Source of the DNA: Halobacteria archaeon AArc-dxtr1 | GTDB taxonomy: Archaea > Halobacteriota > Halobacteria > Halobacteriales > Natrialbaceae | Direction of reading: 5' to 3' | DNA length: 64,000 nt | Assembly (NCBI GenBank): GCA_025517425.1 | Contig: JAOPJY010000001.1 | Coordinates: forward strand, 1,288,217 to 1,352,216 | Part shown: positions 1 through 64,000 of the stretch, in pieces | Position numbering within the stretch: position 1 is the first letter of the stretch | Layout of the letters: each line of letters opens with the position of its first letter | Program-made: the position numbers and the translations under genes | The notes under the pieces: model-generated | What the model was told of the DNA's origin: nothing | Seen by the model: the letters and a program-made list of their open reading frames with translations, nothing else | The model's database searches: none

Positions 1-181
1 GCGTGTACTCGACAAGATCGAATCAATCAGCCGAGGCGGGGGCGTCGATGTTCACGAACTAGCGTCCGACTTCAGCGCTGGGAGTCACGCAGGATCAGCG
101 GGCCAATCGCGAGGGTCCGCTTCGCAGCCGTCGCGATCCGCAGGATGTACGAGGTCAGCAGGAAGAACGGAACGAGCGTGA
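1..181 (+). other. Possible truncated 3' end of a plus-strand gene at the window edge
   Basis: The frame beginning at base 2 is open from the window edge to a TGA at 179-181. The first 25 or so codons (RVLDKIESISRGG, then VDVHELASDF) look like a real protein tail. The rest lies antisense to the 3' end of the next gene and looks like shadow sequence. It may be the C-terminus of a gene entering from the left. No family is recognised. Sequence to the left of the window would settle it. Confidence 0.2.
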
Positions 182-1106
182 TCGTGAAGGTGATCGCGAC
201 GACCCAGAGCAGCGTCTCGATTCCAAGAACCGTCCCGGTGAACGTCGTCGCATCGACGAACGTCATCATCATCCCCGCGACCAGCAGTGCCGGAACCGCG
301 GCGTAGAGGATGTACCGCGAGAGGTTGATCAGCTCCCACTGGAAGTACAGTGTCTTGATGTGCTCACGAGCTGGTCCGAACATCGCGAAGGAGGTTCGGA
401 GTTCCTCGAGGGCGGCGCGTTGTTCCTCGTCGATGTCGTCCTCGTAGTCGGCCAGCAGCCGCTCGATCTGGAAAATCTTCCAGGAGTAGTTATAGTCCAT
501 CGAGGCGTGGACGACGTCGAACGTACCGAACTTCGCACCCTCGAGCTTCTCGCGGACGGTCTCGGCGTTGCCAGTGGTGCTGTCGACGAACTCGTCGACC
601 TCGTCTCTGAGATCGTCGTTGTCCGCCGACGCCATGGTCTCGTCGAGGGTCTCGGCACGTTGCTGTGTCGCATCGATAATCTCACGGAGGAACGCTGACG
701 GGTCCGCCGGCGCCGGCTTGTCGGTAAGTTCCTTGATGTAATCCCGGAAGTCGAGCGTCTCGCTCATTCGCGTTCGTTGCTCACCGAGCGGGCCATTTTC
801 CTGTGAGATGATCAGCTGACTGATTGTGACGACGAGGGTGACACCGGTGATCAGCGCGCCGACCATCTGTGTGTACAACGACTCGATGATGCCCCGAGTC
901 TCGAGCAGGTCTGAGAGCGTTGGTTCGAGGAGGCTCCCCAGCATGAATAGTCCAAAAAACGACCCCGCAAGCACGCCGGTTACGATCTGGCGGTTCGCCC
1001 CGATAAGCAGCCAGAGCTTTAACCGACTCTCGTCGGCCCGCTCGCGCATCGTGTCCCTGGTGCTGACTTTCTCATCATCTTCGCTTTCACTCATTGGTAT
1101 TACCAT
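72..1106 (-). CDS. Four-helix membrane protein of unknown function
   Basis: The 344-residue product has two hydrophobic segments near the N-terminus (about residues 38-60 and 80-100), a long acidic soluble region of about 140 residues, and two more hydrophobic segments near the C-terminus (about 265-285 and 295-325). This suggests a membrane-anchored cytoplasmic domain. No catalytic motif is visible. The start overlaps the end of the upstream DUF4177 gene. ATG codons at 1106 and 1094 are both possible, giving overlaps of 20 or 8 bases. The overlap suggests co-translation with that gene. Function is unknown. Confidence 0.8.
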   Translation of the reverse strand: MVIPMSESEDDEKVSTRDTMRERADESRLKLWLLIGANRQIVTGVLAGSFFGLFMLGSLLEPTLSDLLETRGIIESLYTQMVGALITGVTLVVTISQLIISQENGPLGEQRTRMSETLDFRDYIKELTDKPAPADPSAFLREIIDATQQRAETLDETMASADNDDLRDEVDEFVDSTTGNAETVREKLEGAKFGTFDVVHASMDYNYSWKIFQIERLLADYEDDIDEEQRAALEELRTSFAMFGPAREHIKTLYFQWELINLSRYILYAAVPALLVAGMMMTFVDATTFTGTVLGIETLLWVVAITFTITLVPFFLLTSYILRIATAAKRTLAIGPLILRDSQR

Positions 1107-1293
1107 CCGCCGGTCGCTTGAACACGAGGTACTTGGTACCGCCTCCGGTGTACTCGATCGTACTGACGAGCTCCCACCCCTCCCGCCCGTACTCGTTAAG
1201 GAGTTCCTCAGGATCGCTCGCTTCCTCCATTGTCGCCTCGCGAGGTGGCCGGACCGTCTCGTACTCCCAGACGCTCCTCCGGCTTGTCGTCAT
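1087..1293 (-). CDS. DUF4177-type small protein
   Basis: This 68-residue protein has the WEYET start, a central LLNEYGREGWELVST and a closing YLVFKRP, the pattern of the DUF4177 family. These are small single-domain proteins of unknown biochemical role. The gene overlaps the downstream membrane-protein gene, so the two are probably one transcription unit. The family call rests on the GREGWELV motif and the length. Confidence 0.75.
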   Translation of the reverse strand: MTTSRRSVWEYETVRPPREATMEEASDPEELLNEYGREGWELVSTIEYTGGGTKYLVFKRPADGNTNE

Positions 1294-1438
1294 ACTCGTG
1301 TATCCACAACTCCCAGAAAAAGGGTTGGCGTTGCCACTCTGGATCTGCGATTCGAGAATCTATCGGCCGGTGCGGAACACGGGACCGAACCGCAAAAGAG
1401 CGATTCTCCGCTGTCACCTATGCGAGATCGAAAACCGC

Positions 1439-2515
1439 TCAGTCGTCGGCAGGCGTCGGCACGTCGCGCTCAACGTCGATTTCGCCGGCGTCGAGCTTGG
1501 CCTCGACGTTACGGGCGGCCTCGACCATGTTGGCCATCTTGCCGTAGGCGACTTCGCGCGGAAGGAGCTTCACGCCACAGTCCGGCGAGACGACGAGCTG
1601 TTCCGGCGGGACGACCTCTAAGCCCTTCAGGATGTTCTGCTCGATCTGCTCGACGGACTCGACCTCGGCGACGTGGACGTCCGTGACGCCCAGCGCGAGG
1701 TCGGCGGTGAAGTCGGGATCCTTGAAGACATCGAGCTGGTCGTAGTCGCCGTTGGCGAGTTCGAGGTCGAACTCGTCGACGGGGTAGTCGAGAATCTCGG
1801 GGTAGATCCGGGAGTAGTCGCCGTAACAGACGTGGAGGCCGATGCGGACCTCCTCGGGGATGTCGGCGACGATGTGCTCTAAGGCTTCGCCGACGATCGC
1901 GTGGTCGTCGGGCGTCGTCGCGAGCGCTGGCTCGTCGATCTGGATGTAGCGTGCGCCGGCGTCAACGAGTTTCTCGATCTCCTCGTTGACGAGGTCCGCA
2001 AGCGCCAGGGTGAGCTCGTCGTCGTCCTCGTAGGCCTCGTTAAACGACCAGTTCGCGAGCGTGTAGGGACCCGTGATCGGGACCTTGACGGGGCGGTTGG
2101 TCGCGCTCGCGGTGAACTCGTACTCGTCGACAAGCCAGGAGTCGGTGTACTCGACCTCGCTCACGACGGAGGGTTTGTCGAAGTAGTTGTGCCCCCAGAC
2201 TTTGACCGGGCCGTTGAACTCGTAGCCCTCGATCCGGTGGGCGAAGAACTCGACCATCTCGTTTCGGCGCATCTCGCCGTCGACGACGGCGTCCAAGCCG
2301 GCGCGCTCGTGTTCGGCCGTGATAAGGCGGGCGGCGTCGTCTTTGGCCTCCTGGTAGTCGTCCTCGTCGAAGCTGTGGTCGGGGTCCTGGTAGAGCTCCT
2401 TCGCGCGGTTGAGCCACTTGGGCTTCGGGTAGGAGCCGACGACGGTCGTCAGCAGGAAGTGGTCGGTTTCGTGATTCTCGGGTCGGAACTGGTCTTTGTT
2501 TTCGTTTGCGCTCAT
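1439..2515 (-). CDS. metE: MetE-like cobalamin-independent methionine synthase, catalytic zinc subunit
   Basis: The 358-residue protein matches the C-terminal catalytic half of MetE, which moves a methyl group to the zinc-bound thiolate of homocysteine. It has the VVGSYPKP start, VVDGEMRR, the TGPYTLANWS loop and IQIDEPAL. The zinc ligands are visible as His228-x-Cys230 (GLHVCYGD), Glu252 (LELANGD) and Cys313 (SPDCGVK). Bacterial MetE is about 750 residues with a degenerate N-terminal half; here that half is missing and a partner gene lies immediately upstream, overlapping by 4 bases (ATGA). The methyl donor cannot be read from sequence. Confidence 0.9.
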   Translation of the reverse strand: MSANENKDQFRPENHETDHFLLTTVVGSYPKPKWLNRAKELYQDPDHSFDEDDYQEAKDDAARLITAEHERAGLDAVVDGEMRRNEMVEFFAHRIEGYEFNGPVKVWGHNYFDKPSVVSEVEYTDSWLVDEYEFTASATNRPVKVPITGPYTLANWSFNEAYEDDDELTLALADLVNEEIEKLVDAGARYIQIDEPALATTPDDHAIVGEALEHIVADIPEEVRIGLHVCYGDYSRIYPEILDYPVDEFDLELANGDYDQLDVFKDPDFTADLALGVTDVHVAEVESVEQIEQNILKGLEVVPPEQLVVSPDCGVKLLPREVAYGKMANMVEAARNVEAKLDAGEIDVERDVPTPADD

Positions 2516-3522
2516 GCGGTGGTCACCTCGGCGTTCGCGAGCTCGGCCGCCTCGGCGAGGGCGGCGAGTTTCTCCTCGAACTTGGCGTATGGCAGGTAGA
2601 AGGTCTCGGTGTTAGTCGTCAGGTAGACCGTCTCGAACTCGGAGACGGGGGCCTTCTCTGCGACCCACTCGACGCGGTCGTGGATCGCCCCGGGATCCTC
2701 GACGAGCGTGTTCTGGCCGTCGGCCAGTCCGAGCGAGACGTCGTCGGTCGTGCCGTACTCCTGAATGTTGTAGACGTTGTCGTCCTGATTCGCGACGAAG
2801 TCGAAGCCGACCGCGTCGATATCGGCGTCGAGGAGGTGGGCGTACACTTTCTCCTCTACGGCGCCCCAGTAGGGCTGGACGACGACGTCGGCGTCCGTCG
2901 CCTGTGCAACCTGGTCGATCGCCTCGCTTGCGCGCTCGTCGAGTCCATCCTCGGGTGCGGACTCGACGAGCGAGGGCTCGAGTAAGAACAGCGTCTCGAC
3001 GGCGGGGAAGGCCTCGACCTCGTCCGCGAGGAAGTCGGCGATCGCGGCGAGAAAGTCGGCCTCGTCGCCGTAGTGCTCATCGGTCGCGAGGTCGGCCAGC
3101 GAGTACGGGCCGGGGAGGACGGCCTGAAGCGCGTCGTCGTCGACGAGTTCGCCCGCAGCCTCGAGTTCGGAGGCGACGTCGCCCGAGAAGTCGAGATCGC
3201 CGGAGACGACCGGCTCTCGGTAGAAGTTGTTGTTGTCGTAGTAGCGGACGATGCCACGAGTTTCGACGGCGTCGTGGACGGCCAGCGGGTGGGCGAGCAT
3301 GTCGTCCCAGCGCAGCTGTCCCTCGGCGATGCGGTCGAGTCCCGCGTCCTGCTGGACGCCGATCACTTCGCTGCGAGCCTCCTCGTAGGCGGCGGTGATC
3401 TCGTCGCCCTCATCGCCGCTGACGAGGTCGTGTTTCTGGTGGCCCTTCAGATCCGAGAGGTCGTCTTTCGCCCAGTCCGGGAGCGGAAAGAGTCCCGGCG
3501 TGGTCGAGACGTATTCGGTCAT
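2512..3522 (-). CDS. MetE-like partner protein lacking the zinc ligands
   Basis: This 336-residue protein is a paralogue of the downstream MetE-like protein, with the same overall pattern: a PGLFPLPDW start, AEGQLRWDDM in place of VDGEMRR, and LPGPYSLADL in place of the TGPYTLANW loop. The zinc positions are changed: QPYW replaces the HxC motif and TTNTETFYLP replaces the SPDCG segment, so it should not bind the catalytic zinc. It may supply substrate binding, as the degenerate N-terminal half of bacterial MetE does. The longer open frame to 3702 is rejected because a TATA box lies about 30 bases before this ATG. Confidence 0.85.
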   Translation of the reverse strand: MTEYVSTTPGLFPLPDWAKDDLSDLKGHQKHDLVSGDEGDEITAAYEEARSEVIGVQQDAGLDRIAEGQLRWDDMLAHPLAVHDAVETRGIVRYYDNNNFYREPVVSGDLDFSGDVASELEAAGELVDDDALQAVLPGPYSLADLATDEHYGDEADFLAAIADFLADEVEAFPAVETLFLLEPSLVESAPEDGLDERASEAIDQVAQATDADVVVQPYWGAVEEKVYAHLLDADIDAVGFDFVANQDDNVYNIQEYGTTDDVSLGLADGQNTLVEDPGAIHDRVEWVAEKAPVSEFETVYLTTNTETFYLPYAKFEEKLAALAEAAELANAEVTTA

Positions 3523-3550
3523 CGTAGTGGCGGCTAGGCTATGCCGACGC

Positions 3551-3560
3551 TTAATATTTT
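3551..3560 (-). promoter_or_regulatory. TATA box of the metE-like pair
   Basis: On the minus strand the bases read AAAATATTAA, about 29-38 bases before the ATG at 3522. This predicts a very short leader and supports that start. The box sits in the 70-base gap after the hemK2-like gene. Confidence 0.6.
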
Positions 3561-3592
3561 CCATCATGATATGCACTACGGTAATCCGGCAC

Positions 3593-4201
3593 TCACCGCC
3601 GCAGCTCGATGACCGAAAGCGTCTCGAAGGGAAACGACTCGTCGGCGACCGCAACCGCGCTGAACCCCTCTTCGCCGGCCCGTTCCACGACGGGCTCAAC
3701 ACCCGTGAGGCTGCTCACCAACAGGAGGACGACGCCGTCGGGAGCGAGGACGCACCCGACGGTTTCGAGGAAGGGATCGATGACGGCCCGGCCATCTTCG
3801 CCGCCCGACAGCGCCCGCTCCATCCAGTCGTCCCACTCGTGGTCGGGATCGGTCGGCAGGTACGGCGGGTTGAACAACACGGCGTCGAACGCGCCGTCGA
3901 CAAATGGGGTAAGGAGGTCCGCTCGCACGGGTTCGACGCCGTCGCGCTCGCCCGCGGTGCGGACCGCGTGCGGATTCAGATCCGAGGCGACGACGCGCGC
4001 ACTCGTCTCTTCGGCGACCCGTTCAGCGACGAACCCGGACCCGGTTCCGACCTCCAGGACGAGCCCGCCGTCGAGTCGGTCGCAGGCGGCCTCGGCTAAC
4101 AGCGCCGAATCCTCGGCGGGCTGGTAGACGTCGGTCTCGAGCCCTCTACGTTCGGCGAGTGAGGCGTTCGTCTCGGTCCCGTCGGAGTCGCGCTCGTCCA
4201 T
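3593..4201 (-). CDS. HemK2-type class I methyltransferase (probable release-factor glutamine methylase)
   Basis: This 202-residue Rossmann methyltransferase has the VYQPAEDS motif near residue 25, the SAM-binding EVGTGSG at 50-56, ASDLNPHAV at 72-80 and the NPPY tetrapeptide at 111-114. That set is typical of the HemK2/Mtq2 group, which methylates the GGQ glutamine of class I release factors. NPPY also fits other amide or base methylases, so the substrate is inferred. The start directly follows the mscS stop with no gap. It is the last gene of the ribosome-linked cluster starting with rpl21e. Confidence 0.85.
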   Translation of the reverse strand: MDERDSDGTETNASLAERRGLETDVYQPAEDSALLAEAACDRLDGGLVLEVGTGSGFVAERVAEETSARVVASDLNPHAVRTAGERDGVEPVRADLLTPFVDGAFDAVLFNPPYLPTDPDHEWDDWMERALSGGEDGRAVIDPFLETVGCVLAPDGVVLLLVSSLTGVEPVVERAGEEGFSAVAVADESFPFETLSVIELRR

Positions 4202-5413
4202 CTACCTGTCCTCCGGAGTGGGTGCCTGTCCCGCTCGTGAGTCGGGGTCGTTCGAATCCATCGATACTTCGGTCGGTCGGCCCCGACCGTCCGCCCCGCC
4301 ATCGTCGGACTCCGGTCTGGCGCCTCCCTCCGAGATCCGGAAGCCGCCGGCTTCGGCCCGACCAGAGAGTTCGCGCTGGGGGTACGGGATTTTGATCCCC
4401 TCACCCTGGAACGTCTCCTTGATGGCGCCGACGGCAGCGGTCCTGGCTGCGGCCCGGCGCTGGGCAGTCGGCTCGTCGATCCAGAAGCGCGCGCTGAGCA
4501 GGACCGCCGAGTCGCCAAAGCCCTTCGTGACGACGGCGGGCTCGGGTGCCGACTCCGCCAGTTCGAGGTCGTTCATCGTCTCTACGAGGAGGGTAGTCGC
4601 GCGGTCGACGTCGCTACCGTAGTCGACGCCGACGTCGACTTCGATCCGCAGCCGACCGAGCCGGGAGCGGTTCGTCACCATACTGGAGGCGATGAGGTCG
4701 TTGGGAACCATGATGTACTCGCCGTCGAACGACCGTACGCGCGTGTTGAAAATCGAGATGTCGGTGACGATCCCCTCGCGCTCCTCGACGGCGATCCAGT
4801 CGCCGATTTCGAACGGGCGCGAGAACATGAGGACGAAGCCAGCGATCATCGAGCCAATCGTCTGGCGGGCTGCCATCCCGAGGGCGGCACCGAGCAGGCC
4901 GGCTCCGACCAGCAGCCCACTCAAATCGTCGACCCAGACGCCGAGAACGGCAACGAACGCGATCGACCAGATCGTCACCTGGGCGAGCCGGCGGGTGACC
5001 TCTCGCTGGTGGTCGGTGACCGCGTTCGCCGAGTTGAGGACCTCGTTGATCACGCGGCGGGCGACCCGCGAGGCGATGATCGTGCTGACGAACAAGATAA
5101 TGGAGAGGACGATTCGCGCGACGTCGCCGCCACCGAGGTCGATCTCGGCGTAGAGTTCCTGGAGTTCGGCGGTCTGGCCCCAGACGCCGACGACGACTGC
5201 AGCGGTGACCACGCCGGTTGTGACGAGCAGCGAAAAGACGATTATGTCGGCATACAGTGGCCGAAGCCGCCCTTCGAGCCAGTCGCGCAGCCGCCGGTAA
5301 AAGAGGAGGGCGTAGACCAGCAGCCCGACGGCGACGACTGTCACCGCGAGTCGCTGGTTGGTCGTGGGGAACTGGTCACCCAACCAGTCAAACCCCGTGA
5401 GGACCTCGAGCAT
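4202..5413 (-). CDS. mscS: MscS-family mechanosensitive ion channel
   Basis: The 403-residue protein has four hydrophobic segments: about residues 23-40, 58-82, 100-120 and a Gly/Ala-rich pore helix around 165-190 (LLVGAGLLGAALGMAARQTI). A beta domain follows, with the family motif MFSRPFEIGDWI and then VRSFDGEYIMVPND. MscS channels open under membrane tension during osmotic downshock. The C-terminal 60 residues are hydrophilic and variable. The gene abuts the hemK2-like gene, so it belongs to the translation cluster although its own role is osmotic. Confidence 0.9.
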   Translation of the reverse strand: MLEVLTGFDWLGDQFPTTNQRLAVTVVAVGLLVYALLFYRRLRDWLEGRLRPLYADIIVFSLLVTTGVVTAAVVVGVWGQTAELQELYAEIDLGGGDVARIVLSIILFVSTIIASRVARRVINEVLNSANAVTDHQREVTRRLAQVTIWSIAFVAVLGVWVDDLSGLLVGAGLLGAALGMAARQTIGSMIAGFVLMFSRPFEIGDWIAVEEREGIVTDISIFNTRVRSFDGEYIMVPNDLIASSMVTNRSRLGRLRIEVDVGVDYGSDVDRATTLLVETMNDLELAESAPEPAVVTKGFGDSAVLLSARFWIDEPTAQRRAAARTAAVGAIKETFQGEGIKIPYPQRELSGRAEAGGFRISEGGARPESDDGGADGRGRPTEVSMDSNDPDSRAGQAPTPEDR

Positions 5414-5529
5414 CGTCCCGCGACTCCTCGCGCCAGCTACGAGTATCCGTCGGTCGGGCAGTTTGCCAACAGGGTGACCGGTTTCTGCCGTCTGGTGACG
5501 TCTCGCCTACGACGAACTCCCGGCCCGCC

Positions 5530-6465
5530 TCACCGCCCGACGTCGGCCGCGATATCGGCCATCCGGGCGAACTCCGCGGGTGTGACGGCACCTGCGCGCT
5601 TGCGCAGCAGGTCCTCGTCGACGGCCTCGACGACCGCCTCGGGCTCTGCCAACTCCGAGATGTGAGCGGTGTTCCGGATCGCGTTGCGGATCGTCTTCCG
5701 ACGCTGGGTAAAGAGCGCCTTCACGAACCGGAGGAAAAACGCCTCGTCGCCGACCGCGTACTCGGGCTCTCGCGGGTAGGTCCGGACGACGGCGCTCTCG
5801 ACGGCCGGCGGGGGCGAAAAGGCCTCCTTCGGGATCGTCTCGACGATCTCGACATCGGCGTAGTGCTGGGTCGAGACCGAGAGCCGACCGTACTCACTGG
5901 TTCCGGGCTCGGCGACCATTCGCTCGGCGAACTCCTGCTGGAACATCAACACGAGCGGGCGTTTTTTTGGCAGGAGCCGGAACGTGATCTCGCTCGAGAC
6001 GCCGTAGGGGAGGTTCGAAACCGACGCCGAGAAGTCGGGCAGGTCAATTTCGAGGGCGTCACCCTCGAGTACGGTCAGGCGCTCGGCGTCGATCTCGTCG
6101 GCGAACTCGCGGCGCAAGAATGCGCCGAGTTCGGGGTCGCGCTCGACGACAGTCACCCGATCGCCGACCGCGAGCAGGCGGTCGGTGAGCGCGCCGGTAC
6201 CGCCGCCGATCTCGAGCAGGTGGGACGTGTCGGTTCCCGTAGGCGATTCCGAGGGTGGAGCGTCGTCGGCTGAGTCGGCGGCGCCGACTGGATCAGCAGC
6301 AGTAGCGGGATCGGCGGCGTCGGTCGCATCAGTGTACGACGCGTCGACGCCGTCGAGATAGGTCGGCAGCCGGTCGAGCACTCGGTCGTCGATCAGAAAG
6401 TGCTGGTCGCGGTCGGGGTTGCCGCGAACGCCGGCCCTGGCGAGGAGGCCGTCTGGATCTCTCAT
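5530..6465 (-). CDS. ksgA: 16S rRNA dimethyladenosine transferase KsgA/RsmA
   Basis: KsgA dimethylates two adjacent adenosines in the 3' hairpin of 16S rRNA during small-subunit maturation. Visible signs are QHFLIDDRVLDR at 21-32, the SAM loop LEIGGGTGALTDRL near 84-97, VVERD at 106-110, the catalytic NLPY at 151-154 and a C-terminal helical region with QRRKTIRNAI. ATG at 6465 is chosen because family members begin just before DPDGLLARAGVRG; the longer frame to 6528 adds an atypical 21-residue leader. An acidic, Ala-rich insertion (about residues 44-80) separates the N-terminus from the SAM fold. Confidence 0.93.
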   Translation of the reverse strand: MRDPDGLLARAGVRGNPDRDQHFLIDDRVLDRLPTYLDGVDASYTDATDAADPATAADPVGAADSADDAPPSESPTGTDTSHLLEIGGGTGALTDRLLAVGDRVTVVERDPELGAFLRREFADEIDAERLTVLEGDALEIDLPDFSASVSNLPYGVSSEITFRLLPKKRPLVLMFQQEFAERMVAEPGTSEYGRLSVSTQHYADVEIVETIPKEAFSPPPAVESAVVRTYPREPEYAVGDEAFFLRFVKALFTQRRKTIRNAIRNTAHISELAEPEAVVEAVDEDLLRKRAGAVTPAEFARMADIAADVGR

Positions 6466-6558
6466 TTTCCGTCGATAGGCGAGGGGGTGGTGTAAACGCA
6501 CCGTCTCGCCGACGGTCGGGACTGGCACCGAGAGTCGAAATCGCTGCCCGAAACGCCC

Positions 6559-7143
6559 TCACTCCGGCGACTGGCCGACGAACGCCTTGTACTTTAAGTC
6601 CTCGTCGCGAAGCTCCTCTAAGATACGCTCGGCGAGGATTTCGTCGGGGTCGTGCAGTCCCGAAACGCGCTCTTCTAACTCCTCGAAGCTCTCGAAGGGC
6701 TTTCGCTTTCGCTCCTCTAAGATGCCGTTACGGAGCTTCTTCCCGATCCCTGGCAAGAGATTCAGCTGGTGAAGCCGGAGCGTGATCGGCTGGGCGTCGT
6801 TGTAGAAGTCGACGAACCGCGACTCGGCTTCCTCGACGACGTCGGCGACGACGTACTCGAGCTCTGACTGGGCCCCCGAGGAGAGATCGGCGTACTCGGT
6901 GGGACGGGCGTCGGTGACGACCGTCCGCTCCTCGCGGGGCTCGATAACGACGCGGCTACCGACGGTCAGTCGTTCCTCCTCGTCGAAGGCGACCTGGTAG
7001 AGTTCGAAGTCGTCGACGGCGACCGCGTAGCCCGCGGGCGATGTGGCGTACTGCTGACGCCCGGCGCCGGAGAGACCGTGTGCAAGGTAGTCCAACACGA
7101 CTGCGTCTCGAACGTCCGCGTCGTCGCTGTCGTCTTCGCTCAT
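6559..7143 (-). CDS. DUF655 protein, predicted nucleic-acid binding
   Basis: The 194-residue product matches archaeal DUF655: an N-terminal OB-like region (AVVLDYLAHG, GSRVVIEPRE) and a C-terminal helix-hairpin-helix (LHQLNLLPGIGKKLRNGILEE, described here by its start and end), which usually contacts nucleic acid. It sits between rpoF and ksgA, a conserved arrangement in archaea that suggests a role in RNA metabolism. No enzymatic motif is visible. ATG at 7143 is preferred because a TATA box lies about 25-33 bases upstream; the longer frame to 7203 would start before that box. Confidence 0.85.
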   Translation of the reverse strand: MSEDDSDDADVRDAVVLDYLAHGLSGAGRQQYATSPAGYAVAVDDFELYQVAFDEEERLTVGSRVVIEPREERTVVTDARPTEYADLSSGAQSELEYVVADVVEEAESRFVDFYNDAQPITLRLHQLNLLPGIGKKLRNGILEERKRKPFESFEELEERVSGLHDPDEILAERILEELRDEDLKYKAFVGQSPE

Positions 7144-7167
7144 TGCGTCCGGATACGGCGACGGCGT

Positions 7168-7176
7168 ACTTAAAGA
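7168..7176 (-). promoter_or_regulatory. TATA box for the DUF655-ksgA-mscS-hemK2 part of the cluster
   Basis: The minus strand reads TCTTTAAGT in the 119-base gap between rpoF and the DUF655 gene. The distance of about 25-33 bases to ATG 7143 predicts a leaderless or near-leaderless transcript separate from the rpl21e-rpoF unit. Confidence 0.55.
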
Positions 7177-7262
7177 ATCGGCTCCATGGCCGACGAGGTG
7201 CACTCACACATGGTGTCGCAGCTCCGAACAGGGTGCCGAAGTCTCGAGATCGTGGACTCGGC

Positions 7263-7619
7263 TCAGACGTACTTCGCGACGACGTTCAGAATCTCGTCGA
7301 GTTCGTCGCCCGAAAGGGAGTAGCGCTGCTGGGCGAAGACCGCGCGGAGCTCGTCGCGGTTTCGCGGCAGGAGGTTCGCGATCTTGTAGGCGGTCGGCTC
7401 GTCGATCTTCTCAAGATCCTGCAGTTCGCCGACCAGTTCCTGGGCTTCCGCGGGCTCGAGAAGCGCAAACCGGTTGACGTGCTCGATCGCACGGGCCAGC
7501 TCGTACTGGAGCTCGCGCTCGTCGTCTAGGGCGCGCTCGGTCTCGATGTCGGCGAGCAGCTCCTTTGCCTCCGGCACCGTCAGGAACTCCTCGTCGACGA
7601 TCTCCTTGAAGATCGTCAT
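7263..7619 (-). CDS. rpoF: DNA-directed RNA polymerase subunit F (Rpb4 homologue)
   Basis: This 118-residue protein is archaeal RpoF/Rpb4, which pairs with RpoE to form the stalk of RNA polymerase. Recognisable parts are the FLTVPEAKELL start, a helical centre and the HRDC-like end ANLLPRNRDELRAVFAQQR with DELDEILNVVAKYV. One base separates it from the rpl21e stop codon, so it is co-transcribed with that ribosomal gene. Confidence 0.95.
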   Translation of the reverse strand: MTIFKEIVDEEFLTVPEAKELLADIETERALDDERELQYELARAIEHVNRFALLEPAEAQELVGELQDLEKIDEPTAYKIANLLPRNRDELRAVFAQQRYSLSGDELDEILNVVAKYV

Positions 7620-7620
7620 C

Positions 7621-7929
7621 CTACACTCGGGTCTGCTCTTGGTCCTGTGCGCGCAAGTGCGCTGCAGTGACGATCAGCGTCTTCTCGGTGCCGCCGTCGA
7701 CGATCTTGACTTTGAACGCGTCGCCCTGCTTGCCGACGACTTCGCCGGTGCGACCATCGAAGCGCGGGTGGTACCGTCCGTCGGCGACACTTGGGTCGAT
7801 CTTCAGGTGGACCTTCTGGCCCTCGTCGTACTGCTGGATCGCGCGCTGTGGCGGCGAGGTGCCCCGCTCACGGGGGTTGTTGGCGAGCTTTCGGCGAGTC
7901 CCTTGGCGTGGTCCATTAGACTTCGGCAT
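7621..7929 (-). CDS. rpl21e: 50S ribosomal protein L21e
   Basis: The 102-residue protein carries the L21e signature: [15 protein letters not shown] at the start, then a KOW-like core ([16 protein letters not shown]) and [11 protein letters not shown]21e is a large-subunit protein of archaea and eukaryotes absent from bacteria. It is the first gene of the leftward translation cluster. A strong TATA box precedes it and rpoF follows after one base. Confidence 0.96.
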
Positions 7930-7958
7930 AGTCGTACGACCCTGTTAGCCGGAGACGG

Positions 7959-7966
7959 TTATAAAA
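7959..7966 (-). promoter_or_regulatory. TATA box of rpl21e
   Basis: The minus strand reads TTTTATAA, centred about 33 bases before ATG 7929, so the leader should be only a few bases long. It is among the clearest promoters in the window. Confidence 0.65.
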
Positions 7967-8245
7967 CACACGTCTTGGCGCTCCCGGGCATGCCGTCTCT
8001 GAATACCTGAAGGCAACTGTGACTGGATAATACGAACAGCTGTGAGTCGTCGGGCGGTTCCAGTCATGTCTGAGGACGAGCCTCGGTCGACACAGGGGAG
8101 CGCTTCGGGTCACAACTCCGGAGACAAGCGATTCGCGCACGGGTACCTAACGAAAAGGAAGTACGGGTGACGGGAAGTGTGAACCACCGCCCAGAAAGCT
8201 GTTAATTCCCAGAAGTATTATTGCAGCGGTGAGTAAACCCACACT
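7967..8245. other. Divergent intergenic region
   Basis: This gene-free stretch between divergent rpl21e and the propeller lipoprotein gene holds the rpl21e promoter at its left end. Near the right end an AT-rich motif, AGTATTATT at about 8214-8222, lies 24-32 bases before ATG 8246 and is the likely TATA box of that gene. Short open frames here (around 7916-8140 and 8147-8377, minus strand) lack protein-like composition. No RNA gene was recognised. Confidence 0.5.
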
Positions 8246-9526
8246 ATGAGAGAAAGCCCCTCCAAGCCGTTCCGGGACAGGACGAGTCGTCGACGGTTCC
8301 TCCAGGGGGCGGTAGCGAGTGGAGCCGGACTCGTCGCCGGCTGTACCAGTGGCGATGACGAGCCACATCGGTACCACCCCAACGACCGAGATGATCAGTT
8401 CGTGGAGTGGGTTGCCGAATCAACTCGCGGAGCGATACTGGGCGTCTCCGACGATCGAATATACGCCCCGTGGCATCCCCCTGACGGAGCGGAGCGGTCG
8501 ATCGTTGCCCTCGACATCGAAACTGGTGAGCGGGATCAAGATTTTCGGCCGTCGGTCGAAATCATCGAATCGGTCGAAATAGATGGCGATGGACGTCTAT
8601 TCGCCCGAACGGCCGACGAGACGGTCGTCGCGCTCGACGCCGAATCCGGCTCTCGAGTGTGGGAGTTCGAGGAGGTCACGGGTCCGATCTCTTCACCAGT
8701 CGTCGAAGCCGACGGGATCGTATACGTCACTTCCCAAAACCAGGTCCTCTACGCCGTCGACGGAGACGACGGAGACCTGCTGTGGACGTACGACGACGTA
8801 GTATCGTATCGCCGCCGTAGTACTCCGGACGTTGGGGATGACACCATCTTCGTTCAGTCGGACCGAGACAGGCTGGCCGCACTCGATGCCAGCTCGGGCG
8901 AACAACAGTGGGATATCTCTGACATCGGATCAATTCGTTGGCCGCCGACGAGTACGGATGGCACGCTCTATGTCGGCGCTTCCGATGCAGCGATGTACGC
9001 ACTAGACGAAGCGTCCGGCGAACTTCTGTGGGAACAATCAACGTCTCTCGACCGACAGAGCCGGCCACGGGTCGTCGAGGACACCGTCCTGGTGACGACT
9101 GCAGATGACGCCGTGTCTGCAGTGAACGCCCAGACCGGTGAAACCGAGTGGAGCTACGACGACCTCTCAGATCCAACGGTGCGCGATACGCAGACTGGAA
9201 CCACGTACGTGACTGATAGATCGGGAATACACGCGATAGACATCACGACTGGTGAGGTACGGTGGGAGGGGTCGACTCCCCACTCCGTCGAAGGTGTCAG
9301 GGCCGTCGACGACCTGCTCTATGTCAGTGGCACAGAGCTACCCAGCGACGTGCCGGATGTCGCCAAGATCGACGTACTCGAGGCTGATTCAGGCGACACC
9401 GCTTGGACGTTTTGGTCAAACCCTGCCGATAGCGCCGAAGGCTCGCCCAGGTTCGACGGAGATCGTGTTATCTCGGCCTTTACCGTCGATGGGATACATG
9501 CGTTCTCGACCGACATCGAGACGTGA
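8246..9526 (+). CDS. PQQ-like beta-propeller Tat lipoprotein
   Basis: The N-terminus has a twin-arginine motif (SRRRFLQG, residues 14-21), a hydrophobic stretch and a lipobox ending at Cys33 (LVAGC), so the protein is probably exported folded and lipid-anchored. The remaining 390 residues are PQQ-enzyme-like blades, with recurring elements such as VVALDAESGSRVWEF, LAALDASSGEQQW and YALDEASGELLWEQ roughly every 40 residues, forming a propeller. No dehydrogenase active site is visible, so a binding or scaffolding role is more likely than catalysis. It is transcribed alone. Confidence 0.85.
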   Translation: MRESPSKPFRDRTSRRRFLQGAVASGAGLVAGCTSGDDEPHRYHPNDRDDQFVEWVAESTRGAILGVSDDRIYAPWHPPDGAERSIVALDIETGERDQDFRPSVEIIESVEIDGDGRLFARTADETVVALDAESGSRVWEFEEVTGPISSPVVEADGIVYVTSQNQVLYAVDGDDGDLLWTYDDVVSYRRRSTPDVGDDTIFVQSDRDRLAALDASSGEQQWDISDIGSIRWPPTSTDGTLYVGASDAAMYALDEASGELLWEQSTSLDRQSRPRVVEDTVLVTTADDAVSAVNAQTGETEWSYDDLSDPTVRDTQTGTTYVTDRSGIHAIDITTGEVRWEGSTPHSVEGVRAVDDLLYVSGTELPSDVPDVAKIDVLEADSGDTAWTFWSNPADSAEGSPRFDGDRVISAFTVDGIHAFSTDIET

Positions 9527-9588
9527 GTAGCGAGCGCGCCCACCGAGTGGGAGCACGCAGTCGAATCCTCGCCACCGCCGTGCAGTCG

Positions 9589-10236
9589 TCACCGACCTGT
9601 GTCCAGAGCACGCGCGACGAGGCGGGACTCCGCGCGTCGGAGCAGCTCCGAGGCGGTCGAGACGGCACAATCGAGGCTCTCGGCGACTGACTCGATTCCC
9701 TCGCGGCGGGGAACGTCGTAGTATCCCACCTCCCACGCGGCCGCAAGCGCCTCGCGCTGGCGGTCGGTCGGGCCGCCAGCGGTCGTGCCGACGGCCGCGC
9801 CGATCTCGAGAACGTCGACGGTCATCCCGTCGGGGACGGCGTCGACCGTCGCCTGCAGATCCTGTGGGTGGCCGACCAGCGTCAGGTGGACGGTCCGATC
9901 GGCCCGGAACTCGATCGGGGGAACGAGGACGACCGTCTCGTGGCTGAGCGCCTCGGCCAGTCGAACGCCGCGATCGTCGAGGGTTCGTCGCTCGTAGAGG
10001 TAAAAGCCGTCCGCTGCGGGCGTCAGCTCGTAGGCCTCGACGTCCAGTTCTGCCTCGAGCGCGCGACGGTAGGGCTCGGGATCGCCCTCGACGTACGAGA
10101 GGACGGCCTCGACGCCATCCGTGGCGTGTCCGCCGTAGATCACCTGTCGGTGCAGCGTCGGTGACGTACAGAGGAGTTCGTGGGCCGGGTGGAGCACGTC
10201 CTCGGAGAACGTGATCGACGCGCGAAGGGATTTCAT
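9589..10236 (-). CDS. HTH-10 (bacterio-opsin activator type) transcription regulator
   Basis: The 215-residue protein has an N-terminal sensor-like region (MKSLRASITFSEDVLHPAHELL) and a C-terminal HTH-10 domain. That domain opens with LTDRQREALAAAWEVGYYDVPR (positions about 157-178; the frame shows TDRQREAL, then GYYDVPRR) and continues to VAESLDCAVSTASELLRRAE. This family includes Bat of Halobacterium and is abundant in haloarchaea. It is divergent from the downstream methyltransferase gene with an 84-base gap, so it may control that gene, but this is only suggested by position. No ligand is predictable. Confidence 0.85.
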   Translation of the reverse strand: MKSLRASITFSEDVLHPAHELLCTSPTLHRQVIYGGHATDGVEAVLSYVEGDPEPYRRALEAELDVEAYELTPAADGFYLYERRTLDDRGVRLAEALSHETVVLVPPIEFRADRTVHLTLVGHPQDLQATVDAVPDGMTVDVLEIGAAVGTTAGGPTDRQREALAAAWEVGYYDVPRREGIESVAESLDCAVSTASELLRRAESRLVARALDTGR

Positions 10237-10320
10237 AACGGATGATGGGACGGTATCTGTGATAAATGGCCGATGTGTATCGCCACAGCGACCTTCCGAC
10301 CTGCAGGCGATCGGTCGAAT

Positions 10321-11031
10321 ATGGAACCTGCAGGAACCGACGTGGCAGACGGCTGGGACGCCTTCGAGACGGACGGGGTGACGGCCGACGACGGCAGTTC
10401 AGACGGCCGTGGACAGCGACTCTACGACTGGTGGGGTCGCCGGGCGGGGTTCTACGACGCGGTCATCGCCATGACAGGATCGCTTCGCGAGGACGCGTTC
10501 GAGGCGCTCGCCTCGGCAGAGGGCGAGACGATCCTCGATCTGGGCTGTGGACCGGGAACGAACTTCGAGGTGTTGCGAGCCGGTGTGGGTGAGACTGGAG
10601 CCGTGGTCGGACTCGACTACAGCCCCGAGATGAGCGAGCGCGCTGGCGAGCAGGTCGCCGAGGAGGGCTGGTCGAACGTCCACGTCGTCCGCGGAGACGC
10701 GACACAGTCGTGTGGACCACCGGCGACGTTCGACGCCGCAGTGACGACGTTCGCGCTGCATACGATGGCCGACGTCGACGCCGTCGTCGAGAACGTCTAC
10801 GAGGCGCTTTGTCCGGGCGGCCGGTTCGTCGTCTCCGACGCCCGCGAGATCCAGCGCTGGCCGGCGAGCCTGTTGAATCCAGTCTACGAGCGCGTGATCG
10901 CCCGCGCCGTAAACCACCGTCGGGACCAGGATCCAGTGGGTGCGCTCGAGTCGACGTTCGACTCCGTCGAGATCGTGAGCACCTACGACGCAGGATCGGG
11001 CTACCTCGCGGTCGCACAGAAGCAAGAGTGA
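10321..11031 (+). CDS. Class I SAM-dependent methyltransferase
   Basis: The 236-residue protein has the RLYDWWGRRAGFYDAVI start, a SAM-binding loop ILDLGCGPGTNFEVL, a second motif GLDYSPEMSERA and FDAAVTTFALHTM, followed by LCPGGRFVVSDA. The order matches the UbiE/COQ5-like and small-molecule methyltransferases. The substrate is not evident. ATG 10321 is preferred over an upstream start at 10273 because the extra 16 residues lack family character. It is divergent from the HTH-10 regulator gene. Confidence 0.85.
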   Translation: MEPAGTDVADGWDAFETDGVTADDGSSDGRGQRLYDWWGRRAGFYDAVIAMTGSLREDAFEALASAEGETILDLGCGPGTNFEVLRAGVGETGAVVGLDYSPEMSERAGEQVAEEGWSNVHVVRGDATQSCGPPATFDAAVTTFALHTMADVDAVVENVYEALCPGGRFVVSDAREIQRWPASLLNPVYERVIARAVNHRRDQDPVGALESTFDSVEIVSTYDAGSGYLAVAQKQE

Positions 11032-11133
11032 CGGAGAGGTCGGGACGGATCCGACCGGAGGTCAGACCTCAAGACAGGTCCGTCGGGAGATCTGAAGCGC
11101 AATTCTCATCGGGCTCGGCCCCCGAGATCGGGT

Positions 11134-11532
11134 ATGCGAATCGAGCTCCGCGTCTGCCAGCACTGTCTGGACGGCGACCACGGAAACGACCACAAGACGG
11201 CTGTCCTGAACGATATGGTGGCCTGTGCCGAACAGATCGCCGACTACAAGGAGATTCTGGGCCTCGAAACGGTGACGATCCGCCGCGTCAAGGACGACGA
11301 AGACGGCAAGCCGGAGACGCTTCCGGTCGTCACGGCGACGATCCAGAACGACCAGATCGTGTTGAACGACGTCCAGCTCGTCGCCGAGGGCGAGGACGGC
11401 AACATGCTCGTCTACCCGAACCCGGAGGACATTCTGACGGTGCTCGCGGGCAACATCGACGAGGTCGACAAGGTGGTCGACGAGGACGTCACCGTGGAGC
11501 TCTCGCCCGAAGGCGCGCAGGTACTCTCCTGA
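11134..11532 (+). CDS. Conserved haloarchaeal protein with N-terminal Cys/His cluster
   Basis: This 132-residue protein starts MRIELRVCQHCLDGDHGNDH and has a further Cys at VACAEQ. The CxxC plus nearby histidines could bind a metal. The rest is acidic and predicted to be mixed alpha/beta, with no known motif. It reads as a genuine haloarchaeal gene by its amino-acid composition and start. It lies between the methyltransferase and the convergent aEF-1beta gene. Function is unknown. Confidence 0.7.
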   Translation: MRIELRVCQHCLDGDHGNDHKTAVLNDMVACAEQIADYKEILGLETVTIRRVKDDEDGKPETLPVVTATIQNDQIVLNDVQLVAEGEDGNMLVYPNPEDILTVLAGNIDEVDKVVDEDVTVELSPEGAQVLS

Positions 11533-11627
11533 TCGGCGGACGGATCCGCGAAGACGAGCCGGTCCAGCCGATGGCAAACCCACCGGCTCGACGGCCTGAA
11601 AACGAAATGCAGGACAGACGGTCGGCG

Positions 11628-11894
11628 TTAGATCCGACCGACGTTCTCGACGTCGACGCTCTCGACGTCGTCGACGGTCGCGAAGCTCTCCTCGACGGTT
11701 TCGGTGCCGCCCGCACCGTCGGGAACGATGACGGTTGGGTAGAGGGCGACCAGGCCGAACGCGACCTCCTCGCGCTCGACGCCGTTGATCTTGACACCCT
11801 CTGGCAGGGAGCTCTCTAAGCGCTCCTGGAGCGCGTCGAGGTCGATTTCGGGGCTACTCGGCATGACCTTGATTTTGGCAGCGACTTTTCCCAT
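11628..11894 (-). CDS. ef1b: Translation elongation factor aEF-1beta
   Basis: This 88-residue protein matches archaeal EF-1beta: [19 protein letters not shown] at the start, [19 protein letters not shown] in the middle, and a closing [15 protein letters not shown]. The factor exchanges nucleotide on aEF-1alpha. ATG 11894 is the family start; the open frame to 11927 adds unrelated residues and overlaps the upstream gene. Two bases separate it from the zinc-finger gene, so the two are co-transcribed. Confidence 0.92.
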
Positions 11895-11896
11895 GG

Positions 11897-12076
11897 TTAC
11901 GGTCCGGTGAATCCGCAGTCGGGACACTCATAGAGGTTACTCTGCTTGCGGCACTTGGCACAGCGGTAGATCTGCGTTCCGCCCTCGGGACATTTGAACG
12001 CTGCGGCGTTCGTCCCCGCGATGTTGATCCCGCAGGAGACGCACGAACGCGTACCGTGCTCGTCGGTCGTGCTCAT
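11897..12076 (-). CDS. HVO_2753-type 59-residue zinc-finger protein, one cysteine missing
   Basis: The protein reads [20 protein letters not shown], then [16 protein letters not shown] and [11 protein letters not shown], matching the small zinc-finger family typified by Haloferax HVO_2753. Members usually carry four CxxC knuckles binding two zincs. Here the second knuckle is CPEGG, with a GGC glycine codon where TGC cysteine is expected, leaving seven cysteines. ATG 12076 is supported by a TATA box about 27 bases upstream, which predicts a leaderless mRNA. It is co-transcribed with the aEF-1beta gene. In Haloferax the homologue has been linked to swarming and biofilm formation. Confidence 0.88.
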
Positions 12077-12098
12077 ACCCAGCCCTTCCGTCCGCCCG

Positions 12099-12107
12099 CT
12101 TTTAACC
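12099..12107 (-). promoter_or_regulatory. TATA box of the zinc-finger/aEF-1beta operon
   Basis: The minus strand reads GGTTAAAAG, centred about 27 bases before ATG 12076. This fits a leaderless transcript and supports the short 59-residue start over the longer open frame to 12160. Confidence 0.6.
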
Positions 12108-12196
12108 GTTGTCTTTCCGTACTCGCTCCGGAGGCCGGTCGACCAGCCGAGAGAGCGCATACCGGCTGCCGTGGGCAGTTGTGCGGGAGGGGGCGC

Positions 12197-13168
12197 TTAT
12201 CGCTCGAGTTCGACAGTCGCCGTTGGAGACTGTTCCTCGGCCCAATTCGCCTCGACGTCTGCATCGTCCGCCGTCGTCGCCTCAGACGAACCACCCCGGA
12301 ACCGACGCCACTGCCGTCGCGCTCGACCAGCAAGATTGCGTACCAGGACGGTGCCTGCGAACTCGACGGTCCGGCGCTGGCTGCGCGGGTAGAACGTGCC
12401 TAACTCCGACTCCGGGACGACTGCGGACTCGAACGCAGGATCGACAGCGTTGCTGACCCCTGCCCCGAGAAGAGACGCTTGCACCGCCGCGAGCCGATCG
12501 AAGGCGTCCCAGAGGGTATCGCAGTCGGCGATCTGGACAGGAACAGTTGCGATAACGTCACCGCCGTCGATTGACTCCGTCAGTCGCTGGAGGGTGACAC
12601 CGGTGCAGTCACGCCCCTCGTAAAACGCGGGCGGGACACCCATCCCTCGGTACTCGCGGATATCTGCGGGGTGAAAGCCGAGCACACCGTGTTCGGGTGC
12701 ACTCAGGATCTCGCCGCGGACGAGGCCGAATCCGAACAGAACGGCGACGTCACAGCGCTCGGCTACTTCGTCGACGACCGAATCGGGAAACTCGTACCAC
12801 GCACCGTCAGTCTGTGGCACACACTGAACGTGACGGGCACCGTCAAGCGCTGGCAGGTTCTCGACGTCGTGGCGGTGCCACAGCGGCTGTTCGTCCCCCA
12901 ACCGGCGACAGAGCGCCCGCTCGGCCATGACGAACGCCCACGGTCCTTCCGTTCGGTACACCTCGAGAAACTGGCGTAGGTCCTCCCGGTCGATCGTCGT
13001 CTTCCCGTTCCAGTCCTCGGGATCGTCTGCCGCGGCCGTCGCGTTGGTCACAACCAGCGAGACGTCGACGTCGGGATCACGGCGGAGCTGGGTCAGCGCT
13101 TGCCGTTGCCACTCATAGAGAAATTGTTCACAGAGGATCCCGACTGACGTTTGGGATGATGCGGCCAT
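12197..13168 (-). CDS. Formyltransferase-family protein
   Basis: The 323-residue protein has a Rossmann-like first half and a recognisable formyltransferase core: FGFGLVRGEIL, then GVLGFHPADIREYRG and SIDGGDVIATVPV. In GAR and Met-tRNA formyltransferases the catalytic triad is Asn-His-Asp. Here the histidine (GFHPAD) and the aspartate (DGGD) are present but the asparagine position is Gly/Phe. Archaea do not formylate initiator tRNA, so a sugar-amine or other formyl transfer is more likely. The C-terminal 70 residues are basic then acidic and probably disordered. The gene stands alone. Confidence 0.75.
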   Translation of the reverse strand: MAASSQTSVGILCEQFLYEWQRQALTQLRRDPDVDVSLVVTNATAAADDPEDWNGKTTIDREDLRQFLEVYRTEGPWAFVMAERALCRRLGDEQPLWHRHDVENLPALDGARHVQCVPQTDGAWYEFPDSVVDEVAERCDVAVLFGFGLVRGEILSAPEHGVLGFHPADIREYRGMGVPPAFYEGRDCTGVTLQRLTESIDGGDVIATVPVQIADCDTLWDAFDRLAAVQASLLGAGVSNAVDPAFESAVVPESELGTFYPRSQRRTVEFAGTVLVRNLAGRARRQWRRFRGGSSEATTADDADVEANWAEEQSPTATVELER

Positions 13169-13277
13169 AGAGGCGGTCCAACAGGTCGTCGCATAGTTAC
13201 CATCCCCTTTTACAGCGGCGAGTCATCCTAGCTGGGACGTACACCCGCGTCCGGTGCGGGTCAAGCGGGGCGGACAC

Positions 13278-16127
13278 TCAGCACTGTGCCCACCCGAGCA
13301 GCCGTTCGTAGACCGGGTCAGACTCGAGCGCCCGCGGATCCCCGACGAGGACGAGCGCTCGCTTCGGACGAGTCAAGGCGACGTTTATCCGCCGGTAGTC
13401 CTCGAATATGGGTCCCTCGAGCGTCCCCGTGGCGGTGAACGAGACGACGATCACCTCCTGACTCGACCCCTGAAACCGGTCGACAGTGTCGACGGTAACG
13501 TCGTCGGAGAGTCGGTTCGAGATCGTCGAGACCTGGGCACGGAACGGCGCGATGACACCGATCTGCGAGCGGTCGACCCCAGCAGACTCGTAGGTTGCAA
13601 CTAACTCCGCGATCCGGGCTGCCTCCTCCTCGTCGGTGTGGGCCGCGCCGTCACCCTCGACGGAGACGAACGCGACTGGATCGTGGAGGGGCTCGGGAAG
13701 ATCGGCTCGTGAGACGCCGTCGAGATCGTCGAGCGTCCGTCCCGCGACGTCAGGGGTGGCTGGGCGGAGCTCCCCGTCGTAGAACTCCCGTGAAGCAAAG
13801 GCCTGGATGCGTTGGTTCATCCGATACTGGCGATCGAGCATGACGCCCGCGCCGGGGTGGAGGTCGACGAGGCGCTCGAACAGCGACGCCGAGAGGTCGG
13901 CAACGTCGTCACCCTCGCTCGCGGCCGCTTCGTCGTCGGCCGTCGAATCGCCGACCGCCCCGCCGTCTTGGGGCGGGTCGGATCGGACGACCGGCGGGAG
14001 CTGCTCGTGGTCGCCGACGAGGACGAACCGCTCGGCCAGGTTGATCGCGGCGTAGGTGCCGGGTTCGGTGAGTTGGGCGGCCTCGTCGACTAACGCGACG
14101 TCGAACGTCTGCTCTTTCATCGTTCGAGAGCCACAGGAGGCCGTCGTCGCCGCGACCACGTCCGCCTCGCGGAGCTCGCTGACTCGGTCGCCGGGCTCAC
14201 CGGCGCGATCGAAGCGATAGGGCTGCATGTCCTCGCGGACGCCGGTCTCGGAGCCAATACGAACGATGCGGTAGTCGGTGTCCTCGCCGAGCTGCTCGAC
14301 GAGCGCAGAGAGCGCGTTGTCGACCGCACGGTTGGTAAACGCCGAGAGCAGGACGCGATCGCCGCGCTCGAGCATCGCCTCGATCGCCCGGGCGATGGTG
14401 TAGGTCTTCCCGGTTCCAGGCGGACCGTGGATGAGCGCGCAATCGCGGGCGCCGACGGCCTTGCGAACCGCCTCGTCCTGGGCCGCGTTGTTGTCGATGA
14501 ACGTCTCGTCGAGAGCAGCAAATTCGGGCTCGGCGCGCCCGAACAGCACGTCCTTGCGGCGCTTGCTTCCCTTCAGGAGAGCGTCGTGTAAGGCAACGAG
14601 CAGCCGGTCGGTCGTCAGCTCGGAGGGGTAGACGTCCAGCCGGGTCACCTCGACCGGCTCGTCGGCCGTGAGGACGATCTCGTCGTCTCGCGGGCTTCGC
14701 CCGCTCGCGTCTTCCGCGGAGCCACGCTCCGCGCCGTCCAGTTGCTCGATCCGCGCGAGTTCCGAACTGCCCCTGACGGGGTGGCCGTCGCTGGCCAGCA
14801 CGAGGTCACCCTCGCGAAGCTTCGAGGTCGCGGGTTCGGTCTGACGAGCTCGCAGCTCCCAGCGGCCGCTCGAGAGTTCGCGCTTGGCGACGAACTCGAG
14901 GTCGATGATCGCGCGGTCGTCGTCGGCGCGCTCGCGGGCGCTTTGTTCCCAGAGCTTGGCGTACTCGCGGTGGATCTCGCCGCGCTCGCGTTCGATCGCG
15001 CGATAGAATCGATCGAAGTGCTCGCGCTCCTCCTCGGGGAGGGGCGTTCCGATCTGGCCCGCTTTCGACTCCTGGTCGAGTCGGCCCGAGACGACCATGC
15101 AGGTGTCCTGCTCGAAGCAGTACTCACACTTCGCGGACCCCTCGTAGCCCGTCGGGACGCTATCGTCGTACTCCATCGCAGCGATCTCGTTTCGCAGCCG
15201 GACGACGTACTGTAAGAGCCCCTCGCCCATCGAGAAATCCTTCGCCGGCGTGAGGTCGCCGGTCTCCTCGTTGCGGTCGAGCGCCGAGTTCTTCGTGTAG
15301 AGCAGCGTCCCGGTGTCGACGTCGCCACCGTGTTCCTCCAACAGAAGAGCGTAGCAAGCGGCCTGGACCTTGTCCTTGAACCGGGGCTCCTTCTTCAGAT
15401 TCTTCCCCGTCTTCAGCTCGACGGGCGCGCCCCGTCGGACCGCGTCGGCCCGCCCGCGGATGCCGAAGGTCTCGCTGATCAGCAGCTGTTCGGATCGCCA
15501 GTCGTCGCCGTCGGTGAGCCGCCCCTGCTCGAGCCAACCCTCGATCGCGGTCGCATTCTGGCGAACGTCCTCCGCGACCGACTCGGGGGACTCTCCGAGC
15601 AGGCCGAGTTCGAGGCCGCGTTCGTCGATTCGCTCCGCGATCGACTCCTCCAGATCCCGGCCCCGAAGCAGGTCGCCGAACACTTCGTGAACGAGCGTCC
15701 CCTTCGTGACGGGGTAGTTGAGCGGAACGCCAGAGAGCTTGTTCAGGTAGTAAAGACGCGGACACTCGACCCAGTTGCGGATCGACGTGACGTTGATCAG
15801 AAACTCCGGCTCGACGACGACGTAGGAGTCGCCGGTCGTCGCGTACTGCGTCTGGCCGCGGTACTCCTCGCGCTCGGCCTCGGTGACGAGCAGTTCCATC
15901 CCCGGCTCTAACAGCGCAGCCGACTCGGTCCACTTCCCCCAGACGGTGACGGTCGTGGCCGGTTGCTCCGAGCCGCCGGAAACGTCCGGTTCCGGGCCGG
16001 TCGAGACGGCGTCGCTATCGGGGCGCTCTGTGAGCCGAACGGGTATCTCCGCAAGCTCGCGCTCCCCGTAACTCGTCGATACCGTCTTGGCCTCGACGTC
16101 GCCGACGACCGTCCCGCGTACGTGCAC
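13278..16127 (-). CDS. dna2: Dna2-type Cas4-like nuclease/SF1 helicase
   Basis: The 949-residue protein combines an OB-like N-terminus, a Cas4/RecB nuclease and an SF1B helicase. In the nuclease, Cys122 (ECPRLYY), Asp228 (RADAV), Glu237-x-Lys239 (VELKTGK), QAACYALLLE and Cys334/Cys337/Cys343 form the active site and a probable Fe-S cluster. In the helicase, Walker A GPPGTGKT is at 568-575, DEAA at 681-684 and GDHEQLPP at 705-712, with a DRFQGSSQE motif near the C-terminus. Dna2 trims flaps and DNA ends in replication and repair. A hairpin-rich segment encodes a variable loop around residues 466-482. Confidence 0.92.
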   Translation of the reverse strand: MHVRGTVVGDVEAKTVSTSYGERELAEIPVRLTERPDSDAVSTGPEPDVSGGSEQPATTVTVWGKWTESAALLEPGMELLVTEAEREEYRGQTQYATTGDSYVVVEPEFLINVTSIRNWVECPRLYYLNKLSGVPLNYPVTKGTLVHEVFGDLLRGRDLEESIAERIDERGLELGLLGESPESVAEDVRQNATAIEGWLEQGRLTDGDDWRSEQLLISETFGIRGRADAVRRGAPVELKTGKNLKKEPRFKDKVQAACYALLLEEHGGDVDTGTLLYTKNSALDRNEETGDLTPAKDFSMGEGLLQYVVRLRNEIAAMEYDDSVPTGYEGSAKCEYCFEQDTCMVVSGRLDQESKAGQIGTPLPEEEREHFDRFYRAIERERGEIHREYAKLWEQSARERADDDRAIIDLEFVAKRELSSGRWELRARQTEPATSKLREGDLVLASDGHPVRGSSELARIEQLDGAERGSAEDASGRSPRDDEIVLTADEPVEVTRLDVYPSELTTDRLLVALHDALLKGSKRRKDVLFGRAEPEFAALDETFIDNNAAQDEAVRKAVGARDCALIHGPPGTGKTYTIARAIEAMLERGDRVLLSAFTNRAVDNALSALVEQLGEDTDYRIVRIGSETGVREDMQPYRFDRAGEPGDRVSELREADVVAATTASCGSRTMKEQTFDVALVDEAAQLTEPGTYAAINLAERFVLVGDHEQLPPVVRSDPPQDGGAVGDSTADDEAAASEGDDVADLSASLFERLVDLHPGAGVMLDRQYRMNQRIQAFASREFYDGELRPATPDVAGRTLDDLDGVSRADLPEPLHDPVAFVSVEGDGAAHTDEEEAARIAELVATYESAGVDRSQIGVIAPFRAQVSTISNRLSDDVTVDTVDRFQGSSQEVIVVSFTATGTLEGPIFEDYRRINVALTRPKRALVLVGDPRALESDPVYERLLGWAQC
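14690..14733. repeat. Pair of in-frame 3-nt-loop hairpins inside dna2
   Basis: Two short perfect palindromes follow one another. GCGGGC-TTC-GCCCGC is at 14690-14704, and CGCGGAGC-CAC-GCTCCGCG is at 14715-14733. They encode the variable loop GSAEDASGRSPRD between the nuclease and helicase of Dna2. The same style of element occurs in lhr at 21480-21599. Confidence 0.6.
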
Positions 16128-16310
16128 GGATCAGGGAAGGGGCGACCGGTCAAAAACGGTATCGATCTCCGCGGTCGTGCCGTCGGTCGGTAGCGGCACT
16201 GAAAAACGCGACGGGGGCTGCGGTAAGAAGTGATTACTCCCAGCAGTATCGGCTCGGACACCTCGTAACGGTAGGTGGCGCTTTTTTCGAGGTGAAGCGA
16301 AGGCACCGGT

Positions 16311-16811
16311 ATGAGCGATTCGAGCCGCGCTCCCGATGGCAGCCCCGGGCCCGGTCGCGACGGGAGGGGCCGAACGGACCGATTTCGACACGATGACCCG
16401 CTGTCGAGAGTCGACGGCGGTGGCCGTCGAACGGCCACGGTTCGCAACGTAACCATCACAGCGGCGGGGGTCTGGGTCGTCGTCTCGACGGGAGTCTACG
16501 GGGCGAGCGCGGCAGTGCTGTTGAGTGTGGTCTGTGCCGGGATCGCTGTGGCGCTGGTCGGCGCGTACAACGCCTATCGACTCACCAGCGGTGCGCCACC
16601 GAGTTCGGGCGTGACGGCACTGGCAGGGATACTCGGTCTCGGGCTACTCGGGTCGACGGCGGTGTTCTCCCTCGATGCAGGGCTGACCTGGAGCGTGCTC
16701 GGAGCGGGACTGCTCGTCGCGGTGGTGGCGGGATACGACTTCCACGAGGGGCGACGACACCGACCGGTTCGGACGAGAACAGGCAGCTACGATCGGTCTC
16801 CGCGTCGGTAA
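16311..16811 (+). CDS. Small membrane protein of unknown function
   Basis: The 166-residue protein has a basic, Gly/Arg-rich N-terminus of about 45 residues followed by four closely spaced hydrophobic segments (about 46-65, 66-86, 95-118 and 123-142) and a basic tail. The pattern is that of a four-helix integral membrane protein. No family motif was recognised. The last codons and stop lie inside the first copy of a 34-base tandem repeat, so the C-terminal residues may be recent. Confidence 0.6.
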   Translation: MSDSSRAPDGSPGPGRDGRGRTDRFRHDDPLSRVDGGGRRTATVRNVTITAAGVWVVVSTGVYGASAAVLLSVVCAGIAVALVGAYNAYRLTSGAPPSSGVTALAGILGLGLLGSTAVFSLDAGLTWSVLGAGLLVAVVAGYDFHEGRRHRPVRTRTGSYDRSPRR

Positions 16812-16885
16812 CGCCAGCAGCTACGATCGGTCTCCGCGTCGGTAACGCCAACAGCTACGGTCAGTCGTTACGTCGGTAACACCAA
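16784..16885. repeat. 34-base tandem repeat, three copies
   Basis: Three adjacent 34-base units start with CAGCTACG at 16784, 16818 and 16852. Units 1 and 2 differ at a single base; unit 3 has diverged in its centre but keeps CGTCGGTAAC. The stop codon of the membrane-protein gene (16809-16811) lies in unit 1 and the remaining copies fill the spacer. There are no unique spacers, so it is not a CRISPR array. Confidence 0.85.
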
Positions 16886-16960
16886 CAGGACGGAGTGAAA
16901 CAGGCCGAGCGGATGGGAAGGACCGATACGTTCTTTCTGCCCGCCCCGAAAGGTAGCTAC

Positions 16961-17512
16961 ATGCGGATTCGCGAGTGGCAGGACATCGTGACGGACGTGA
17001 CCGAGCGCGACGTCGATCCGGACGGGTGGCGGGCCGTCGCGGGCGACCGTGCCGGCGGCGTCGGCGAAGATATGTACCTCGCACACCCACGGGCAGGCGT
17101 CTTTTTCCTCAAAACGTACGCGAAGAACCCGTTTCAAGTTCGGGGCGTCGGCTCCCGCGTCGCCCGAAGTGTTGACGACGAGATCGGCTCGTTCCTGCCG
17201 GAGCGCGACAGCGGCGGCCGATTCGCCGTCCAGTCCCCACCCGAAGACGAAGACCACGCCGAATCGGTCGCCAAACGCCTCGAGACCGTCGTCGAGACCC
17301 ACGGCGACGCTCCGACGACACCCCAGGCCTTTTTCGACGACGTGATGGACGCTCTCGAGAGTCCCGCCTTCGGGCCGATGGAGTACGATCAGTACGACCG
17401 ACCCGGCGAACTGGACGAGCTGGCAGACCGGTTCGAGGAGGCCGACGAACTGCTCTCAGCCGAACTCGACGAGCTCATCGAGACCGACGAGGTCGACCGC
17501 GGGTTCATGTGA
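16961..17512 (+). CDS. Conserved haloarchaeal protein of unknown function
   Basis: The 183-residue product begins MRIREWQDIVTDVTERDVDP and is acidic throughout. It contains EDMYLAHPRAGVFFLKTYAKNP (positions about 43-64), a basic and aromatic patch, and a C-terminal helical region ending DELIETDEVDRGFM. ATG 16961 is chosen over an in-frame upstream start at 16895 because the intervening residues are low in character. No fold or function could be assigned. Confidence 0.7.
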   Translation: MRIREWQDIVTDVTERDVDPDGWRAVAGDRAGGVGEDMYLAHPRAGVFFLKTYAKNPFQVRGVGSRVARSVDDEIGSFLPERDSGGRFAVQSPPEDEDHAESVAKRLETVVETHGDAPTTPQAFFDDVMDALESPAFGPMEYDQYDRPGELDELADRFEEADELLSAELDELIETDEVDRGFM

Positions 17513-17598
17513 ACCGGCGACGCGGCGAGATCACTGACGGCGAGGGATGACGAACGGTCGCCGGTGGCTCTTTACTGTCGGCGCCCGAGAGCGAACGT

Positions 17599-18009
17599 AT
17601 GGACGCGAGCCGCGACGACGGCGACCGCGAGGCCGCCGAGAAGACGGTCCGCGAGTACTACGAGGCCCTCCGCGAGGGAGCACCGCTCGCGGCGTTCTTT
17701 CTCGAGGACGACGCGACGACCAAGTTCGGCGTGAGCGAGGCGCTGTACGGCTACGAGGCGGTCGCGTCGGGGCTGCGCGAGCAGTCCGAGACGACCGGTG
17801 AGTGGCGCGTCGAGAGCGATCGCCTCGCGGTCGACGTCCGCGGCGACTGCGCCGTGGTTACCGACCGGGTCACCCTCGCCTGGACCGACCAGTCGACCGG
17901 TATCCGGCGGCGCTTCGAGACGCGCTGGAGTGGGACGCTCGTCCGCGAGGAGGACAGTGATGCGTGGCTGTTCCACACGCTGCACGTGAGTGCGCCAAAC
18001 GAGTTGTAG
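17599..18009 (+). CDS. SnoaL/NTF2-like domain protein
   Basis: The 136-residue protein has the layout of an NTF2-like cone fold: EAAEKTVREYYEALREG, then LAAFFLEDDATTKFG, GYEAVASGLREQ, and a series of beta strands (VTDRVTLAW, FETRWSGTLV, WLFHTLHVS). Such proteins bind small ligands or act as isomerases or hydrolases. No catalytic residue can be assigned confidently. A TTTACT-like element near 17570-17576 lies about 26 bases before the ATG, suggesting a leaderless mRNA. Confidence 0.75.
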   Translation: MDASRDDGDREAAEKTVREYYEALREGAPLAAFFLEDDATTKFGVSEALYGYEAVASGLREQSETTGEWRVESDRLAVDVRGDCAVVTDRVTLAWTDQSTGIRRRFETRWSGTLVREEDSDAWLFHTLHVSAPNEL

Positions 18010-18088
18010 GCAGTCTCGGGGTTGGCCCGAGGATTTTTGCGGAACCGACGCACTCGACGGTTCTTCAGAACTCGATTCGAAAGAACAG

Positions 18089-19045
18089 CTACCGCTCGAT
18101 GCGCCGAACCCACTGTCCGGGCTCGTCGAGTTCGTCCTGTGTCGGGAGATTCTCCGGCTGATCCCAGACGCGCGTCGCCGTCTCGAGATCGCGAGCGCGA
18201 ACGACGCCCTCGAAGAAGGTCTTGCCACGCTCGTACTGGCGCTCTTTGAGCCCGAGTCCGAGGAGCCGGCGAAACAGCTGCTGAAGGGGACCCCGTCCCT
18301 GCCGGCGCGCGTCGAGCTTGCGCCGGAGGTCGGCATACTCGTCGTCGAAGGCGTGATCCATCAGGAGTTCGGCGTACCCCTCGACGACGGTCATGGTGGC
18401 GTCTAGCTCGCGAAACGACTCCCTGTCGAACCGGCCCGACGTGAGCCCCTCGATACCCTCCTCCATCCGTGCCTCGAGGTGGTCAGAGAGCCACGGTGCG
18501 GCGCCGAACTCGGCGGCGTGGGTCACTTCGTGGAAGGCGATCCAGCGCCGGAAGCGCGCGGGGTTGACCTCGAGCAGGTCGGCGACACGATCGATGTTCG
18601 GATGGACGAAGTACAGCGCGTGGTTCTCGTCGGGTCCTTCCGCCAAGAGCAGCGGATCGTACTGTCCCAAGACGTTGCGCCCGAGGAAGGCGAGCAACAC
18701 GCTCATCGTCCCCGTGTTGATCGTCCGGGCGACGCCCGGGAAGGGACCGGTCTGGGCCTCCAGCGGCGCCATGACTCGCCGAAACGTCGCGACGTTGGCG
18801 TCGATCCAGTGGTGGCGATTCTGGATCTCGATCGTATCGGGAACGTCGAATGCGACCGTCGAAACCGTCCGGATCCGCTCTCGGGCGTCGCGGACGTCCC
18901 GGGCGTAGGCCTCGCGCTCGCCAGACCCGAGTGCGAGCGAGCCGGGATCGGTGGCCGCTTTGGCCGCCTCGGCGGCCGACGTCCAGTCGATGACGTCGTC
19001 GCCAGAGGCGCCGGCGACGGCCCGGACGCTACGATAAAGGTTCAC
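18089..19045 (-). CDS. Zinc-dependent metalloprotease-like protein (DUF2342 type)
   Basis: The protein of about 318 residues has an HEVTH motif (residues 172-176 from the chosen start) followed by AAEFGAAPWL, and a downstream VVEGYAELLMDH that may provide the third zinc ligand. This matches the zincin-like DUF2342 family, sometimes labelled as F420-biosynthesis associated; protease activity is unproven. GTG at 19045 is preferred because NLYRSVRAVAGASGD is the family N-terminus and a CTTTTGC element lies about 27 bases upstream. The open frame extends to 19072. Confidence 0.8.
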   Translation of the reverse strand: MNLYRSVRAVAGASGDDVIDWTSAAEAAKAATDPGSLALGSGEREAYARDVRDARERIRTVSTVAFDVPDTIEIQNRHHWIDANVATFRRVMAPLEAQTGPFPGVARTINTGTMSVLLAFLGRNVLGQYDPLLLAEGPDENHALYFVHPNIDRVADLLEVNPARFRRWIAFHEVTHAAEFGAAPWLSDHLEARMEEGIEGLTSGRFDRESFRELDATMTVVEGYAELLMDHAFDDEYADLRRKLDARRQGRGPLQQLFRRLLGLGLKERQYERGKTFFEGVVRARDLETATRVWDQPENLPTQDELDEPGQWVRRIER

Positions 19046-19115
19046 GGGCGATCGTACGACGGGGCCGGGCAAAAGGGTTCGGCTGAAGCGCGACCTGTGG
19101 TGAGAAAGCGTTCGA

Positions 19116-19415
19116 TCAGTTGACGATGACGTCGGGCTGTTCGGCGTCGGCCGGCTCCTCCTCGTCGCCGCCGCGGAACTTCTTGATCGCGACTGCGATT
19201 CCGACCAGGAGTACGAGCCCGACGAGCGCGCCGACGACGCCCTTCCCGGCAGAGTCGTCTTCGGCGTGCTCGCTGTCGACCTCCTCGTCGACGTCCGACT
19301 CCGCGCCGACCTCGACCTTGCGGCCGCCGGGGAGCGCGTCGCTGATCTCTTTCGGTCCGAACTGGGTATTCCCGTCCAGATGCAACTCGACGAAGGTGAA
19401 CTTCTTGTCGCCCAT
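19116..19415 (-). CDS. Small single-pass membrane protein
   Basis: The 99-residue protein has a soluble N-terminal half (KKFTFVELHLDGNTQFGP), an acidic linker (EVDSEHAEDD) and one transmembrane helix at about 57-78 (GVVGALVGLVLLVGIAVAIKK by ends), then an acidic tail. It looks like a haloarchaeal membrane-anchored small domain with the N-terminal part outside or at the membrane face. No family function is known. A TATA-like element near 19440 predicts a short leader. Confidence 0.65.
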   Translation of the reverse strand: MGDKKFTFVELHLDGNTQFGPKEISDALPGGRKVEVGAESDVDEEVDSEHAEDDSAGKGVVGALVGLVLLVGIAVAIKKFRGGDEEEPADAEQPDVIVN

Positions 19416-19495
19416 ATGAGAAGCTTCGACGGGCGAACACTTAGCCGTTTTGCTGGCTCGCGGGGAGGTGAGACGGTGATCTCGCGGAGACCGGA

Positions 19496-22444
19496 TCAGC
19501 CAGCGTTATCGCCGATTGTCTCGAGTACGTGCTCGTGAAACGCCTGCAAGGCGGCGCTCTCGTCTTCTGCGAGGACGACGTCACTGGCCGACAGCGTCGC
19601 CAGTCCGAACGCCCGCGGCGTCGGCGAGTCGAGGCTGTGACGGCAGACGGTCAACTCGCCTGTGTCAATCTCCCGGACGATCGCCTCGATTTCGGCGATT
19701 GCGAGCTTGTCAGAGAGTAACTCGCGGTAGGTCTCCTCGATCACCGCGAACTCCTCGAGATCCTCGGCGAAGCCCAGCAACATCTCGCTCGAGACCTGCT
19801 GCTCGCTCGCGGACTTCTCGTAGCCCTTGTACCGCTTCAAGATCATCAGGGCTCGCGTGGCGTTGATCCGGAAGTACCGCTGGAGGAGATCGGTGCCCGA
19901 GAGCGCGGCCCGGAGGTCCGTGCGAACGTCGGACGGGTCCAGGTCCGCGAGAATCCCGTCGAGGTCGACCTTCCGGTTCAGTGGCATCGAGAGCACGAAG
20001 CCGTTGTCCGCGACTGCGACTTTGACGTTCGCCGTCGCCACCTGCGCACAGCGGTGGGCAAGAAGTCGGGAGAGCCCGTCGTTGACCCGGCGGCCGTAGA
20101 CGCTGTGGACGTAGTAGTGGCGCTCGTAGGCGTCGCGATCGCGCTCGACTTCGATCGCGAGCCGGTCGGGGGTGCTCACGCTTTCGGGACCCGCGTACTG
20201 GAGCTGGTGGTCGAACAGCCGGGCGATCGCGCGGACGCTGTCGTCGTCGATCGGAAACTCGCGGAGCCAAGCACGCACGCGAGCCGGGCCGCCAGCCTCG
20301 TAGTGCTCGAGGAGTTCGCCCTGGAAGGCCAGGATCTCGCGGGCGAGATCAGTCGAGAGCGGCAGCCGCTCGGCGTACCAGGAGGGGACGGTCGGCCGCG
20401 CGCTCGTCCGGTCGACGTAGACCTTCGACCCTCGGCGGTAGCGGTACTCGAAGTTGTTGCCCCCGAGGACGAAGACGTCGCCTTTCTCTAAGGTGTCCAG
20501 ATAGTTCTCGTCTAGCTGGCCGACCCACTCGTCTGTGGCGCGGGTGTGGACGTCACAGGTGAAGGAGTCGGGTATCGTCCCGATGTTGGTCATGTAGATC
20601 ACCCGAGCCAGCCGGCCGCGCTTGCCCAGCAGGGGCTCGCCGACGGGGAACTCCTCGTAGTGGTGCTCGCCATCGGGGGGATCGTTCTCGTCGCGCCAGA
20701 TCTTCGCGTAGACGTTTCGATCCTCCATGCCGGCGTAGGCGGCAGTGAGGTAGTCCATGAGTGACTCCCACTCGTCCGCCGAGTAGTCGCGGTACGGATA
20801 GGCGCGCTGGAGGATCGCCCGCACCGCCGACTCGGGGCGAATCTCGGCGATCGCCATCCCGTAGACGTGCTGGGCGGCGACGTCCTGGGCTCGCTCGGGG
20901 ATCGAGACGGCGTCGACGAATCCCACTTCGGCCTTTCGGAGCATGACGGCACACTCGAGGAGTTCGTCCCGGTCTAACGCGATCACCCGCCCCGTGACCG
21001 TCTGGCCGACGCGGTGGCCGGCCCGCCCGACTCGCTGGAGCAGCGCGGCGACCGACTTCGGCGAGCCGACCTGCACGACGAGATCGACGTGGGGCATGTC
21101 AATTCCGAGTTCGAGGGAGGTCGAGGTCGTCACGACGTCGAGATCGCCCGACTTTAACCGCGACTCGACGTCCTGGCGGACCTCCGTCGAGAGGCTGCCG
21201 TGGTGGCACGCGGAGTTCTCCTCGTCGTAGGCGTCGAACCGGTCGCGCAGTTCGTGGAGGACGCGCTCGGCGCCCGACCGCGTGTTCGTGAAGACGATCG
21301 TGTTCGTGTGTTCGCTGACGTGCTCGTGGAGCAGCCGGTAGAAGCGATCCTGGACGATCGCGCGGGAGGTGTGGATCAAGTCGTCGGTCGGACACTCGAG
21401 TCGGACGTCCAGATCGCGCGAGAAGCGAGCGTCGACGATATCGCAGGGCCGCGGTTCGAATTCGAGTTCGTCGGTTTCCGAGGCCCGTTGGACCTCGCTA
21501 CTCGCGACTCGTTCCTCACCGTTCGCATCGTCCGAGGCGCTACGCGCCTCGCGGCTCGCGGCTTCGCCGCTCGCACTCACCGAGGTGCGTTGCACCTCGT
21601 AACCCACCAGAAACTCCGCTACCTCCGAAAGCGGCTCGATCGTCGCCGAGCAGCCGATTCGGGTGATCTCCGTATCGGAAAGCGCCTCGAGTCGCTCGAG
21701 GGAGACCGAGAGGTGCGTGCCGCGCTTGTTCGCCGCCAGCGAGTGGATCTCGTCGACGACGACGTACTCCACAGTGCGGAGCTTCTCGCGGAACTTTGGG
21801 GAATTGAGCAAGATTGCGAGGGTCTCGGGCGTCGTGTTGAGGATGTGTGGCGTCTCCTCGAGCATCTGCTGGCGCTCGTAGGAGGTCGTATCGCCGTGAC
21901 GGATCGCGTGGCGGATCTCGCCCAGTTCGTCGCCGCGAGCCGCAGCGATTTCGGCGATTCCCTCGAGCGGCACCTCGAGGTTGCGGTGGATGTCGTTCGC
22001 GAGCGATTTCAGTGGCGAAATGTAGAGGCAGTAGACCGAGTTCTCGAGGCCAGACGACTGCGTCGCCGCCGGTGCGTCTGCGTCACCAGCGCCAGCCGCG
22101 TCACCATCCGCAACTGTACCGCCGTCGCGATCGCGGCGGTAGAGTTCGTTGATGATGGCCGTAAACGAGGCGAGCGTCTTGCCGCTCCCCGTCGGCGCCG
22201 CGATCAGCGTGTTCTCCTCGGCGTGGACGTTCGGAATCGCGCCGCGCTGGGGCGGGGTAAAGAAGCCGCCGTTCTCGGGGACGAAGTCGCCGAACTCGCG
22301 AACCCACCACTCTCGGACGGCGGGTTCGAGGAGCGAGAGGACGTCGGCGTCTGCAATCTCGGCGGCGTCCGGGTCGAAGGGTAGATCGGCGTCGAGGTCG
22401 AACGGCAGCCGCTCGTTGGAAATTGGCGACTCGGCCCCATCCAT
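19496..22444 (-). CDS. lhr: Lhr-type DEAD/H-box helicase
   Basis: The 982-residue protein is a superfamily 2 helicase of the Lhr (large helicase-related) class. It has FTPPQRGAIP, Walker A APTGSGKTL, the SPLKSLANDIHRN motif, DEIH in VVVDEIHSLAANKRG, GCSATI, and in the second RecA domain TSLELGIDMP with QRVGRAGHR. A long C-terminal part holds the winged-helix and Lhr-core regions. Such enzymes act on forked DNA or RNA-DNA in repair. ATG 22444 is preferred over 22516 because it leaves room for two promoters before the divergent lipoprotein gene. A hairpin-rich insertion lies between the two RecA domains. Confidence 0.9.
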   Translation of the reverse strand: MDGAESPISNERLPFDLDADLPFDPDAAEIADADVLSLLEPAVREWWVREFGDFVPENGGFFTPPQRGAIPNVHAEENTLIAAPTGSGKTLASFTAIINELYRRDRDGGTVADGDAAGAGDADAPAATQSSGLENSVYCLYISPLKSLANDIHRNLEVPLEGIAEIAAARGDELGEIRHAIRHGDTTSYERQQMLEETPHILNTTPETLAILLNSPKFREKLRTVEYVVVDEIHSLAANKRGTHLSVSLERLEALSDTEITRIGCSATIEPLSEVAEFLVGYEVQRTSVSASGEAASREARSASDDANGEERVASSEVQRASETDELEFEPRPCDIVDARFSRDLDVRLECPTDDLIHTSRAIVQDRFYRLLHEHVSEHTNTIVFTNTRSGAERVLHELRDRFDAYDEENSACHHGSLSTEVRQDVESRLKSGDLDVVTTSTSLELGIDMPHVDLVVQVGSPKSVAALLQRVGRAGHRVGQTVTGRVIALDRDELLECAVMLRKAEVGFVDAVSIPERAQDVAAQHVYGMAIAEIRPESAVRAILQRAYPYRDYSADEWESLMDYLTAAYAGMEDRNVYAKIWRDENDPPDGEHHYEEFPVGEPLLGKRGRLARVIYMTNIGTIPDSFTCDVHTRATDEWVGQLDENYLDTLEKGDVFVLGGNNFEYRYRRGSKVYVDRTSARPTVPSWYAERLPLSTDLAREILAFQGELLEHYEAGGPARVRAWLREFPIDDDSVRAIARLFDHQLQYAGPESVSTPDRLAIEVERDRDAYERHYYVHSVYGRRVNDGLSRLLAHRCAQVATANVKVAVADNGFVLSMPLNRKVDLDGILADLDPSDVRTDLRAALSGTDLLQRYFRINATRALMILKRYKGYEKSASEQQVSSEMLLGFAEDLEEFAVIEETYRELLSDKLAIAEIEAIVREIDTGELTVCRHSLDSPTPRAFGLATLSASDVVLAEDESAALQAFHEHVLETIGDNAG
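21480..21599. repeat. Cluster of in-frame 3-nt-loop hairpins inside lhr
   Basis: Four short palindromes lie in one 120-base segment. The first is an imperfect CGAGG-type element at about 21479-21497. Then follow CGAGGCGC-TAC-GCGCCTCG at 21533-21551, GCGGC-TTC-GCCGC at 21558-21570, and CGAGGTGC-GTT-GCACCTCG at 21581-21599. The first and last are related copies and both encode EVQR[TA]S on the minus strand. The encoded 45-residue Ser/Ala/Glu-rich stretch interrupts the helicase core in a loop and keeps the frame. Confidence 0.7.
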
Positions 22445-22565
22445 TGGCGGGTCTGCGGGCCACGCGACCAAGAGAGTTTGGCCACCGGAGCGAAAGTGGA
22501 GCGTTGGTGGAAACACACCCCACTATTGGGAAAAGGTCTTTACCCGATCCAGTGACATTTCCTCT

Positions 22566-23315
22566 ATGAACCGCCGACAGCTGCTCGCAGCAACTGGGGC
22601 AGGAGCACTCGTCGGTGTCGGCGGTTGCATCGATGGGTCGCAGGAGTCGGCTGACGGCGACGCTACCGACTCGCAGGATGTGGTAGTCGAAAACGGCGCC
22701 CCTCCTCCCCGGGACGAGTTTCCCGACCGGCCGGACGAACTCGACAACGAATCAGTCCTGGAGTACGTCGGAGAACACCAGCGAACGGTGTTGGTACAGA
22801 ATCCGTACACCGGTTGTGAACCCCAGGTGGCCGCCGAGTACGAGGAGGGTTTTTACGTCGGATTGGAGGAATGCGATATCATCACGTCGGAGGGAGACGC
22901 GGCTGAAGTACCGGTTCTGTACCTCGTCACTGAGACGGACACGTATCGACTCGAACTCGACGTGCAAGAGGCTGTTGGCGCTGGATTCGAGGACGGCGGC
23001 CCGCACAATCTCGTGCTGGCGAACTTCGACGACACCGAGCACGATCTGAGCGTCGAACTGGTTCATTACGACGCCGACGGCGACTCGACGGTGGCACTCG
23101 ACACCACGTACACGCTCGGCGGTGAACGCGGCGTGTATCTCGATGCCGTTCCCGTGAGTCGCTCGGAGACCGATCTCCGCGTCGAGCTCGCGGACGGGTC
23201 CGAAGTAAGCGAGCGACTCGAGACGACACCGAACCCTGCTGCCGAACCGTTCAGGGCGGTTTACATCACACCAGCGTCGGAGCTCGTTATTCGGGAACTC
23301 GAGTTCCGTCCGTGA
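22566..23315 (+). CDS. Secreted lipoprotein of unknown function
   Basis: The 249-residue protein begins MNRRQLLAATGAGALVG with a lipobox ending at Cys21, so it is a likely Tat-exported lipoprotein. The mature part is acidic and beta-rich (VLVQNPYTGCEPQ, VPVLYLVTETDTYRLELDV, then HDLSVELVHYDADGD). It resembles an immunoglobulin-like fold binding or adhesion domain. No enzyme motif is visible. Divergent from lhr with about 120 bases between the starts; it is followed by the metallo-beta-lactamase-fold gene. Confidence 0.7.
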   Translation: MNRRQLLAATGAGALVGVGGCIDGSQESADGDATDSQDVVVENGAPPPRDEFPDRPDELDNESVLEYVGEHQRTVLVQNPYTGCEPQVAAEYEEGFYVGLEECDIITSEGDAAEVPVLYLVTETDTYRLELDVQEAVGAGFEDGGPHNLVLANFDDTEHDLSVELVHYDADGDSTVALDTTYTLGGERGVYLDAVPVSRSETDLRVELADGSEVSERLETTPNPAAEPFRAVYITPASELVIRELEFRP

Positions 23316-23405
23316 GTGTCCGCGGGAGACTGCTCGTCCTCTCGAAGCGACCAAACTGGCGCAACGACCCGTACCCTTATCCGAGCCGACGATTCACGTC
23401 GATCC

Positions 23406-24140
23406 ATGAAGGTGACCTTCCTCGGAACGGGCAGCGCGCTGCCGACCGCGGACCGCGTGCAGACGGGGATCCTGCTTGAGGACGACGATCGGACGCTCCT
23501 GGTCGACTGCGGGTCGGGCGTCCTCCACCGCCTCCAGCAGTCCGGCGTGGGCTACGAGGGCGTCTCGACGGTGCTGCTGACCCACCACCACCTGGATCAC
23601 GTCGCCGATCTGCTCCCGCTGATGAAAGCTCGCTGGCTCGCCGGCGAGGAGCACCTCGAGATCGTCGGCCCACAGGGAACGAAGGGGCTGGTCGACGGGC
23701 TGCTCTCGGTTCACGACTACATGGCGGGACGCCTGGATCTGCAGGTTCGGGAAGTCGTCCCCGGCGAGTTCTCGGTCGCGGGCTTCGAGGTCGCGGCCTA
23801 CGAAACGCGCCACTCCCTGCCGTGTCTGGCCTATCGATTTGGCGACCGGTTCGTCTACAGCGGCGACAGCGAGGCGTTCGGCGGGCTCGCGAACTTCGCT
23901 GACGGAGCGGCCGTGGTGGCTCACGACTGCTCGTTTCCCGACGACGTCGACGTGTCGAACCACCCGACGCCCGAATCACTGGGCACGGAACTCGCCGGCA
24001 AAGATATCGAGACGGTCTATCTAACCCACCTCTACCCACACACCGACGGCCGCCACGAGGAGATGCTCGCGTCGATCGAGCGCCACTACGACGGGGAGGT
24101 TCGATTCGCAACCGATGGACAGACGGTTCGGGTCGACTGA
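23406..24140 (+). CDS. Metallo-beta-lactamase-fold hydrolase (RNase Z-like)
   Basis: The 244-residue protein starts MKVTFLGTGSALPTADR, typical of RNase Z/ElaC-like enzymes, and has the metal motif THHHLDHVADLL, then ETRHSLPCLAYRF and VYSGDSEAF with HDCSF and THLYPHTDG. These supply the expected His/Asp ligands for two zinc ions. Whether it processes tRNA 3' ends or hydrolyses a small substrate cannot be told from the sequence; the exosite insertion of true tRNase Z is not obvious. ATG 23406 is the family start. Confidence 0.85.
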   Translation: MKVTFLGTGSALPTADRVQTGILLEDDDRTLLVDCGSGVLHRLQQSGVGYEGVSTVLLTHHHLDHVADLLPLMKARWLAGEEHLEIVGPQGTKGLVDGLLSVHDYMAGRLDLQVREVVPGEFSVAGFEVAAYETRHSLPCLAYRFGDRFVYSGDSEAFGGLANFADGAAVVAHDCSFPDDVDVSNHPTPESLGTELAGKDIETVYLTHLYPHTDGRHEEMLASIERHYDGEVRFATDGQTVRVD

Positions 24141-24209
24141 TCGCGGGTCAGTCTACCGGTTCTGCGAGTACGGCGCCGAGCGTGTCGGCGAATCATCCAA
24201 TAACTACTT

Positions 24210-24225
24210 TACTGAACGTTCGTTA
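24210..24225. promoter_or_regulatory. Candidate operator before the first RND gene
   Basis: The bases TACTGAACGTTCGTTA form a partial dyad around a perfect GAACGTTC core, with matching TA/TA flanks. It lies about 55-70 bases before the GTG start, where a repressor could overlap the promoter. The protein that binds it is unknown. Confidence 0.35.
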
Positions 24226-24280
24226 CTGACGATAACATCATGGGGATCGGAGCGACTGTGGGACGGAAACGGAGGGTGCT

Positions 24281-27200
24281 GTGAGTCGGGTTCAACGGAC
24301 CGCGGAGGCGGTGACCGCTAACGCACGAGTCGTCGCCGTCGCCTTGCTGCTGCTGACCGCCCTCGTCGGCGCCGGGCTGACGATGATCGAAACCGACGCC
24401 TCGCTCGATCAGTTCCAGGACGACTCTCCCGAGACCCAGGCCCAGGAGTACGTTGACGAGCTCTTCGTCGACGACGAGTCGGAGAACACGACCGCAGCAC
24501 AGGTCGTCGTGACTGGGGACAACGTCATGACGAAGGCGTCGCTGATCGAGTCCCTCGAGTTCCAACAGGAGATTCGCGCCAACGAGTCGATCAACGCGAC
24601 GCTCGTCGAGGACGATCCGATCGTCGGTATCGAGAACGTACTCGCGATGTCGGCGATCACAGAGGAGGAAATCGACGAGATCGAGGATCAGGCCGACGAA
24701 CTCGAGGAGCGTTCAGACGCAGTAAACGAGACGAGAGACCGGGCCGAAGAGGGACTCAACGAGAGCCGAGAACTACAGCGAGCGTTCGAAGAAGAGATGC
24801 TGGAGGCGGGACTCGAGGAGGGTGACGAGGAGTACGAGCAGCGAGCCGAGGAGCTCGAAGCGGACGTCGAGGAGGTGTTCGAGTCGGTCACCGACGACGA
24901 GGTGTTCGACGACGCCCAGCGCAACTCCTACGAGCAGTCGATGAACACCGTCCGGACGTACGAGGCCCAGCTCGTCGAGTACGAAGAAGAGTACGGAGAA
25001 AGCTACGAGGAAGAGGCCCGATACAGACAGACACTCTCCGAGATGGACGACATTTACGGCTGGGCGACGACCACGATTTTCGGGGTCGACTTCAACCGGA
25101 TCGGAAGCGAGGCCCACGAGCTCGAACAGCGAATCGAGGAGTTAGAGGAGGGCGATCAGCGCCCGATAGACGAGCAAATCGCGGCGCTCGAGGCACTCGA
25201 CGACGAGGAGTTCGAGGAGCTGATCGTCGATACCATCGACGGCGAGGGGCCGAGAGCCAACGAGATGCTCGGATTCCTTCCGTCGTCGTACGAACTCGGG
25301 TCGACCGACGCCGACGCGCGGATGACGGTGCTCCTCCAGGAGACCGAGGACGCCGGCGGCGTCGAGATCGGGGTGACAGACGAGCGAGTGATCCAGAGCC
25401 AACTCGAGTTGCGAGAACTCGCCGCTGCCTACGAAGGTGACACCGACGAAGAGGCGGCTGCAGGCGGTGAAACCGCTACTGGACACGAGTACATCGTCTT
25501 CGGGGGCGGGATTATCGAGTCCGAAATCGACCAGTCGATGGCGGACACCCTCTGGATCGTCGGTCCGTTCACGCTGCTGTTCGTCGTCGGCGCGCTCGCG
25601 GTCGCCTACCGGGACCCGATCGACATCGTCCTCGGTACCAGCGGGATCATCGCAGTGCTCGTCTGGACGTTCGGGCTGGTCGGCTGGATCGGCATTCCGT
25701 TTAATCTCCTGTTTGCAGCCATTCCGGTCTTACTGGTCGGGCTCTCGGTCGACTACGCACTACACGTCTTCATGCGCCACCGCGAACGCCGACTGGAGGG
25801 TGGAGCGGGGCCGGATGGCGTCCGGCGCGCGATGGCCATCGCGCTGGCGGGCGTCGGCGCCGCGCTCGTCTGGATCACCGCCACGACCGCGATGGCGTTT
25901 ATCGCGAACGCGGTCAGTCCGCTGGGCGTGCTTCGGGAGTTCGGGATCGTCGGCGCTATCGGGATTGTCTCGGCACTGATCGTCTTCGGCGGGCTGATCC
26001 CGGCGCTGAAAGTCGAGATCGACTCGGCGCTGGAAGCGCGGGGCTACAGCCGCAGGAAGCGGGCCTTTGGCACCGGTGGCGGCCGATTCAGCCGCATCCT
26101 CTCGACGGGGGCGGTCGCAGCGCGACGGGCGCCGCTCGTCGTCCTGCTCGCGGTCTTGTTGCTGACCGCCGGCGGCGTCTACGGCGCCACGCAGGTCGAC
26201 ACTACCTTCGAGGAGGAGGACTTCATGCCCCAGAGCCAGCCCGCGTGGACAGGGTATCTGCCGGGGCCGATGGCGCCAGCCGACTACCAGGCGGCCGACG
26301 ATCTCGACGTGATCAACGAGCACTTCCACCGGCTGGATTCGAACGCCGAGCTACTGATACAAGGGTCCGTCAGCGACGATGACGCCGTAGAGCGGATCGC
26401 CGACGCAAAAGCAGCGGCAGCAGAGAGCGACGTGGTCTACACCCTGCCTAACGGGGAGGCCGACATCGTGGGACCACTCTCGGTGATGGAACAGGTCGCA
26501 GAGAGCGATGACTCGTTCAACGAGACGTACCTCGACGCGGATACGACAGACGACGGCGTCCCAAATCAGGACGTCGAGGAGGTGTACGATCAGCTGTTTA
26601 GAGCGGATCAGGAAGCCGCAAGCGAGGTCATCCACCGAACCGAGGACGGCGAATACGTGGCGCTGCGCCTGACCGTCGCGATCGAGGGCGACGCCGCCTA
26701 CGCCGAGACAGCCCAGGAGATGCGAGCGATCGCGGACCTGCTCGACGACGGCGGGGAGTTCGTCCCGGCCGAGGCGTATATGGTGACAGACGAGGAGGAG
26801 GACGAAACAGCGGGCGCCGGCGGCGGTGACACGACGAACGGCGGCGAGTCAGCCGCGATGAACGGGGACGATGACTCGAGCGCCGCGACCGGTGCCTGGA
26901 GCGCGACCGCGACAGGGAGCCCGATCACGAACCACATCGTCGAGGTCGATCTCTTCGAGACGGTTATCGAGACGCTGATCGTCGCGTTCGTCGGCGCGTT
27001 CGTCTTCCTGACGGTCGCCTACCGAGTGGCGGGCAAGAGCGCGGCGCTCGGTGCGATCACCCTCCTGCCGATCGCACTCTCGGTGAGCTGGATTCTGGGG
27101 ACGATGTACCTCCTCGACATTCCATTTAACGTATTGACAGTAACGGTCGCGGCCCTGACGATCGGACTGGGAGTCGACTACAGCATCCACATCACCTCGC

Positions 27201-27583
27201 GGTACACGCTGGAACTCGACCGCCAGGGCAACGTCTGGGACGCGTTACACACCACGGTGACTGGCACTGGCGGCGCGCTGCTGGGCAGTGTGGCTACCAC
27301 GATGGCCGCGTTCGCCACCCTGGGGCTCGGAATCCTGCCCGTCTTCCGGCAGTTCGGTATCGTCACCGGGCTAACCGTCGGCTACGCGTTCCTCGCAAGC
27401 GTCCTCGTCCTGCCGACGCTGCTCGTCCTCTGGACGCGCTACGTTGGGTCCGCTGACATCTCCTGGTCCGACACCGAGGGGCCGCAGGCGCTCGCGGGGG
27501 CCGACGCAGTCGACCAGGAAGTGACGAGTGAGTCGGTCCGGGGAGAGCCAGCGACCGATAGTTCGAACGGCGACACGGACTGA
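24281..27583 (+). CDS. RND-superfamily (MMPL-type) exporter 1
   Basis: The 1,100-residue protein has a first transmembrane helix (about 17-36), a large extracytoplasmic acidic region with a long coiled coil (about 125-300), then a helix bundle with GLSVDYALHVFMRHRER, a second extracytoplasmic domain and a closing bundle with LGVDYSIHITSRYTLEL. This duplicated layout is that of MMPL/RND secondary transporters. Substrate is unknown. Translation starts with GTG, and GGAGGGTG just upstream resembles the haloarchaeal ribosome binding site. A close paralogue follows. Confidence 0.85.
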   Translation: MSRVQRTAEAVTANARVVAVALLLLTALVGAGLTMIETDASLDQFQDDSPETQAQEYVDELFVDDESENTTAAQVVVTGDNVMTKASLIESLEFQQEIRANESINATLVEDDPIVGIENVLAMSAITEEEIDEIEDQADELEERSDAVNETRDRAEEGLNESRELQRAFEEEMLEAGLEEGDEEYEQRAEELEADVEEVFESVTDDEVFDDAQRNSYEQSMNTVRTYEAQLVEYEEEYGESYEEEARYRQTLSEMDDIYGWATTTIFGVDFNRIGSEAHELEQRIEELEEGDQRPIDEQIAALEALDDEEFEELIVDTIDGEGPRANEMLGFLPSSYELGSTDADARMTVLLQETEDAGGVEIGVTDERVIQSQLELRELAAAYEGDTDEEAAAGGETATGHEYIVFGGGIIESEIDQSMADTLWIVGPFTLLFVVGALAVAYRDPIDIVLGTSGIIAVLVWTFGLVGWIGIPFNLLFAAIPVLLVGLSVDYALHVFMRHRERRLEGGAGPDGVRRAMAIALAGVGAALVWITATTAMAFIANAVSPLGVLREFGIVGAIGIVSALIVFGGLIPALKVEIDSALEARGYSRRKRAFGTGGGRFSRILSTGAVAARRAPLVVLLAVLLLTAGGVYGATQVDTTFEEEDFMPQSQPAWTGYLPGPMAPADYQAADDLDVINEHFHRLDSNAELLIQGSVSDDDAVERIADAKAAAAESDVVYTLPNGEADIVGPLSVMEQVAESDDSFNETYLDADTTDDGVPNQDVEEVYDQLFRADQEAASEVIHRTEDGEYVALRLTVAIEGDAAYAETAQEMRAIADLLDDGGEFVPAEAYMVTDEEEDETAGAGGGDTTNGGESAAMNGDDDSSAATGAWSATATGSPITNHIVEVDLFETVIETLIVAFVGAFVFLTVAYRVAGKSAALGAITLLPIALSVSWILGTMYLLDIPFNVLTVTVAALTIGLGVDYSIHITSRYTLELDRQGNVWDALHTTVTGTGGALLGSVATTMAAFATLGLGILPVFRQFGIVTGLTVGYAFLASVLVLPTLLVLWTRYVGSADISWSDTEGPQALAGADAVDQEVTSESVRGEPATDSSNGDTD

Positions 27584-27672
27584 GCGGAGTCTGGAGCAAT
27601 TCTTGGGCGTTCTTCGCGACGGATAGAGGGATTTGTCACACGCCCACACACCACGTAGGGGATGCGAACACG

Positions 27673-27680
27673 TTTATAGA
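27673..27680 (+). promoter_or_regulatory. TATA box between the two RND genes
   Basis: TTTATAGA lies about 70-78 bases before ATG 27751, giving a leader of about 50 bases. A GGAGGGTG sequence at 27736-27743, eight bases before the ATG, matches the same ribosome-binding motif used by the first RND gene, so this gene should be translated from a leadered mRNA. Confidence 0.5.
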
Positions 27681-27750
27681 AACAGTTTGTAGGATCGTAA
27701 CAACAGATGATCGCGACCACTGACACGCCGCAAGCGGAGGGTGACGGCTG

Positions 27751-30700
27751 ATGGGATTGCCAGACCGCCTCGCGGGGCTGGTGACCAGCTACTCGAAAGC
27801 AATCATCGTCGTGTTACTGCTGACGACGGCGCTGATCGGTGCCGGCGTGCCGATGGTCGACGACGACTCCTCGCTCGAGCAGTTCGAGAGCGAGTCGCCC
27901 GAAGCCGAAGCGCTCGAGTACATCGACGGGAACTTCTCGGTCGACGAAGACGACAATACGACGTCGGTACAGCTGATCAACCGAGGAACGGGTGATGAAC
28001 CGAACGTCCTCGCCCAGCAGGCCATTATCGGCTCACTCGAGTTCCAACAGGAGATCCACGACAACGAAACGGTCAACGCGACGCTCGCAGACGAGGACCC
28101 GATCACGGGCGTCGAGAACATTCTCGCGATCACCGCGATTTCGAACGAAGAAGCCGCCGAGCTCGAGGCATGGGGTGCCGAACTGGAAGAGCAAGGCGCC
28201 GAACTCGGCGAGCGAGAGGCCGAACTCGAGACCAGAAATGCGACGCTCGCGGACGGCTTCGACGCGGTGCTCGACCTCCAGACGGAGTACGAACAAGAGC
28301 TCGAAGCCGGCGACGAGGAGGCCGCTGCGGAGACGGAAGCAGAGATCGACGCGACGATCGAGGAGACGATCGCCGCCGCCGAGCTCGACGACGAGCAGGC
28401 TGCTGAGTACGAAGGGACGGTCGAGCAGGCCCGGGGAGCCGACGATCCCGAGACGATCGAGCAGCTCAGAACGGCCGCGACGCTTGGCGTGCTAGAAGAT
28501 GAGTACGAGCAGTTAGAAGAGGACTCGGCGGCGTTCGAAGAACAACAGGCCGAGTTCGAGGAGGCACAGGCCGACCTCCAAGCGGGCATCGATCCGTCCC
28601 TGGATGAGCAGATCGAGGCGATCGAGGCACTCGACGACGAGGAGTACGAGGAGCTCGTCGCCGACGTCCTCGACGAAGACGGCGACGGAAGCGGCGTGCT
28701 CGGGTTCATGCCGACCGCGTACGATCCCGGCTCGACAGAGGCCGACGCCCGGATGACGATGGTGAGCCAGGAGGCCGCCGGCGCCGGCAACGAGATGGAA
28801 GGCGCGACCGGTCCGGCACTCGACGCCCAGCTCGATCTGCGAGAGCTGGCAAACCAGCACGATCAGGACATCATCGTCTTCGGTGCGGGAATCATCTTCG
28901 ACGAGATCGACCGCTCGCTGGGAGATAGCTTCGCGATCGTCGGTCCATTCGCCCTGCTGTTCGTCGTCGCCGCACTCTCGGTGGCCTACCGAGATCCGCT
29001 CGACATCGCCCTCGGTGTCGTCGGCATCTTGGCCGTCTTGATCTGGACGTTCGGCTTCATGGGCTGGGCCGACATCGCGTTCAACCAGATGATGATCGCG
29101 GTGCCCGTCTTGCTGATCGGGCTCTCGATCGACTACGCCATACACGTCTTCATGCGCCACCGGGAACAACGGGAGAACTCGGGGGTCGAAGACACGGTCC
29201 GGGGCTCGATGACGATCGCACTCGCGGGCGTCGGCGTCGCGCTTGTCTGGGTGACCGCGACGGCGGCGATCGGATTCCTGGCCAATCTGGTCAGTCCGAT
29301 CGCCCCGATACAGGAGTTCGGAATTACGAGCGCCGTCGGCATCCTCGCGGCACTGATCATCTTCGGCGTGCTCATTCCGGCGCTGAAAGTCGAGATCGAC
29401 TCGGCGCTCGAAGCGCGGGGCTACAGCCGCAGGAAGCGGGCCTTCGGCACCGGTGGCGGCCGGTTCACCAGCGCGCTCTCGGTCGGGTCGAAAGCGGCCC
29501 GGAAGGCGCCGATGATCGTCCTGATCGCCGCGCTGTTGCTGACCGCCGGCGGCGTCTACGGCGCGAGTGAGGTCGACACCAGTTTCAACGAGGAGGACTT
29601 CCTCGCGGAGAGTCCGCCTGCCTGGACGGAGCACCTCCCCGGCTTCATGGCTCCCGGAGAGTATCAGGCCAAAGACGACCTCGATTTCGTCAACGAGAAC
29701 TTCCAGCGTGACGACGTCCAAGCCCAAATCCTCGTGGAAGGTGATGTCGCGAACGGCACGGTCTTGCAAGACCTCTCCGATGCCCAGGACGACGCAGCGG
29801 AAAGTGACGTCGTCTACACGCTGCCCAACGGCGAGGCCGAAGTGCAGGGCCCCCTCTCCGTCATGGAGGAGACGGCAGCGCAAAACGAGTCGTTCAACGA
29901 ATCTTACCAGGCGGCGATAACCGACGACGGCGTGCCGACGGATGACGTCGAATCGCTCTACGACGAACTGTTCGAGGTCAACGAGGAGGGCGCGAGCAAC
30001 GTGATCCACCGGACCGACGACGGCGAGTACGAGTCCGCACGCCTCATCGTCGCGACCCAGGGCGACGCCGACTTCGGCGACACGACCGACGAGATGCGTA
30101 CGATTGCGGGTGCCATCGACGCGAGCGGCACCGGCGACGAGCGCAACCTCGATGCAGGGCCCGGCGAGGCGAACGCGATCGCAACCGGCGATCCGATCAT
30201 CAACTACATCGTCGAGCAGGACCTGCTCGAGACGGTCTTAGAGAGTCTGCTGATCACGCTCGTGGCGGTCTTTGCGTTCCTGACGCTGGCCTACTGGCTG
30301 ACCGGTAACAGCGCGGCACTCGGAACGGTCACCTTACTCCCGGTGGCGTTCTCCGTGAGCTGGATCCTGGGGACGATGTACGTAATCGACATGCCCTTCA
30401 ACGTGTTAACGGGGATGATCACGAGTCTCACGGTCGGGCTCGGAGTCGCCTACAGCATCCACATCAGCGCGCGGTACACGCTGGAACTCGACCGCCAGGG
30501 TAACGTCTGGGAGGCGATGCACACGACGGTGACTGGCACCGGCGGCGCCTTACTCGGCAGTGCAGCCACCACGGTCGGCGGCTTCGGGACACTGGCGCTG
30601 GCCATCTTCCCCGTGCTCCAGCAGTTCGGCATCATCACGGGGCTGACGATCACCTACGCGTTCCTCGCGAGCGTGATCGTTCTGCCGGCACTGCTCGTCC

Positions 30701-31023
30701 TCTGGACGCGCTACTTCGGCCCGGACGTGGACTTCAGCCTTCCGTCCGATGAATCGGAGACGGAATCCGAGAGCGAAGGCGAGACAGAGGCGGCTGCGAA
30801 GGCAGGGACGACAGCAGCCAAAGCGCGCGTAGAGCAGACGGGAGACGAACCGACAGAGAGACACGAACCCACCGACAGCCTGGAGACGATGGGCGAGCCA
30901 GCAGACGAAACGGTTCCGTCCGGTGAGCCGGGAGACGAGACGGCGCCAAGCGATCCGGCAGACGAGTTCGACTGGGTCGATAGCGATAGCATTCAAAATG
31001 GGTCCGGAGGCGATCGACAGTGA
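27751..31023 (+). CDS. RND-superfamily (MMPL-type) exporter 2
   Basis: The 1,090-residue protein is a paralogue of the upstream exporter, with the same first helix, a Glu/Gln-rich coiled-coil loop (about 130-290), GLSIDYAIHVFMRHREQ, and a C-terminal bundle with GVAYSIHISARYTLEL. The second motif has Ala where the first paralogue has Asp (VAYSIH against VDYSIH). A 91-base tract near 29377-29467 is almost identical to one in the first gene. The C-terminal 100 residues are acidic and likely disordered. It overlaps the TrmB-family regulator by 4 bases. Confidence 0.85.
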   Translation: MGLPDRLAGLVTSYSKAIIVVLLLTTALIGAGVPMVDDDSSLEQFESESPEAEALEYIDGNFSVDEDDNTTSVQLINRGTGDEPNVLAQQAIIGSLEFQQEIHDNETVNATLADEDPITGVENILAITAISNEEAAELEAWGAELEEQGAELGEREAELETRNATLADGFDAVLDLQTEYEQELEAGDEEAAAETEAEIDATIEETIAAAELDDEQAAEYEGTVEQARGADDPETIEQLRTAATLGVLEDEYEQLEEDSAAFEEQQAEFEEAQADLQAGIDPSLDEQIEAIEALDDEEYEELVADVLDEDGDGSGVLGFMPTAYDPGSTEADARMTMVSQEAAGAGNEMEGATGPALDAQLDLRELANQHDQDIIVFGAGIIFDEIDRSLGDSFAIVGPFALLFVVAALSVAYRDPLDIALGVVGILAVLIWTFGFMGWADIAFNQMMIAVPVLLIGLSIDYAIHVFMRHREQRENSGVEDTVRGSMTIALAGVGVALVWVTATAAIGFLANLVSPIAPIQEFGITSAVGILAALIIFGVLIPALKVEIDSALEARGYSRRKRAFGTGGGRFTSALSVGSKAARKAPMIVLIAALLLTAGGVYGASEVDTSFNEEDFLAESPPAWTEHLPGFMAPGEYQAKDDLDFVNENFQRDDVQAQILVEGDVANGTVLQDLSDAQDDAAESDVVYTLPNGEAEVQGPLSVMEETAAQNESFNESYQAAITDDGVPTDDVESLYDELFEVNEEGASNVIHRTDDGEYESARLIVATQGDADFGDTTDEMRTIAGAIDASGTGDERNLDAGPGEANAIATGDPIINYIVEQDLLETVLESLLITLVAVFAFLTLAYWLTGNSAALGTVTLLPVAFSVSWILGTMYVIDMPFNVLTGMITSLTVGLGVAYSIHISARYTLELDRQGNVWEAMHTTVTGTGGALLGSAATTVGGFGTLALAIFPVLQQFGIITGLTITYAFLASVIVLPALLVLWTRYFGPDVDFSLPSDESETESESEGETEAAAKAGTTAAKARVEQTGDEPTERHEPTDSLETMGEPADETVPSGEPGDETAPSDPADEFDWVDSDSIQNGSGGDRQ

Positions 31024-31781
31024 CTACCGACGAGTCCGAGGCGGTAAATGCGTTCTCGCGGCTCGGATTGACCAGCTACGAGGCGAAAGTGTTCATCGCG
31101 CTCCAGCGACTTGGCACCGGCACCGCGCGAGACGTGGCGACGACGACCGACGTCCCCCGATCGCAGGTGTACAGCGTCGCCGAGAGTCTCGAGGAACGAG
31201 GGCTGCTTGAAGTCCAGCAGTCGAGCCCGATCCGGTACCGGCCGGTGAGCGTCGAGGAAGCCCAAGAGACGCTTCGGGAGCGCTTCGAGAACGAACAGGA
31301 TCGAGCGTTCGAGTACGTCGAAACGGTCAGAGAGGAAACCGAAGGCGAAGAAGAGCAAGAGGACATCTGGACGGTCCGAGGACGCCCGCGCGTCGACAGT
31401 CGCGTCGTCGAGTTGCTCTCGAACGCCGAGGATCGGATCCTCTTCGGGACGCGCTTACCGGAGCTTCTAACCCCAGAAATTGCCGATGCGCTCGCACAAC
31501 GAGCCGAGGAAGGCGTGACCGTAACGGGCGTCAGCCGGTCGGAGGCAATTCGCAGTCGCATCGAAGCCATCGAGGGAGCTGTGGCGTACTCCCCTCCGGA
31601 TCGACGAGACACCGACGACCGGTCGGGCCGAATCGTCCTCGTCGACGGCGACAGCATCCTGCTGAGCGTCGTCGACGACGACGGCAGCGAGACGGCGATC
31701 TGGAGCGCAGGCTCGCTGTTCGCTTCCGTCCTCATTCAGCTGATCGAAGCGAGCGAAGTCGCGCTCGAACCTCGCGAGTGA
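31020..31781 (+). CDS. TrmB-family transcription regulator
   Basis: The 253-residue protein has an N-terminal winged helix of TrmB type (AFSRLGLTSYEAKVFIALQR, then GTARDVATTTDVPRSQVYSVAESL), a coiled-coil linker, and a C-terminal effector-like domain (RVVELLSNAEDRILFGTRLPELL). TrmB regulators usually sense sugars or other small ligands. The GTG start overlaps the RND exporter 2 stop codon as GTGA, indicating co-translation and possible control of the exporter operon or of its own promoter. The ligand is unknown. Confidence 0.85.
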   Translation: MTTDESEAVNAFSRLGLTSYEAKVFIALQRLGTGTARDVATTTDVPRSQVYSVAESLEERGLLEVQQSSPIRYRPVSVEEAQETLRERFENEQDRAFEYVETVREETEGEEEQEDIWTVRGRPRVDSRVVELLSNAEDRILFGTRLPELLTPEIADALAQRAEEGVTVTGVSRSEAIRSRIEAIEGAVAYSPPDRRDTDDRSGRIVLVDGDSILLSVVDDDGSETAIWSAGSLFASVLIQLIEASEVALEPRE

Positions 31782-31824
31782 ACGCGATGTCGTCCCCTGG
31801 TTGAGAGGTCGCCGATCGGAGCCG

Positions 31825-33348
31825 TCAACAGGTGCGCGTGATCCGCTCGTCGAGAACCGGATCGCCGCCCGGTCCGTTCGGACCGACCGACTGCTCGACG
31901 TAGTAGATTGTCACCGACTCGAGATCGTCGGCCACGTTCTCACAGACGTACGCGGCCGTGGGCTCGTAGTGAGTGTCGTCTGCGTATCGGATCTCCGAGC
32001 CGTGGCGGTGCCAGAGCGTCGTCGGGTACGTCGCTGCAACGTCCGGCGGCCGATCGAACGTGACTGCGCCGCCGTCGGCGGCGTCGATCGTCTCGCCCGA
32101 TTCGAGCGTGGCCTCGACGACGTACCAGCTAGAGGTGTCGGGCGGGTTCGGGGCGAAGAACGCCCAGCTCCCGTCCGACAGTTCGCCGTCGGAACCTGCA
32201 GGCGCGTCGACGAGCCCGGCGCCCGCCGCCTGCCAGGCGACGAGGGCGGTGAATCCACAGATGAGAAGCACGGCGCTCCCGATCCGGATCGTGCGTCGCA
32301 TCGAGACAGCGGTCCTCGTCCAGAGAACGTCGGGACCAGCCCGCTGGCCGACGCGATCGAGGAGCGGACGGCGATCGAGCCAGGCCGCGACGCGTTCCGC
32401 GAGGGGATCCATGCGGTCCCAGATTTGGGGCGGGAGGAAAGCGAGCAAGGCCGCGACCATGACAAATGGGAAGGCTCCGAGACGCATCGTCGCCGCCATC
32501 CCGAGATGGCTGGCGATGAACGCGGCGACGAGCGCGATCCGTAGCCGGCCAGTGTATACGATCAGGAACGGCGCGAGCGTGAGGAGGACAGTCCAGAGCC
32601 AGTTCGTTGCGGCAAGCAGTACCGCGTTATCGGCGAGAGATGGTCCGAAGAGGACGACGAACTCGTCGACGTGGAAGATCCGCTGAACCGCCGTCCCCGC
32701 CATCCACGGATCGCTCCGGTACTTGAGGAGCGCGTTGATCGTGTAGATGACCACGAGGTGCGAGAGGAGGACGGCGGTTGCAAGGGAGAACACATGGTCG
32801 TTGCCTCGCGCGGAATCGGGACGGGACGGTCCGTGAATCGAATAGCGACGAGCGTCGAGCGACCAGCGTGCGCCAAGTGGCAAGAATAGGCCGATGGCTA
32901 GCAGCGAGAGCAAGATTGTGTCGCCGCCGTTTAGTACGAGGGGATTTCGTGCGAACAGCGAAGCAAGCAAGAGCGCAGAGAGCCCCGTGGCGAGTCGGGT
33001 CCGGTAGCCGACCAGCAGGGAGAGGGCAGCAAAACCGGTGACGGCGAACAGGACCCCCTGCACCCACGCAGCGCCAGAAAGGGCGTGAATCGAGAAGGTC
33101 GCAAATGTCGGGTACGTCTCCGCGAGAGTCGACCGTGGAAAGATCCCAGCATCCGTGTAGAACGTGACCAGCCCCGGAAGCCGAAGGAACACCAGATCGG
33201 CGAGCACGATGGCACCGAGCGCGATTCGAAATGCCGCGAGCGCGCGGAGATCGACGCCGAGTCGCGGCACAAGTGCGGTGTGCAGTCGTTCGGAGACTGA
33301 CGGGGAGCGGTCGGCGGCGCGGTCGAGTCCACTCCGGGTGTCCGCCAT
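31825..33348 (-). CDS. HTTM-domain membrane protein
   Basis: The 507-residue protein has an N-terminal amphipathic start (DLRALAAFRIALGAIVLADL), a TFYTDAGIFPR loop and about eight transmembrane helices up to residue 400, including LVGYRTRLATGLSALLLASL and LLKYRSDPWMAGTAVQRIF. This matches the HTTM domain found in vitamin K-dependent gamma-carboxylase relatives. The carboxylase catalytic residues cannot be identified. The C-terminal 120 residues form an extracytoplasmic domain with a Trp/Tyr-rich start (AFFAPNPPDTSSWYVVEA). Function unknown. Confidence 0.8.
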   Translation of the reverse strand: MADTRSGLDRAADRSPSVSERLHTALVPRLGVDLRALAAFRIALGAIVLADLVFLRLPGLVTFYTDAGIFPRSTLAETYPTFATFSIHALSGAAWVQGVLFAVTGFAALSLLVGYRTRLATGLSALLLASLFARNPLVLNGGDTILLSLLAIGLFLPLGARWSLDARRYSIHGPSRPDSARGNDHVFSLATAVLLSHLVVIYTINALLKYRSDPWMAGTAVQRIFHVDEFVVLFGPSLADNAVLLAATNWLWTVLLTLAPFLIVYTGRLRIALVAAFIASHLGMAATMRLGAFPFVMVAALLAFLPPQIWDRMDPLAERVAAWLDRRPLLDRVGQRAGPDVLWTRTAVSMRRTIRIGSAVLLICGFTALVAWQAAGAGLVDAPAGSDGELSDGSWAFFAPNPPDTSSWYVVEATLESGETIDAADGGAVTFDRPPDVAATYPTTLWHRHGSEIRYADDTHYEPTAAYVCENVADDLESVTIYYVEQSVGPNGPGGDPVLDERITRTC

Positions 33349-33428
33349 TCGTATGTCAAAACGAGTGAATTCGTCCGCAGTATAAGTGCTTTCTCGTTGC
33401 GACGACCGATGAGGTCGGATACGTCGGG

Positions 33429-34370
33429 CTAGAACGGATCGGTTTCGGCGTGTCCCGTCCGTGTTGTCTCGGGCTCGTCCGCGAACTGAATCTCCAGGGA
33501 AATGCGGCCCAAAAGCGTGTGCAAGACCGCCAGATAGTAGAACACCGCCGTGGGAATGATGATGATCCAGCCGACGATCGTCAGCACCGAGGCGAGACTG
33601 ATGAAGATGACGGCGAACCAGCCGAGGACGGCCACGACGATGAGGACGAGGAGGCCGACGACGTACGTTCTGTGGGTTAAAAGCGCCTGCATGCGGTCCA
33701 CATCGTACGTCTCAGAGAGAGACTGTGTGACCGCAAAACGCAGCAGAATCGCCGGGGCGACGTAGTACGCCAACAGCGAGACCAGCGCGGCCAATCCGTC
33801 GCTTGCGGCGCCGACCGCCGCGATCACCACGCCGCTGACGATCAAAAACGGGACGAACGCGACGATCACCAGCGCGCCGAGTCGGAGGAGGTCGACCCAG
33901 TCGTCGAAACGAGGCGGGTTCGGTCGCTGGGTCGCCGCGTGTTCGGTTACCCGAACGAAGTAGCCCGCCAGCAGGACGATCGGGATGAGCAGAAACGAGA
34001 ACAATCCCAGCACGCCGCCGATCAGCACCGTGCCCCAGCCGTTTCGGCCGGGGTACCTGATTGCGTCCTCCAGAACGGTGTCGATATCCTGCTCTAACGT
34101 AGCGTCGATGGAGTCAGCGCCAGCATCGACCTTCGTTCCGGAAGCGTCTCGGCTTTCGTTTCCGGCAGCGTCTCGGCTTTCGTTTCCGGCAGCGTCTCGG
34201 CTTCCGTCCGGCTCGCTGGCTGTGGATGCGACAGGAGCTCGGCCAGCGCCTGTAGCGTCGTCTGCGTCGCCGGTACCTGGCTCGTCGACGTCATGGAGGG
34301 CAGCTCCGCACGCAGAGCAGTACCGCTGCCCGGCCTCGGTCTCTGCGCCACAGTTCGAGCAGTAGGGCAT
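33429..34370 (-). CDS. Zinc-ribbon DUF4013-like membrane protein
   Basis: The 313-residue protein begins with a zinc ribbon (MPYCSNCGAETEAGQRYCSACG), an acidic linker containing a three-copy 8-residue repeat, and then about five transmembrane helices (around 130-160, 175-205, 215-235, 250-275, 275-300). The membrane region resembles the DUF4013 family. The soluble ribbon faces the cytoplasm by prediction. Leaderless transcription is predicted from a TATA box about 25 bases upstream of ATG 34370. The frame extends to 34490 but those residues are unlike the family. Confidence 0.75.
   Translation of the reverse strand: MPYCSNCGAETEAGQRYCSACGAALHDVDEPGTGDADDATGAGRAPVASTASEPDGSRDAAGNESRDAAGNESRDASGTKVDAGADSIDATLEQDIDTVLEDAIRYPGRNGWGTVLIGGVLGLFSFLLIPIVLLAGYFVRVTEHAATQRPNPPRFDDWVDLLRLGALVIVAFVPFLIVSGVVIAAVGAASDGLAALVSLLAYYVAPAILLRFAVTQSLSETYDVDRMQALLTHRTYVVGLLVLIVVAVLGWFAVIFISLASVLTIVGWIIIIPTAVFYYLAVLHTLLGRISLEIQFADEPETTRTGHAETDPF
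34136..34207. repeat. 24-base tandem repeat inside the zinc-ribbon gene
   Basis: Three 24-base units, starting TTCCGG at 34136, 34160 and 34184, encode three copies of an 8-residue ESRDA(A/S)GN-like unit in the linker between the zinc ribbon and the membrane part. They differ at only one or two bases, so the expansion is recent and in frame. Confidence 0.85.
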
Positions 34371-34390
34371 GCGGTAGCATCCCCCAGCAG

Positions 34391-34400
34391 CTAAATAAAG
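34391..34400 (-). promoter_or_regulatory. TATA box of the zinc-ribbon gene
   Basis: The minus strand reads CTTTATTTAG, centred about 25 bases before ATG 34370. This predicts a leaderless mRNA and supports the chosen start. It lies in the 46-base gap after pelA. Confidence 0.65.
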
Positions 34401-34416
34401 CTTGACGAATGGGGGC

Positions 34417-35484
34417 TCAGTCGATCCGGTACCGCAACAGCGCCGCGATTCCCCCGAGATTCGAGAGCTGCTGGCCGGGCGGGAACTCACTTGAGAAGAC
34501 CGTCACCTCGCCACCTTTCTGCTCAGCCGTGCGAACGATCTCGTCGACGTCGATCGTCCACTCGCCCTCGGGGCCGCGCTCCTGTCGCAGCCGGTCGTCG
34601 ACGATCAGCAGCTCCTCGATCGCCCCGAACTCGGCGGCTTTCTGGACCTCTTCGGGTCCGTAGGCGGCCTTCGCACCCTGGGCGATTCGCTGGGTAAGCT
34701 CGTCGATCGCCTCGGCTTCGCTCTCGATGCGGGTCTCCTTCTGGACGTCCGCGACGGCGCCCCGTTTTAACACCTCGTGGACGCCGCGGTCGCCGACGCC
34801 GGCTGTGTCGACGGTCGTGATCAACTCGGTGAGGTCGGGCTCGTTGCGATCGAAGTACTTCAGGGCGTCCTGCTTCGTGAAGCCGGGGCCGGCGAGGATG
34901 ATCGCGTCGACGTCCATCCGAGAGAGGACGGTTCCGAGTTCCGCGAAGAGTTCGGAGCGCTCGCGGGCGAACTCGCCTTTCCCTGTGGGCCCGGTGAGCG
35001 TCGCGCGCTCTTCGGTGCCGTACTGGGCGACCGTGTGGACGTGAGCCTGGCCCTCCTCGACGGTGGCGATAGCGACGTCGGGATTTTCGGTGGCCTCCTC
35101 TGCCTCCTCGAGACGGGCCTCCTGGTCGGGTTTCCACCACTTCTCGATCGAGAGCTCCTCGCGCTCTTCGACGTTCAGCGTGTGGTGAAATCCGAGCTGG
35201 TCCTCGCGCGAACAGGCGACGATCTCGCCGCCAACCCGGAGCCGGTTGGCGAACTTGTGAAACTCGATATCGTCGACGGCGATGGCGACCCACATGTGCT
35301 CGCGTTCGCCGCCGGTGTCGCGCATCTGCTCGTCGTTGCGCTGGATCCGCCGGGTCGTATCGCCCGCGACGCGATCGCCGGGCTCTAAGACGTACTGGAG
35401 GTGCCAGAGGTCGTCGACGCTCTCGGGGACGACGGTGACGCGCTCGCGGCCGCTGTCGAGCGTCTCCCGGCTCGTGATCTGCAT
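34417..35484 (-). CDS. pelA: mRNA surveillance protein Pelota
   Basis: The 355-residue protein is archaeal Pelota, an eRF1-like factor that frees ribosomes stalled on mRNA. Visible parts are [21 protein letters not shown] (about positions 18-38), the [17 protein letters not shown] segment, [11 protein letters not shown], and the C-terminal [23 protein letters not shown] region. There is no GGQ motif, as expected for Pelota rather than aRF1. It lies two genes from rqcH, another stalled-ribosome factor. Confidence 0.95.
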
Positions 35485-35599
35485 GGGTGGCCGTTCTCGG
35501 GGGGTCGGTAAGTGCCCTGCGATCAGTCACGGCTCGTGCCGGGTTCGGCGACGACAGCGATGCAGTCGTCCGCGGGGACACTCCACGGGACGGCTGCGG

Positions 35600-36109
35600 T
35601 CACTCTGAGGCGGCGTCCTCGACCTGACTCGACTCGATCGTGTGGCCCGTCTCGACGTGGTGATCGATGGCGCGACGAGAGCGCTCGGCGGTCGCGTACC
35701 CGTCGCGGGCCGAGACGCGCCAACCGCAGTCGATGCAGTAGTGGACGTCCGCCTCGGGAGCCGCCCGGGCGGTCGCAGCCGGCGCCCCCGCGACGACGTC
35801 TGTGTCAGCGACGCTGGGGTCTGTGGTCCGTGAGGAGACGTCCTCGATTCTGACTTCGGGATCGTCGTCGATCGTGACGGTGAGTCGGTAGCCGTAGTAG
35901 CTGAAGACGACGCGGCCGCCGGGTCGGTCGCCGGAGCTAGTCGGTGCGAAGAGGCGATCGAGCGCTTCCCCGTCGATCACCTCGTACAGCGGCGTCTCGA
36001 GTGCAGTCGGATCGACTCCCTCGCGGGCGGCGACCGCACGGACGAGCTGCTCGCTCAGGGGATCCGAGTCGGCGCTGATCTCGAGTTCCTGGGCAACTGG
36101 TTCGGTCAC
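35600..36109 (-). CDS. HalOD1 domain with C-terminal zinc finger
   Basis: The 169-residue product has a HalOD1-like start (PLSEQLVRAVAAREGVDPTALETPLYEVIDGEAL, read as positions about 15-48), GRVVFSYYGYRLTVTID, and then a CxxC-x20-HxxxxxH finger (YCIDCGW, DHHVETGH). HalOD1 is an output domain of haloarchaeal sensory proteins, and the finger could bind nucleic acid. GTG 36109 is favoured because a TATA box lies about 28 bases upstream. The frame reaches 36145 only from a TTG start, which would lie before that box. It is flanked by pelA and rqcH. Confidence 0.75.
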   Translation of the reverse strand: MTEPVAQELEISADSDPLSEQLVRAVAAREGVDPTALETPLYEVIDGEALDRLFAPTSSGDRPGGRVVFSYYGYRLTVTIDDDPEVRIEDVSSRTTDPSVADTDVVAGAPAATARAAPEADVHYCIDCGWRVSARDGYATAERSRRAIDHHVETGHTIESSQVEDAASE

Positions 36110-36133
36110 TAGTTGCGTCCAGGGAGGGAGGGA

Positions 36134-36141
36134 GTATAAAC
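36134..36141 (-). promoter_or_regulatory. TATA box of the HalOD1-finger gene
   Basis: The minus strand reads GTTTATAC, centred about 28 bases before GTG 36109. This is the main reason to choose GTG over upstream TTG. Confidence 0.6.
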
Positions 36142-36235
36142 TCAATGCAAGAGAGAGCGGGGTGGGCGTAAGGACGGACTTACTCGCTAATCTGTCGTTA
36201 AATCGGTCCGTCTGGCGACCGACAGATCGGCGCTC

Positions 36236-38404
36236 TCACTCCTCGACGATCCTGCTCCCGCCCGGCGGCAGGAAGTGCTGGATACGGTCCGGGCTGGCGA
36301 TCTTTCGGACGAACGATTCGTCTGCGAACCGGTCCCGGAACTGGCGGTACATTCGCTTCGCGGCGTCGCCCTGGGCGTACCGGCCGGGTTCGACTGCGAT
36401 GGTCGTCTCGGCCCGGCCCTCGATAGCACTCGGCGGACCGCCGATGACGCGGGTGTAAGGCTCACACTGGATGCCGACGGCGACGCCGACCGGCGTGTCG
36501 TCGTAGTAGGTTCGGTCGCCCCGAATTGCGAAGCCACCTTTCTCCAAGTACTCCCCGCTCTCGGGGGTCTTGGTCACCTGATCGGAGTCGACGGCGTAGA
36601 CGTCGCCCGCGTACCGGCCGTCTTTCCAAACTGAGGCGTAGGAGACGGCGAACTGGGCAGCCTCCTCGATGCTCGACGCCGGGAGTTCGATATCCGACGA
36701 GGAGGCCTCGCTCGGATCGGTCGCCTTCAGGACGGTGACGGGGCCGCCGTGAGCCTGCGTGTGGAGCACTTTGTCGCCCGGTTCGAGATACTTCTTGACC
36801 AGTTCCTCGTTCTGGTCTGCGTTGCGCCCGCCGATGACGAGGTAGCCGTCGCTCGTGTGGAACCAGCGGAACCGATCGAACCAGGGCTCGTTCTCACGGA
36901 TCGGGATAGAGGGTGCAGCGAGCCAGTCTCGCTCGTCGGCTTCGGCAGCCTCGTCGACCTCGTCGGTCTCGTCAGCACTGTCGTCGGCCTCCCACTCGTC
37001 TCGGCGGCGCTCGATTTCGGCGAGCTGCTCGCGAGTGTCCTCGATGGCCGCGAGTGCCCCCTCTTTCTTCTCGGCGATCCGCTTTGCCTCGGTGTAGAGC
37101 CGATCTGCGTTCTTCTCGACGCCGTCGCGGGCCAGCAGCTCGATCTGTTCACCCTCGACGTCGACGGTGACCGTCCCCTCGCTGCCGTCGACGTCGACGA
37201 CCGCCTCGGCGGCCTCGATACCGCGCTCTGTGCCCTCCTCGAAGCGCGCTTCGATCTCGTCCCAGGGGCGGTCCTGCTCGCGGGCCGCCTGGACGGTCGT
37301 CAGGATCTCGTCAACCAGGCCGTAGTTGGCGTACAGCAACTCGGCCTGCTCGCGCTGTGCTTGGGCCTGCTGTTCGAAGCCCTCGATGGCGCCCTCCTGC
37401 TGGTCGATGATGCGCTCGTGTTTGGCGATCTGTTCCTCGAAGTCTGGGCGCTGGTCGGTCGGGTCCGGCTCGCCGTCGTCCAGATCGAGCCGGAAGAAGT
37501 ACTCGTCGAGAGCGGCGGTGAAGCTCTCGAAGGGATCGGCCGCCAGTTCGGCGTGTTCCTCGAGCGGGAAGGGAGTGACGTCGACGACGCGGTCAGGGGT
37601 CGAGTCGGTCCCCGCTTCGCCCGCATCCTCTCCGTTCGCCCCCTCTCCGTCCGCCGACTCGAAATACAACCGCGGCTCGACGGCGCCGGTCCGAATGTCG
37701 ATTGCGAGGCGCTCGATCGCGCCGTAGAGGCGGTCGTAGACGTCCTCGTCGGCGTCGGCGATCTCCATCGCCTTCTCGACGCCGGCGCGGGTACATACCT
37801 CCTCGGCGTAGAGCCCGCCGAAGTTGAGTTGGGTCGCGAGCGTCCGGACCACGTCGCTGTCGGACTCGTCCATCTCGTGGTCGAACACCTCTCGGGAGAT
37901 CGTAAGGGGGTTCGTCCGGCTGTCGGGGAACTCGTAGCGCGAGCCCGGAACGACGGTCCGCGATTTGAGGCGAACCGTCTCCAGACAGTCGATCACCTCG
38001 TACTCGCCGTCGGTGACGGCGACGTTCCCCTGGCCGAACAGTTCGACGATGATTCTCGTGGTACCGTCGTCGCGCTCGAAGACGAACTCGAGAATGCGGT
38101 CGAACTCGAACTGCTCGACGCCGACGAAGTCGGCGCCCGAGAGTCGATTTCTGAGCATCATCGCAAACTGAGGCGGCCGCCCCGGCGCGTCGGGGATGCG
38201 CTCGGGGGCGACCAGGTGGGCGCGCTTGACCTCGCCAACCTCACAGACGAGTTCCATCCGCCCGCGGTCAAAGTCCCGCATCTTCAGCCGCAGGAGATCG
38301 TCGCCGTAGAGATAGGCCTTGTCGACTTTCGCCCCCTCGTAGGCACCCAGTTCGCGGACGAGGGCGGCGAGGTCGACGCTGGTCAGTTCCCGCTTCGGAT
38401 CCAT
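36236..38404 (-). CDS. rqcH: Ribosome rescue factor RqcH (NFACT protein)
   Basis: The 722-residue protein starts with an NFACT-N domain (MDPKRELTSVDLAALVRELGAYE, with KVDKAYLYGDDLLRLKM), a central coiled coil of about 200 residues, and an NFACT-R domain containing ENEPWFDRFRWFHTSDGYLVIGGRNADQNEELVKKYL (around positions 550-590) with HTQAHGGPVTVLK. RqcH and its eukaryotic relative NEMF bind 50S-peptidyl-tRNA complexes and can add C-terminal tails. ATG 38404 fits the family start; the frame to 38476 adds a non-family leader. Two genes away lies pelA. Confidence 0.92.
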   Translation of the reverse strand: MDPKRELTSVDLAALVRELGAYEGAKVDKAYLYGDDLLRLKMRDFDRGRMELVCEVGEVKRAHLVAPERIPDAPGRPPQFAMMLRNRLSGADFVGVEQFEFDRILEFVFERDDGTTRIIVELFGQGNVAVTDGEYEVIDCLETVRLKSRTVVPGSRYEFPDSRTNPLTISREVFDHEMDESDSDVVRTLATQLNFGGLYAEEVCTRAGVEKAMEIADADEDVYDRLYGAIERLAIDIRTGAVEPRLYFESADGEGANGEDAGEAGTDSTPDRVVDVTPFPLEEHAELAADPFESFTAALDEYFFRLDLDDGEPDPTDQRPDFEEQIAKHERIIDQQEGAIEGFEQQAQAQREQAELLYANYGLVDEILTTVQAAREQDRPWDEIEARFEEGTERGIEAAEAVVDVDGSEGTVTVDVEGEQIELLARDGVEKNADRLYTEAKRIAEKKEGALAAIEDTREQLAEIERRRDEWEADDSADETDEVDEAAEADERDWLAAPSIPIRENEPWFDRFRWFHTSDGYLVIGGRNADQNEELVKKYLEPGDKVLHTQAHGGPVTVLKATDPSEASSSDIELPASSIEEAAQFAVSYASVWKDGRYAGDVYAVDSDQVTKTPESGEYLEKGGFAIRGDRTYYDDTPVGVAVGIQCEPYTRVIGGPPSAIEGRAETTIAVEPGRYAQGDAAKRMYRQFRDRFADESFVRKIASPDRIQHFLPPGGSRIVEE

Positions 38405-38584
38405 ACCCACACCTGCCCGGGCCGTCCCAAAAGGCGTGTCGTTCCGGAAGGGCGCCGTTCGGCGACGGCCGTCCAACCGCTGACGACCGAATCGAGAGCA
38501 ACGGGAGCCGAGTCGAACGGGGCAGTTTCCGAGCCAGTAACGGCGACCGCCCCTTTATCACCACTCCGGACGCGTTCGAAATCG

Positions 38585-39412
38585 ATGACGTCCGCAGAGT
38601 CTCCGAGTCGGGGGGTTCGAGGCGGGATCGGCGACGCCGTCGGGGTCGTCGCAGAGGGCCAAACGTACAAAAATCTGCTCTACCTCGCGCTCGCGTTTCC
38701 GCTGGCGATGATCTACTCGATGCTCCTCATGCTCGGGTTCATGTTCGGCGCGTTCCTCTCGATCGCCCTCGTCGGGATCGCCGTGTTGATCGCGACGGTA
38801 CTTGGCTCCCGGCTGCTCGCGGGCGCAGAGCGCTGGCTCGCGAACGCCTTGTTGGGTCTCGACCTGAAACGGTCGGCGGACGTCTATTCGGCCGACCAGA
38901 CCGGGCTATGGGCTACCGTTCGGGCGTACCTCGAAGCGAAGTCGACGTGGCAGGGACTGGGCTTTCTCATGCTGAAGTTCTGGGTCGCCCTCACCGCGTT
39001 TATCCTGCTCTTCCTGTTCGCCAGTGTGCTGTCGCTCGTGACCGCGCCGTTACGATACCCACACGAGGTGGAGTTTATCACGGTCAACGACCAGCCGATC
39101 GTCTGGACAATCGACACGCTGCCGGAGGCGCTGCTCGCGGTACCGATCGGACTCGGCCTCGGGCTCGCCTTTTTGCACCTGTTGAACGGGTTCGCCCACG
39201 TCTGTAAGCGGATGGCAGTCGCATTGCTCGGTGAGCCGGCGTCGTCCAAGGACGCTTCAGGACCGACCGACGGGGCGCCGCCGTCCGGGGGTGATTCAGA
39301 CTACACCGAGACGAAGTCGGTGTCAGAAAGCGAGCCGACAGCGGCCGAGACGGAATCGACGGCCAAAATCGGTCCGGAGTCGGTCGGGGCGAGCCGCAGT
39401 CGCAAGGCCTAA
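38585..39412 (+). CDS. Membrane protein of putative sensor-domain type
   Basis: The 275-residue protein resembles the bacterial/archaeal 'putative sensor' domain: GVVAEGQTYKNLLYLALAFPLAMIYSML at the start, a second hydrophobic stretch and paired C-terminal helices (FWVALTAFILLFLFASVLSL, and LLAVPIGLGLGLAFLHLLN). The family often accompanies histidine kinases, but no kinase is fused here. The C-terminal tail is Ser/Thr/Glu-rich and probably disordered. No partner gene is evident. Confidence 0.7.
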   Translation: MTSAESPSRGVRGGIGDAVGVVAEGQTYKNLLYLALAFPLAMIYSMLLMLGFMFGAFLSIALVGIAVLIATVLGSRLLAGAERWLANALLGLDLKRSADVYSADQTGLWATVRAYLEAKSTWQGLGFLMLKFWVALTAFILLFLFASVLSLVTAPLRYPHEVEFITVNDQPIVWTIDTLPEALLAVPIGLGLGLAFLHLLNGFAHVCKRMAVALLGEPASSKDASGPTDGAPPSGGDSDYTETKSVSESEPTAAETESTAKIGPESVGASRSRKA

Positions 39413-39437
39413 TCCACATACCCTCCTCCACCGAGAC

Positions 39438-39494
39438 ATGCAACGCGCGCCGGAAGCGCCAGCGAACCGCCGTCGTACCGGAGGGCTGCGATGA
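39438..39494 (+). CDS. Candidate 18-residue leader ORF
   Basis: An ATG at 39438 opens an 18-codon frame (MQRAPEAPANRRRTGGLR) whose stop codon overlaps the next gene's start as ATGA. This is the arrangement of translational coupling. The peptide is basic and has no homology that can be named. It is a weak candidate; it may only be spacer sequence. Confidence 0.25.
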   Translation: MQRAPEAPANRRRTGGLR

Positions 39495-40135
39495 GCGCGG
39501 AGACCGCAAGCTGGGACGACGTCGCCCGCCTCCCGTCGTTTCTCGAGCGCCTGGCCGAAGCGGGCGGGATCTCGATCCGAGACCTCGCCGGAGAGCTCGA
39601 CCTGGGAATCGACGTCGGCGGCGTCGTCTACCACGACCGTGGGATTAGAGTCCCGGCTCACGACGTCACGCTCTTCGACGAACCCCGCGGCTCGCGGGGC
39701 GTCCCCGCGTTCGGCGTCGAGGTCGACACCGTCGGCCCGCGCCACGCCTGGGCGGCGTTCGACGCGAGCCACAACTGGGACGTCTACCGGCTGCGCTCCG
39801 AGGACGTGGCGGCGGTCGCCTGGATGAGCGACGGCGAGTTCGACGCCGAGGAGGCCGAGTACTTCAGCTCGAAGGCCGAGGCCGTCCAGGCGGGGCAGTT
39901 CTCCTTCGGCGTCTTCGTTCCCGACCGGTCGGACTGGGAGAGCCAGGCCCGAAGCCTCAACGCGACCAAGTCGCCCGCGTTCCTCCAGCACGAAGACGGG
40001 ACGACGACGTATCCGCGAACCCAGTCTGAGTTCTACGAGTACGTCGGTTCGACGCCCGAGGAGTTCCGGCTCTCGGCGGGCGGCGCGCCGACGTACCTGG
40101 GCGTGCTCGAACTCGTGGCGACAGTCGCGGACTGA
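39491..40135 (+). CDS. Conserved haloarchaeal protein of unknown function
   Basis: The 214-residue protein starts MSAETASWDDVARLPSFLERLAEAGGI and contains IRDLAGELDLGIDVGGVVYHDRGI and FGVFVPDRSDWESQARSLNATK. It is acidic, mixed alpha/beta and lacks known motifs. A GGAGGG sequence at 39480-39485, 6-11 bases before the ATG, looks like a ribosome binding site. Start is also coupled to an 18-codon upstream ORF. No function is known. Confidence 0.7.
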   Translation: MSAETASWDDVARLPSFLERLAEAGGISIRDLAGELDLGIDVGGVVYHDRGIRVPAHDVTLFDEPRGSRGVPAFGVEVDTVGPRHAWAAFDASHNWDVYRLRSEDVAAVAWMSDGEFDAEEAEYFSSKAEAVQAGQFSFGVFVPDRSDWESQARSLNATKSPAFLQHEDGTTTYPRTQSEFYEYVGSTPEEFRLSAGGAPTYLGVLELVATVAD

Positions 40136-40232
40136 GCCGCGATTGGGCGAAGCGACAGCCGACGGCGACGGGAGATCACCTTGCGAAGATAGTGCGAACG
40201 CTTATCAAGCGAGGGGTAGTTTCATCCACACT

Positions 40233-40370
40233 ATGGAACTGGGTGAGTTTCTCGAAGGCGGTGAGCTGACCTGGCGGCAAGCCGCGATCATCGCCTTCAC
40301 CTTTCTCGGGTTGGTGATCCTGGCCGGTTTTCTGCTGGTCCTGTTCAGCGATCTGTTCAGAGTAGTCTAG
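40233..40370 (+). CDS. 45-residue single-pass membrane protein
   Basis: The protein begins MELGEFLEGGELTWRQAAIIA and continues as one hydrophobic helix (about residues 17-38) ending in LFSDLFRVV. It has no soluble domain. GCTTATCA at about 40200-40206, about 30 bases upstream, is a TATA-like element, so leaderless expression is plausible. Such small membrane proteins are common in haloarchaea and of unknown role. Confidence 0.55.
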   Translation: MELGEFLEGGELTWRQAAIIAFTFLGLVILAGFLLVLFSDLFRVV

Positions 40371-40431
40371 CAGCCGACAAAACCAAGCCGGTGTCGACCT
40401 CCAGCAGGGGGTCGTCGCCAGCGAGGGCGTC

Positions 40432-42144
40432 TTAGCGAAGGGACTTGCTCACGTACGGCCCGTCCTGGTGGTAGCCGAGCTTCTCGCGGTAGTACTCACG
40501 GGCACCGATCCCCGAGATGACGCTCAGCTTATCGTACCCCGCGTCGGCAGCCATCTCTTCGGCTTGTCCGATGAGTCGACGCCCGTACCCCTGGTGTTGG
40601 TGCTGCGCATCGGATCCCGAATCGCCCATCGCGACCTCCGAGCCGTAGACGTGGAGTTCGCGAACCAGCGCGGCGTTTTCGAGTTCGTCTCTGGCCGGAC
40701 CTACGTCGGACCAGTCCGATGAGGATCGCCCGGCTGCGCCGGCCTCACCGCCGGGGAACCGGAGTCGGCAGAAGCCGATCAGGAGGTCCTGCTCGAAGTC
40801 CTCGAACGAGATGAAGTGTTCCGTCCCGCCACAGGCCTCGTAGGTCATGACATCAAGCTCTATCTCGTCAGGTTCGGCGTCGTTCATGCCGACCTCGCGA
40901 CAGCGGATACACTCGCAGGACCAGCCGTGTTCGTCCATCCGCTTCCGGGCGAGCTGGCGGAGATTCGACTTCCAGACGCCGGCGTCGATGAAGTCCGCGG
41001 GAATGTCTCGCTGGACACGCTGGAGGCGCGTATAGCGCGGAATCATGTCCTTGATTTCGGCGATTAGCTCGGCGGCTTCCTCGTTTTCGAGGGGATCGAA
41101 CTCTCCCTTGTGCCACCAGTCGTAGGTGGCGGTGTCGCGGACGATCAGCATCGGGTAGATTTTGAGGTAGTCAGGTTTCCACTGCTCTTGCTCGAAGATG
41201 CGCCGGAAGTCCTCGAGACACATTTCTGTGCTCATCCCGGGCTGGCCGGGCATCATGTGGAAGCCGACCTTGAACGCGGCGTCGCGCAGCCGCCGGTTGG
41301 CGTCGATCGAGTCCTGCGTGCCGTGGCCGCGGTGCATCTCCCGATTGATGCGCTCGTAGGTCGTCTGGACGCCGACCTCGACTTTCGTCCCGCCCAGGTC
41401 GAGCATCCGATCGATCTGCTCGGGATCACACCAGTCGGGTTTCGTCTCGAAGGTGGTCCCGATGTTGCGGATATCCGCCGTCTCGTTTTCGGCGATAACG
41501 TCCTCAACGTACGTCCAGTCGTACTCCGCGGGATCCTGTGCGAAGCTCTCGCCCTCGGCAGGTTCGGGCTCTTTGTCGACGTCGTACTCGTTCATCGCCT
41601 CCAGGGCGCGCTTGACGAACCACTCCTGGTAGTCGTGCGATCGGGCGGTCATCGTCCCGCCCATCAGGATCAGTTCGACCTTGTCGACCGGGTGGCCGAT
41701 CTCTCGAAGCTGCTCCAGTCGCAACGTCACCTGGCCGTAGGGATCGTAATCGTTCTGGACGCCGCGAGCCGCGGCGGGCTCCTCGCCCGTGTAGCTCTGC
41801 GAGGACGAAAATTCGGAGTCGGGACCGCCGGGACAGTAGAGACACTTCCCGTGGGGACAGCGCTCCGGGGAGGTCATGATCGCGACCGGCGAGACGCCCG
41901 ACGCGGTGCGGACCGGCTTGCGCCGAAGCACCGGCTCTAACACCTCGCGGTGCTCTTCGCCGGCGTGGTCGAGCAGCTCGGAGTTCTTGGGCACCTTCGG
42001 CGCCGAGTGCTCCGAACAGGCCTCGAGTTTCGCTTTCTCGACCTCGTCGCGTTCGATCTCGCCCGCGAGAATTCGCTCGACTATCGTCTCACAGACCGCT
42101 TCGAACGCGTCGGTTTCGGTCGGTTCGGGCGTCTCGGTACTCAC
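40432..42144 (-). CDS. elp3: tRNA uridine(34) modification enzyme Elp3 (radical SAM/GNAT)
   Basis: The 570-residue protein carries the Elp3 order: a radical-SAM cluster CPHGKCLYCPGG, GTTFETKPDWCDPEQIDRML (positions about 245-265), the domain with EQVQTT-like VEVGVQTTYERINREMHRGH, and a C-terminal GNAT domain HQHQGYGRRLIGQAEEMAADAGYD with SGIGAREYYREKLGYHQDGPYVSKSL. It starts 5-carboxymethyl modification of wobble uridines. GTG 42144 is chosen because a TATA box lies about 28 bases upstream and longer frames to 42366 lack family sequence. Confidence 0.93.
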   Translation of the reverse strand: MSTETPEPTETDAFEAVCETIVERILAGEIERDEVEKAKLEACSEHSAPKVPKNSELLDHAGEEHREVLEPVLRRKPVRTASGVSPVAIMTSPERCPHGKCLYCPGGPDSEFSSSQSYTGEEPAAARGVQNDYDPYGQVTLRLEQLREIGHPVDKVELILMGGTMTARSHDYQEWFVKRALEAMNEYDVDKEPEPAEGESFAQDPAEYDWTYVEDVIAENETADIRNIGTTFETKPDWCDPEQIDRMLDLGGTKVEVGVQTTYERINREMHRGHGTQDSIDANRRLRDAAFKVGFHMMPGQPGMSTEMCLEDFRRIFEQEQWKPDYLKIYPMLIVRDTATYDWWHKGEFDPLENEEAAELIAEIKDMIPRYTRLQRVQRDIPADFIDAGVWKSNLRQLARKRMDEHGWSCECIRCREVGMNDAEPDEIELDVMTYEACGGTEHFISFEDFEQDLLIGFCRLRFPGGEAGAAGRSSSDWSDVGPARDELENAALVRELHVYGSEVAMGDSGSDAQHQHQGYGRRLIGQAEEMAADAGYDKLSVISGIGAREYYREKLGYHQDGPYVSKSLR

Positions 42145-42168
42145 TACTCCGTTTTGGACGCGCGTCGC

Positions 42169-42176
42169 GAATAAGC
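42169..42176 (-). promoter_or_regulatory. TATA box of elp3
   Basis: The minus strand reads GCTTATTC, centred about 28 bases before GTG 42144, predicting a leaderless transcript. This supports the GTG start. Confidence 0.6.
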
Positions 42177-42680
42177 GTGTCGGACTCGCAAACCGCGGAT
42201 GTGGTGGAAGGATCGTGACTCTCGACGTGATCTCAGCGGTGTTCGCTGGGGAGAGCGAAACTCCCCCACCACCCGTTGACAGGAGAGGAACGCAGTGGCC
42301 GGAAACACACCTCTGCCAACCAGCATTGGATACCGTTGCCAGAGATAGTTTAGTTAGAGAGCACATAATTAATAGTTCACCTCCATTATTTTCTACTATT
42401 CACAATACCATACAACAATTATTGAGGCCCAGATAGGAATAGTCGATGACCACGAAAAAGCCTAACCGACCATAGAACAACCAAAGACGGGTTTAGATCA
42501 AATTTTGGCACTACGATAACGCAATAAATAAGTCAGAATATGATCAGATGGTGCGCCCCAGTTATGTGCGTTTCTAACACATCTATTTCAACTATTGAAA
42601 ATTAGATGGTTCCAAGACATGTCCTCATAGAGAGCAATCGGTATCATTATTATCCAATGTGTATATTTATAATAATCGTG
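42177..42680. other. AT-rich divergent region between elp3 and ppsA
   Basis: This stretch of about 500 bases has no credible gene. Its right part, about 42345-42680, is clearly richer in A and T than its surroundings. It holds a dyad at 42580-42608 and the ppsA promoter; TATTATCC at about 42646-42653 and TATTTATA at about 42664-42671 are both possible TATA boxes. A possible open start at 42606 for ppsA would read through this stretch, but it lacks family residues. Confidence 0.5.
42580..42608. promoter_or_regulatory. Candidate operator (dyad) before ppsA
   Basis: CATCTATTTCAA and TTGAAA-AT-TAGATG form near-perfect inverted arms around CTA, with one 2-base bulge. It begins about 100 bases before the ppsA ATG. 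A binding protein for a gluconeogenic gene would be a natural guess, but none can be named from the sequence; no TACT-N7/8-GAGTA motif (Halobacterium TrmB type) was seen. Confidence 0.4.
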
Positions 42681-44981
42681 ATGGCTGTCGTCTGGCTAGA
42701 AGAGGTTAGTGGAGATGAGCTAAACCGAGTCGGGGGGAAAGGCGCGTCGCTCGGTGAACTGACATCCGCAGCGCTTCCCGTTCCGCCTGGGTTCGTCGTG
42801 ACTACTGACGCCTACCGGTCGTTCATCCAGGCCGCAGAGATCAGCGAGGAGTTACACACAGCTATCGACGTCGACACCACGGACCCGTCCGAACTTGCAG
42901 CGGCTGCCGAGCGAGCACAAGAGCTGATTCGCAAGACGCCAGTTCCGGCGGAGATCCGGACAGCACTGCGCTCTGCCTACCACGAGATCGGTGGTGGGGA
43001 GGCGTTCGTGGCCGTTCGATCGTCGGCGACGGCCGAAGACCTTCCCGATGCGTCGTTTGCCGGCCAACAGGAGACGTTTCTGAACGTCACAGAAGAGAGC
43101 CTGCTCGATCGCGTTCGGGCGTGTTGGGCGTCGCTTTTCACACAGCGGGCACTCTACTACCGCAAGGAGTTCGGCTTCGATCACGAGGATGTCGCCATCG
43201 CAGTCGTCGTCCAGGAGATGGTCGCAGCGGAGAAATCCGGCGTGCTATTTACGGCCGACCCGACGACCGGAGCGAAACGGACGATTATCGAGGCGGCGTG
43301 GGGGCTCGGTGAGGCCGTGGTCTCCGGGGCCGTCTCGCCGGATAACTACTCGGTCTCACCGTCCGGTGAGATCGACGCGACCATCGCCGAAAAGCGTGTC
43401 ATGCACGTCAAAGACGAGACGAGTGGTGAGACAGTTGAACGGACAGTTCCGGACGAAAAACGCAACCGCCGGGTCTTATCGGATAATGAGATCGAGACGC
43501 TGGTCGCTCTCGGTGAGCAGATCGAGAACCACTACGACAGTCCCCAGGACGTCGAGTGGGCAATCGCCGATGGGGAGACGTACCTCTTACAATCCCGACC
43601 GATCACGACGACCGACGACGAAGACGTTGGGAAAGCGAACTCGACTGACGGCGACGGCGACAGGGAAGCGAGCACCGATTCACGCTCGACCGACGACGGG
43701 ACGGCCCAGGACAGTCTCGTCGACGGGTTGGGGTCGAGTCCCGGAACGGCAAGCGGCCCGGTCAGGATTATCCGGAAGCTTCACGACCTCGATCGGGTCG
43801 AAACCGGAGATATCATCGTCACGAAGATGACGATGCCCGATATGGTTCCGGCGATGAAGCGCGCGTCAGGGATCGTGACTGACGAGGGTGGGATGACCAG
43901 CCACGCGGCGATCGTGGCCCGCGAGCTCGGCGTTCCGGCGGTCGTCGGGACGAGCGATGCGACGGCAACGCTCGACGACGGCCAACCGGTGTCGATCGAC
44001 GGTCGAAAGGGGACAGTACTGCCGGGGCAGACGGAGACAGAATCCGAACGGGAAGAGACGGCCGATCCGAATCGCCCGGAGGCTACGGCCAGGCCAATGA
44101 CGGGGACGAAAGTGCTGGTGAATCTCTCGATCCCCGAGGCGGCCGAACGCGCAGCAGCGACGGGTGCCGACGGCGTCGGCCTCCTTCGCATGGAGCACAT
44201 GGTCCTCCTGTTGAACCAGGCCCCGGAGCGGTACGTCGAGCAACACGGCGCCGACGCCTACGTTGCCGAGCTCTGTCAGGGGATCAGCCGCGTCGCCGAC
44301 GCGTTCTACCCCCGACCGGTTCGGGTCCGCACCCTCGATGCACCCACGGACGAGTTTCGGCAACTCGACGGCGGCGAGGACGAACCCCACGAACACAACC
44401 CGATGCTCGGCTACCGCGGTATTCGACGGTCGCTCGACCGGCCGGACATGTTCGAACACCAGCTCGCTGCGTTCAGTCGTCTCTACGAGATGGGCTACGA
44501 TAACGTCGAGATCATGTTTCCGCTGGTCAACGACGCGGACGACGTTCGTGGAGCCAAGCGCCTGCTCGAGCGGGCCGGGATCGATCCCGGGAAGCGCCGG
44601 TGGGGTGTGATGATCGAGACGCCGGCCGCGGCCGTGATGACCAAAGAGGTAGTCCAGACCGGCACCGATTTCGTCTCGTTCGGGACGAACGATCTCACCC
44701 AGTACACGCTCGCAGTCGACCGGAACAACGAACACGTCGCTGATCGCTTCGACGAACTCCACCCCGCAGTCCTGAGACTGATCGGCGACGCGATCGCGAC
44801 CTGCCGCGAGCACGACGTCGAGACGAGTATCTGTGGGCAGGCCGGATCGAAACCCGAGATGATCCGGTTTCTCGTCGAAGAAGGGATTAGTTCGATATCG
44901 GCAAACGTCGATGCCGTCACCGAGGTGCAAAACGAAACGAAACGTGTCGAGCAGCGGCTCCTCTTGGAGTCAGTGCGCTAG
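42681..44981 (+). CDS. ppsA: Phosphoenolpyruvate synthase
   Basis: The 766-residue enzyme makes phosphoenolpyruvate from pyruvate and ATP. It has GGKGASLGELT, an ATP-grasp domain (VRSSATAEDLPDASFAGQQE, then LLQSRPITT), a mobile His domain (DEGGMTSHAAIVARELGVPAVVG, with the phospho-acceptor His) and a PEP-binding barrel containing the catalytic Cys (TSICGQAGSKPE). ATG 42681 is chosen because MAVVWLEEVSGDELN is the family start; the upstream in-frame Met at 42606 lies in AT-rich spacer. Followed by an IclR remnant. Confidence 0.95.
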   Translation: MAVVWLEEVSGDELNRVGGKGASLGELTSAALPVPPGFVVTTDAYRSFIQAAEISEELHTAIDVDTTDPSELAAAAERAQELIRKTPVPAEIRTALRSAYHEIGGGEAFVAVRSSATAEDLPDASFAGQQETFLNVTEESLLDRVRACWASLFTQRALYYRKEFGFDHEDVAIAVVVQEMVAAEKSGVLFTADPTTGAKRTIIEAAWGLGEAVVSGAVSPDNYSVSPSGEIDATIAEKRVMHVKDETSGETVERTVPDEKRNRRVLSDNEIETLVALGEQIENHYDSPQDVEWAIADGETYLLQSRPITTTDDEDVGKANSTDGDGDREASTDSRSTDDGTAQDSLVDGLGSSPGTASGPVRIIRKLHDLDRVETGDIIVTKMTMPDMVPAMKRASGIVTDEGGMTSHAAIVARELGVPAVVGTSDATATLDDGQPVSIDGRKGTVLPGQTETESEREETADPNRPEATARPMTGTKVLVNLSIPEAAERAAATGADGVGLLRMEHMVLLLNQAPERYVEQHGADAYVAELCQGISRVADAFYPRPVRVRTLDAPTDEFRQLDGGEDEPHEHNPMLGYRGIRRSLDRPDMFEHQLAAFSRLYEMGYDNVEIMFPLVNDADDVRGAKRLLERAGIDPGKRRWGVMIETPAAAVMTKEVVQTGTDFVSFGTNDLTQYTLAVDRNNEHVADRFDELHPAVLRLIGDAIATCREHDVETSICGQAGSKPEMIRFLVEEGISSISANVDAVTEVQNETKRVEQRLLLESVR

Positions 44982-45000
44982 ACGGAAAAGCGATCCTCGC

Positions 45001-45324
45001 TCACCTACCCAAGGTCGCGTCGAGGCGATCCTCGAACACCACGGCACGCCAGAGGTGACCGAGAGCACGGTGACCAGCCGCGAGCAACTCTACGATGAAC
45101 TCGAGACGATCTGGCAGCGAGGGTACGCGAAAGACAACGGTGAACGCGTAGAAGGCATGCGATGTATCGGTGCTCCGATTCTCGATTCGAGTGGCGACAT
45201 TCTCGGTGCTCTGAGCGTCTCCGGGCCGATGAGCCGCCTCGAGGGCGAGAGCTTCGAACGGGAGATTCCGAAAGCCGTGCTGAGTGCGGCGAACGTCATC
45301 GAGGTCAACATGGCCCACGCGTAG
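45001..45324 (+). pseudogene. Remnant of an IclR-family regulator gene (C-terminal half)
   Basis: The 108 codons before the stop read GRVEAILEHHGTPEVTESTV, REQLYDELETIWQRGYAKDN, then VEGMRCIGAPILDSSGDILGALSVSGP and ANVIEVNMA. That is the C-terminal effector half of a haloarchaeal IclR regulator. The DNA-binding half and start codon are absent: upstream in this frame lies only ppsA C-terminal shadow. It begins about 20 bases after the ppsA stop, so a deletion or rearrangement is likely. Start of homology is approximate. Confidence 0.75.
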
Positions 45325-46272
45325 CGTCCGGTACTGCCGGACGCAAATTTCTCTATGAAATTACACTCGTATGAATGGAATGTATCGAGAGACAGTACGG
45401 CGCTCGATGGCACCAACTTCACTTAGGAGATGCTGACGAGAGGGCTGTTCCCCCTGGGGCGGAGGGTCGTCACCGATACCGGGGGGCCGAGCGGTGCTCC
45501 GTGCCACGTCAGTCGCATTCGGCCAGACAAGCGATCGAAGAGTCGGGCTTCAACCTGCTCTTCGAGCACGGCGCCATCTCGAACTCCAGCGGTGAATCAG
45601 ATGCGTCCAGCACTCCCGGACAGACTGAGACTGCTGTCAGCGTGGCGACGAACGGGAACCGCGTCCCGAATGCCGGTGGGGATCACGTTCCGGCGAGTGT
45701 CGGTTCGACACTTCTATTTAGCAGCCATAGAACATATCCATCAATATACCAACCGAGATATATTTCTTGGAGGCAGTTCCGCCGTTCGTGCTGAACGGTT
45801 GCGAAAAACGTTGATTCTCCGCCCAAAGAGCCGAAAAAGAGGCTACACGCGAAGGAGACAGGATGACCGTAACATCGTTCCACCACCACCATCTGGGAAG
45901 TTAGCAAATTCTTCGGATTTCCAGCTTTTTACCCCCTTTGGGAGGCGATTCGCCCATCCAGACGCAGTCCGTTATAGGAGACCTTAAAGACCAGACAACT
46001 ATATTCGCTTAGTAGTATTGGTATCTGTGGGTTTTATCGAGACTGACGGCTGTATACCTCTCGAAAGGGGTCGGGAGTCACAGCGCAACCAACGGATGTC
46101 TAGTGGTGAAAATCCCCACTCGGACCCAAAATCCCCATTCGGATCGGCGACAGCCAAACCGATCTCGACAGGCACGCGTCGGAGGTACGCCACAGTCAGC
46201 GCCCACCGAGGCAGCGCTCGAACGCCCGGATGATCGCGGCGTGCGGTGCGCCGAACCGCAGGGGGAGGGCGA
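45325..46272. other. Gene-poor, apparently decayed stretch
   Basis: No credible intact gene lies here. Two overlapping plus-strand frames (45375-45794 and 45430-45987) have unusual composition and no recognised motif. A phrase such as RQAIEESGFNLLFEHGAI could be a gene relic. An AT-rich part runs from about 45700 to 46080. A 19-base spaced imperfect direct repeat, AAAATCCCCA(C/T)TCGGA, is at 46109-46126 and 46128-46145. The area separates an IclR remnant from a frameshifted gene and seems to be undergoing decay. Confidence 0.45.
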
Positions 46273-46748
46273 TCAGGTCTCGAACTCGAATTCGGGGTCG
46301 CGATCGCGACTCGGATCTCGCCGTTCTTGCCGGTCGCGCCGGTTCTCAGCCTCTTGGCGCCACCGATCTGCATCCTCTACCGTCTCCGTCTCGAGCAGCC
46401 GCTCGAGTTTTTGCTCGAACTGCTCGTCTGTCAACTCGCCGGCCGCGTATCGATCGCGGAGGGTTCGAGGGCGTCCCGAGTCGTGGACTTGGATTTCTCA
46501 ACCGTCCCATCCCCACCGACGTCGAGTCGCTCCCGCTCGTCTTCGTCCCACCACTCCTCGATGTCGGCCTCGTCGCCGTACAGCAACGCGACGAGCGGAA
46601 CGACGACGATGTAGCCAAACAGCATGACCGCGAGCCAGAGCATGCCGGGAGTGGGCAGAAAGAGCAGTGCGAGCCAGATCCCGGTCACCACCAAAGAGGT
46701 AATCTCAGTGGCGTTATTTCGCAGTCGATCGGCTGGATCCTCACGCAT
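46273..46748 (-). pseudogene. SHOCT-domain membrane protein gene, frameshifted
   Basis: The first 105-residue frame encodes MREDPADRLRNNATEITSLVVTG, two transmembrane helices, GDEADIEEWWDEDERE and KSTTRDALE, then becomes nonsense (PSAIDTRPAS). Shifting by one base at about 46464 restores a SHOCT helix (TLRDRYAAGELTDEQFEQKL, ERLLETET, then VEDADRWRQ) and ends at a stop at 46273-46275. A one-base deletion after DALE is the simplest explanation. The intact protein would have about 158 residues. A sequencing error could produce the same picture. Confidence 0.8.
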
Positions 46749-46839
46749 ACCTGTTCGTCGACGGTGCTACGCAAAAGGTATTTCTCACGCGAAATGACGG
46801 TCGCGGGCGAAATCGAGTTCTCGAACCGGGAGTCCGTGG

Positions 46840-49005
46840 CTACCCGAGAATCTCGCCGAGCGCGTCAAGCGCCGCCTCGCGGACGGCCTCGCGCTCGCCG
46901 GAGAGGAACTCGACGTGGCCGTCGTGGCCGCCGACGACGCGGACGCCCGCGTCGGGGACGGCCTCGGCGATCGCGTCGCCGAGATCGCGCACATCGACCG
47001 GCTCGGTCGCACGGACGCGGAGTTCATCGGTGTCGACGCCGATGGTCGCGAACGGCTCGTCGTCGCGCTGATCGCGGTGGAGCGCGTCTAACAGCAGGTC
47101 GGTCGTCGGGAAGTCATAGCGGTGGGTGAACTCTCCCGTATCGAGGACGACGGCGCTGAGATCGCCGACGGTCTCGGTGTCGGCGTTTCGTCGGGCCGTC
47201 TCGAGTTCGGCCTCGAGCTTGTCGCGGAACTGCTCTGAGACGTGGGCAGCGAGGTCGCCGTCCCGAGAGGGAGAGGACTCGTCGCCGAACAGCAGGTCGC
47301 CGACGAGTTCGCGCTTGTCCTTGTACGACTGGTAGTACGCCTCGAGCGCGACGGCTTCCCGGCGCTCTGCGAGGGCGGTCTCGTCGTAGCCGGCGTCAGC
47401 TGCGAGTTCGCGGTAGACGTCGGGGGTGTCCTCCCAGTAGCTCACCGCAGGCAGGTGGACGAGGTCGTCGCGACTGTCGGCGTCGACGAGGCCTGCGAGG
47501 GTCGCGGCCAGCGCGGTCGTCGTCAGCTCCGAGACGTCGACGTCGGCGAGCGATGGCGCGACGGTCAGCGAGACGGTGTCGGTGATCGCTGCGTCGGCGC
47601 GACTGTCGTCGACGACGATCGCGTCGGCGCCGTACAGCGAGAGGAGTTCGTAGCCGTCGACGGACTCGGCGGTCGAGCCCGAGTCGACAAGCACGACGAG
47701 GGGCAGCTGCTCGTCGTGGCGGTCGCGAGCCTCGAGCATCGAGGTGACGTCGTTCGTCGCGGCGTCCATGTCGTATACGCGTCCGTCGAGGGGACGGCGC
47801 TCGACGTAGTGGTAGGCGGCGTCCTCACGGGTGTGTTTCTCGCGAACCAGCGGGAGGACAGCGCGTTCGATCGCGGCACCCGCGACGTAGCCGTCTGCGG
47901 TCGCGCTGTGACGGATAACGATCGGACGCGTCTCGATGACTGCGCGGCGAATCGCCGTCGCGGCGTCGACGAGATCGTCCGAAACCGCTGCGACCGCGTC
48001 GTGGTCGGCCAGCAGGGAGGCGTCTTTGGGTTTGGCAGCCGACTCCAGGGACTGCTCGAGGCGATCTCGAACCGTCGCAGCGTCCTCGTCGTCGAGGATC
48101 TCGAGCGTCTCGGTCTCGACCTGGAGGTCGCCGTAGTGGCGCTCGACCTCGCCTTCGACGGCGATCTCGTTGCCGGTTTCGGCGTCGGGGTAGGCCCGGA
48201 CGCCGGCTTCTTCGAAGGCGGCGACCTCGACAGTCCCGGTCTCGTCGCGAAGCTCGAAGACGGTCGGGCCGGCGGTCTGTCTCACGCTCGTGATCTCGCC
48301 TTCGAGACGCACGACGGTGCCGACCTGGGAATCGATGGCGTCGACGGTCGTTCGGTTGAGCGCCGGTTCGTCGTCGGCATCGTCAGCCGACTCAACCGTG
48401 TCGTCTGTCGTCTCGGGGACAGCCTGAACGGCTGTGTTCCCGCCGTTCGCGGCAGTCTGATCGGACTCGTCAGCGGCTGCGTCCGAATCAGTTACATCTG
48501 CCGCGACGGTCTCGGACGAGGCGTCGTCGCTCGACGCATCGGAGTCGGTCTCGTCGGCGTCGCTCGACTCGGACTCCTGGCTCCGTCTTGAGGGTGCGTT
48601 GCTGGTCGCCTCAGCTTCCTCCTCGTCCTCGGGGAGTCGGTCCTCGGAGCCGGTGTCGACGAGGTCGCCACGGAAGTCCCGCTCGCGCTGGCGGATCGAC
48701 CAGCCGAGGTCGACGTTGCCGTTGTCACGAACGGAGAGTACCTGGACGAACACCGTGTCGCCGGGCTCCCAGTCGAGACTCTCGAGTCGCTGGTCTAGCT
48801 TGCTTCTGTGCAACAGGCCGGTGACGTGATCGCCGATATCGACGAAGACGCCGAAGTCGGCGTAGCCGTCGACGGTTCCCCGGTAGTACCGATCGGGGGT
48901 GAGCTGCGAGGCGGAGTTGCCGCGAAAGTCGAACGCAACGTCCTCCTCGTGGACTCCACAGACGAAACCGTCCACGGACGTGCCGCAGATGATACAGTTA
49001 CCCAT
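46840..49005 (-). CDS. DHH/RecJ-like protein with zinc finger, S1 and OB domains; degenerate active site
   Basis: The 721-residue protein has CxxC-x8-CxxH at 4-19, an S1-like domain (about 38-107), an acidic linker of about 110 residues, an OB-fold (about 227-305), and a DHH-like domain from about residue 360. In RecJ and GAN proteins the catalytic residues are DADG, D and DHH. Here they read SATADG at 367-372, D441 in VLVDSGST and VVDDS at 464-468, so DHH is lost. Nuclease activity is doubtful and a Cdc45-like structural role in DNA or RNA metabolism is possible. Confidence 0.8.
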   Translation of the reverse strand: MGNCIICGTSVDGFVCGVHEEDVAFDFRGNSASQLTPDRYYRGTVDGYADFGVFVDIGDHVTGLLHRSKLDQRLESLDWEPGDTVFVQVLSVRDNGNVDLGWSIRQRERDFRGDLVDTGSEDRLPEDEEEAEATSNAPSRRSQESESSDADETDSDASSDDASSETVAADVTDSDAAADESDQTAANGGNTAVQAVPETTDDTVESADDADDEPALNRTTVDAIDSQVGTVVRLEGEITSVRQTAGPTVFELRDETGTVEVAAFEEAGVRAYPDAETGNEIAVEGEVERHYGDLQVETETLEILDDEDAATVRDRLEQSLESAAKPKDASLLADHDAVAAVSDDLVDAATAIRRAVIETRPIVIRHSATADGYVAGAAIERAVLPLVREKHTREDAAYHYVERRPLDGRVYDMDAATNDVTSMLEARDRHDEQLPLVVLVDSGSTAESVDGYELLSLYGADAIVVDDSRADAAITDTVSLTVAPSLADVDVSELTTTALAATLAGLVDADSRDDLVHLPAVSYWEDTPDVYRELAADAGYDETALAERREAVALEAYYQSYKDKRELVGDLLFGDESSPSRDGDLAAHVSEQFRDKLEAELETARRNADTETVGDLSAVVLDTGEFTHRYDFPTTDLLLDALHRDQRDDEPFATIGVDTDELRVRATEPVDVRDLGDAIAEAVPDAGVRVVGGHDGHVEFLSGEREAVREAALDALGEILG

Positions 49006-49075
49006 CTACGTGTAGCAAGCAGGTTCGGCCTAAAACGGTTGTCGGAATGCGCTGGCGAGCCAGTGTGGGTGGCAA

Positions 49076-49339
49076 TCAGTCGAAAATCGCCGACTCGTCT
49101 TCGAGTTTCGCCACGTCATCGACGATTTTCTCGACGTGTTCGGGAAACAACGAGATCTGAATCTCGTTTCCATCGTCGTCTTCGAAGACGAGTTTGACAC
49201 GCTTGTCGCCGAACGCGCGCGCTTCGGCCTCAGTGACGTCGAACAGCTTGGCAGTCGCCGACTTGTTAGTCGGCCCGACGTTCTTGATCGACCCCTCGTT
49301 CAACTCAACCATGAAGTCCTCGAGCGTGAGCGCGAGCAT
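49076..49339 (-). CDS. Conserved haloarchaeal protein of unknown function
   Basis: The 87-residue protein starts MLALTLEDFMVELNEGSIK and reads SATAKLFDVTEAEARAFGDKRVKLVFEDDDGNEIQIS (positions about 28-64), then HVEKIVDDVAKLEDES. It has a beta-rich core with acidic tail and no known motif. ATG 49339 is preferred over the frame to 49522, whose extra residues are basic and atypical. It lies divergent to the hydrolase gene at 49499. Confidence 0.65.
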   Translation of the reverse strand: MLALTLEDFMVELNEGSIKNVGPTNKSATAKLFDVTEAEARAFGDKRVKLVFEDDDGNEIQISLFPEHVEKIVDDVAKLEDESAIFD

Positions 49340-49407
49340 GGTCGAGATAGCGCGGCCGGGTAGAAAGTCGTCCCGGGTTCGACGTGGCGGAGTGGCGCAC
49401 AACCAGC

Positions 49408-49434
49408 CGCGCCACCGGCTGAGCCGGCGGCGCG
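49408..49434. repeat. Perfect-but-one-mismatch 27-base palindrome
   Basis: CGCGCC at 49408-49413, an A/C mismatch, CCGGC, loop TGA, GCCGG and GGCGCG at 49429-49434 form a strong stem. It lies in the 159-base gap between divergent genes, about 70 bases before the start at 49339 and 65 before that at 49499. Could be a regulator site or a scar. Confidence 0.5.
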
Positions 49435-49465
49435 ACCACCCGGTGAAATCGTCGCTGGCACCCAA

Positions 49466-49473
49466 CTTTAAGG
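49466..49473 (+). promoter_or_regulatory. TATA box of the UPF0173 hydrolase gene
   Basis: ACTTTAAG lies about 29 bases before ATG 49499, predicting a leaderless transcript. Confidence 0.5.
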
Positions 49474-49498
49474 ACACATCGCGAGAACGTCGACCCGT

Positions 49499-50224
49499 AT
49501 GCAACTGACCTGGCACGGCCACTCGACGTGGTCAGTGACCGTCGGCGAGACCGACCTGCTGATCGATCCCTTCTTCGACAATCCGAAGACGGACCTCGAT
49601 CCGAGCGACGTCGAGACGCCGGACTACGTCCTACTCACCCACGGACACGCAGACCACATCGCCCACGCCGGGGAGTTCTCCGAGGCGACGCTGGTCGCGA
49701 CGCCCGAACTCGTCTCCTACTGCCAGGAGGAGTTCGGCTTCGAGGACGCAGTCGGAGGAATGGGGATGAACATCGGCGGCACCGTCGAGTGTGGCGACGC
49801 CTACGTTACGATGCACCGCGCAGATCACACGAACGGCATCATGAGCGAGTACGACGTCGACGCCGGGATGCCCGGCGGGTTCATCATCTCTGACGCCGAG
49901 CCCTCGCCCGCCTCGGACGAAGAGAGTACGACGTTCTACCACGCTGGCGACACGGGACTGATGACCGAGATGATCGACGTCATCGGATCGTTCCTGGAGC
50001 CAGACGCCGCAGCGGTCCCGATCGGCGATCACTTCACGATGGGGCCGTGGCAGGCCGCCGTCGCGGTCGACTGGCTCGACGTCGACCACGCCTTCCCGAT
50101 GCACTACGACACGTTCCCGCCGATCGAACAGGACCCCGCGGAGTTCGCCGAGAAGGTTTCCGAGGCTGGCAGCGACGCCGAGGTTCACGTCCTCGAGGCC
50201 GACGAGCCGTTCGAGTTGGCCTAA
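49499..50224 (+). CDS. UPF0173-type metallo-beta-lactamase-fold hydrolase
   Basis: The 241-residue protein starts [15 protein letters not shown] and has [26 protein letters not shown] and HAGDTGLM, then [15 protein letters not shown] with [10 protein letters not shown]. These give the His/Asp metal ligands and family layout of the UPF0173 metal-dependent hydrolases. The substrate is unknown. ATG 49499 agrees with a TATA box about 29 bases upstream. It is followed after about 65 bases by a small haloarchaeal gene read in the same direction. Confidence 0.85.
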
Positions 50225-50290
50225 AGGACCACGGAACCGACGCCCGCCGTCGGGGAAACCCTCATGCCGTGGCCAGTCGAAACACGGTAC

Positions 50291-50821
50291 ATGAGCGATA
50301 GCTGGACGGATCTGATCGTCAGCGAGCGAATGCGCGTCGATCAGGAGTTCTCCTCACAGGTCGCGTCGTCGCGGTTCTCGAGCCAGGAGTGGAGCCTGGT
50401 CATGACCGCAACGGAGTTTCAGGTCGAGCACCCGGAGGATCCAGAGCGAGCACAGATCGTCGCCGACACCGGGAAGCTAGACGGGATCCTGCCGGAGCTC
50501 GAAACCGTCCGCACCCAGATGGGTGGGATGGGTGGCCCGCCCGGGAACGCGGAGTCGGGCGCATCGTCGTCGAGTGGCGGACTCCTCGACGCGATCGGGA
50601 GCGCGCTTGGCTTCGGCGGAGACGGCAGCGATGAATCCGGCAGTGGAGACGAGTACGCGGATGAGCGAGAGGCAGCAGAGCGACTCACAGCTGAGTACGC
50701 AGAGGCGCTCCAGGCGGAGCTAGAGGCCAACGGTCGGTGGGACGACGTACGGGAGGCGGCGGCTGGGAGCGGAAGAGCGGAGGCCGGCGATGCGGAGGCT
50801 GGCGATGGCGGCGACGGCTGA
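50291..50821 (+). CDS. DUF5799-like haloarchaeal protein
   Basis: The 176-residue protein begins MSDSWTDLIVSERMRVDQEF and contains SSQEWSLVMTATEFQVEHP and ILPELETVRTQMGGMGG. The last third is Gly/Ser/Asp-rich, then an acidic, Ala-rich helical region. It resembles the haloarchaeal DUF5799 family, of unknown function. ATG 50291 is used because the extra residues in the open frame from 50264 are not family-like. Confidence 0.65.
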   Translation: MSDSWTDLIVSERMRVDQEFSSQVASSRFSSQEWSLVMTATEFQVEHPEDPERAQIVADTGKLDGILPELETVRTQMGGMGGPPGNAESGASSSSGGLLDAIGSALGFGGDGSDESGSGDEYADEREAAERLTAEYAEALQAELEANGRWDDVREAAAGSGRAEAGDAEAGDGGDG

Positions 50822-50823
50822 GG

Positions 50824-50967
50824 TCAGTCGCCGGCGTGAAAGAGCGTCCGCTCGCTGGCCTCGTAGATGTTGATCAACTCGACGATCAGTTCGTCGTACG
50901 ATTCGTCCTCGACGCGCAGCGCGTCGAGGCGAGCTATCGTCTCCTCGTCGAGTTCGACTTGTGGCAT
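50824..50967 (-). CDS. 47-residue antitoxin-like protein (DUF7557 type)
   Basis: The protein reads MPQVELDEETIARLDALRVE then DESYDELIVELINIYEASE, a pattern of ribbon-helix-helix-like small proteins of haloarchaea. It is convergent with the preceding gene (its stop at 50824 lies 2 bases after the neighbour's stop). GTTTTTGC near 50990-50998 is a TATA-like element. A DNA-binding or antitoxin role is possible. No toxin gene is adjacent. Confidence 0.6.
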   Translation of the reverse strand: MPQVELDEETIARLDALRVEDESYDELIVELINIYEASERTLFHAGD

Positions 50968-51128
50968 ACGAACGGGTACGACGCCAGCGTGCAAAAACAC
51001 CGGGGGCGACCGTCCCCTCTCCCTCACCGTGACCGCGGGCGACCAGCCATTCCTCGACGGCGGCAAAATGCCCCCCATCACTGACCGGAGCCGCAGGAGC
51101 TATACGGCCGGTCCGTAAGGAACACAGT

Positions 51129-51416
51129 ATGAGCCAGGAAGTCGACGAACTCACGCTCTCGATCAGCGCCGACGACCAGGAGACCGACGTCACCATCCCG
51201 ACGGGACTCATCGACCTCGTCGCCGAGGAGGGACAGTCGGAAGCCGAGACGGTCGGGGACGTGACGCTGCTCGCGTTCGCCAGCCGCGCCCACCACATGG
51301 TCCACCACGGTGAGGACGCTGACGAGACACTGGCCGCCCAGGAAGAGCGCATCATGGAGCTGTTCGAGGAGCGCTTCGGCGTCACCTACGGCGAGGCGAC
51401 TGGCCACCAGCACTGA
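51129..51416 (+). CDS. Small conserved haloarchaeal protein
   Basis: The 95-residue acidic protein starts MSQEVDELTLSISADDQETDV and reads VTIPTGLIDLVAEEGQSEAE, then TLLAFASRAHHMVHHGEDAD. It has a helical second half with a His cluster (AHHMVHH) and a Cys-free composition. It resembles DUF7545-type proteins but this is an uncertain label. It converges with the giant repeat-protein gene, whose stop lies 22 bases away. Confidence 0.6.
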   Translation: MSQEVDELTLSISADDQETDVTIPTGLIDLVAEEGQSEAETVGDVTLLAFASRAHHMVHHGEDADETLAAQEERIMELFEERFGVTYGEATGHQH

Positions 51417-51437
51417 ACTGCGTCCGTTTTCCTCGAA

Positions 51438-54400
51438 CTACAGTGCGGGAACCACTGACCCGGGAAGCGACGCGGCTACGTCGCCGGTATCGTCGCTGCC
51501 GGTCAGATCGTCGTCAGCGCCGTCGGAGTTTTCGCCGTCACCGTTTTCGACAGCGTCGCCATCGCCATCGGTCGCCACATCGGTGTCACCGCCATTAGCC
51601 GCCGCATCGGTTTCTCCGCCGTTAGTCGCCGCATCGGTGTCTCCGCCGTCGGTGGCTGCACCGTCGTCAGCGGTTCCCTCACCGGCACTTTCGTCGTCGG
51701 TGGCTCCATCGTCGACAGTTCCGTCATCGGTCTCTGTGGCCCCGTTCGCGTCGACTCCGTTCTCGTCAGTTTCGGTGGGCTCGTCTTCGCCGGTAGTCTC
51801 GGCTTCGCCATCCGCCTCATCTACCCCGTTCGCCTCGTCGGGATCGTCCTCGAGTGGCTCCTCGATCAGGACCGTCGCCTGATCCTCGTCCGTGGCGCTC
51901 GTGACGGAAGCGGTGTACTCACCCGGTTCCAGTTGCGTGGTGTCGAGGGCGAGTGAGACGGTCTGCTGCTCGCCCTCGTCGAGGGTGAGGTCGGCGTCGG
52001 CGAGCTGCTCACCGACTGAAAGCGAGAGCGTCTCGGTCGCCTCCTCGCCGCCGACGTTCTCGACGTCGACGTCGAGAATCACCTCCTCACCTTGCTCGGC
52101 AGGGTCAATCGGGTCGACGATATCGATGGCGAACTCGCCGGGCTCAGTTGGTGCGATCTCGCCGGCCGGCGGCGTCTGCGCCGACGCCGTCTCGGTGTGG
52201 TTGAACGCGCTCATGTCGACGACCCACTCAAGCTGTTCGTCGTCAGACTCTGGGGTCCACTCGACGGTGATCTCGTCAGCGCCGGAATCTAACTGCTGGG
52301 GCGGCTGGTCGTCAGTCGCGCCGTCGAACTCCCCGCCGGGGACGGCGGCGTCGTTTGGATTCTCGTAACTGAACGTGACTGCGATGGCGTCCCCGGTCTC
52401 CTGGGAGTTCTCGTAGGAGAGCGTCGGCAGCTCGGGCCGAATCTCGTCGAAGCACGCCGCAGTCTCCGGGTTCGAGTGGTCGATACCGGCGGTGAGGTAG
52501 GTCTCCTCCTCGGTCGTCAGCCCCGAGAGAACGGTGCCGAACGTGCCGTAGTCGGCGATCTCGACCAGAATCTCGTCTTCACCCTCGTCGATGGTTACGG
52601 ACGAGGTCTCGCCGACCTCGAAGACGACGGTTCCGGTAAACGGCGCGTCGACGTCGTCGCCGAATACGACCCCGTCCTCGATCAGAGTGTTACCGTAGCC
52701 GGCAGTGTCGTAAAAGCCCGTGCTGGCGAATACGGGATCACCGTCTTCGAACGTTCCGGAGACCGTCGCGCGATCGCAGCTCTGGAACTCGACCGACAGC
52801 TCCTCGGGCGGCGCGTCGTACGCACCGGCTGGCTCCGTCTCAACGCGAACCGGCTCGTCGTAGGCGAAGTCTTCCATTGGGATCTCCCAGGCCAACACTT
52901 CGTCGTCGGAGTCGGGAGTCCACGCGACGGTGAACTCGTCTTCGCCAGGGGCGAGTTCCGCGGGCGGTTCGTCGGCGGTCGTTCCCTCGACGAACTCGCC
53001 GCCCGTGATCGGTGCGTCGTTGGGGTTCTCGTAGCCGAACGTCACGTCGAAGGCAGTTGTACCTGGGTCGTCGCCCTCATCCCCGTCTGCGTCGGCCGCC
53101 GTGCCGTTTTCGGCGGGCTGGACGTCCTCGACGGTGAGCGTCGGCTCCTCGGGCTGGATCTCGGCGCCGCAGTCGAGGTCATCCGGCGGCGAGGCGAGCG
53201 CCGATTCGGGCTCGTCAGCGGGACTGACCCACGGAACGATAAACGAGCCGAAGTTGCCCTCATCGGGGACTTCGATGACGACCGTCTCCTCGTCGACTTG
53301 CTCGACGTCTTCCTCCTCGCCGACTTCCATCACGACCGTCCCGGTGAAGGGTGCCTCGACCTCCTCGCCGGCGGTCACGCCGGTGTAGAACGCGTCGCCG
53401 GGTCCGATGGTGTCGTACCAGATCGTTCGCGGGTAGAGGTCGTCACCCTCCTCGAGCGTCCCCGAAATTTCGACGCGCTCGCAGCTCGTGTACTCGACCG
53501 ACAGCTCCTCGGGTGGCGCCTCCTCGACGGTGTACTCGATCGTCTCGTTCGCGAGGACGTCCCCCTCGTCGGCGACGTCTCCGTCTCCCGCGGCAACGAC
53601 GGACACGTCGACAGTGGTGTTGTCCTCGATCGGCGGATCGAGCGCGAGTGACTCGTTCTCGACCGGCTCGCCGGCGTCGACGGCGTCGCTCTCGACCGTC
53701 TCGTCGTCGTACTCGGCTGTGAGCCGGTACTCCACGGAGGCGTTCGCCTCGTCGACGACGAGTTCGGTTCCGTCACCGTCCTGATCCGAAACGGAGAGGG
53801 TTGCCTCGGGATCGTCGATCTCCTCGTCGACCGTGTAGAACGCTCCGTCGAGGATCGGAGCGCCGCCGGGTGTGACGTACGGATCGTCCTCGGCGCCGTC
53901 GGTCTCGGCGTACTGGAACGTCTCGTCGTCGGTGGTGTCGTGGTGGACGACCGCGACGATCGGACCGCTCGCCTCGATGGGCTCGTCGAGTTCGATCTCC
54001 ACGTTCTCGTGGTCGCCGGCAGAGAGGTACCCCGAGGCACCGATCACTGCCTCGGGATCGGCGTCGGCGGCGACGCCGTCGTAGATCGCGACGAAGCCGC
54101 CCTCAGAGAGGGAGACGGAATCGACAGTGACTGTCGTACCGTTGCCGGTCTGGTCGGCGAGCGAGATCGAGGCTTCGCCCTCGCGTTCGTCTATTTGTTC
54201 GACCTTCTGGACGATCTCGATCTCGATCTGCTGGACGATTACGGTCGGATCGTCGACGCCCTCTGCGATCGCGTAGTCGGCGGTGTCGGCCGCGGTGTCG
54301 AAGGTTAGCGCCTGGAGCTGGGTGACGCTTATCTGCTGGTACTGGATCGCCCGGGGGAGTTCCTTGCTCGCACCGCTGGCGATGACCTGGATCTGCTCGA

Positions 54401-55874
54401 CCGAGACCTCCTGGTGCTGGACGAGCACGCCGCCGGCGGCGCCCTCGGCGATGTACTGCACCTGCGTGGCGCTTACGGTCTGGCGCTGGAGGACGGCCCC
54501 CTCGCCGGCGCCGAACGAGGCCGCCTGAATCTGCTCGATTTCGACGATCTGATACTGGATCGCCGAGTCGACCGCGCCCGTGGCCGCGCCGGTCGCGGCC
54601 TTCTGGATCTGGGTCACCTCAACCTCCTGATATTGGACGATGACGCCCTGTGCACCGCCGTCGGCCGCAGCCTGGATCTGCTCGACCGTCGCCTCCTGGC
54701 TCTGGACGATCGCGCCGGTTGCGGCGCCGAAGGACGCCTCCTGGATCTGCGTGATCGAGATCCGCTGGACCTGCTCGACGTCGCCAGTCTGGAGCTGTTT
54801 CAGCGGCCCCTTGCCGGCGCCGCGGGCCGCGAACTGCGTCTGTTCGGCGCTTACGTCCTGCTTCTGGACGAGCGCGCCTTTGGCCGCACCGGTCGCGGCC
54901 TTCTGGACCTGTTTGATCGTGACCTGCTGGCGCTGCTCGACCGTGATCCGCTGATCCTGCTCGATCGCCTGCTCTGTCGTCCCGGCGAGCGCGCCCGCGG
55001 CAGCGCCCGCGGCGGCGTGCTGAGCGTGCTCGATCGTGACCTGCTGGCGTTGCTCTGCCGTGATCTTCTGGTACTGCTCGAGCGTACCGTACGCCGAGCC
55101 CTGCGCCGCTTCCTGAATCTTCGGTTTCTTCTCGACGTCCTTCGCCCCTGCCTCGCTCGCGGCGCCGGCCGCCGCGCCGAGCGTGGCGATCTGGATCTGC
55201 TCGACGGTGACGTGCTGGTACTGCGCGAGGCCGCCGTGGGCCGCCCCCCAGGTCGCACTTTGCATCTGGCTCGCGTTGACCGTCTGGTGCTGGGCCAGCG
55301 CGCCGTCGGTCGCGCCGCCGACGGCTGCCTCGACGTGCTCGGTTTCGATCTCCTGAACCTGCTCGACGTCGACCTCCTGGGCCTGCAGGAGCGAGCCGTG
55401 GACCGCACCAGCCGTCGCCGCCTGCACCTGCTCGACGTCGGCATCCTGGTGCTGGCTGACGGACTGCGTTGCGGCGTCAACAGCTGCAACACGCTGTTCC
55501 TGGGTTACCTCGACACCCTGGGACTGGACCAGTTCGATCCCCTCGTCGACTCCCGATTCGACCGCGTCCGCGGCGTCGTCGGAGAGGTCGTCGGTCTCAC
55601 CGGTTGCACCCATTTCGATCGGGTCGTCGTCACCGGCATCGAAGACCGGTTGCCCCGTCTCGTTGGCGGCGAGCAACGTGGCGCCGTCAGCGGCCGGGGT
55701 GGTGCCAGCAGCCTCAGGGTTCGACGCGGCACCGTTTGGCGACTCCGCTTCGGCTCCGTTGTCACCGACGCCCGAACCCATCCCGCCGATTCCGCCGAGG
55801 AAGGGAAGCGCGAAGACGCTCGTCACCATCAAGACGGCAACGATGACCGTTCCGCCCGCGAGTGTGCGATTCAT
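51438..55874 (-). CDS. Giant secreted Gln-rich repeat protein
   Basis: The 1,478-residue protein has a signal-like helix (MNRTLAGGTVIVAVLMVTSV). Residue numbers here count from a GTG six codons upstream. From about 120 to 560 it consists of Gln-rich units with a repeating VEQ(I/V)Q...GAAxGAL.QYQ pattern, with 13 GxxxG steps at 162, 193, 216, 239, 265, 296, 335, 358, 389, 412, 435, 461 and 484. A DUF7282-like domain follows (about 573-690), then two similar 220-residue domains (about 796-1027 and 1030-1245), each with two cysteines, a CARDB-like domain (1251-1346) and an Asp/Gly-rich tail. No C-terminal sorting signal is seen. It is likely a surface or matrix protein; function unknown. Confidence 0.85.
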   Translation of the reverse strand: MNRTLAGGTVIVAVLMVTSVFALPFLGGIGGMGSGVGDNGAEAESPNGAASNPEAAGTTPAADGATLLAANETGQPVFDAGDDDPIEMGATGETDDLSDDAADAVESGVDEGIELVQSQGVEVTQEQRVAAVDAATQSVSQHQDADVEQVQAATAGAVHGSLLQAQEVDVEQVQEIETEHVEAAVGGATDGALAQHQTVNASQMQSATWGAAHGGLAQYQHVTVEQIQIATLGAAAGAASEAGAKDVEKKPKIQEAAQGSAYGTLEQYQKITAEQRQQVTIEHAQHAAAGAAAGALAGTTEQAIEQDQRITVEQRQQVTIKQVQKAATGAAKGALVQKQDVSAEQTQFAARGAGKGPLKQLQTGDVEQVQRISITQIQEASFGAATGAIVQSQEATVEQIQAAADGGAQGVIVQYQEVEVTQIQKAATGAATGAVDSAIQYQIVEIEQIQAASFGAGEGAVLQRQTVSATQVQYIAEGAAGGVLVQHQEVSVEQIQVIASGASKELPRAIQYQQISVTQLQALTFDTAADTADYAIAEGVDDPTVIVQQIEIEIVQKVEQIDEREGEASISLADQTGNGTTVTVDSVSLSEGGFVAIYDGVAADADPEAVIGASGYLSAGDHENVEIELDEPIEASGPIVAVVHHDTTDDETFQYAETDGAEDDPYVTPGGAPILDGAFYTVDEEIDDPEATLSVSDQDGDGTELVVDEANASVEYRLTAEYDDETVESDAVDAGEPVENESLALDPPIEDNTTVDVSVVAAGDGDVADEGDVLANETIEYTVEEAPPEELSVEYTSCERVEISGTLEEGDDLYPRTIWYDTIGPGDAFYTGVTAGEEVEAPFTGTVVMEVGEEEDVEQVDEETVVIEVPDEGNFGSFIVPWVSPADEPESALASPPDDLDCGAEIQPEEPTLTVEDVQPAENGTAADADGDEGDDPGTTAFDVTFGYENPNDAPITGGEFVEGTTADEPPAELAPGEDEFTVAWTPDSDDEVLAWEIPMEDFAYDEPVRVETEPAGAYDAPPEELSVEFQSCDRATVSGTFEDGDPVFASTGFYDTAGYGNTLIEDGVVFGDDVDAPFTGTVVFEVGETSSVTIDEGEDEILVEIADYGTFGTVLSGLTTEEETYLTAGIDHSNPETAACFDEIRPELPTLSYENSQETGDAIAVTFSYENPNDAAVPGGEFDGATDDQPPQQLDSGADEITVEWTPESDDEQLEWVVDMSAFNHTETASAQTPPAGEIAPTEPGEFAIDIVDPIDPAEQGEEVILDVDVENVGGEEATETLSLSVGEQLADADLTLDEGEQQTVSLALDTTQLEPGEYTASVTSATDEDQATVLIEEPLEDDPDEANGVDEADGEAETTGEDEPTETDENGVDANGATETDDGTVDDGATDDESAGEGTADDGAATDGGDTDAATNGGETDAAANGGDTDVATDGDGDAVENGDGENSDGADDDLTGSDDTGDVAASLPGSVVPAL
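52155..53510 (-). repeat. Two tandem 220-residue Cys-pair domains in the giant protein
   Basis: The segment encodes residues about 795-1246 (numbered from the upstream GTG). Both domains open EELSVE(Y/F)xSC, share APFTGTVV(M/F)EVGE, NPNDA and EGEFAxx-like GGEF, and hold a Cys early (804, 1039) and late (908, 1147). Internal duplication is clear by eye but sequence identity is only moderate. Confidence 0.7.
54390..55500 (-). repeat. Gln-rich 23-residue repeat array in the giant protein
   Basis: Encodes residues about 131-500 (numbered from the upstream GTG). Distances between successive GxxxG motifs are 31, 23, 23, 26, 31, 39, 23, 31, 23, 23, 26 and 23 residues. The longer ones are 23 plus 8 or 16, matching one or two extra 8-residue strands such as QRQQVTIE; the 26s add three residues. 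This fits a solenoid of variable lap length. Confidence 0.8.
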
Positions 55875-56134
55875 CGCCACCACCGACGGCACGCGAATCG
55901 CACCGATCGGGTCTCGACCGTCGTCGGCCGTCCCTCGGTCGGTCGGTCAACCGAAGCTGTCGACTGACCGCCACCCATTGTCGATCCGTCGACCGTGTCT
56001 AGAGACCACTCGGCTCCGTGAGCCACCGAAACACCGCCGTCTGTCACCCGCTTGCTGCCGTCTGTCGCCAGTTTACCGCCGTCTGTCGCCCGTTCCCACC
56101 CGACGGGGTCCGCGCGTGTAGTATCGAGACCCAT
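55871..56134 (-). CDS. Candidate leaderless upstream ORF, translation-coupled to the giant gene
   Basis: The 87-codon frame (MGLDTTRADPVGWERATDGG...) ends at a TGA that overlaps the giant gene's ATG (ATGA at 55871-55874). The minus strand reads CGCTTATG at 56160-56167, about 26-33 bases before this ATG, a plausible TATA box. The middle is a 7-residue repeat (xTDGxxx, three times) encoded by a 21-base tandem repeat. It is rich in Asp, Gly, Arg and Thr, with no hydrophobic segment. It may be a real small protein or a translated leader. Confidence 0.4.
   Translation of the reverse strand: MGLDTTRADPVGWERATDGGKLATDGSKRVTDGGVSVAHGAEWSLDTVDGSTMGGGQSTASVDRPTEGRPTTVETRSVRFACRRWWR
56034..56096. repeat. 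21-base tandem repeat, three copies
   Basis: The units, starting at 56034, 56055 and 56076, share GCCGTCTGTC(A/G)CC with differing tails. They code for ATDGGKL-, ATDGSKR- and VTDGGVS-like segments of the candidate upstream ORF. Confidence 0.8.
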
Positions 56135-56159
56135 CACTGCGGAGAAGGGGAACGATGAC

Positions 56160-56167
56160 GCCCATAA
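56160..56167 (-). promoter_or_regulatory. Candidate TATA box of the giant-protein transcript
   Basis: The minus strand reads CGCTTATG, about 26-33 bases before ATG 56134. It predicts a leaderless start at the upstream ORF and coupled translation of the giant gene. Confidence 0.4.
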
Positions 56168-56384
56168 GCGTCCCGTCCGTTCCATCCGCCGGACCGATAC
56201 AATCGGAAATTACGTCGAGACGACCGTCACCGGTGAGCGACTGAACCGAGTCGACGCGGTCACACGGTACACCGAGATCGAACGGCGTCCTCGAACGAAC
56301 TGAAGAGGAAAAACGGGACAAACTGACACGATCGTCGACAGTAATACATGGTTGGGATAGCCGGCGCGTTCGTCCACCGCAGCC

Positions 56385-56416
56385 TCGTAAACCGTTGTCT
56401 TGATAAGTGTTTACGG
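56385..56416. promoter_or_regulatory. BirA-type palindrome overlapping the bioY promoter
   Basis: TCGTAAACC at 56385-56393 and TGTTTACGG at 56408-56416 match each other as CGTAAAC/GTTTACG with 14 bases between. The half-sites resemble the bacterial BirA operator TTGTAAACC-N14-16-GGTTTACAA. The TATA-like CTTGATAAG lies within the spacer, about 26 bases before the bioY ATG, so a bound repressor would block the promoter when biotin is sufficient. Confidence 0.65.
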
Positions 56417-56428
56417 AGGCGATAACGT

Positions 56429-57010
56429 ATGGAGACGAAAGACGAGACGGTCGATCCGGTCGACGGCGAGGTCGTCAGCTCCCTGGCCCGAGCATCGCTG
56501 CTCGCGGCGTTGATGGGGGCGACCGCCGGTGTCGTGATACCGATTTCGGCGGTTCCTGGGACGCTACAGATGCTCGTCGTCTTCCTCGCGGGGCTCTTTC
56601 TGGGCCCCGTCTGGGGGGCGATCTCGATGGTGTTGTACCTGGCCGCCGGGGCCGTCGGCGCACCGGTATTCGCTGGCTGGAGTGCAGGGCTGGGGAGCCT
56701 CGTCGGCCCGCACGGGGGGTTCCTGTGGGCGTTTCCCGTCGGCGCGTTCGTGGTCGGTGCTATCGTCCACCGAGGGCGAACGGTGCGCGATCCCGCGACA
56801 GTGTCGCGGCTCGTGATCGTCGCGGCGCTGCTCGTCGCGACGGTCGTCGTCTACGTCGGCGGCTTCGCGTGGTACGCCTGGGTGACCGAGACGTCGGTCG
56901 TCGAGGCGTTTACCATCGTCGCGCTGCCGCTACTTCCGGGTGACGTCCTCAAGATGCTGGCCGCACTGGCGATCGTCGAGAGCGGGCGTATCGACCCAAC
57001 GCGGGGGTGA
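56429..57010 (+). CDS. bioY: Biotin-binding S component BioY
   Basis: The 193-residue integral membrane protein has about six helices with the BioY features GTLQMLVVFLAGLFLGPVWG (about positions 44-63), LAAGAVGAPVFAGWSAG, LVGPHGGFLWAFPVGAFV and FTIVALPLLPGDVLKML. BioY binds biotin outside the cell and passes it to an energy-coupling module. The bioM and bioN genes follow directly, so this is a complete BioMNY unit. Leaderless expression and BirA-type control are suggested upstream. Confidence 0.9.
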   Translation: METKDETVDPVDGEVVSSLARASLLAALMGATAGVVIPISAVPGTLQMLVVFLAGLFLGPVWGAISMVLYLAAGAVGAPVFAGWSAGLGSLVGPHGGFLWAFPVGAFVVGAIVHRGRTVRDPATVSRLVIVAALLVATVVVYVGGFAWYAWVTETSVVEAFTIVALPLLPGDVLKMLAALAIVESGRIDPTRG

Positions 57011-57014
57011 GAGG

Positions 57015-57719
57015 ATGATCGAATTCCAGGACGTGAGCTACGAGTTCGACGAGGAGCCCGCGCTCGAAGCTGTCTCGCTGTCAATCGACGACGGCGAGGT
57101 CGTCGTACTGGCCGGCGCTAACGGCAGCGGGAAGACGACGCTCCTTCGCCACTGCAACGGCCTCCTGACACCGGATAACGGAGAGGTGCGCGTCGACGGC
57201 GTCGACGTTTCGGAGAACCCCGTCGCCGCGCGCACGCAGATCGGGATGGTCTTCCAACACCCCCAGGATCAGTTCGTTGCCGCGACCGTCGGCCACGACG
57301 TCGCATTTGGGCCCGAAAATCTCGGCCTCGAGCGTGCAGAGATCGATCGTCGGGTCGAGGCGGCGCTCGCAGCCGTCAATCTATCGGGACGCGAAGACGA
57401 TCGCATTGAGTCCCTCTCGGGCGGCGAGCAGTCCCGAGTCGCTATCGCCGGTGCGCTGGCGATGGAGCCCGCCCACCTGTTGCTCGACGAGCCGTTTACC
57501 GGGCTCGACGAACCAGCCCGACAGTCGGTTCACGATCGGCTGGCAGCGCTCTCGGCGGGCGGGACGGGACTGGTGATCGCGACGCACGACCTCCGTGACG
57601 TACTGGCGATGGCCGACCGGGTCGTCGGCATGGACGACGGTCGGGTAGTCGTCGACGAACCGGCCAGCCGCGCTCGCGAGGCGCTCGGGTCACTCCCAGT
57701 TCGTGTCCCGCCACCGTGA
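57015..57719 (+). CDS. bioM: Biotin ECF transporter ATPase BioM
   Basis: The 234-residue ABC ATPase has Walker A GANGSGKTT, the Q-loop QHPQDQFVAATVGHDVAFGP (positions about 77-96, typical of ECF ATPases), signature LSGGEQSRVAIA, Walker B HLLLDEPFTGLD and H-loop ATHDL. It energises the biotin transporter with BioN and BioY. ATG 57015 lies 4 bases after the bioY stop and a GAGAGG element precedes it; the open frame from 56940 is not used. Stop overlaps the next start. Confidence 0.93.
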   Translation: MIEFQDVSYEFDEEPALEAVSLSIDDGEVVVLAGANGSGKTTLLRHCNGLLTPDNGEVRVDGVDVSENPVAARTQIGMVFQHPQDQFVAATVGHDVAFGPENLGLERAEIDRRVEAALAAVNLSGREDDRIESLSGGEQSRVAIAGALAMEPAHLLLDEPFTGLDEPARQSVHDRLAALSAGGTGLVIATHDLRDVLAMADRVVGMDDGRVVVDEPASRAREALGSLPVRVPPP

Positions 57720-58426
57720 TGCTTCGCTACGAGCCTGGCGAGACGCTGGCCCACCGGCTCGATCCGCGATCGAAGCTGGCGCTCCAAATTGGCTTTACCG
57801 CGACCGCACTGGCACATACGAGCCCGCCCGCCCTGGTCGCGCTGACCGCGTTCACGCTGCTCGTGGTGACCGTCGCTGGCGTCCCCCTGCTCCGCTCGCT
57901 GTACGCGTTTCGGGTCGCGATCGTGATCCTCGCGGCTGCGCCAGTGATCTCGGTGGTGACGCTGGGTTCGCCGTGGATCGAGCCCGAAGCCGCGGTCGAT
58001 CCCGCCCTGGCGAGCTACCGCGTCGTGTTGATCCTGCTGTTCAGCGCGGCGTACGTCCGGACGACGCCCGTTCGAGACTCGCGGGCGGCGATTCAGCTGA
58101 CAGTACCCGGAAAGCCCGGACGTGTTCTCGGAATGGGAATCGCGCTCGTCTTCCGCTTTCTGCCGGTCCTCCAGGCGGACGTGAGTCGGATCCGAGAAGC
58201 GATGGCGGTCCGTCTGGGCTCCGAACGGGGGTTCGTCGACCGAGCAAGCCACATCGGGATCCTCGCGCTCGCAAAAACGTTCGACCGCGCGGATCGGCTC
58301 TCGATGGCGCTGCAGGCGCGGTGTTTCGCGTGGAATCCAACGCTCCCGCGACTTGCGTTCTCGCGACGTGACGTGCCGGTGCTAGCGATGGCGGCAGTAC
58401 TGGCAGCGACGGCGGTCGTCTGGTAG
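57719..58426 (+). CDS. bioN: Biotin ECF transporter transmembrane subunit BioN (EcfT)
   Basis: The 235-residue protein begins MLRYEPGETLAHRLDPRSKLALQ and has about five hydrophobic helices, then the EcfT coupling region AMAVRLGSERG and SMALQARCF, which contact the ATPase. Its ATG overlaps the bioM stop by one base (TGATG), and an alternative GTG lies one codon upstream. It completes the bioYMN operon. Confidence 0.9.
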   Translation: MLRYEPGETLAHRLDPRSKLALQIGFTATALAHTSPPALVALTAFTLLVVTVAGVPLLRSLYAFRVAIVILAAAPVISVVTLGSPWIEPEAAVDPALASYRVVLILLFSAAYVRTTPVRDSRAAIQLTVPGKPGRVLGMGIALVFRFLPVLQADVSRIREAMAVRLGSERGFVDRASHIGILALAKTFDRADRLSMALQARCFAWNPTLPRLAFSRRDVPVLAMAAVLAATAVVW

Positions 58427-58581
58427 CCACTCACAGTCCGAAACCGTATTTGGGACGGAGAACGAACGGACGGTTCGATGCCAGAGAGGGGCGCTCCCGA
58501 GCAAGCCAGAGGATGGGTGGCGAGTGACCGAGTACCGGGACCGATCGCCAGCGACCAAGCGACAGCGTGGAGGCGGTGAGT

Positions 58582-58911
58582 ATGCGCCATTGCCAGTTCT
58601 GTAATGGCGACCGGTTCGCTGTCAGGAGTTGTCTCGATCGAAAGTTAGTGTTCGGAAGCGAGATCGATGGCGAAATTCAGCGAAAGGCCACCGCAGCGGA
58701 TGTCGTCGATCCGATCGCATTTGGCGAGGAATCAGATCCGCCGGAGTCGTTCGAAGGGGCCGATCGATGCCCCGAGTGTGCTGTCGACCGTGGCGAGTAC
58801 CACCACGTGGGCTGTTCGGAAGAGGTGTGTCCTAACTGCGACGGCCACCTCACGTCGTGTGACTGCGACCCACACGCATTAACGCCCAGAGAAGAGCCCA
58901 CAGACGCGTAG
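58582..58911 (+). CDS. Small Cys/His-rich zinc-binding protein
   Basis: The 109-residue protein has CQFC at the start, then a basic stretch (RKLVFGSEIDGE), and CPEC, HHVGC, CPNC and CDCD clusters. At least two zinc sites are likely. The GGAGG at about 58570-58574, eight bases before ATG 58582, resembles a ribosome binding site. The protein type is known only as a haloarchaeal zinc-ribbon protein; no function is assigned. Confidence 0.65.
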   Translation: MRHCQFCNGDRFAVRSCLDRKLVFGSEIDGEIQRKATAADVVDPIAFGEESDPPESFEGADRCPECAVDRGEYHHVGCSEEVCPNCDGHLTSCDCDPHALTPREEPTDA

Positions 58912-58956
58912 TCCGCTGTTGAACTGACAGCCAGATCGGTGACCCGGCGGTGATCG

Positions 58957-59214
58957 CTACTCCTTGCTGCTGAGGTCGGCGTCGACGCGGATTTCCGAGT
59001 CAGTGATCGTCTCGATATTGTCGCTGGGAATTTCGAGGTCGTCTTCCCCGGCGTCACCACGACCAAGGCTCTGTAGCCACGCGTTCGTCAGGGTAGGTTC
59101 TGGATCGACGTAGGCGATCTGTTCGATCGGATCGACCTCCGTGACGATTCCGATCTGTTCGCCGCGAACGTCCATCAGGAACTTACCTTCGTCTTCCGTC
59201 GACAGGACAGACAT
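58957..59214 (-). CDS. PRC-barrel domain protein
   Basis: The 85-residue protein reads MDVRGEQIGIVTEVDPIEQIAYVDPEP (positions about 14-40), the first strands of a PRC barrel, then SLGRGDAGEDDLEIPSDNIETITDSEIRV. Such small barrels occur widely in haloarchaea and may bind RNA or proteins. An AT-rich ATTTAAT element near 59240-59247 supports the start. It faces the 700-base gene-free region before the tRNA. Confidence 0.75.
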   Translation of the reverse strand: MSVLSTEDEGKFLMDVRGEQIGIVTEVDPIEQIAYVDPEPTLTNAWLQSLGRGDAGEDDLEIPSDNIETITDSEIRVDADLSSKE

Positions 59215-59748
59215 ACCATCTGAACAAGGGTCGCTGGGGATTAAATAACTACTGGGTAACAGGTTGTTCGGTGAAAGAAACGTCTCGAAAGTAAAATTGA
59301 GCGGTGCCGTGCTACCGGCACGAACTCACGTGAACAAGCTAACGAACGAACTGAGCCTCACAGATCAGGGGTGAAGGGGAGCCACAGCCCCTTCGGTGCC
59401 ATCGTATTCCGACAGGACGGTTGATTATTCGGTTCGGGTTTCAGTGTGCGATTCACCTCGCATACACAGAGGGATGGGAGAGAGAGCCATAAACGTTACT
59501 TACAACACCCTAACCTACATAAGAGAACCCAGGTGTAGCTAGTGCAGATATAATATCGACCATTCGCCCACATAGGACCAGATAAAAGCCAAGTTCGGCA
59601 AATAATTAAGAGTCAGCAAGAGACCGGACGCTCGACCGCACGTATACACCCATCTGACGGGACCGAACCAATCATCCCGTAGCCGTCGAAGCGTCCGTTG
59701 AAAGCCGGGAACGGGTTGGGAACCACGGTCGGAGCGAAGCTCTTCCCT
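59215..59748. other. Gene-free stretch with two hairpins
   Basis: No coding region is credible. GTGCCG-TGCTAC-CGGCAC at 59304-59321 and GAAGGGG at 59373-59379 with CCCCTTC at 59388-59394 are stems of 6 and 7 bases with loops of 6 and 8 bases. They could be part of an RNA or of a remnant mobile-element end. The rest is spacer, with an AT-rich part at about 59490-59620. Confidence 0.4.
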
Positions 59749-59922
59749 GATTCAAATCCCTCCAGTCGCTCTTTCGTTGTTCCTCGCAGATGTTTGTCGC
59801 AGAAGGCAAGCCGGTGGAGGGGATTGTGAACTACGTCCACTTCGATCGCAACGCTCGCTCGTGGTTTAGTTCAAATCCCTCATGGCGTATTTGCTGCTCG
59901 CAACGTTGCTCGCAGCAAAATA
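59749..59922. repeat. Duplicated tRNA 3'-end flank, two imperfect copies
   Basis: Unit 1 (59749-59830) opens with GATTCAAATCCCTCCAG and closes with AAGCCGGTGGAGGG. Unit 2 (59868-59942) opens with AGTTCAAATCCCTCA and closes inside the tRNA-Thr gene. Each unit is an inverted repeat of the tRNA 3' terminal segment around a spacer of about 45 bases; the two units align loosely with each other and are about 119 bases apart. Confidence 0.6.
59891..59918. repeat. 28-base imperfect palindrome just after the tRNA-Thr gene
   Basis: TTGCTGC at 59891-59897, GCAACGTTGC at 59900-59909 and GCAGCAA at 59912-59918 form a perfect core and arms, with two TC mismatches. It lies 5 bases past the tRNA 3' end on the transcribed strand and could be a terminator or processing element. 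Confidence 0.5.
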
Positions 59923-59996
59923 AGCCGGTGGAGGGATTTGAACCCTCGACCTAATCCTTACGAAGGATTCGCTCTGCCAGTCTGAGCTACACCGGC
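59923..59996 (-). tRNA. tRNA-Thr (CGU)
   Basis: The minus-strand sequence folds as a cloverleaf: acceptor GCCGGTG/CACCGGC, a D arm (AGCTCAGACTGGCAGAGCG), anticodon stem AATCC/GGATT with loop TTCGTAA (anticodon CGU, threonine codon ACG), and T arm GAGGGTTCAAATCCCTC. No CCA is encoded and the discriminator base is U. There is no intron. A 9-base hairpin at 60037-60059 lies upstream. Confidence 0.92.
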
Positions 59997-60036
59997 ACGC
60001 TCGGTTCATTCGCGTCCCAATTGCCGAAGCGAGACA

Positions 60037-60059
60037 CGACCTACATCAGTGTAGGGTCG
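60037..60059. terminator. Hairpin between trm5 and tRNA-Thr
   Basis: CGACCTACA, loop TCAG, then TGTAGG-G-TCG forms a nine-pair stem with one bulged G. It lies about 75 bases after the trm5 stop codon and 41 before the tRNA gene. It may end the trm5 transcript or be part of the tRNA leader. Confidence 0.35.
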
Positions 60060-60132
60060 AAACGAGCCATAAGGATTGCGAATCGCGGACGCGACTCGGC
60101 AGACCGAATGTCGGCTCCAGAACCGGTCGCAG

Positions 60133-61131
60133 TCAGCCCTCAGCCCGTTCGAGACGAACGTCGAGACAGACGTTCAGTTCGTGTGGGGCGTACGACCGCA
60201 CCGTGTGGCGTGTCTCGATGCAGACGTCGTACTCGGGTTCGGCGGCGGCCCGAATTGCGCGCTCGCCGGGGCCGAACGGATCGTCCTCGTGCTGGATGTC
60301 GTAGTAGTGGAGCACGCAGTCGTCGCTGGCGATACTGATGGCGGTGTCGAGAAAGTCGTCGGCGCTGTGGGGGAGGTTCATCACGATTCGGTCGGCCCAC
60401 CCCTCGTAGTCGGAGGCGACCGCACGAACGTCGTCACAGATCGCCGTGATGCGATCCGCGACGCCGTTTCGGTCGGCGTTCTCACGAAGGTACGCGATCG
60501 CGCGGTCGTTGACGTCGACGCCGACACACTCCGCGCCGCGAGCGGCGAAGGGAATCACGAACGGACCGACGCCGGCGAACATGTCGAAGGCGCGCTCGCC
60601 GTCTGAGAGCTGCTCGGCGACGCGGTGGCGCTCGGTCGCGAGCCGCGGGGAGAAGTACACTTCGGCGAGGTCGAGCGCGAACTCGTGACCGTACTCGCGG
60701 TGGACGACCTCGGTGCCGTCGCCGGCGATCACCTCCCAGTCCCGGGTTCGGGTCTCGCCTTTGACCTTCGAGGCCTTGTTCAACACCGTCTGGACGGGGA
60801 GGTCGGAGTCGACGACCGCGTCGGCGATCTCGGCGGCGCGATCCGTGTCGTCCTCGTCCAAGAGGACGACCTCGCCGATACGTTCGTAGGATGGCTCGAC
60901 GCCGAGCAGATCGGCAGGCGTGGTCTGGGTCTCGCGCTCGGGGGCGTCGTGGGAGACGACGGTGAGATCGTCGTCCATCGCCTCGACCGCCTCGGAGTCG
61001 GTCACCGGCACGTAGAGCCAGCCGTCTGCGACGCTGATCTCGTGGCGCTCGTCGACGAGGTCCGCGTCCGCGAGTTGCTGTCGCGTGGCCTCGCCTTCCT
61101 CGGGCGGAACGCGGACGCACGGCACGTTCAT
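60133..61131 (-). CDS. trm5: tRNA (guanine37-N1)-methyltransferase Trm5
   Basis: The 332-residue protein is a class I SAM methyltransferase with the Trm5 layout: an N-terminal domain with VPPEEGEATRQQLADADLVD, LGVEPSYERIGEVVLLDE, and a core with DMFAGVGPFVIPFAARGAE (around 188-206), VDVNDRAIAYLRENADRNGV and NLPHSADDFLD. It methylates G37 of tRNAs to keep frame. The N-terminal VPPEEGEATRQ is typical of the archaeal type. It points toward the tRNA-Thr gene, in the same direction. Confidence 0.93.
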   Translation of the reverse strand: MNVPCVRVPPEEGEATRQQLADADLVDERHEISVADGWLYVPVTDSEAVEAMDDDLTVVSHDAPERETQTTPADLLGVEPSYERIGEVVLLDEDDTDRAAEIADAVVDSDLPVQTVLNKASKVKGETRTRDWEVIAGDGTEVVHREYGHEFALDLAEVYFSPRLATERHRVAEQLSDGERAFDMFAGVGPFVIPFAARGAECVGVDVNDRAIAYLRENADRNGVADRITAICDDVRAVASDYEGWADRIVMNLPHSADDFLDTAISIASDDCVLHYYDIQHEDDPFGPGERAIRAAAEPEYDVCIETRHTVRSYAPHELNVCLDVRLERAEG

Positions 61132-61217
61132 GCCGGTACTCGCCGGCCATCCGCCGTAACGGTGACGTTTTTTCGCGGCCGTCGGACGGGAACAGAGGAG
61201 ACGCCCGATTCAGGAAC

Positions 61218-62183
61218 TCAGCGGCGGCCGCTTGCGAGCGAGAAGAGATAGAGACCGATCGCGGTGAGAATAATCATCGGCCCGGTCGCGATACCCAGAT
61301 CGTACGAGAGGAGAATCCCGCCGAGAACGGCGATCTGGCCGAACACGATTGAGAGGAAGATTCCACGGTTGAAGCTATCAGTAAGCTGCATCGCTGCGGC
61401 AACCGGAATAACGAGCATTCCGGCCACGAGAATCGCCCCGAGGATCTGCATCGCCGCGACGACGACCAGCGCGGTGAGGACGATCAAGAGGGTGTCGTAG
61501 AACCAGACGTTAATTCGTGCGAGCCGTGCCGCCTCGCGGTCGAACGTGATGAACTTTAGCTGTTTGTGGGTCAATCCAACGGTGAGGGCCACGAGTAGCG
61601 CGAGCCCGACCATTAGTTGGACGTTCTCGAAGGGAACGAACAGGATATCCCCGAACAGGTAGCTTTCGACGGTCGCGCTGAACACGACGCCGTAGGAGAT
61701 GACCGCGATCCCGACGGCGAACCCGCCGGTCAGCATAATCGCGATGGGGATGTCGGCATACCCCTCCGTATTCACCGCGACGTACTGCATGCCGAGTGCA
61801 GCGACGGTGGCAACGACCATCGCCCACGCGAGTGGGTAGTCTAACGCCGGAACGGACGCCCCGACGAACAGACCGATCGCGACGCCGCCAAACGCCGTAT
61901 GTGCGAGGGCCTCGCCGATGAGCGCCATCTGACGGTTGACGAGGTACGCACCGACGACCGGTGCAGTAAATCCGATCAGTACGCCCGCAGTGAATCCATG
62001 TTGGATGAACGAACTCGTGACCAACCAGTGCCCGTCGAATATCGTTTCCATCCCGCTCCAGAACAGCTCGAAAAGCGGTGGGAAAACCCAGACGATGAAC
62101 GCGCCAAATGTGAGTAAAACGAGCGGAAGTCCGACCGTCAGGAGCGCGAGATCTTGGCGCTGTCGAACCTGTGTCAGTTCCAT
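61218..62183 (-). CDS. znuB: Metal ABC transporter permease ZnuB-type
   Basis: The 321-residue protein has about eight membrane helices and matches the zinc/manganese ABC permease family: RQMALIGEALAHTAFGGVAIGLF, AWAMVVATVAALGMQYVAVNTEGYADI and LGAILVAGMLVIPVAAAMQLTDSFNR. The stop of the ATPase gene lies two bases upstream of its ATG, so the two are co-transcribed. The metal specificity cannot be read from sequence. Confidence 0.88.
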   Translation of the reverse strand: MELTQVRQRQDLALLTVGLPLVLLTFGAFIVWVFPPLFELFWSGMETIFDGHWLVTSSFIQHGFTAGVLIGFTAPVVGAYLVNRQMALIGEALAHTAFGGVAIGLFVGASVPALDYPLAWAMVVATVAALGMQYVAVNTEGYADIPIAIMLTGGFAVGIAVISYGVVFSATVESYLFGDILFVPFENVQLMVGLALLVALTVGLTHKQLKFITFDREAARLARINVWFYDTLLIVLTALVVVAAMQILGAILVAGMLVIPVAAAMQLTDSFNRGIFLSIVFGQIAVLGGILLSYDLGIATGPMIILTAIGLYLFSLASGRR

Positions 62184-62185
62184 CG

Positions 62186-62938
62186 TCAGTCTCCCCCCGC
62201 AACCGGTCTCGAACTGACCGCTCTGGCCGAGCTAAACGCCTGCTCTAAGGCACCGCTCTCGAGGAACAGCTCGGTTTCACAGTGTTCGTACAGTTCGCCG
62301 TCCAGGCAGGCCATCGTGTCCGCGTACTCACTGACGGTGTTGATGTCGTGTTCGATCAGGACGATCGTGATCCCGTCGTCGTTGAGTTCGGTGAGGAGAT
62401 CGTAGAACTGATCGAGGACGTCGGCGTCGACGCCGACCGTCGGTTCGTCGAGTGCGAGCAAGTCGGCCTCCGACGCCAGCGCTCGCGCAATGTACGCTCG
62501 TTGTCGCTGTCCGCCCGAGAGGTCGCTGATCCGCCGACCGGCGAACTCGTCCATCTCGACTTTCGCCATCGACTCGTCGATGATTGCGTGGTCTTGCGCC
62601 GTGAGCCGTCTGAGACCGGCGTGGGCATACCGACCCATCTCCACGACCTCGCGGACGGTGACTGGCATCATGGAGTCGGTGGCCGTCGAGTGTTGGGAGA
62701 CGTATCCCAGCCGTGTGCCGTCGGCAAACTCCTCGACGGGCGTATCGAACAACTCGACTCGGCCGGAGTCCGGCGACTGTAGTCCGAGCATGATTTCCAA
62801 CAGCGTCGTCTTGCCCGATCCGTTTGGACCGACCAACCCGAGAAATTCCCCGTCCTCGATCGACATCGAGACGTCTCTCAGCACCGGTTGGTTGCTGTAG
62901 GCGAAGCTAACGTTCTCGACTGAGATAGCGGGTGTCAT
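62186..62938 (-). CDS. znuC: Metal ABC transporter ATPase ZnuC-type
   Basis: The 250-residue ATPase has Walker A GPNGSGKTT, YVSQHSTATD, signature LSGGQRQRAYIARAL, Walker B LLALDEPTVGVD and a switch His in VLIEHDINTV. The QHSTATDSMMPVTVREVVEMGR region is typical of zinc/manganese ATPases. The gap to the solute-binding gene holds an AT-rich element near 62970-62978 that may be an internal promoter. Confidence 0.88.
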   Translation of the reverse strand: MTPAISVENVSFAYSNQPVLRDVSMSIEDGEFLGLVGPNGSGKTTLLEIMLGLQSPDSGRVELFDTPVEEFADGTRLGYVSQHSTATDSMMPVTVREVVEMGRYAHAGLRRLTAQDHAIIDESMAKVEMDEFAGRRISDLSGGQRQRAYIARALASEADLLALDEPTVGVDADVLDQFYDLLTELNDDGITIVLIEHDINTVSEYADTMACLDGELYEHCETELFLESGALEQAFSSARAVSSRPVAGGD

Positions 62939-63001
62939 TGTCAGTGTTTGGTACCAGTGCGCATTTGTGAGTCTTAAATACGTAACGCTACGTTCCGAAT
63001 A

Positions 63002-63982
63002 TTACTCGGCTCGAAGAGCCGTCTCGAGCGACGGGAGGTTGATTTCGTAGAAGTGATCCATGTACCCCCAGTCCGGCTCCATCTCGATGCCGGTGTCGAG
63101 TTCCGGTGCCCCGTCGATCTGCGTTTCGACGGGAGAGAGGGGTAAGATCTCTGCATCCGTCTCGTCGGCCAGCGACTCGGCGAGCCGTGCCGGTTCGCCG
63201 ACGTCGTAGAGGACGTGTTCGATGTTCCGTTCGTCCATGATCTCTTCGATCTCTTCGACCTCGTCCGGACTCGCCGAGTCGTCGGGGGACGTCCCGACGG
63301 GCGACATTACCTCGATATCGTACTGTCGGTTCCACCACTGGAAGGAGTCGTGTGTCGCGACGACGATCGTATCGAGTTCCGCCCGGTCGACGATGTCCTG
63401 GAAGTCCTCGTCCAGTTCCTGGAGTTCGTCGTTAAATGCCGCCGCATTGTCCCGGTAGTGCTCTTCGTTGTCGGGATCCATGTCGGCGAGGCCGTCGGCG
63501 ATATTGTCGACGCCATCCTGGCAGTAGACGGGATCCATCCACCAGTGTTCGTCGTTGTCCTCGGCGGGACTGTCGAAGAAGTCGATTCCCTCCGAGGCAT
63601 CGATTACGGTCGTCTCACCATCCGCTTCGAGTTGTTCAGCAGCGTCATCCTGCCACGACGCGAAATCGCGCATATAGACGAATCCGCCAGCATGATCGAT
63701 GTCTTCGACCGTCGCCGGTTCGGGATTCCAGTCGTGACCGTGTTCACCGACGGGGACGATATCGAACGATTCGAGCGTCTCGTCGTCTTCCCCCGCAATC
63801 TGGCGAGTAAAGTCCCAAAGCGCTGGCATCGATGCAATGACGGTGTTCTCGTCGACGTCGAGTTCTGGATCGTCATCGCCGAGACAGCCGGCGAGTCCTG
63901 CGAAGAGGGCCCCTCCGCCCAAAGCGGTAAACGCTCTCCGTGACAATGCGACACTGCGTCGGGTCGAATGTGCGGTCATCAT
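63002..63982 (-). CDS. znuA: Zinc/manganese-type solute-binding lipoprotein ZnuA
   Basis: The 326-residue protein begins with a twin-arginine region (SRRAFTALGGGALFAGLAGC) and lipobox Cys33. The mature part matches cluster 9 binding proteins: likely metal ligands are His81/His83 (VGEHGHDWNPEP), His146 (EHWWMDPVYC), His211 (ATHDSFQWW) and an acidic residue near VGEPARL. There is no His-rich loop, which is common in zinc forms, so manganese is also possible. ATG at 63979 would be the second Met. It forms an operon with znuC and znuB. Confidence 0.88.
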   Translation of the reverse strand: MMTAHSTRRSVALSRRAFTALGGGALFAGLAGCLGDDDPELDVDENTVIASMPALWDFTRQIAGEDDETLESFDIVPVGEHGHDWNPEPATVEDIDHAGGFVYMRDFASWQDDAAEQLEADGETTVIDASEGIDFFDSPAEDNDEHWWMDPVYCQDGVDNIADGLADMDPDNEEHYRDNAAAFNDELQELDEDFQDIVDRAELDTIVVATHDSFQWWNRQYDIEVMSPVGTSPDDSASPDEVEEIEEIMDERNIEHVLYDVGEPARLAESLADETDAEILPLSPVETQIDGAPELDTGIEMEPDWGYMDHFYEINLPSLETALRAE

Positions 63983-64000
63983 CGTCCTCTTTCAGCGACC

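Follow-up and report, generated by a model that had tools for sequence, protein, structure and literature searches.

The window analysed here is a whole stretch of 64,000 nucleotides of DNA from Halobacteria archaeon AArc-dxtr1. An earlier reading of it, made from the sequence only, had placed an open reading frame at 46840-49005, and we confirmed an intact frame there. The encoded protein belongs to an alignment of 20 RecJ4 sequences (A1), which it matches end to end. The features of the gene are listed below, with residues of the protein in brackets.

46840..49005, (-) strand: recJ4 gene, intact frame with ATG start, 721 aa
48949..48996, (-) strand: CxxC-CxxH finger (residues 4-19), C4-x2-C7 ... 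C16-x2-H19
48706..48885, (-) strand: S1 domain (41-100), Pfam PF00575, E 3.3e-7
48361..48657, (-) strand: acidic disordered linker (117-215), pLDDT <50 at 121-213
48094..48312, (-) strand: OB fold (232-304), Pfam PF01336, E 2.8e-12
47335..48006, (-) strand: DHH-like domain with degraded active site (about 334-557, limits approximate), from the 5yh1 alignment and the structure match
47890..47913, (-) strand: motif I remnant RHSATADG (365-372), HAN equivalent RHHADxDG
47671..47688, (-) strand: motif II remnant VDSGST (440-445), HAN equivalent DNGST
47602..47616, (-) strand: motif III remnant VVDDS (464-468), HAN equivalent VVDHH
46843..47184, (-) strand: DHHA1-like C-terminal domain (about 608-721), GGGH motif gone (V691-G692, no His)

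The finger, S1 and OB domains proposed in the sequence-only reading were recognised, the finger by its residues and the other two by Pfam, and the three motif remnants had been read correctly. Two features were absent from that reading, namely the retention of D371 and D466 and the linker of about 100 aa, modelled with low confidence, between S1 and OB.

For comparison we used a RecJ4 set of 70 rows sorted by score; L121 and L122 are pieces from genomes that were represented already, and their removal left 68. These rows are not independent, as Natrialbaceae account for 43 of the 60 named loci, and some rows are partial. The finger residues C4, C7, C16 and H19 were invariant in A1 and all four were retained in 64 of the 68 rows. 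The exceptions were L052 and L060, which are cut at the N-terminus, L049, which was unaligned there, and L053, which reads through without the cysteines. The start or frame of L053, from Haloferacaceae archaeon XH8, is ambiguous. Asp and Glu made up 34% of the linker in our protein and 23% of the whole protein, and thus part of the linker acidity is a general feature of the protein. Across 66 RecJ4 rows the linker had a median length of 105.5 aa (21-143) with 32% Asp+Glu. The RecJ4 of genome G034 is divided over two open frames (L107, L122), as is the RecJ3 of G433 (L162, L165), by frameshift or sequencing error in both cases.

The neighbourhood of recJ4 is hardly shared, with any neighbour gene of the window seen in one of 14 Haloferacaceae loci (L053), and conserved gene order was uninformative as a clue to partners. 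A small conserved ORF without Pfam match lies immediately upstream (49076-49522, (-) strand); it was found in 44 of 60 RecJ4 loci, among them 41 of 43 from Natrialbaceae, and a more internal start looks likely. Also near recJ4 are an Elp3-type radical SAM/acetyltransferase gene (40432-42366, (-) strand), present in 18 of 60 RecJ4 loci, and a PEP synthase/PPDK-type gene (42606-44981, (+) strand). An ORF of 1484 aa at 51438-55892 ((-) strand) carries a DUF7282 domain and a long imperfect Gln/Ala-rich repeat, read by eye, with units like VEQIQxAxxGAAxGA. A search for a CC-rich pattern gave one match against 0.65 expected, which is chance level, and the promoter scan used a bacterial consensus and is uninformative here.

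Family and fold of the protein

Pfam search of the 721-aa protein did not detect PF01368 (DHH). In a phmmer search residues 310-712 aligned with 5yh1, the DHH domain of P. furiosus PF0399 (E 3.8e-49), which we take to be HAN; the match of 5yh1 to RecJ3 also supports this identity. The protein matched the NCBIfam family HAN_nuclease (NF053577) with E 2.9e-112. Its score of 376.1 bits lies below the equivalog cut-off of 840 bits, and the HAD, DNG, DHH and DRS motifs expected to be intact in a HAN are not. All 20 members of A1 matched HAN_nuclease, and no other NCBIfam family was matched at E <=1e-10.

An AlphaFold model built from the 20 RecJ4 sequences (mean pLDDT 77.1, pTM 0.65) superposed on 5yh1 with Z 42.2 and rmsd 2.8 over 412 residues. 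The next matches were other RecJ chains (Z <=26.8), a human replisome chain (22.1) and Cdc45 (5dgo, 19.1). The DHH-family core claimed in the sequence-only reading was thus found by phmmer, by NCBIfam and in the predicted fold. RecJ4 and HAN/RecJ3 have the OB-DHH-DHHA1 fold in common (residues 310-712), whereas HAN has every catalytic residue and RecJ4 does not. RecJ3 of H. volcanii differs also in its disordered region, described as just 22 residues long (PMC10470531).

The protein fits the RecJ4 subfamily, the inactive paralogue of HAN/RecJ3. It lacks the active-site residues, it has the zinc finger, S1, long disordered linker and OB fold, and it grouped with other haloarchaeal RecJ4 apart from RecJ3, in a set that does not contain the H. 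volcanii protein HVO_2889.

The active site and selection on RecJ4

We compared the catalytic columns of RecJ4 with those of two other sets. The RecJ3 set was sorted to 53 rows, of which ten were removed (duplicates or pieces, plus L065, the N-terminal part of a RecJ4 that the score had placed wrongly); the only HAN of G020 is among the remaining 43, in which G175 is counted twice (L075, L111). The outgroup, from other Halobacteriota, consisted of 18 loci, reduced to 17 by removal of L129, which is G020 again. The first motif-I Asp, the motif-II Asn, both His of DHH, the TGM...E motif and the Arg of DRS were replaced in all 68 RecJ4 rows; all 43 RecJ3 rows and all 17 outgroup HAN rows keep these columns unchanged. 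At the position of the first motif-I Asp (T369) RecJ4 has Thr in 64 and Ser in 4 of 68 rows. The second His of RHH was His in none of the 68, neither DNG nor DHH occurred in any (0/68 each), and in the same alignment GGGH of DHHA1 was without its His.

Most of the former ligand columns vary at or above the median of the RecJ4 core: the entropy percentile was 97th for position 367, 88th for 526 and 64th for 441, and D441 and D526 were retained in 42/68 and 40/68 rows. The exceptions were D371 and D466, the second Asp of motif I and the DHH Asp, each retained in 67 of 68 rows, and T369, which at the 29th percentile is constrained. New conserved residues were also observed, W524 (67/68) and Q559 and K564 (68/68 each); RecJ3 has Leu in the 559 column and Gly in the 564 column in 43/43 rows.

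In HAN of T. kodakarensis the motif-I substitution D366A is reported to nearly abolish activity (PMC5717133), its position within the motif-I Asp pair being left unassigned here. Because of this effect and because the catalytic columns are replaced in RecJ4, nuclease activity has very likely been lost. The proposal of the sequence-only reading that the protein is probably not a nuclease thus agrees with the broken site in 68/68 rows and with the description of the H. volcanii counterpart as an apparent non-catalytic scaffold (PMC10470531); the same two points support its wording of a structural or RNA-binding derivative.

Since two acidic residues are nearly invariant and the replacing Thr is constrained, RecJ4 may still bind a ligand or metal. 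A pocket remodelled into a working enzyme or a ligand sensor, using other residues, would account for D371 and D466 and for the new conservation of T369, W524, Q559 and K564. We regard it as very unlikely, as several former ligands (D441, D526) vary among RecJ4 proteins, unlike in a metal site, and the new invariant residues may merely belong to an interface or to the core.

Purifying selection was evident in 12 of 12 close RecJ4 pairs, which were picked by hand (dN/dS 0.13-0.30). These values, with the intact ORF in the window, rule out a decaying pseudogene, and orthologues across Halobacteria rule out a chance or mis-called ORF. Taken together, the constraint, the drifting ligands and the newly fixed residues fit a subunit retained for its surface or for binding.

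Distribution and origin of RecJ4

RecJ4 was present in 289 of 292 Halobacteria genomes, each of which gave at least two matches in the search with the RecJ4 alignment; in one of the 289 (G433) it is a fragment at a contig edge. The other three, G020, G420 and G488, gave a single match, that being HAN. RecJ4 was not detected in these three assemblies, whose completeness is 98, 92 and 89%, respectively, and gaps are possible, most of all for G488. Their HANs (L109, L158, L160) retain RHHADADG, DNGS, DHH and GGGH, and two of them contain DRS as an exact string. All three genomes have RNase J (in G020 at 396 bits, slightly below the cut-off of 400) and none had a match to Rrp41. In the RpoB tree they formed a clade (100/98) beside 11 other Halobacteria (99/97).

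Among 18 other Halobacteriota genomes Rrp41 was unmatched in 12, and RNase J was found in 17, including all 12 of these. The HAN search, the one search bearing on RecJ4 in these 18 genomes, gave one match in 17 of them and two in G338. All 12 genomes without Rrp41 match have HAN; a second HAN-type match was absent in 11 of them, the twelfth being G338, where the second match may be of any HAN-like type.

Trees were built from subsets of 59 rows (RecJ4 clade), 45 rows (including the AU test), 33 rows (second tree) and 22 RpoB rows. In the 59-row tree RecJ4 was a single clade (21/21 rows, support 100/100, stem of 1.77 changes per column), separate from the outgroup clade and adjoining RecJ3. RecJ3 grouped with RecJ4 at a support of 61/59. 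With p-AU 0.36-0.37 in the 45-row set, neither R4+B3 nor R3+B3, which is the split R4+outgroup, was rejected, B3 being the early-branching lineage. Three scenarios therefore fit: RecJ4 was gained once the lineages had split, it was gained earlier and then lost, or its root lies immediately outside the remaining haloarchaeal rows.

Because the three genomes that branch first among those tested retain HAN and RNase J without detected RecJ4, RecJ4 may be a later addition within the class. The gene tree, being compatible with several orders of duplication and split, does not by itself imply this late appearance. The late gain is possibly new, as the published co-occurrence table pools RecJ3 and RecJ4 (PMC10470531). 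RecJ4, a paralogue of HAN/RecJ3, most likely arose on the haloarchaeal stem, and the ancestor shared by all members of its clade would have lost the metal-binding active site, presumably in a single event, with the protein probably retained as a non-catalytic subunit.

Partners and probable role of RecJ4

The sequence-only reading had also called the protein Cdc45-like. As a Cdc45-like replication factor RecJ4 would be a RecJ relative without activity and have GINS and MCM as binding partners. Inactive RecJ homologues, arCOG00428 and others, are considered structural replication proteins (PMC3307487), the four RecJ proteins of H. volcanii are listed as open candidates (PMC7776575), and the model matched Cdc45 (Z 19.1), a resemblance expected for any RecJ-family core. 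We hold such a role to be extremely improbable. In sequence and fold the protein is nearest to HAN, and DHH_CID was unmatched in RecJ4 up to E 10 in a Pfam search whose HMMER filters drop most weak matches; the GAN-like protein of the same genome (L005), as positive control, carries DHH_CID at E 2.5e-37. The core fold is common to RecJ4, GAN/RecJ1 and Cdc45, but RecJ4 has no detected CID and adds the finger, S1 and OB.

The inactive replication RecJ of Halobacteria is assigned to arCOG00428 at a locus with S15, S3 and Pcc1, and arCOG00429 is described as having an active DHH domain (PMC3307487). RecJ4 has been placed in arCOG00429 alongside HAN, and its missing residues were remarked upon (PMC10470531). 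The S15/Pcc1/S3 genes are not beside recJ4, which is flanked by a small ORF (sub-threshold DUF2269) and an ORF without Pfam match. On another contig an ORF of 395 aa lies between the S15 and S3Ae genes, with a Pcc1-like ORF alongside. From position and sequence these are candidates for RecJ2 and Pcc1, both without Pfam match, and the RecJ2 candidate would thus occupy the replication RecJ locus of PMC3307487. In addition, recJ1, recJ3 and recJ4 are stated to be non-essential in H. volcanii even in combination (PMC7776575, citing unpublished work). The Cdc45-like label was therefore unsupported for ancestry or partner, with no DHH-CID detected and better-fitting genes elsewhere in the genome, and RecJ4 is expected to partner with RecJ3 and aRNase J, not with GINS.

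RecJ4 is a genuine but already described protein, and the mBio 2023 paper on H. volcanii (PMC10470531) answers the question raised by the sequence-only reading. There RecJ4 (HVO_2889) is reported as an apparent non-catalytic scaffold that joins active RecJ3 to aRNase J, with a RecJ3:RecJ4:aRNase J stoichiometry of 2:2:1. RecJ3 and RecJ4 in equal amounts form a 560-kDa particle (RecJ3/4) that acts on RNA and ssDNA as a 3'-5' exonuclease; aRNase J was lost from RecJ3 when recJ4 was deleted, and deletion of either recJ3 or recJ4 caused hypersensitivity to phleomycin (PMC10470531). A Cas1 pull-down recovered RecJ3, RecJ4, RNase J and Cdc48a, which is compatible with a complex and is no proof of one (PMC9051519).

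HVO_2889 is described with the same zinc finger, S1, long acidic disordered linker, OB and inactive DHH core (PMC10470531). Its disordered region, at 100-235 between S1 and OB and with an acidic patch, is about 135 residues long as described, compared with about 100 aa here (PMC10470531). In H. volcanii, too, RecJ4 is described as coexisting with RecJ3 and aRNase J and without exosome. The two organisms belong to different families, the nearest named relatives of the window being Natrialbaceae. We assigned probable orthology to HVO_2889 by its described architecture, the two-per-genome pattern and a clade shared with Haloferacaceae. K358, the SAMP2 site of H. volcanii RecJ4, could not be assigned a position in the 721-aa protein.

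The same genome encodes RecJ3 (G000:C1:273647-275479, with HHADGDG/DNG/DHH) and RNase J (G000:C1:1134209-1135549, 421 bits), and Rrp41 (ECX1) was unmatched in it. With all three subunit genes present, we infer by analogy the same RecJ3/RecJ4/aRNase J complex in this species. Our own results concern sequence, broken site, conservation, co-occurrence and distribution; the complex, its stoichiometry, the scaffold role and the DNA-damage phenotype are taken from the H. volcanii work (PMC10470531). We are highly confident that the protein is haloarchaeal RecJ4, a HAN/RecJ3 paralogue with a lost active site that acts as a non-catalytic subunit. As in H. volcanii, it would form a large complex with active RecJ3 at a 1:1 ratio and recruit aRNase J to it. 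The acidic linker is a suspected docking element and presumably the segment that contacts aRNase J, and the finger, S1 and OB probably bind RNA or ssDNA.

Finger and S1 RNA-binding domains are found in Csl4/Rrp4 of the exosome. We tentatively suggest, as a rather doubtful reading, that RecJ proteins have built a counterpart of the archaeal exosome with aRNase J attached, in which RecJ3 and RecJ4 would combine such domains with a pairing of active and inactive paralogue comparable to Rrp41/Rrp42, and that RecJ4 was added only after exosome loss. This order is suggested because the three early-branching genomes have HAN and RNase J with neither Rrp41 nor RecJ4 detected, and because HAN and RNase J occur in the 12 further Halobacteriota without Rrp41 match. 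A replacement of the exosome in function was already proposed in PMC10470531; we take the subunit analogy and the late gain of RecJ4 to be additions to that paper.

In summary, RecJ4 shows that almost an entire class can fix a dead nuclease core as an architectural subunit. If its lack of RecJ4 is confirmed, the early-branching lineage would be a natural test of what RecJ4 contributes, as HAN and RNase J would there be apart or otherwise joined.

Follow-up and report, generated by a model that had tools for sequence, protein, structure and literature searches.

A haloarchaeal repeat domain with a 23-residue period whose length changes mostly in steps of eight or three residues

The stretch of DNA analyzed here (hereafter, the window) comprises 64,000 nucleotides from Halobacteria archaeon AArc-dxtr1. 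It carries at 51441-55874, on the minus strand, the gene for a 1478-residue repeat protein that begins with an ATG at 55874 (an alternative GTG lies at 55892), ends with a stop codon at 51438-51440 and has homologues in a family of 87 distinct proteins. Residues are counted below from the ATG, and all features of the protein lie on the minus strand. From its N-terminus the protein consists of a hydrophobic segment, a linker, the repeats, a DUF7282 domain, a duplicated module, a CARDB-like domain and an acidic tail. A plus-strand open reading frame of 517 codons (54414-55967) overlapping the repeat gene was treated as a probable shadow of this GC-rich gene.

Residues 1-26 (55797-55874) form a putative export signal or membrane anchor, read by eye; the hydrophobic character of the signal helix proposed in an earlier, sequence-only reading of this DNA stands. 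Unlike this plain hydrophobic start, two distant homologues, L050 (2715-5318, minus strand) and L054 (2562-4229, plus strand), begin with what looks by eye like a Tat-type twin-arginine sequence. The repeat domain (P0002) spans residues 105-560 (54195-55562) and is followed by the DUF7282 domain at residues 568-679 (53838-54173), which the same reading had anticipated and Pfam confirmed (E 9.9e-36, or 1e-35 when rounded; 122.8 bits versus a curated cut-off of 27). Two copies of a C-terminal module come next, at approximately residues 794-1017 (52824-53495) and 1021-1238 (52161-52814), with 43% identity between them. The CARDB-like domain at residues 1241-1340 (51855-52154) was also anticipated; no CARDB match above the Pfam cut-off was obtained in the window protein, and the assignment comes from alignment to the orthologue L071, which has such a match and whose segment is 35% identical to that of the window protein. 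The protein closes with an acidic, low-complexity tail (residues 1341-1478; 51441-51854).

The copies found in Natrialbaceae share a position beside genes that resemble, by eye, bioY, bioM and bioN. In the window these biotin-type genes lie at 56429-58426, divergent from the repeat gene, and the adjacency is kept across Natrialbaceae; it was judged to be an inherited position, and a biotin role based on this neighborhood was set aside. The C-terminal half differs among relatives, where DUF7282, CARDB, TSP3, CAP and beta-helix domains, all of an extracellular type, are found. For example, in L045 (2143-9018, plus strand) the repeat domain is fused to a CAP domain and nine TSP3 repeats, and L046 and L100 carry a beta-helix. 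One genome, G197, has two separate copies (L048 and L049), which differ by eye: one resembles DUF7282 over part of its length, and the tail of the other is long, threonine-rich and TSP3-like.

Repeat-domain homologues were detected in 111 of the 394 sampled genomes of the class and, within a set of 61 related genomes, in 29, with 47 named loci in genera that include Natrialba, Natrinema, Natronorubrum, Haladaptatus, Halosimplex, Haloarcula and Halorientalis. Within one such family of haloarchaea the domain occurs in most of the genera sampled, and it recurs in several other families; in a phylum-wide sample of 295 genomes, matches were confined to the family and order of the window. The host genome has a single copy, and searches of viral contigs and of phage and plasmid collections returned no relatives. 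The domain is under purifying selection, with dN/dS values of 0.03-0.26 in ten pairs. Pfam searches of 43 members at E 0.01 matched no repeat family (LRR, curlin, TPR, HEAT and others), and a PDB sequence search with the repeat domain was likewise empty. The domain is thus a real, conserved family unannotated in Pfam and PDB, as the sequence-only reading had supposed of the architecture.

The repeats are most easily followed through 13 units that each carry a GxxxG motif, the array occupying residues 156-482 (54429-55409) with motifs at residues 156-478, equivalent to 162-484 from the GTG. Counted directly on the translation, and ignoring a second, overlapping GxxxG at residue 294, the twelve gaps are 31, 23, 23, 26, 31, 39, 23, 31, 23, 23, 26 and 23, exactly the values that had been reported. 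Autocorrelation of residue identity peaks at offsets of 23 (0.25), 54 (0.21), 31 (0.19) and 8 (0.17) over a typical level of 0.08-0.10. Underlying these values are QxQ motifs placed alternately 8 and 15 residues apart, which sum to 23: among 31 QxQ-to-QxQ gaps in the window protein, 17 equal 8 and eight equal 15, while in 5000 shuffled sequences of identical composition the two spacings averaged 0.21 and 0.19 occurrences, respectively, and neither exceeded three.

This spacing is regular in homologues, and irregular spacing had been named as a ground for abandoning the solenoid that the sequence-only reading proposed. Of the 455 gaps counted in 38 Natrialbaceae orthologues with conserved synteny, 438 (~96%) are 23, 31, 26 or 39, and for ten of the twelve window gaps the length is the same in 34 or more of the 35 aligned Natrialbaceae sequences (window included). 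Another 27 proteins, distant or paralogous, contribute 307 gaps, of which 212 measure 23 and 44 measure 26; the next most frequent lengths are 22 and 25.

The longer gaps had been explained as 23 plus 8 or 16 residues, the additions being strands of the form VEQ(I/V)Q. The eight-residue length was borne out for the 31-residue gaps; the strict form was not, as the added segments EIETEHVE, QVTIEHAQ and VQRISITQ follow roughly xVxVEQxQ. The first of these (residues 175-182; 55329-55352) is an insertion in the window protein, because gap 1, which is 31 here, is 23 in 33 of 34 other aligned Natrialbaceae sequences. The gaps containing QVTIEHAQ (residues 278-285; 55020-55043) and VQRISITQ (approximately residues 369-376; 54747-54770) are both 31 in all 35 aligned sequences, and the homologues L052 and L053 lack both segments. 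The sixth gap is not cleanly quantized: its approximate +16 segment (around residues 306-321; 54912-54959) differs in length among orthologues, the gap being 39 in 24 of 35 aligned sequences and elsewhere 34, 36, 38, 41, 43, 47 or 55. In the distant homologue L042, a gap of 55 (23 plus four times 8) is filled by 8-mers in succession. Altogether, the eight-residue step is a true indel with one irregular site, gap 6, and the array changes length mostly by set steps of eight and three residues.

Aligning 997 units by their Ala/Gly half, without using glutamine as an anchor, gave the consensus Q0 x Q2 x V/A4 S/T/D/N5 V/I6 E/T7 Q8 I/V9 Q10 x A12 A13 x G15 A16 A17 x G19 A20 L/V/I21 x. The two halves of this unit have different signatures. 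Positions 0-10 alternate between conserved and variable (beta power 0.66, p 0.005), while positions 7, 11, 14, 18 and 22 form a variable stripe that corresponds to one side of a helix. Position 5 resembles a helix N-cap, being S, T, D or N in 79% of units. Additionally, position 7 alternates between Glu and other residues in the window protein, and positions 11 and 20 alternate over two units in distant proteins. In proteins from outside Natrialbaceae (L042, L099, L100, L101 and L103), Asn is common at position 5 and Ser or Thr at position 7; an N-x-S/T sequon occurs in 66 of 391 distinct 23-residue units, and the sequons of the non-Natrialbaceae repeat domains are possibly glycosylated.

The alternation at positions 0-10 is an argument for a beta- or alpha/beta-solenoid, in which QxQxxVxVxQxQ would form a strand with inward-stacked glutamines and each eight-residue insertion would add a strand to a lap. 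Eight being even, such insertions preserve the alternation, and the chained 8-mers of L042 also speak for this reading. We regard this solenoid as rather doubtful given the helix-like character of positions 7-22, and units that have degenerated by losing all their conserved residues jointly can mimic strand couplings.

Structure prediction, which had been proposed together with the homologue search as the check on the solenoid, gave no confident fold in two AlphaFold2 runs. For the whole domain with 43 alignment rows, mean pLDDT was 46.9 and fell to ~20 in the middle, and approximately one helix per unit was modeled over the first 110 residues, mostly at pLDDT 69-88. An isolated 175-residue middle fragment, run with a stacked alignment of 98 rows, was predicted as weak beta with strands at the QxQ segment, as the solenoid would have it, but at a mean pLDDT of 36.3 with all residues below 50. 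A Foldseek search of the PDB with the low-confidence whole-domain model gave a best E of 0.39, which is not meaningful; the top rows were the de novo designed helical repeats DHR79, DHR18 and DHR8, which like natural alpha-solenoids are built of tandem helices. At E 0.39 or worse and with a mostly low-confidence model, no relationship to these designs is shown, and the QxQ motifs and eight-residue insertions distinguish the haloarchaeal family from them.

Because AlphaFold2 gave no confident fold, covariation was used. Inside a unit, coupling is strongest at +4 for positions 11-22 and at even steps for positions 0-8. The helix regions of neighboring units couple in an antiparallel sense, in a band at i+j of ~33-34 that none of 500 scan-corrected permutations reached, its center having first been noticed in the same data before that test; other versions of the test gave p 0.01-0.10, and canonical units only gave p 0.05-0.10. 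Kinship among the sequences inflates these couplings. Parallel coupling of neighboring helix regions was not seen (p 0.87-0.97), the helices of next-neighbor units couple parallel (p 0.000-0.017), and the extended regions of neighboring units lean weakly toward parallel (p 0.07-0.20). Indirectly, a parallel solenoid with one unit per lap is somewhat disfavored because adjacent helices couple antiparallel and next neighbors parallel, and with it the variable-lap beta solenoid of the sequence-only reading lost some ground.

We therefore hypothesize, from the sequences, that each unit has a helix at approximately positions 7-22, with adjacent helices antiparallel and a two-helix period of 46 residues. 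The 23-residue unit would then consist of an extended segment of ~7-8 residues and an alpha-helix of ~16 residues, the helices packing through their A/G-rich GxxxG faces, and the structural repeat would be the two-helix hairpin. The two-unit alternation of residues at positions 7, 11 and 20 accords with such a hairpin. The +8 segments would lengthen the extended connections between helices. Against this arrangement stand the two-residue alternation at positions 0-10, which is typical of a strand, and the failure of AlphaFold2 in the middle of the domain, where the fragment was predicted as weak beta. That helices and Gln-rich extended joins stack in alternating direction as a new repeat fold, altered by whole eight-residue segments without being broken, is a tentative proposal that we would not yet favor over its denial.

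Each of the first five units is conserved in its own right, since units 1, 3 and 5 carry His, His and Tyr or Phe, respectively, at position 18 in most homologues, distant ones included. In the window protein these residues are His159 (55398-55400; at least 90% conserved in alignment A2), His213 (55236-55238; invariant in the 43-row alignment) and Tyr262 (55089-55091; Tyr or Phe in most homologues), and they may form a site. This H-x-H-x-Y pattern on alternate units, with no variation at His213 and almost none at His159 in A2, would suit N-terminal repeats that act as a receptor for a ligand or metal in place of a spacer; we consider this unlikely, as the proximity of the three residues in space is conjectural, Pfam and PDB sequence searches found no related receptor, and the remainder of the array would be left to explain.

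Two well-known repeat types invite comparison. Leucine-rich repeats and other alpha/beta solenoids have a period in the low twenties, an extended segment and a helix per unit, and conserved amide residues. The haloarchaeal repeat shares the period and the amides, and its units would likewise hold an extended segment and a helix; it differs in having no Pfam match and in the antiparallel coupling of neighboring helices, where parallel would be expected of that likeness. Curli repeats are ~22-23 residues long, contain Gln and Gly and belong to secreted proteins. The haloarchaeal unit is similar in length and in Gln/Gly content, but has no Pfam curlin match, and one half of it bears a helix signature. 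A Gln-rich, self-assembling matrix fiber comparable to functional amyloid would accord with the hydrophobic N-terminus, which suggests export, with the Gln/Gly/Ala-rich units of 23-residue period and with the weakly predicted beta of the middle fragment; yet the units retain individual identity across genera and covary as helices, and neither curlin nor another Pfam repeat was matched in 43 members, leaving such a fiber improbable.

DUF7282 and CARDB proteins have these C-terminal domains in common with the window protein, and the repeat domain lies outside their Pfam models. Since literature searches on DUF7282, Gln-rich proteins of Natrialba and haloarchaea, and related terms found nothing on the repeat family, its function is read here from domain architecture. 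On that footing the protein may be an exported, membrane-tethered and adhesin-like scaffold of the haloarchaeal cell surface, a reading we consider plausible at somewhat under even chances. Less well supported within this reading is an adhesin-like or matrix scaffold whose array would form a long rod, tethered to the membrane by the N-terminal helix and holding the C-terminal domains off the cell. Should the set-length insertions mean that the fold can absorb whole additional segments, the family would illustrate in nature how a repeat protein changes its length modularly, and its repeat domain would be a ready target for structure determination.
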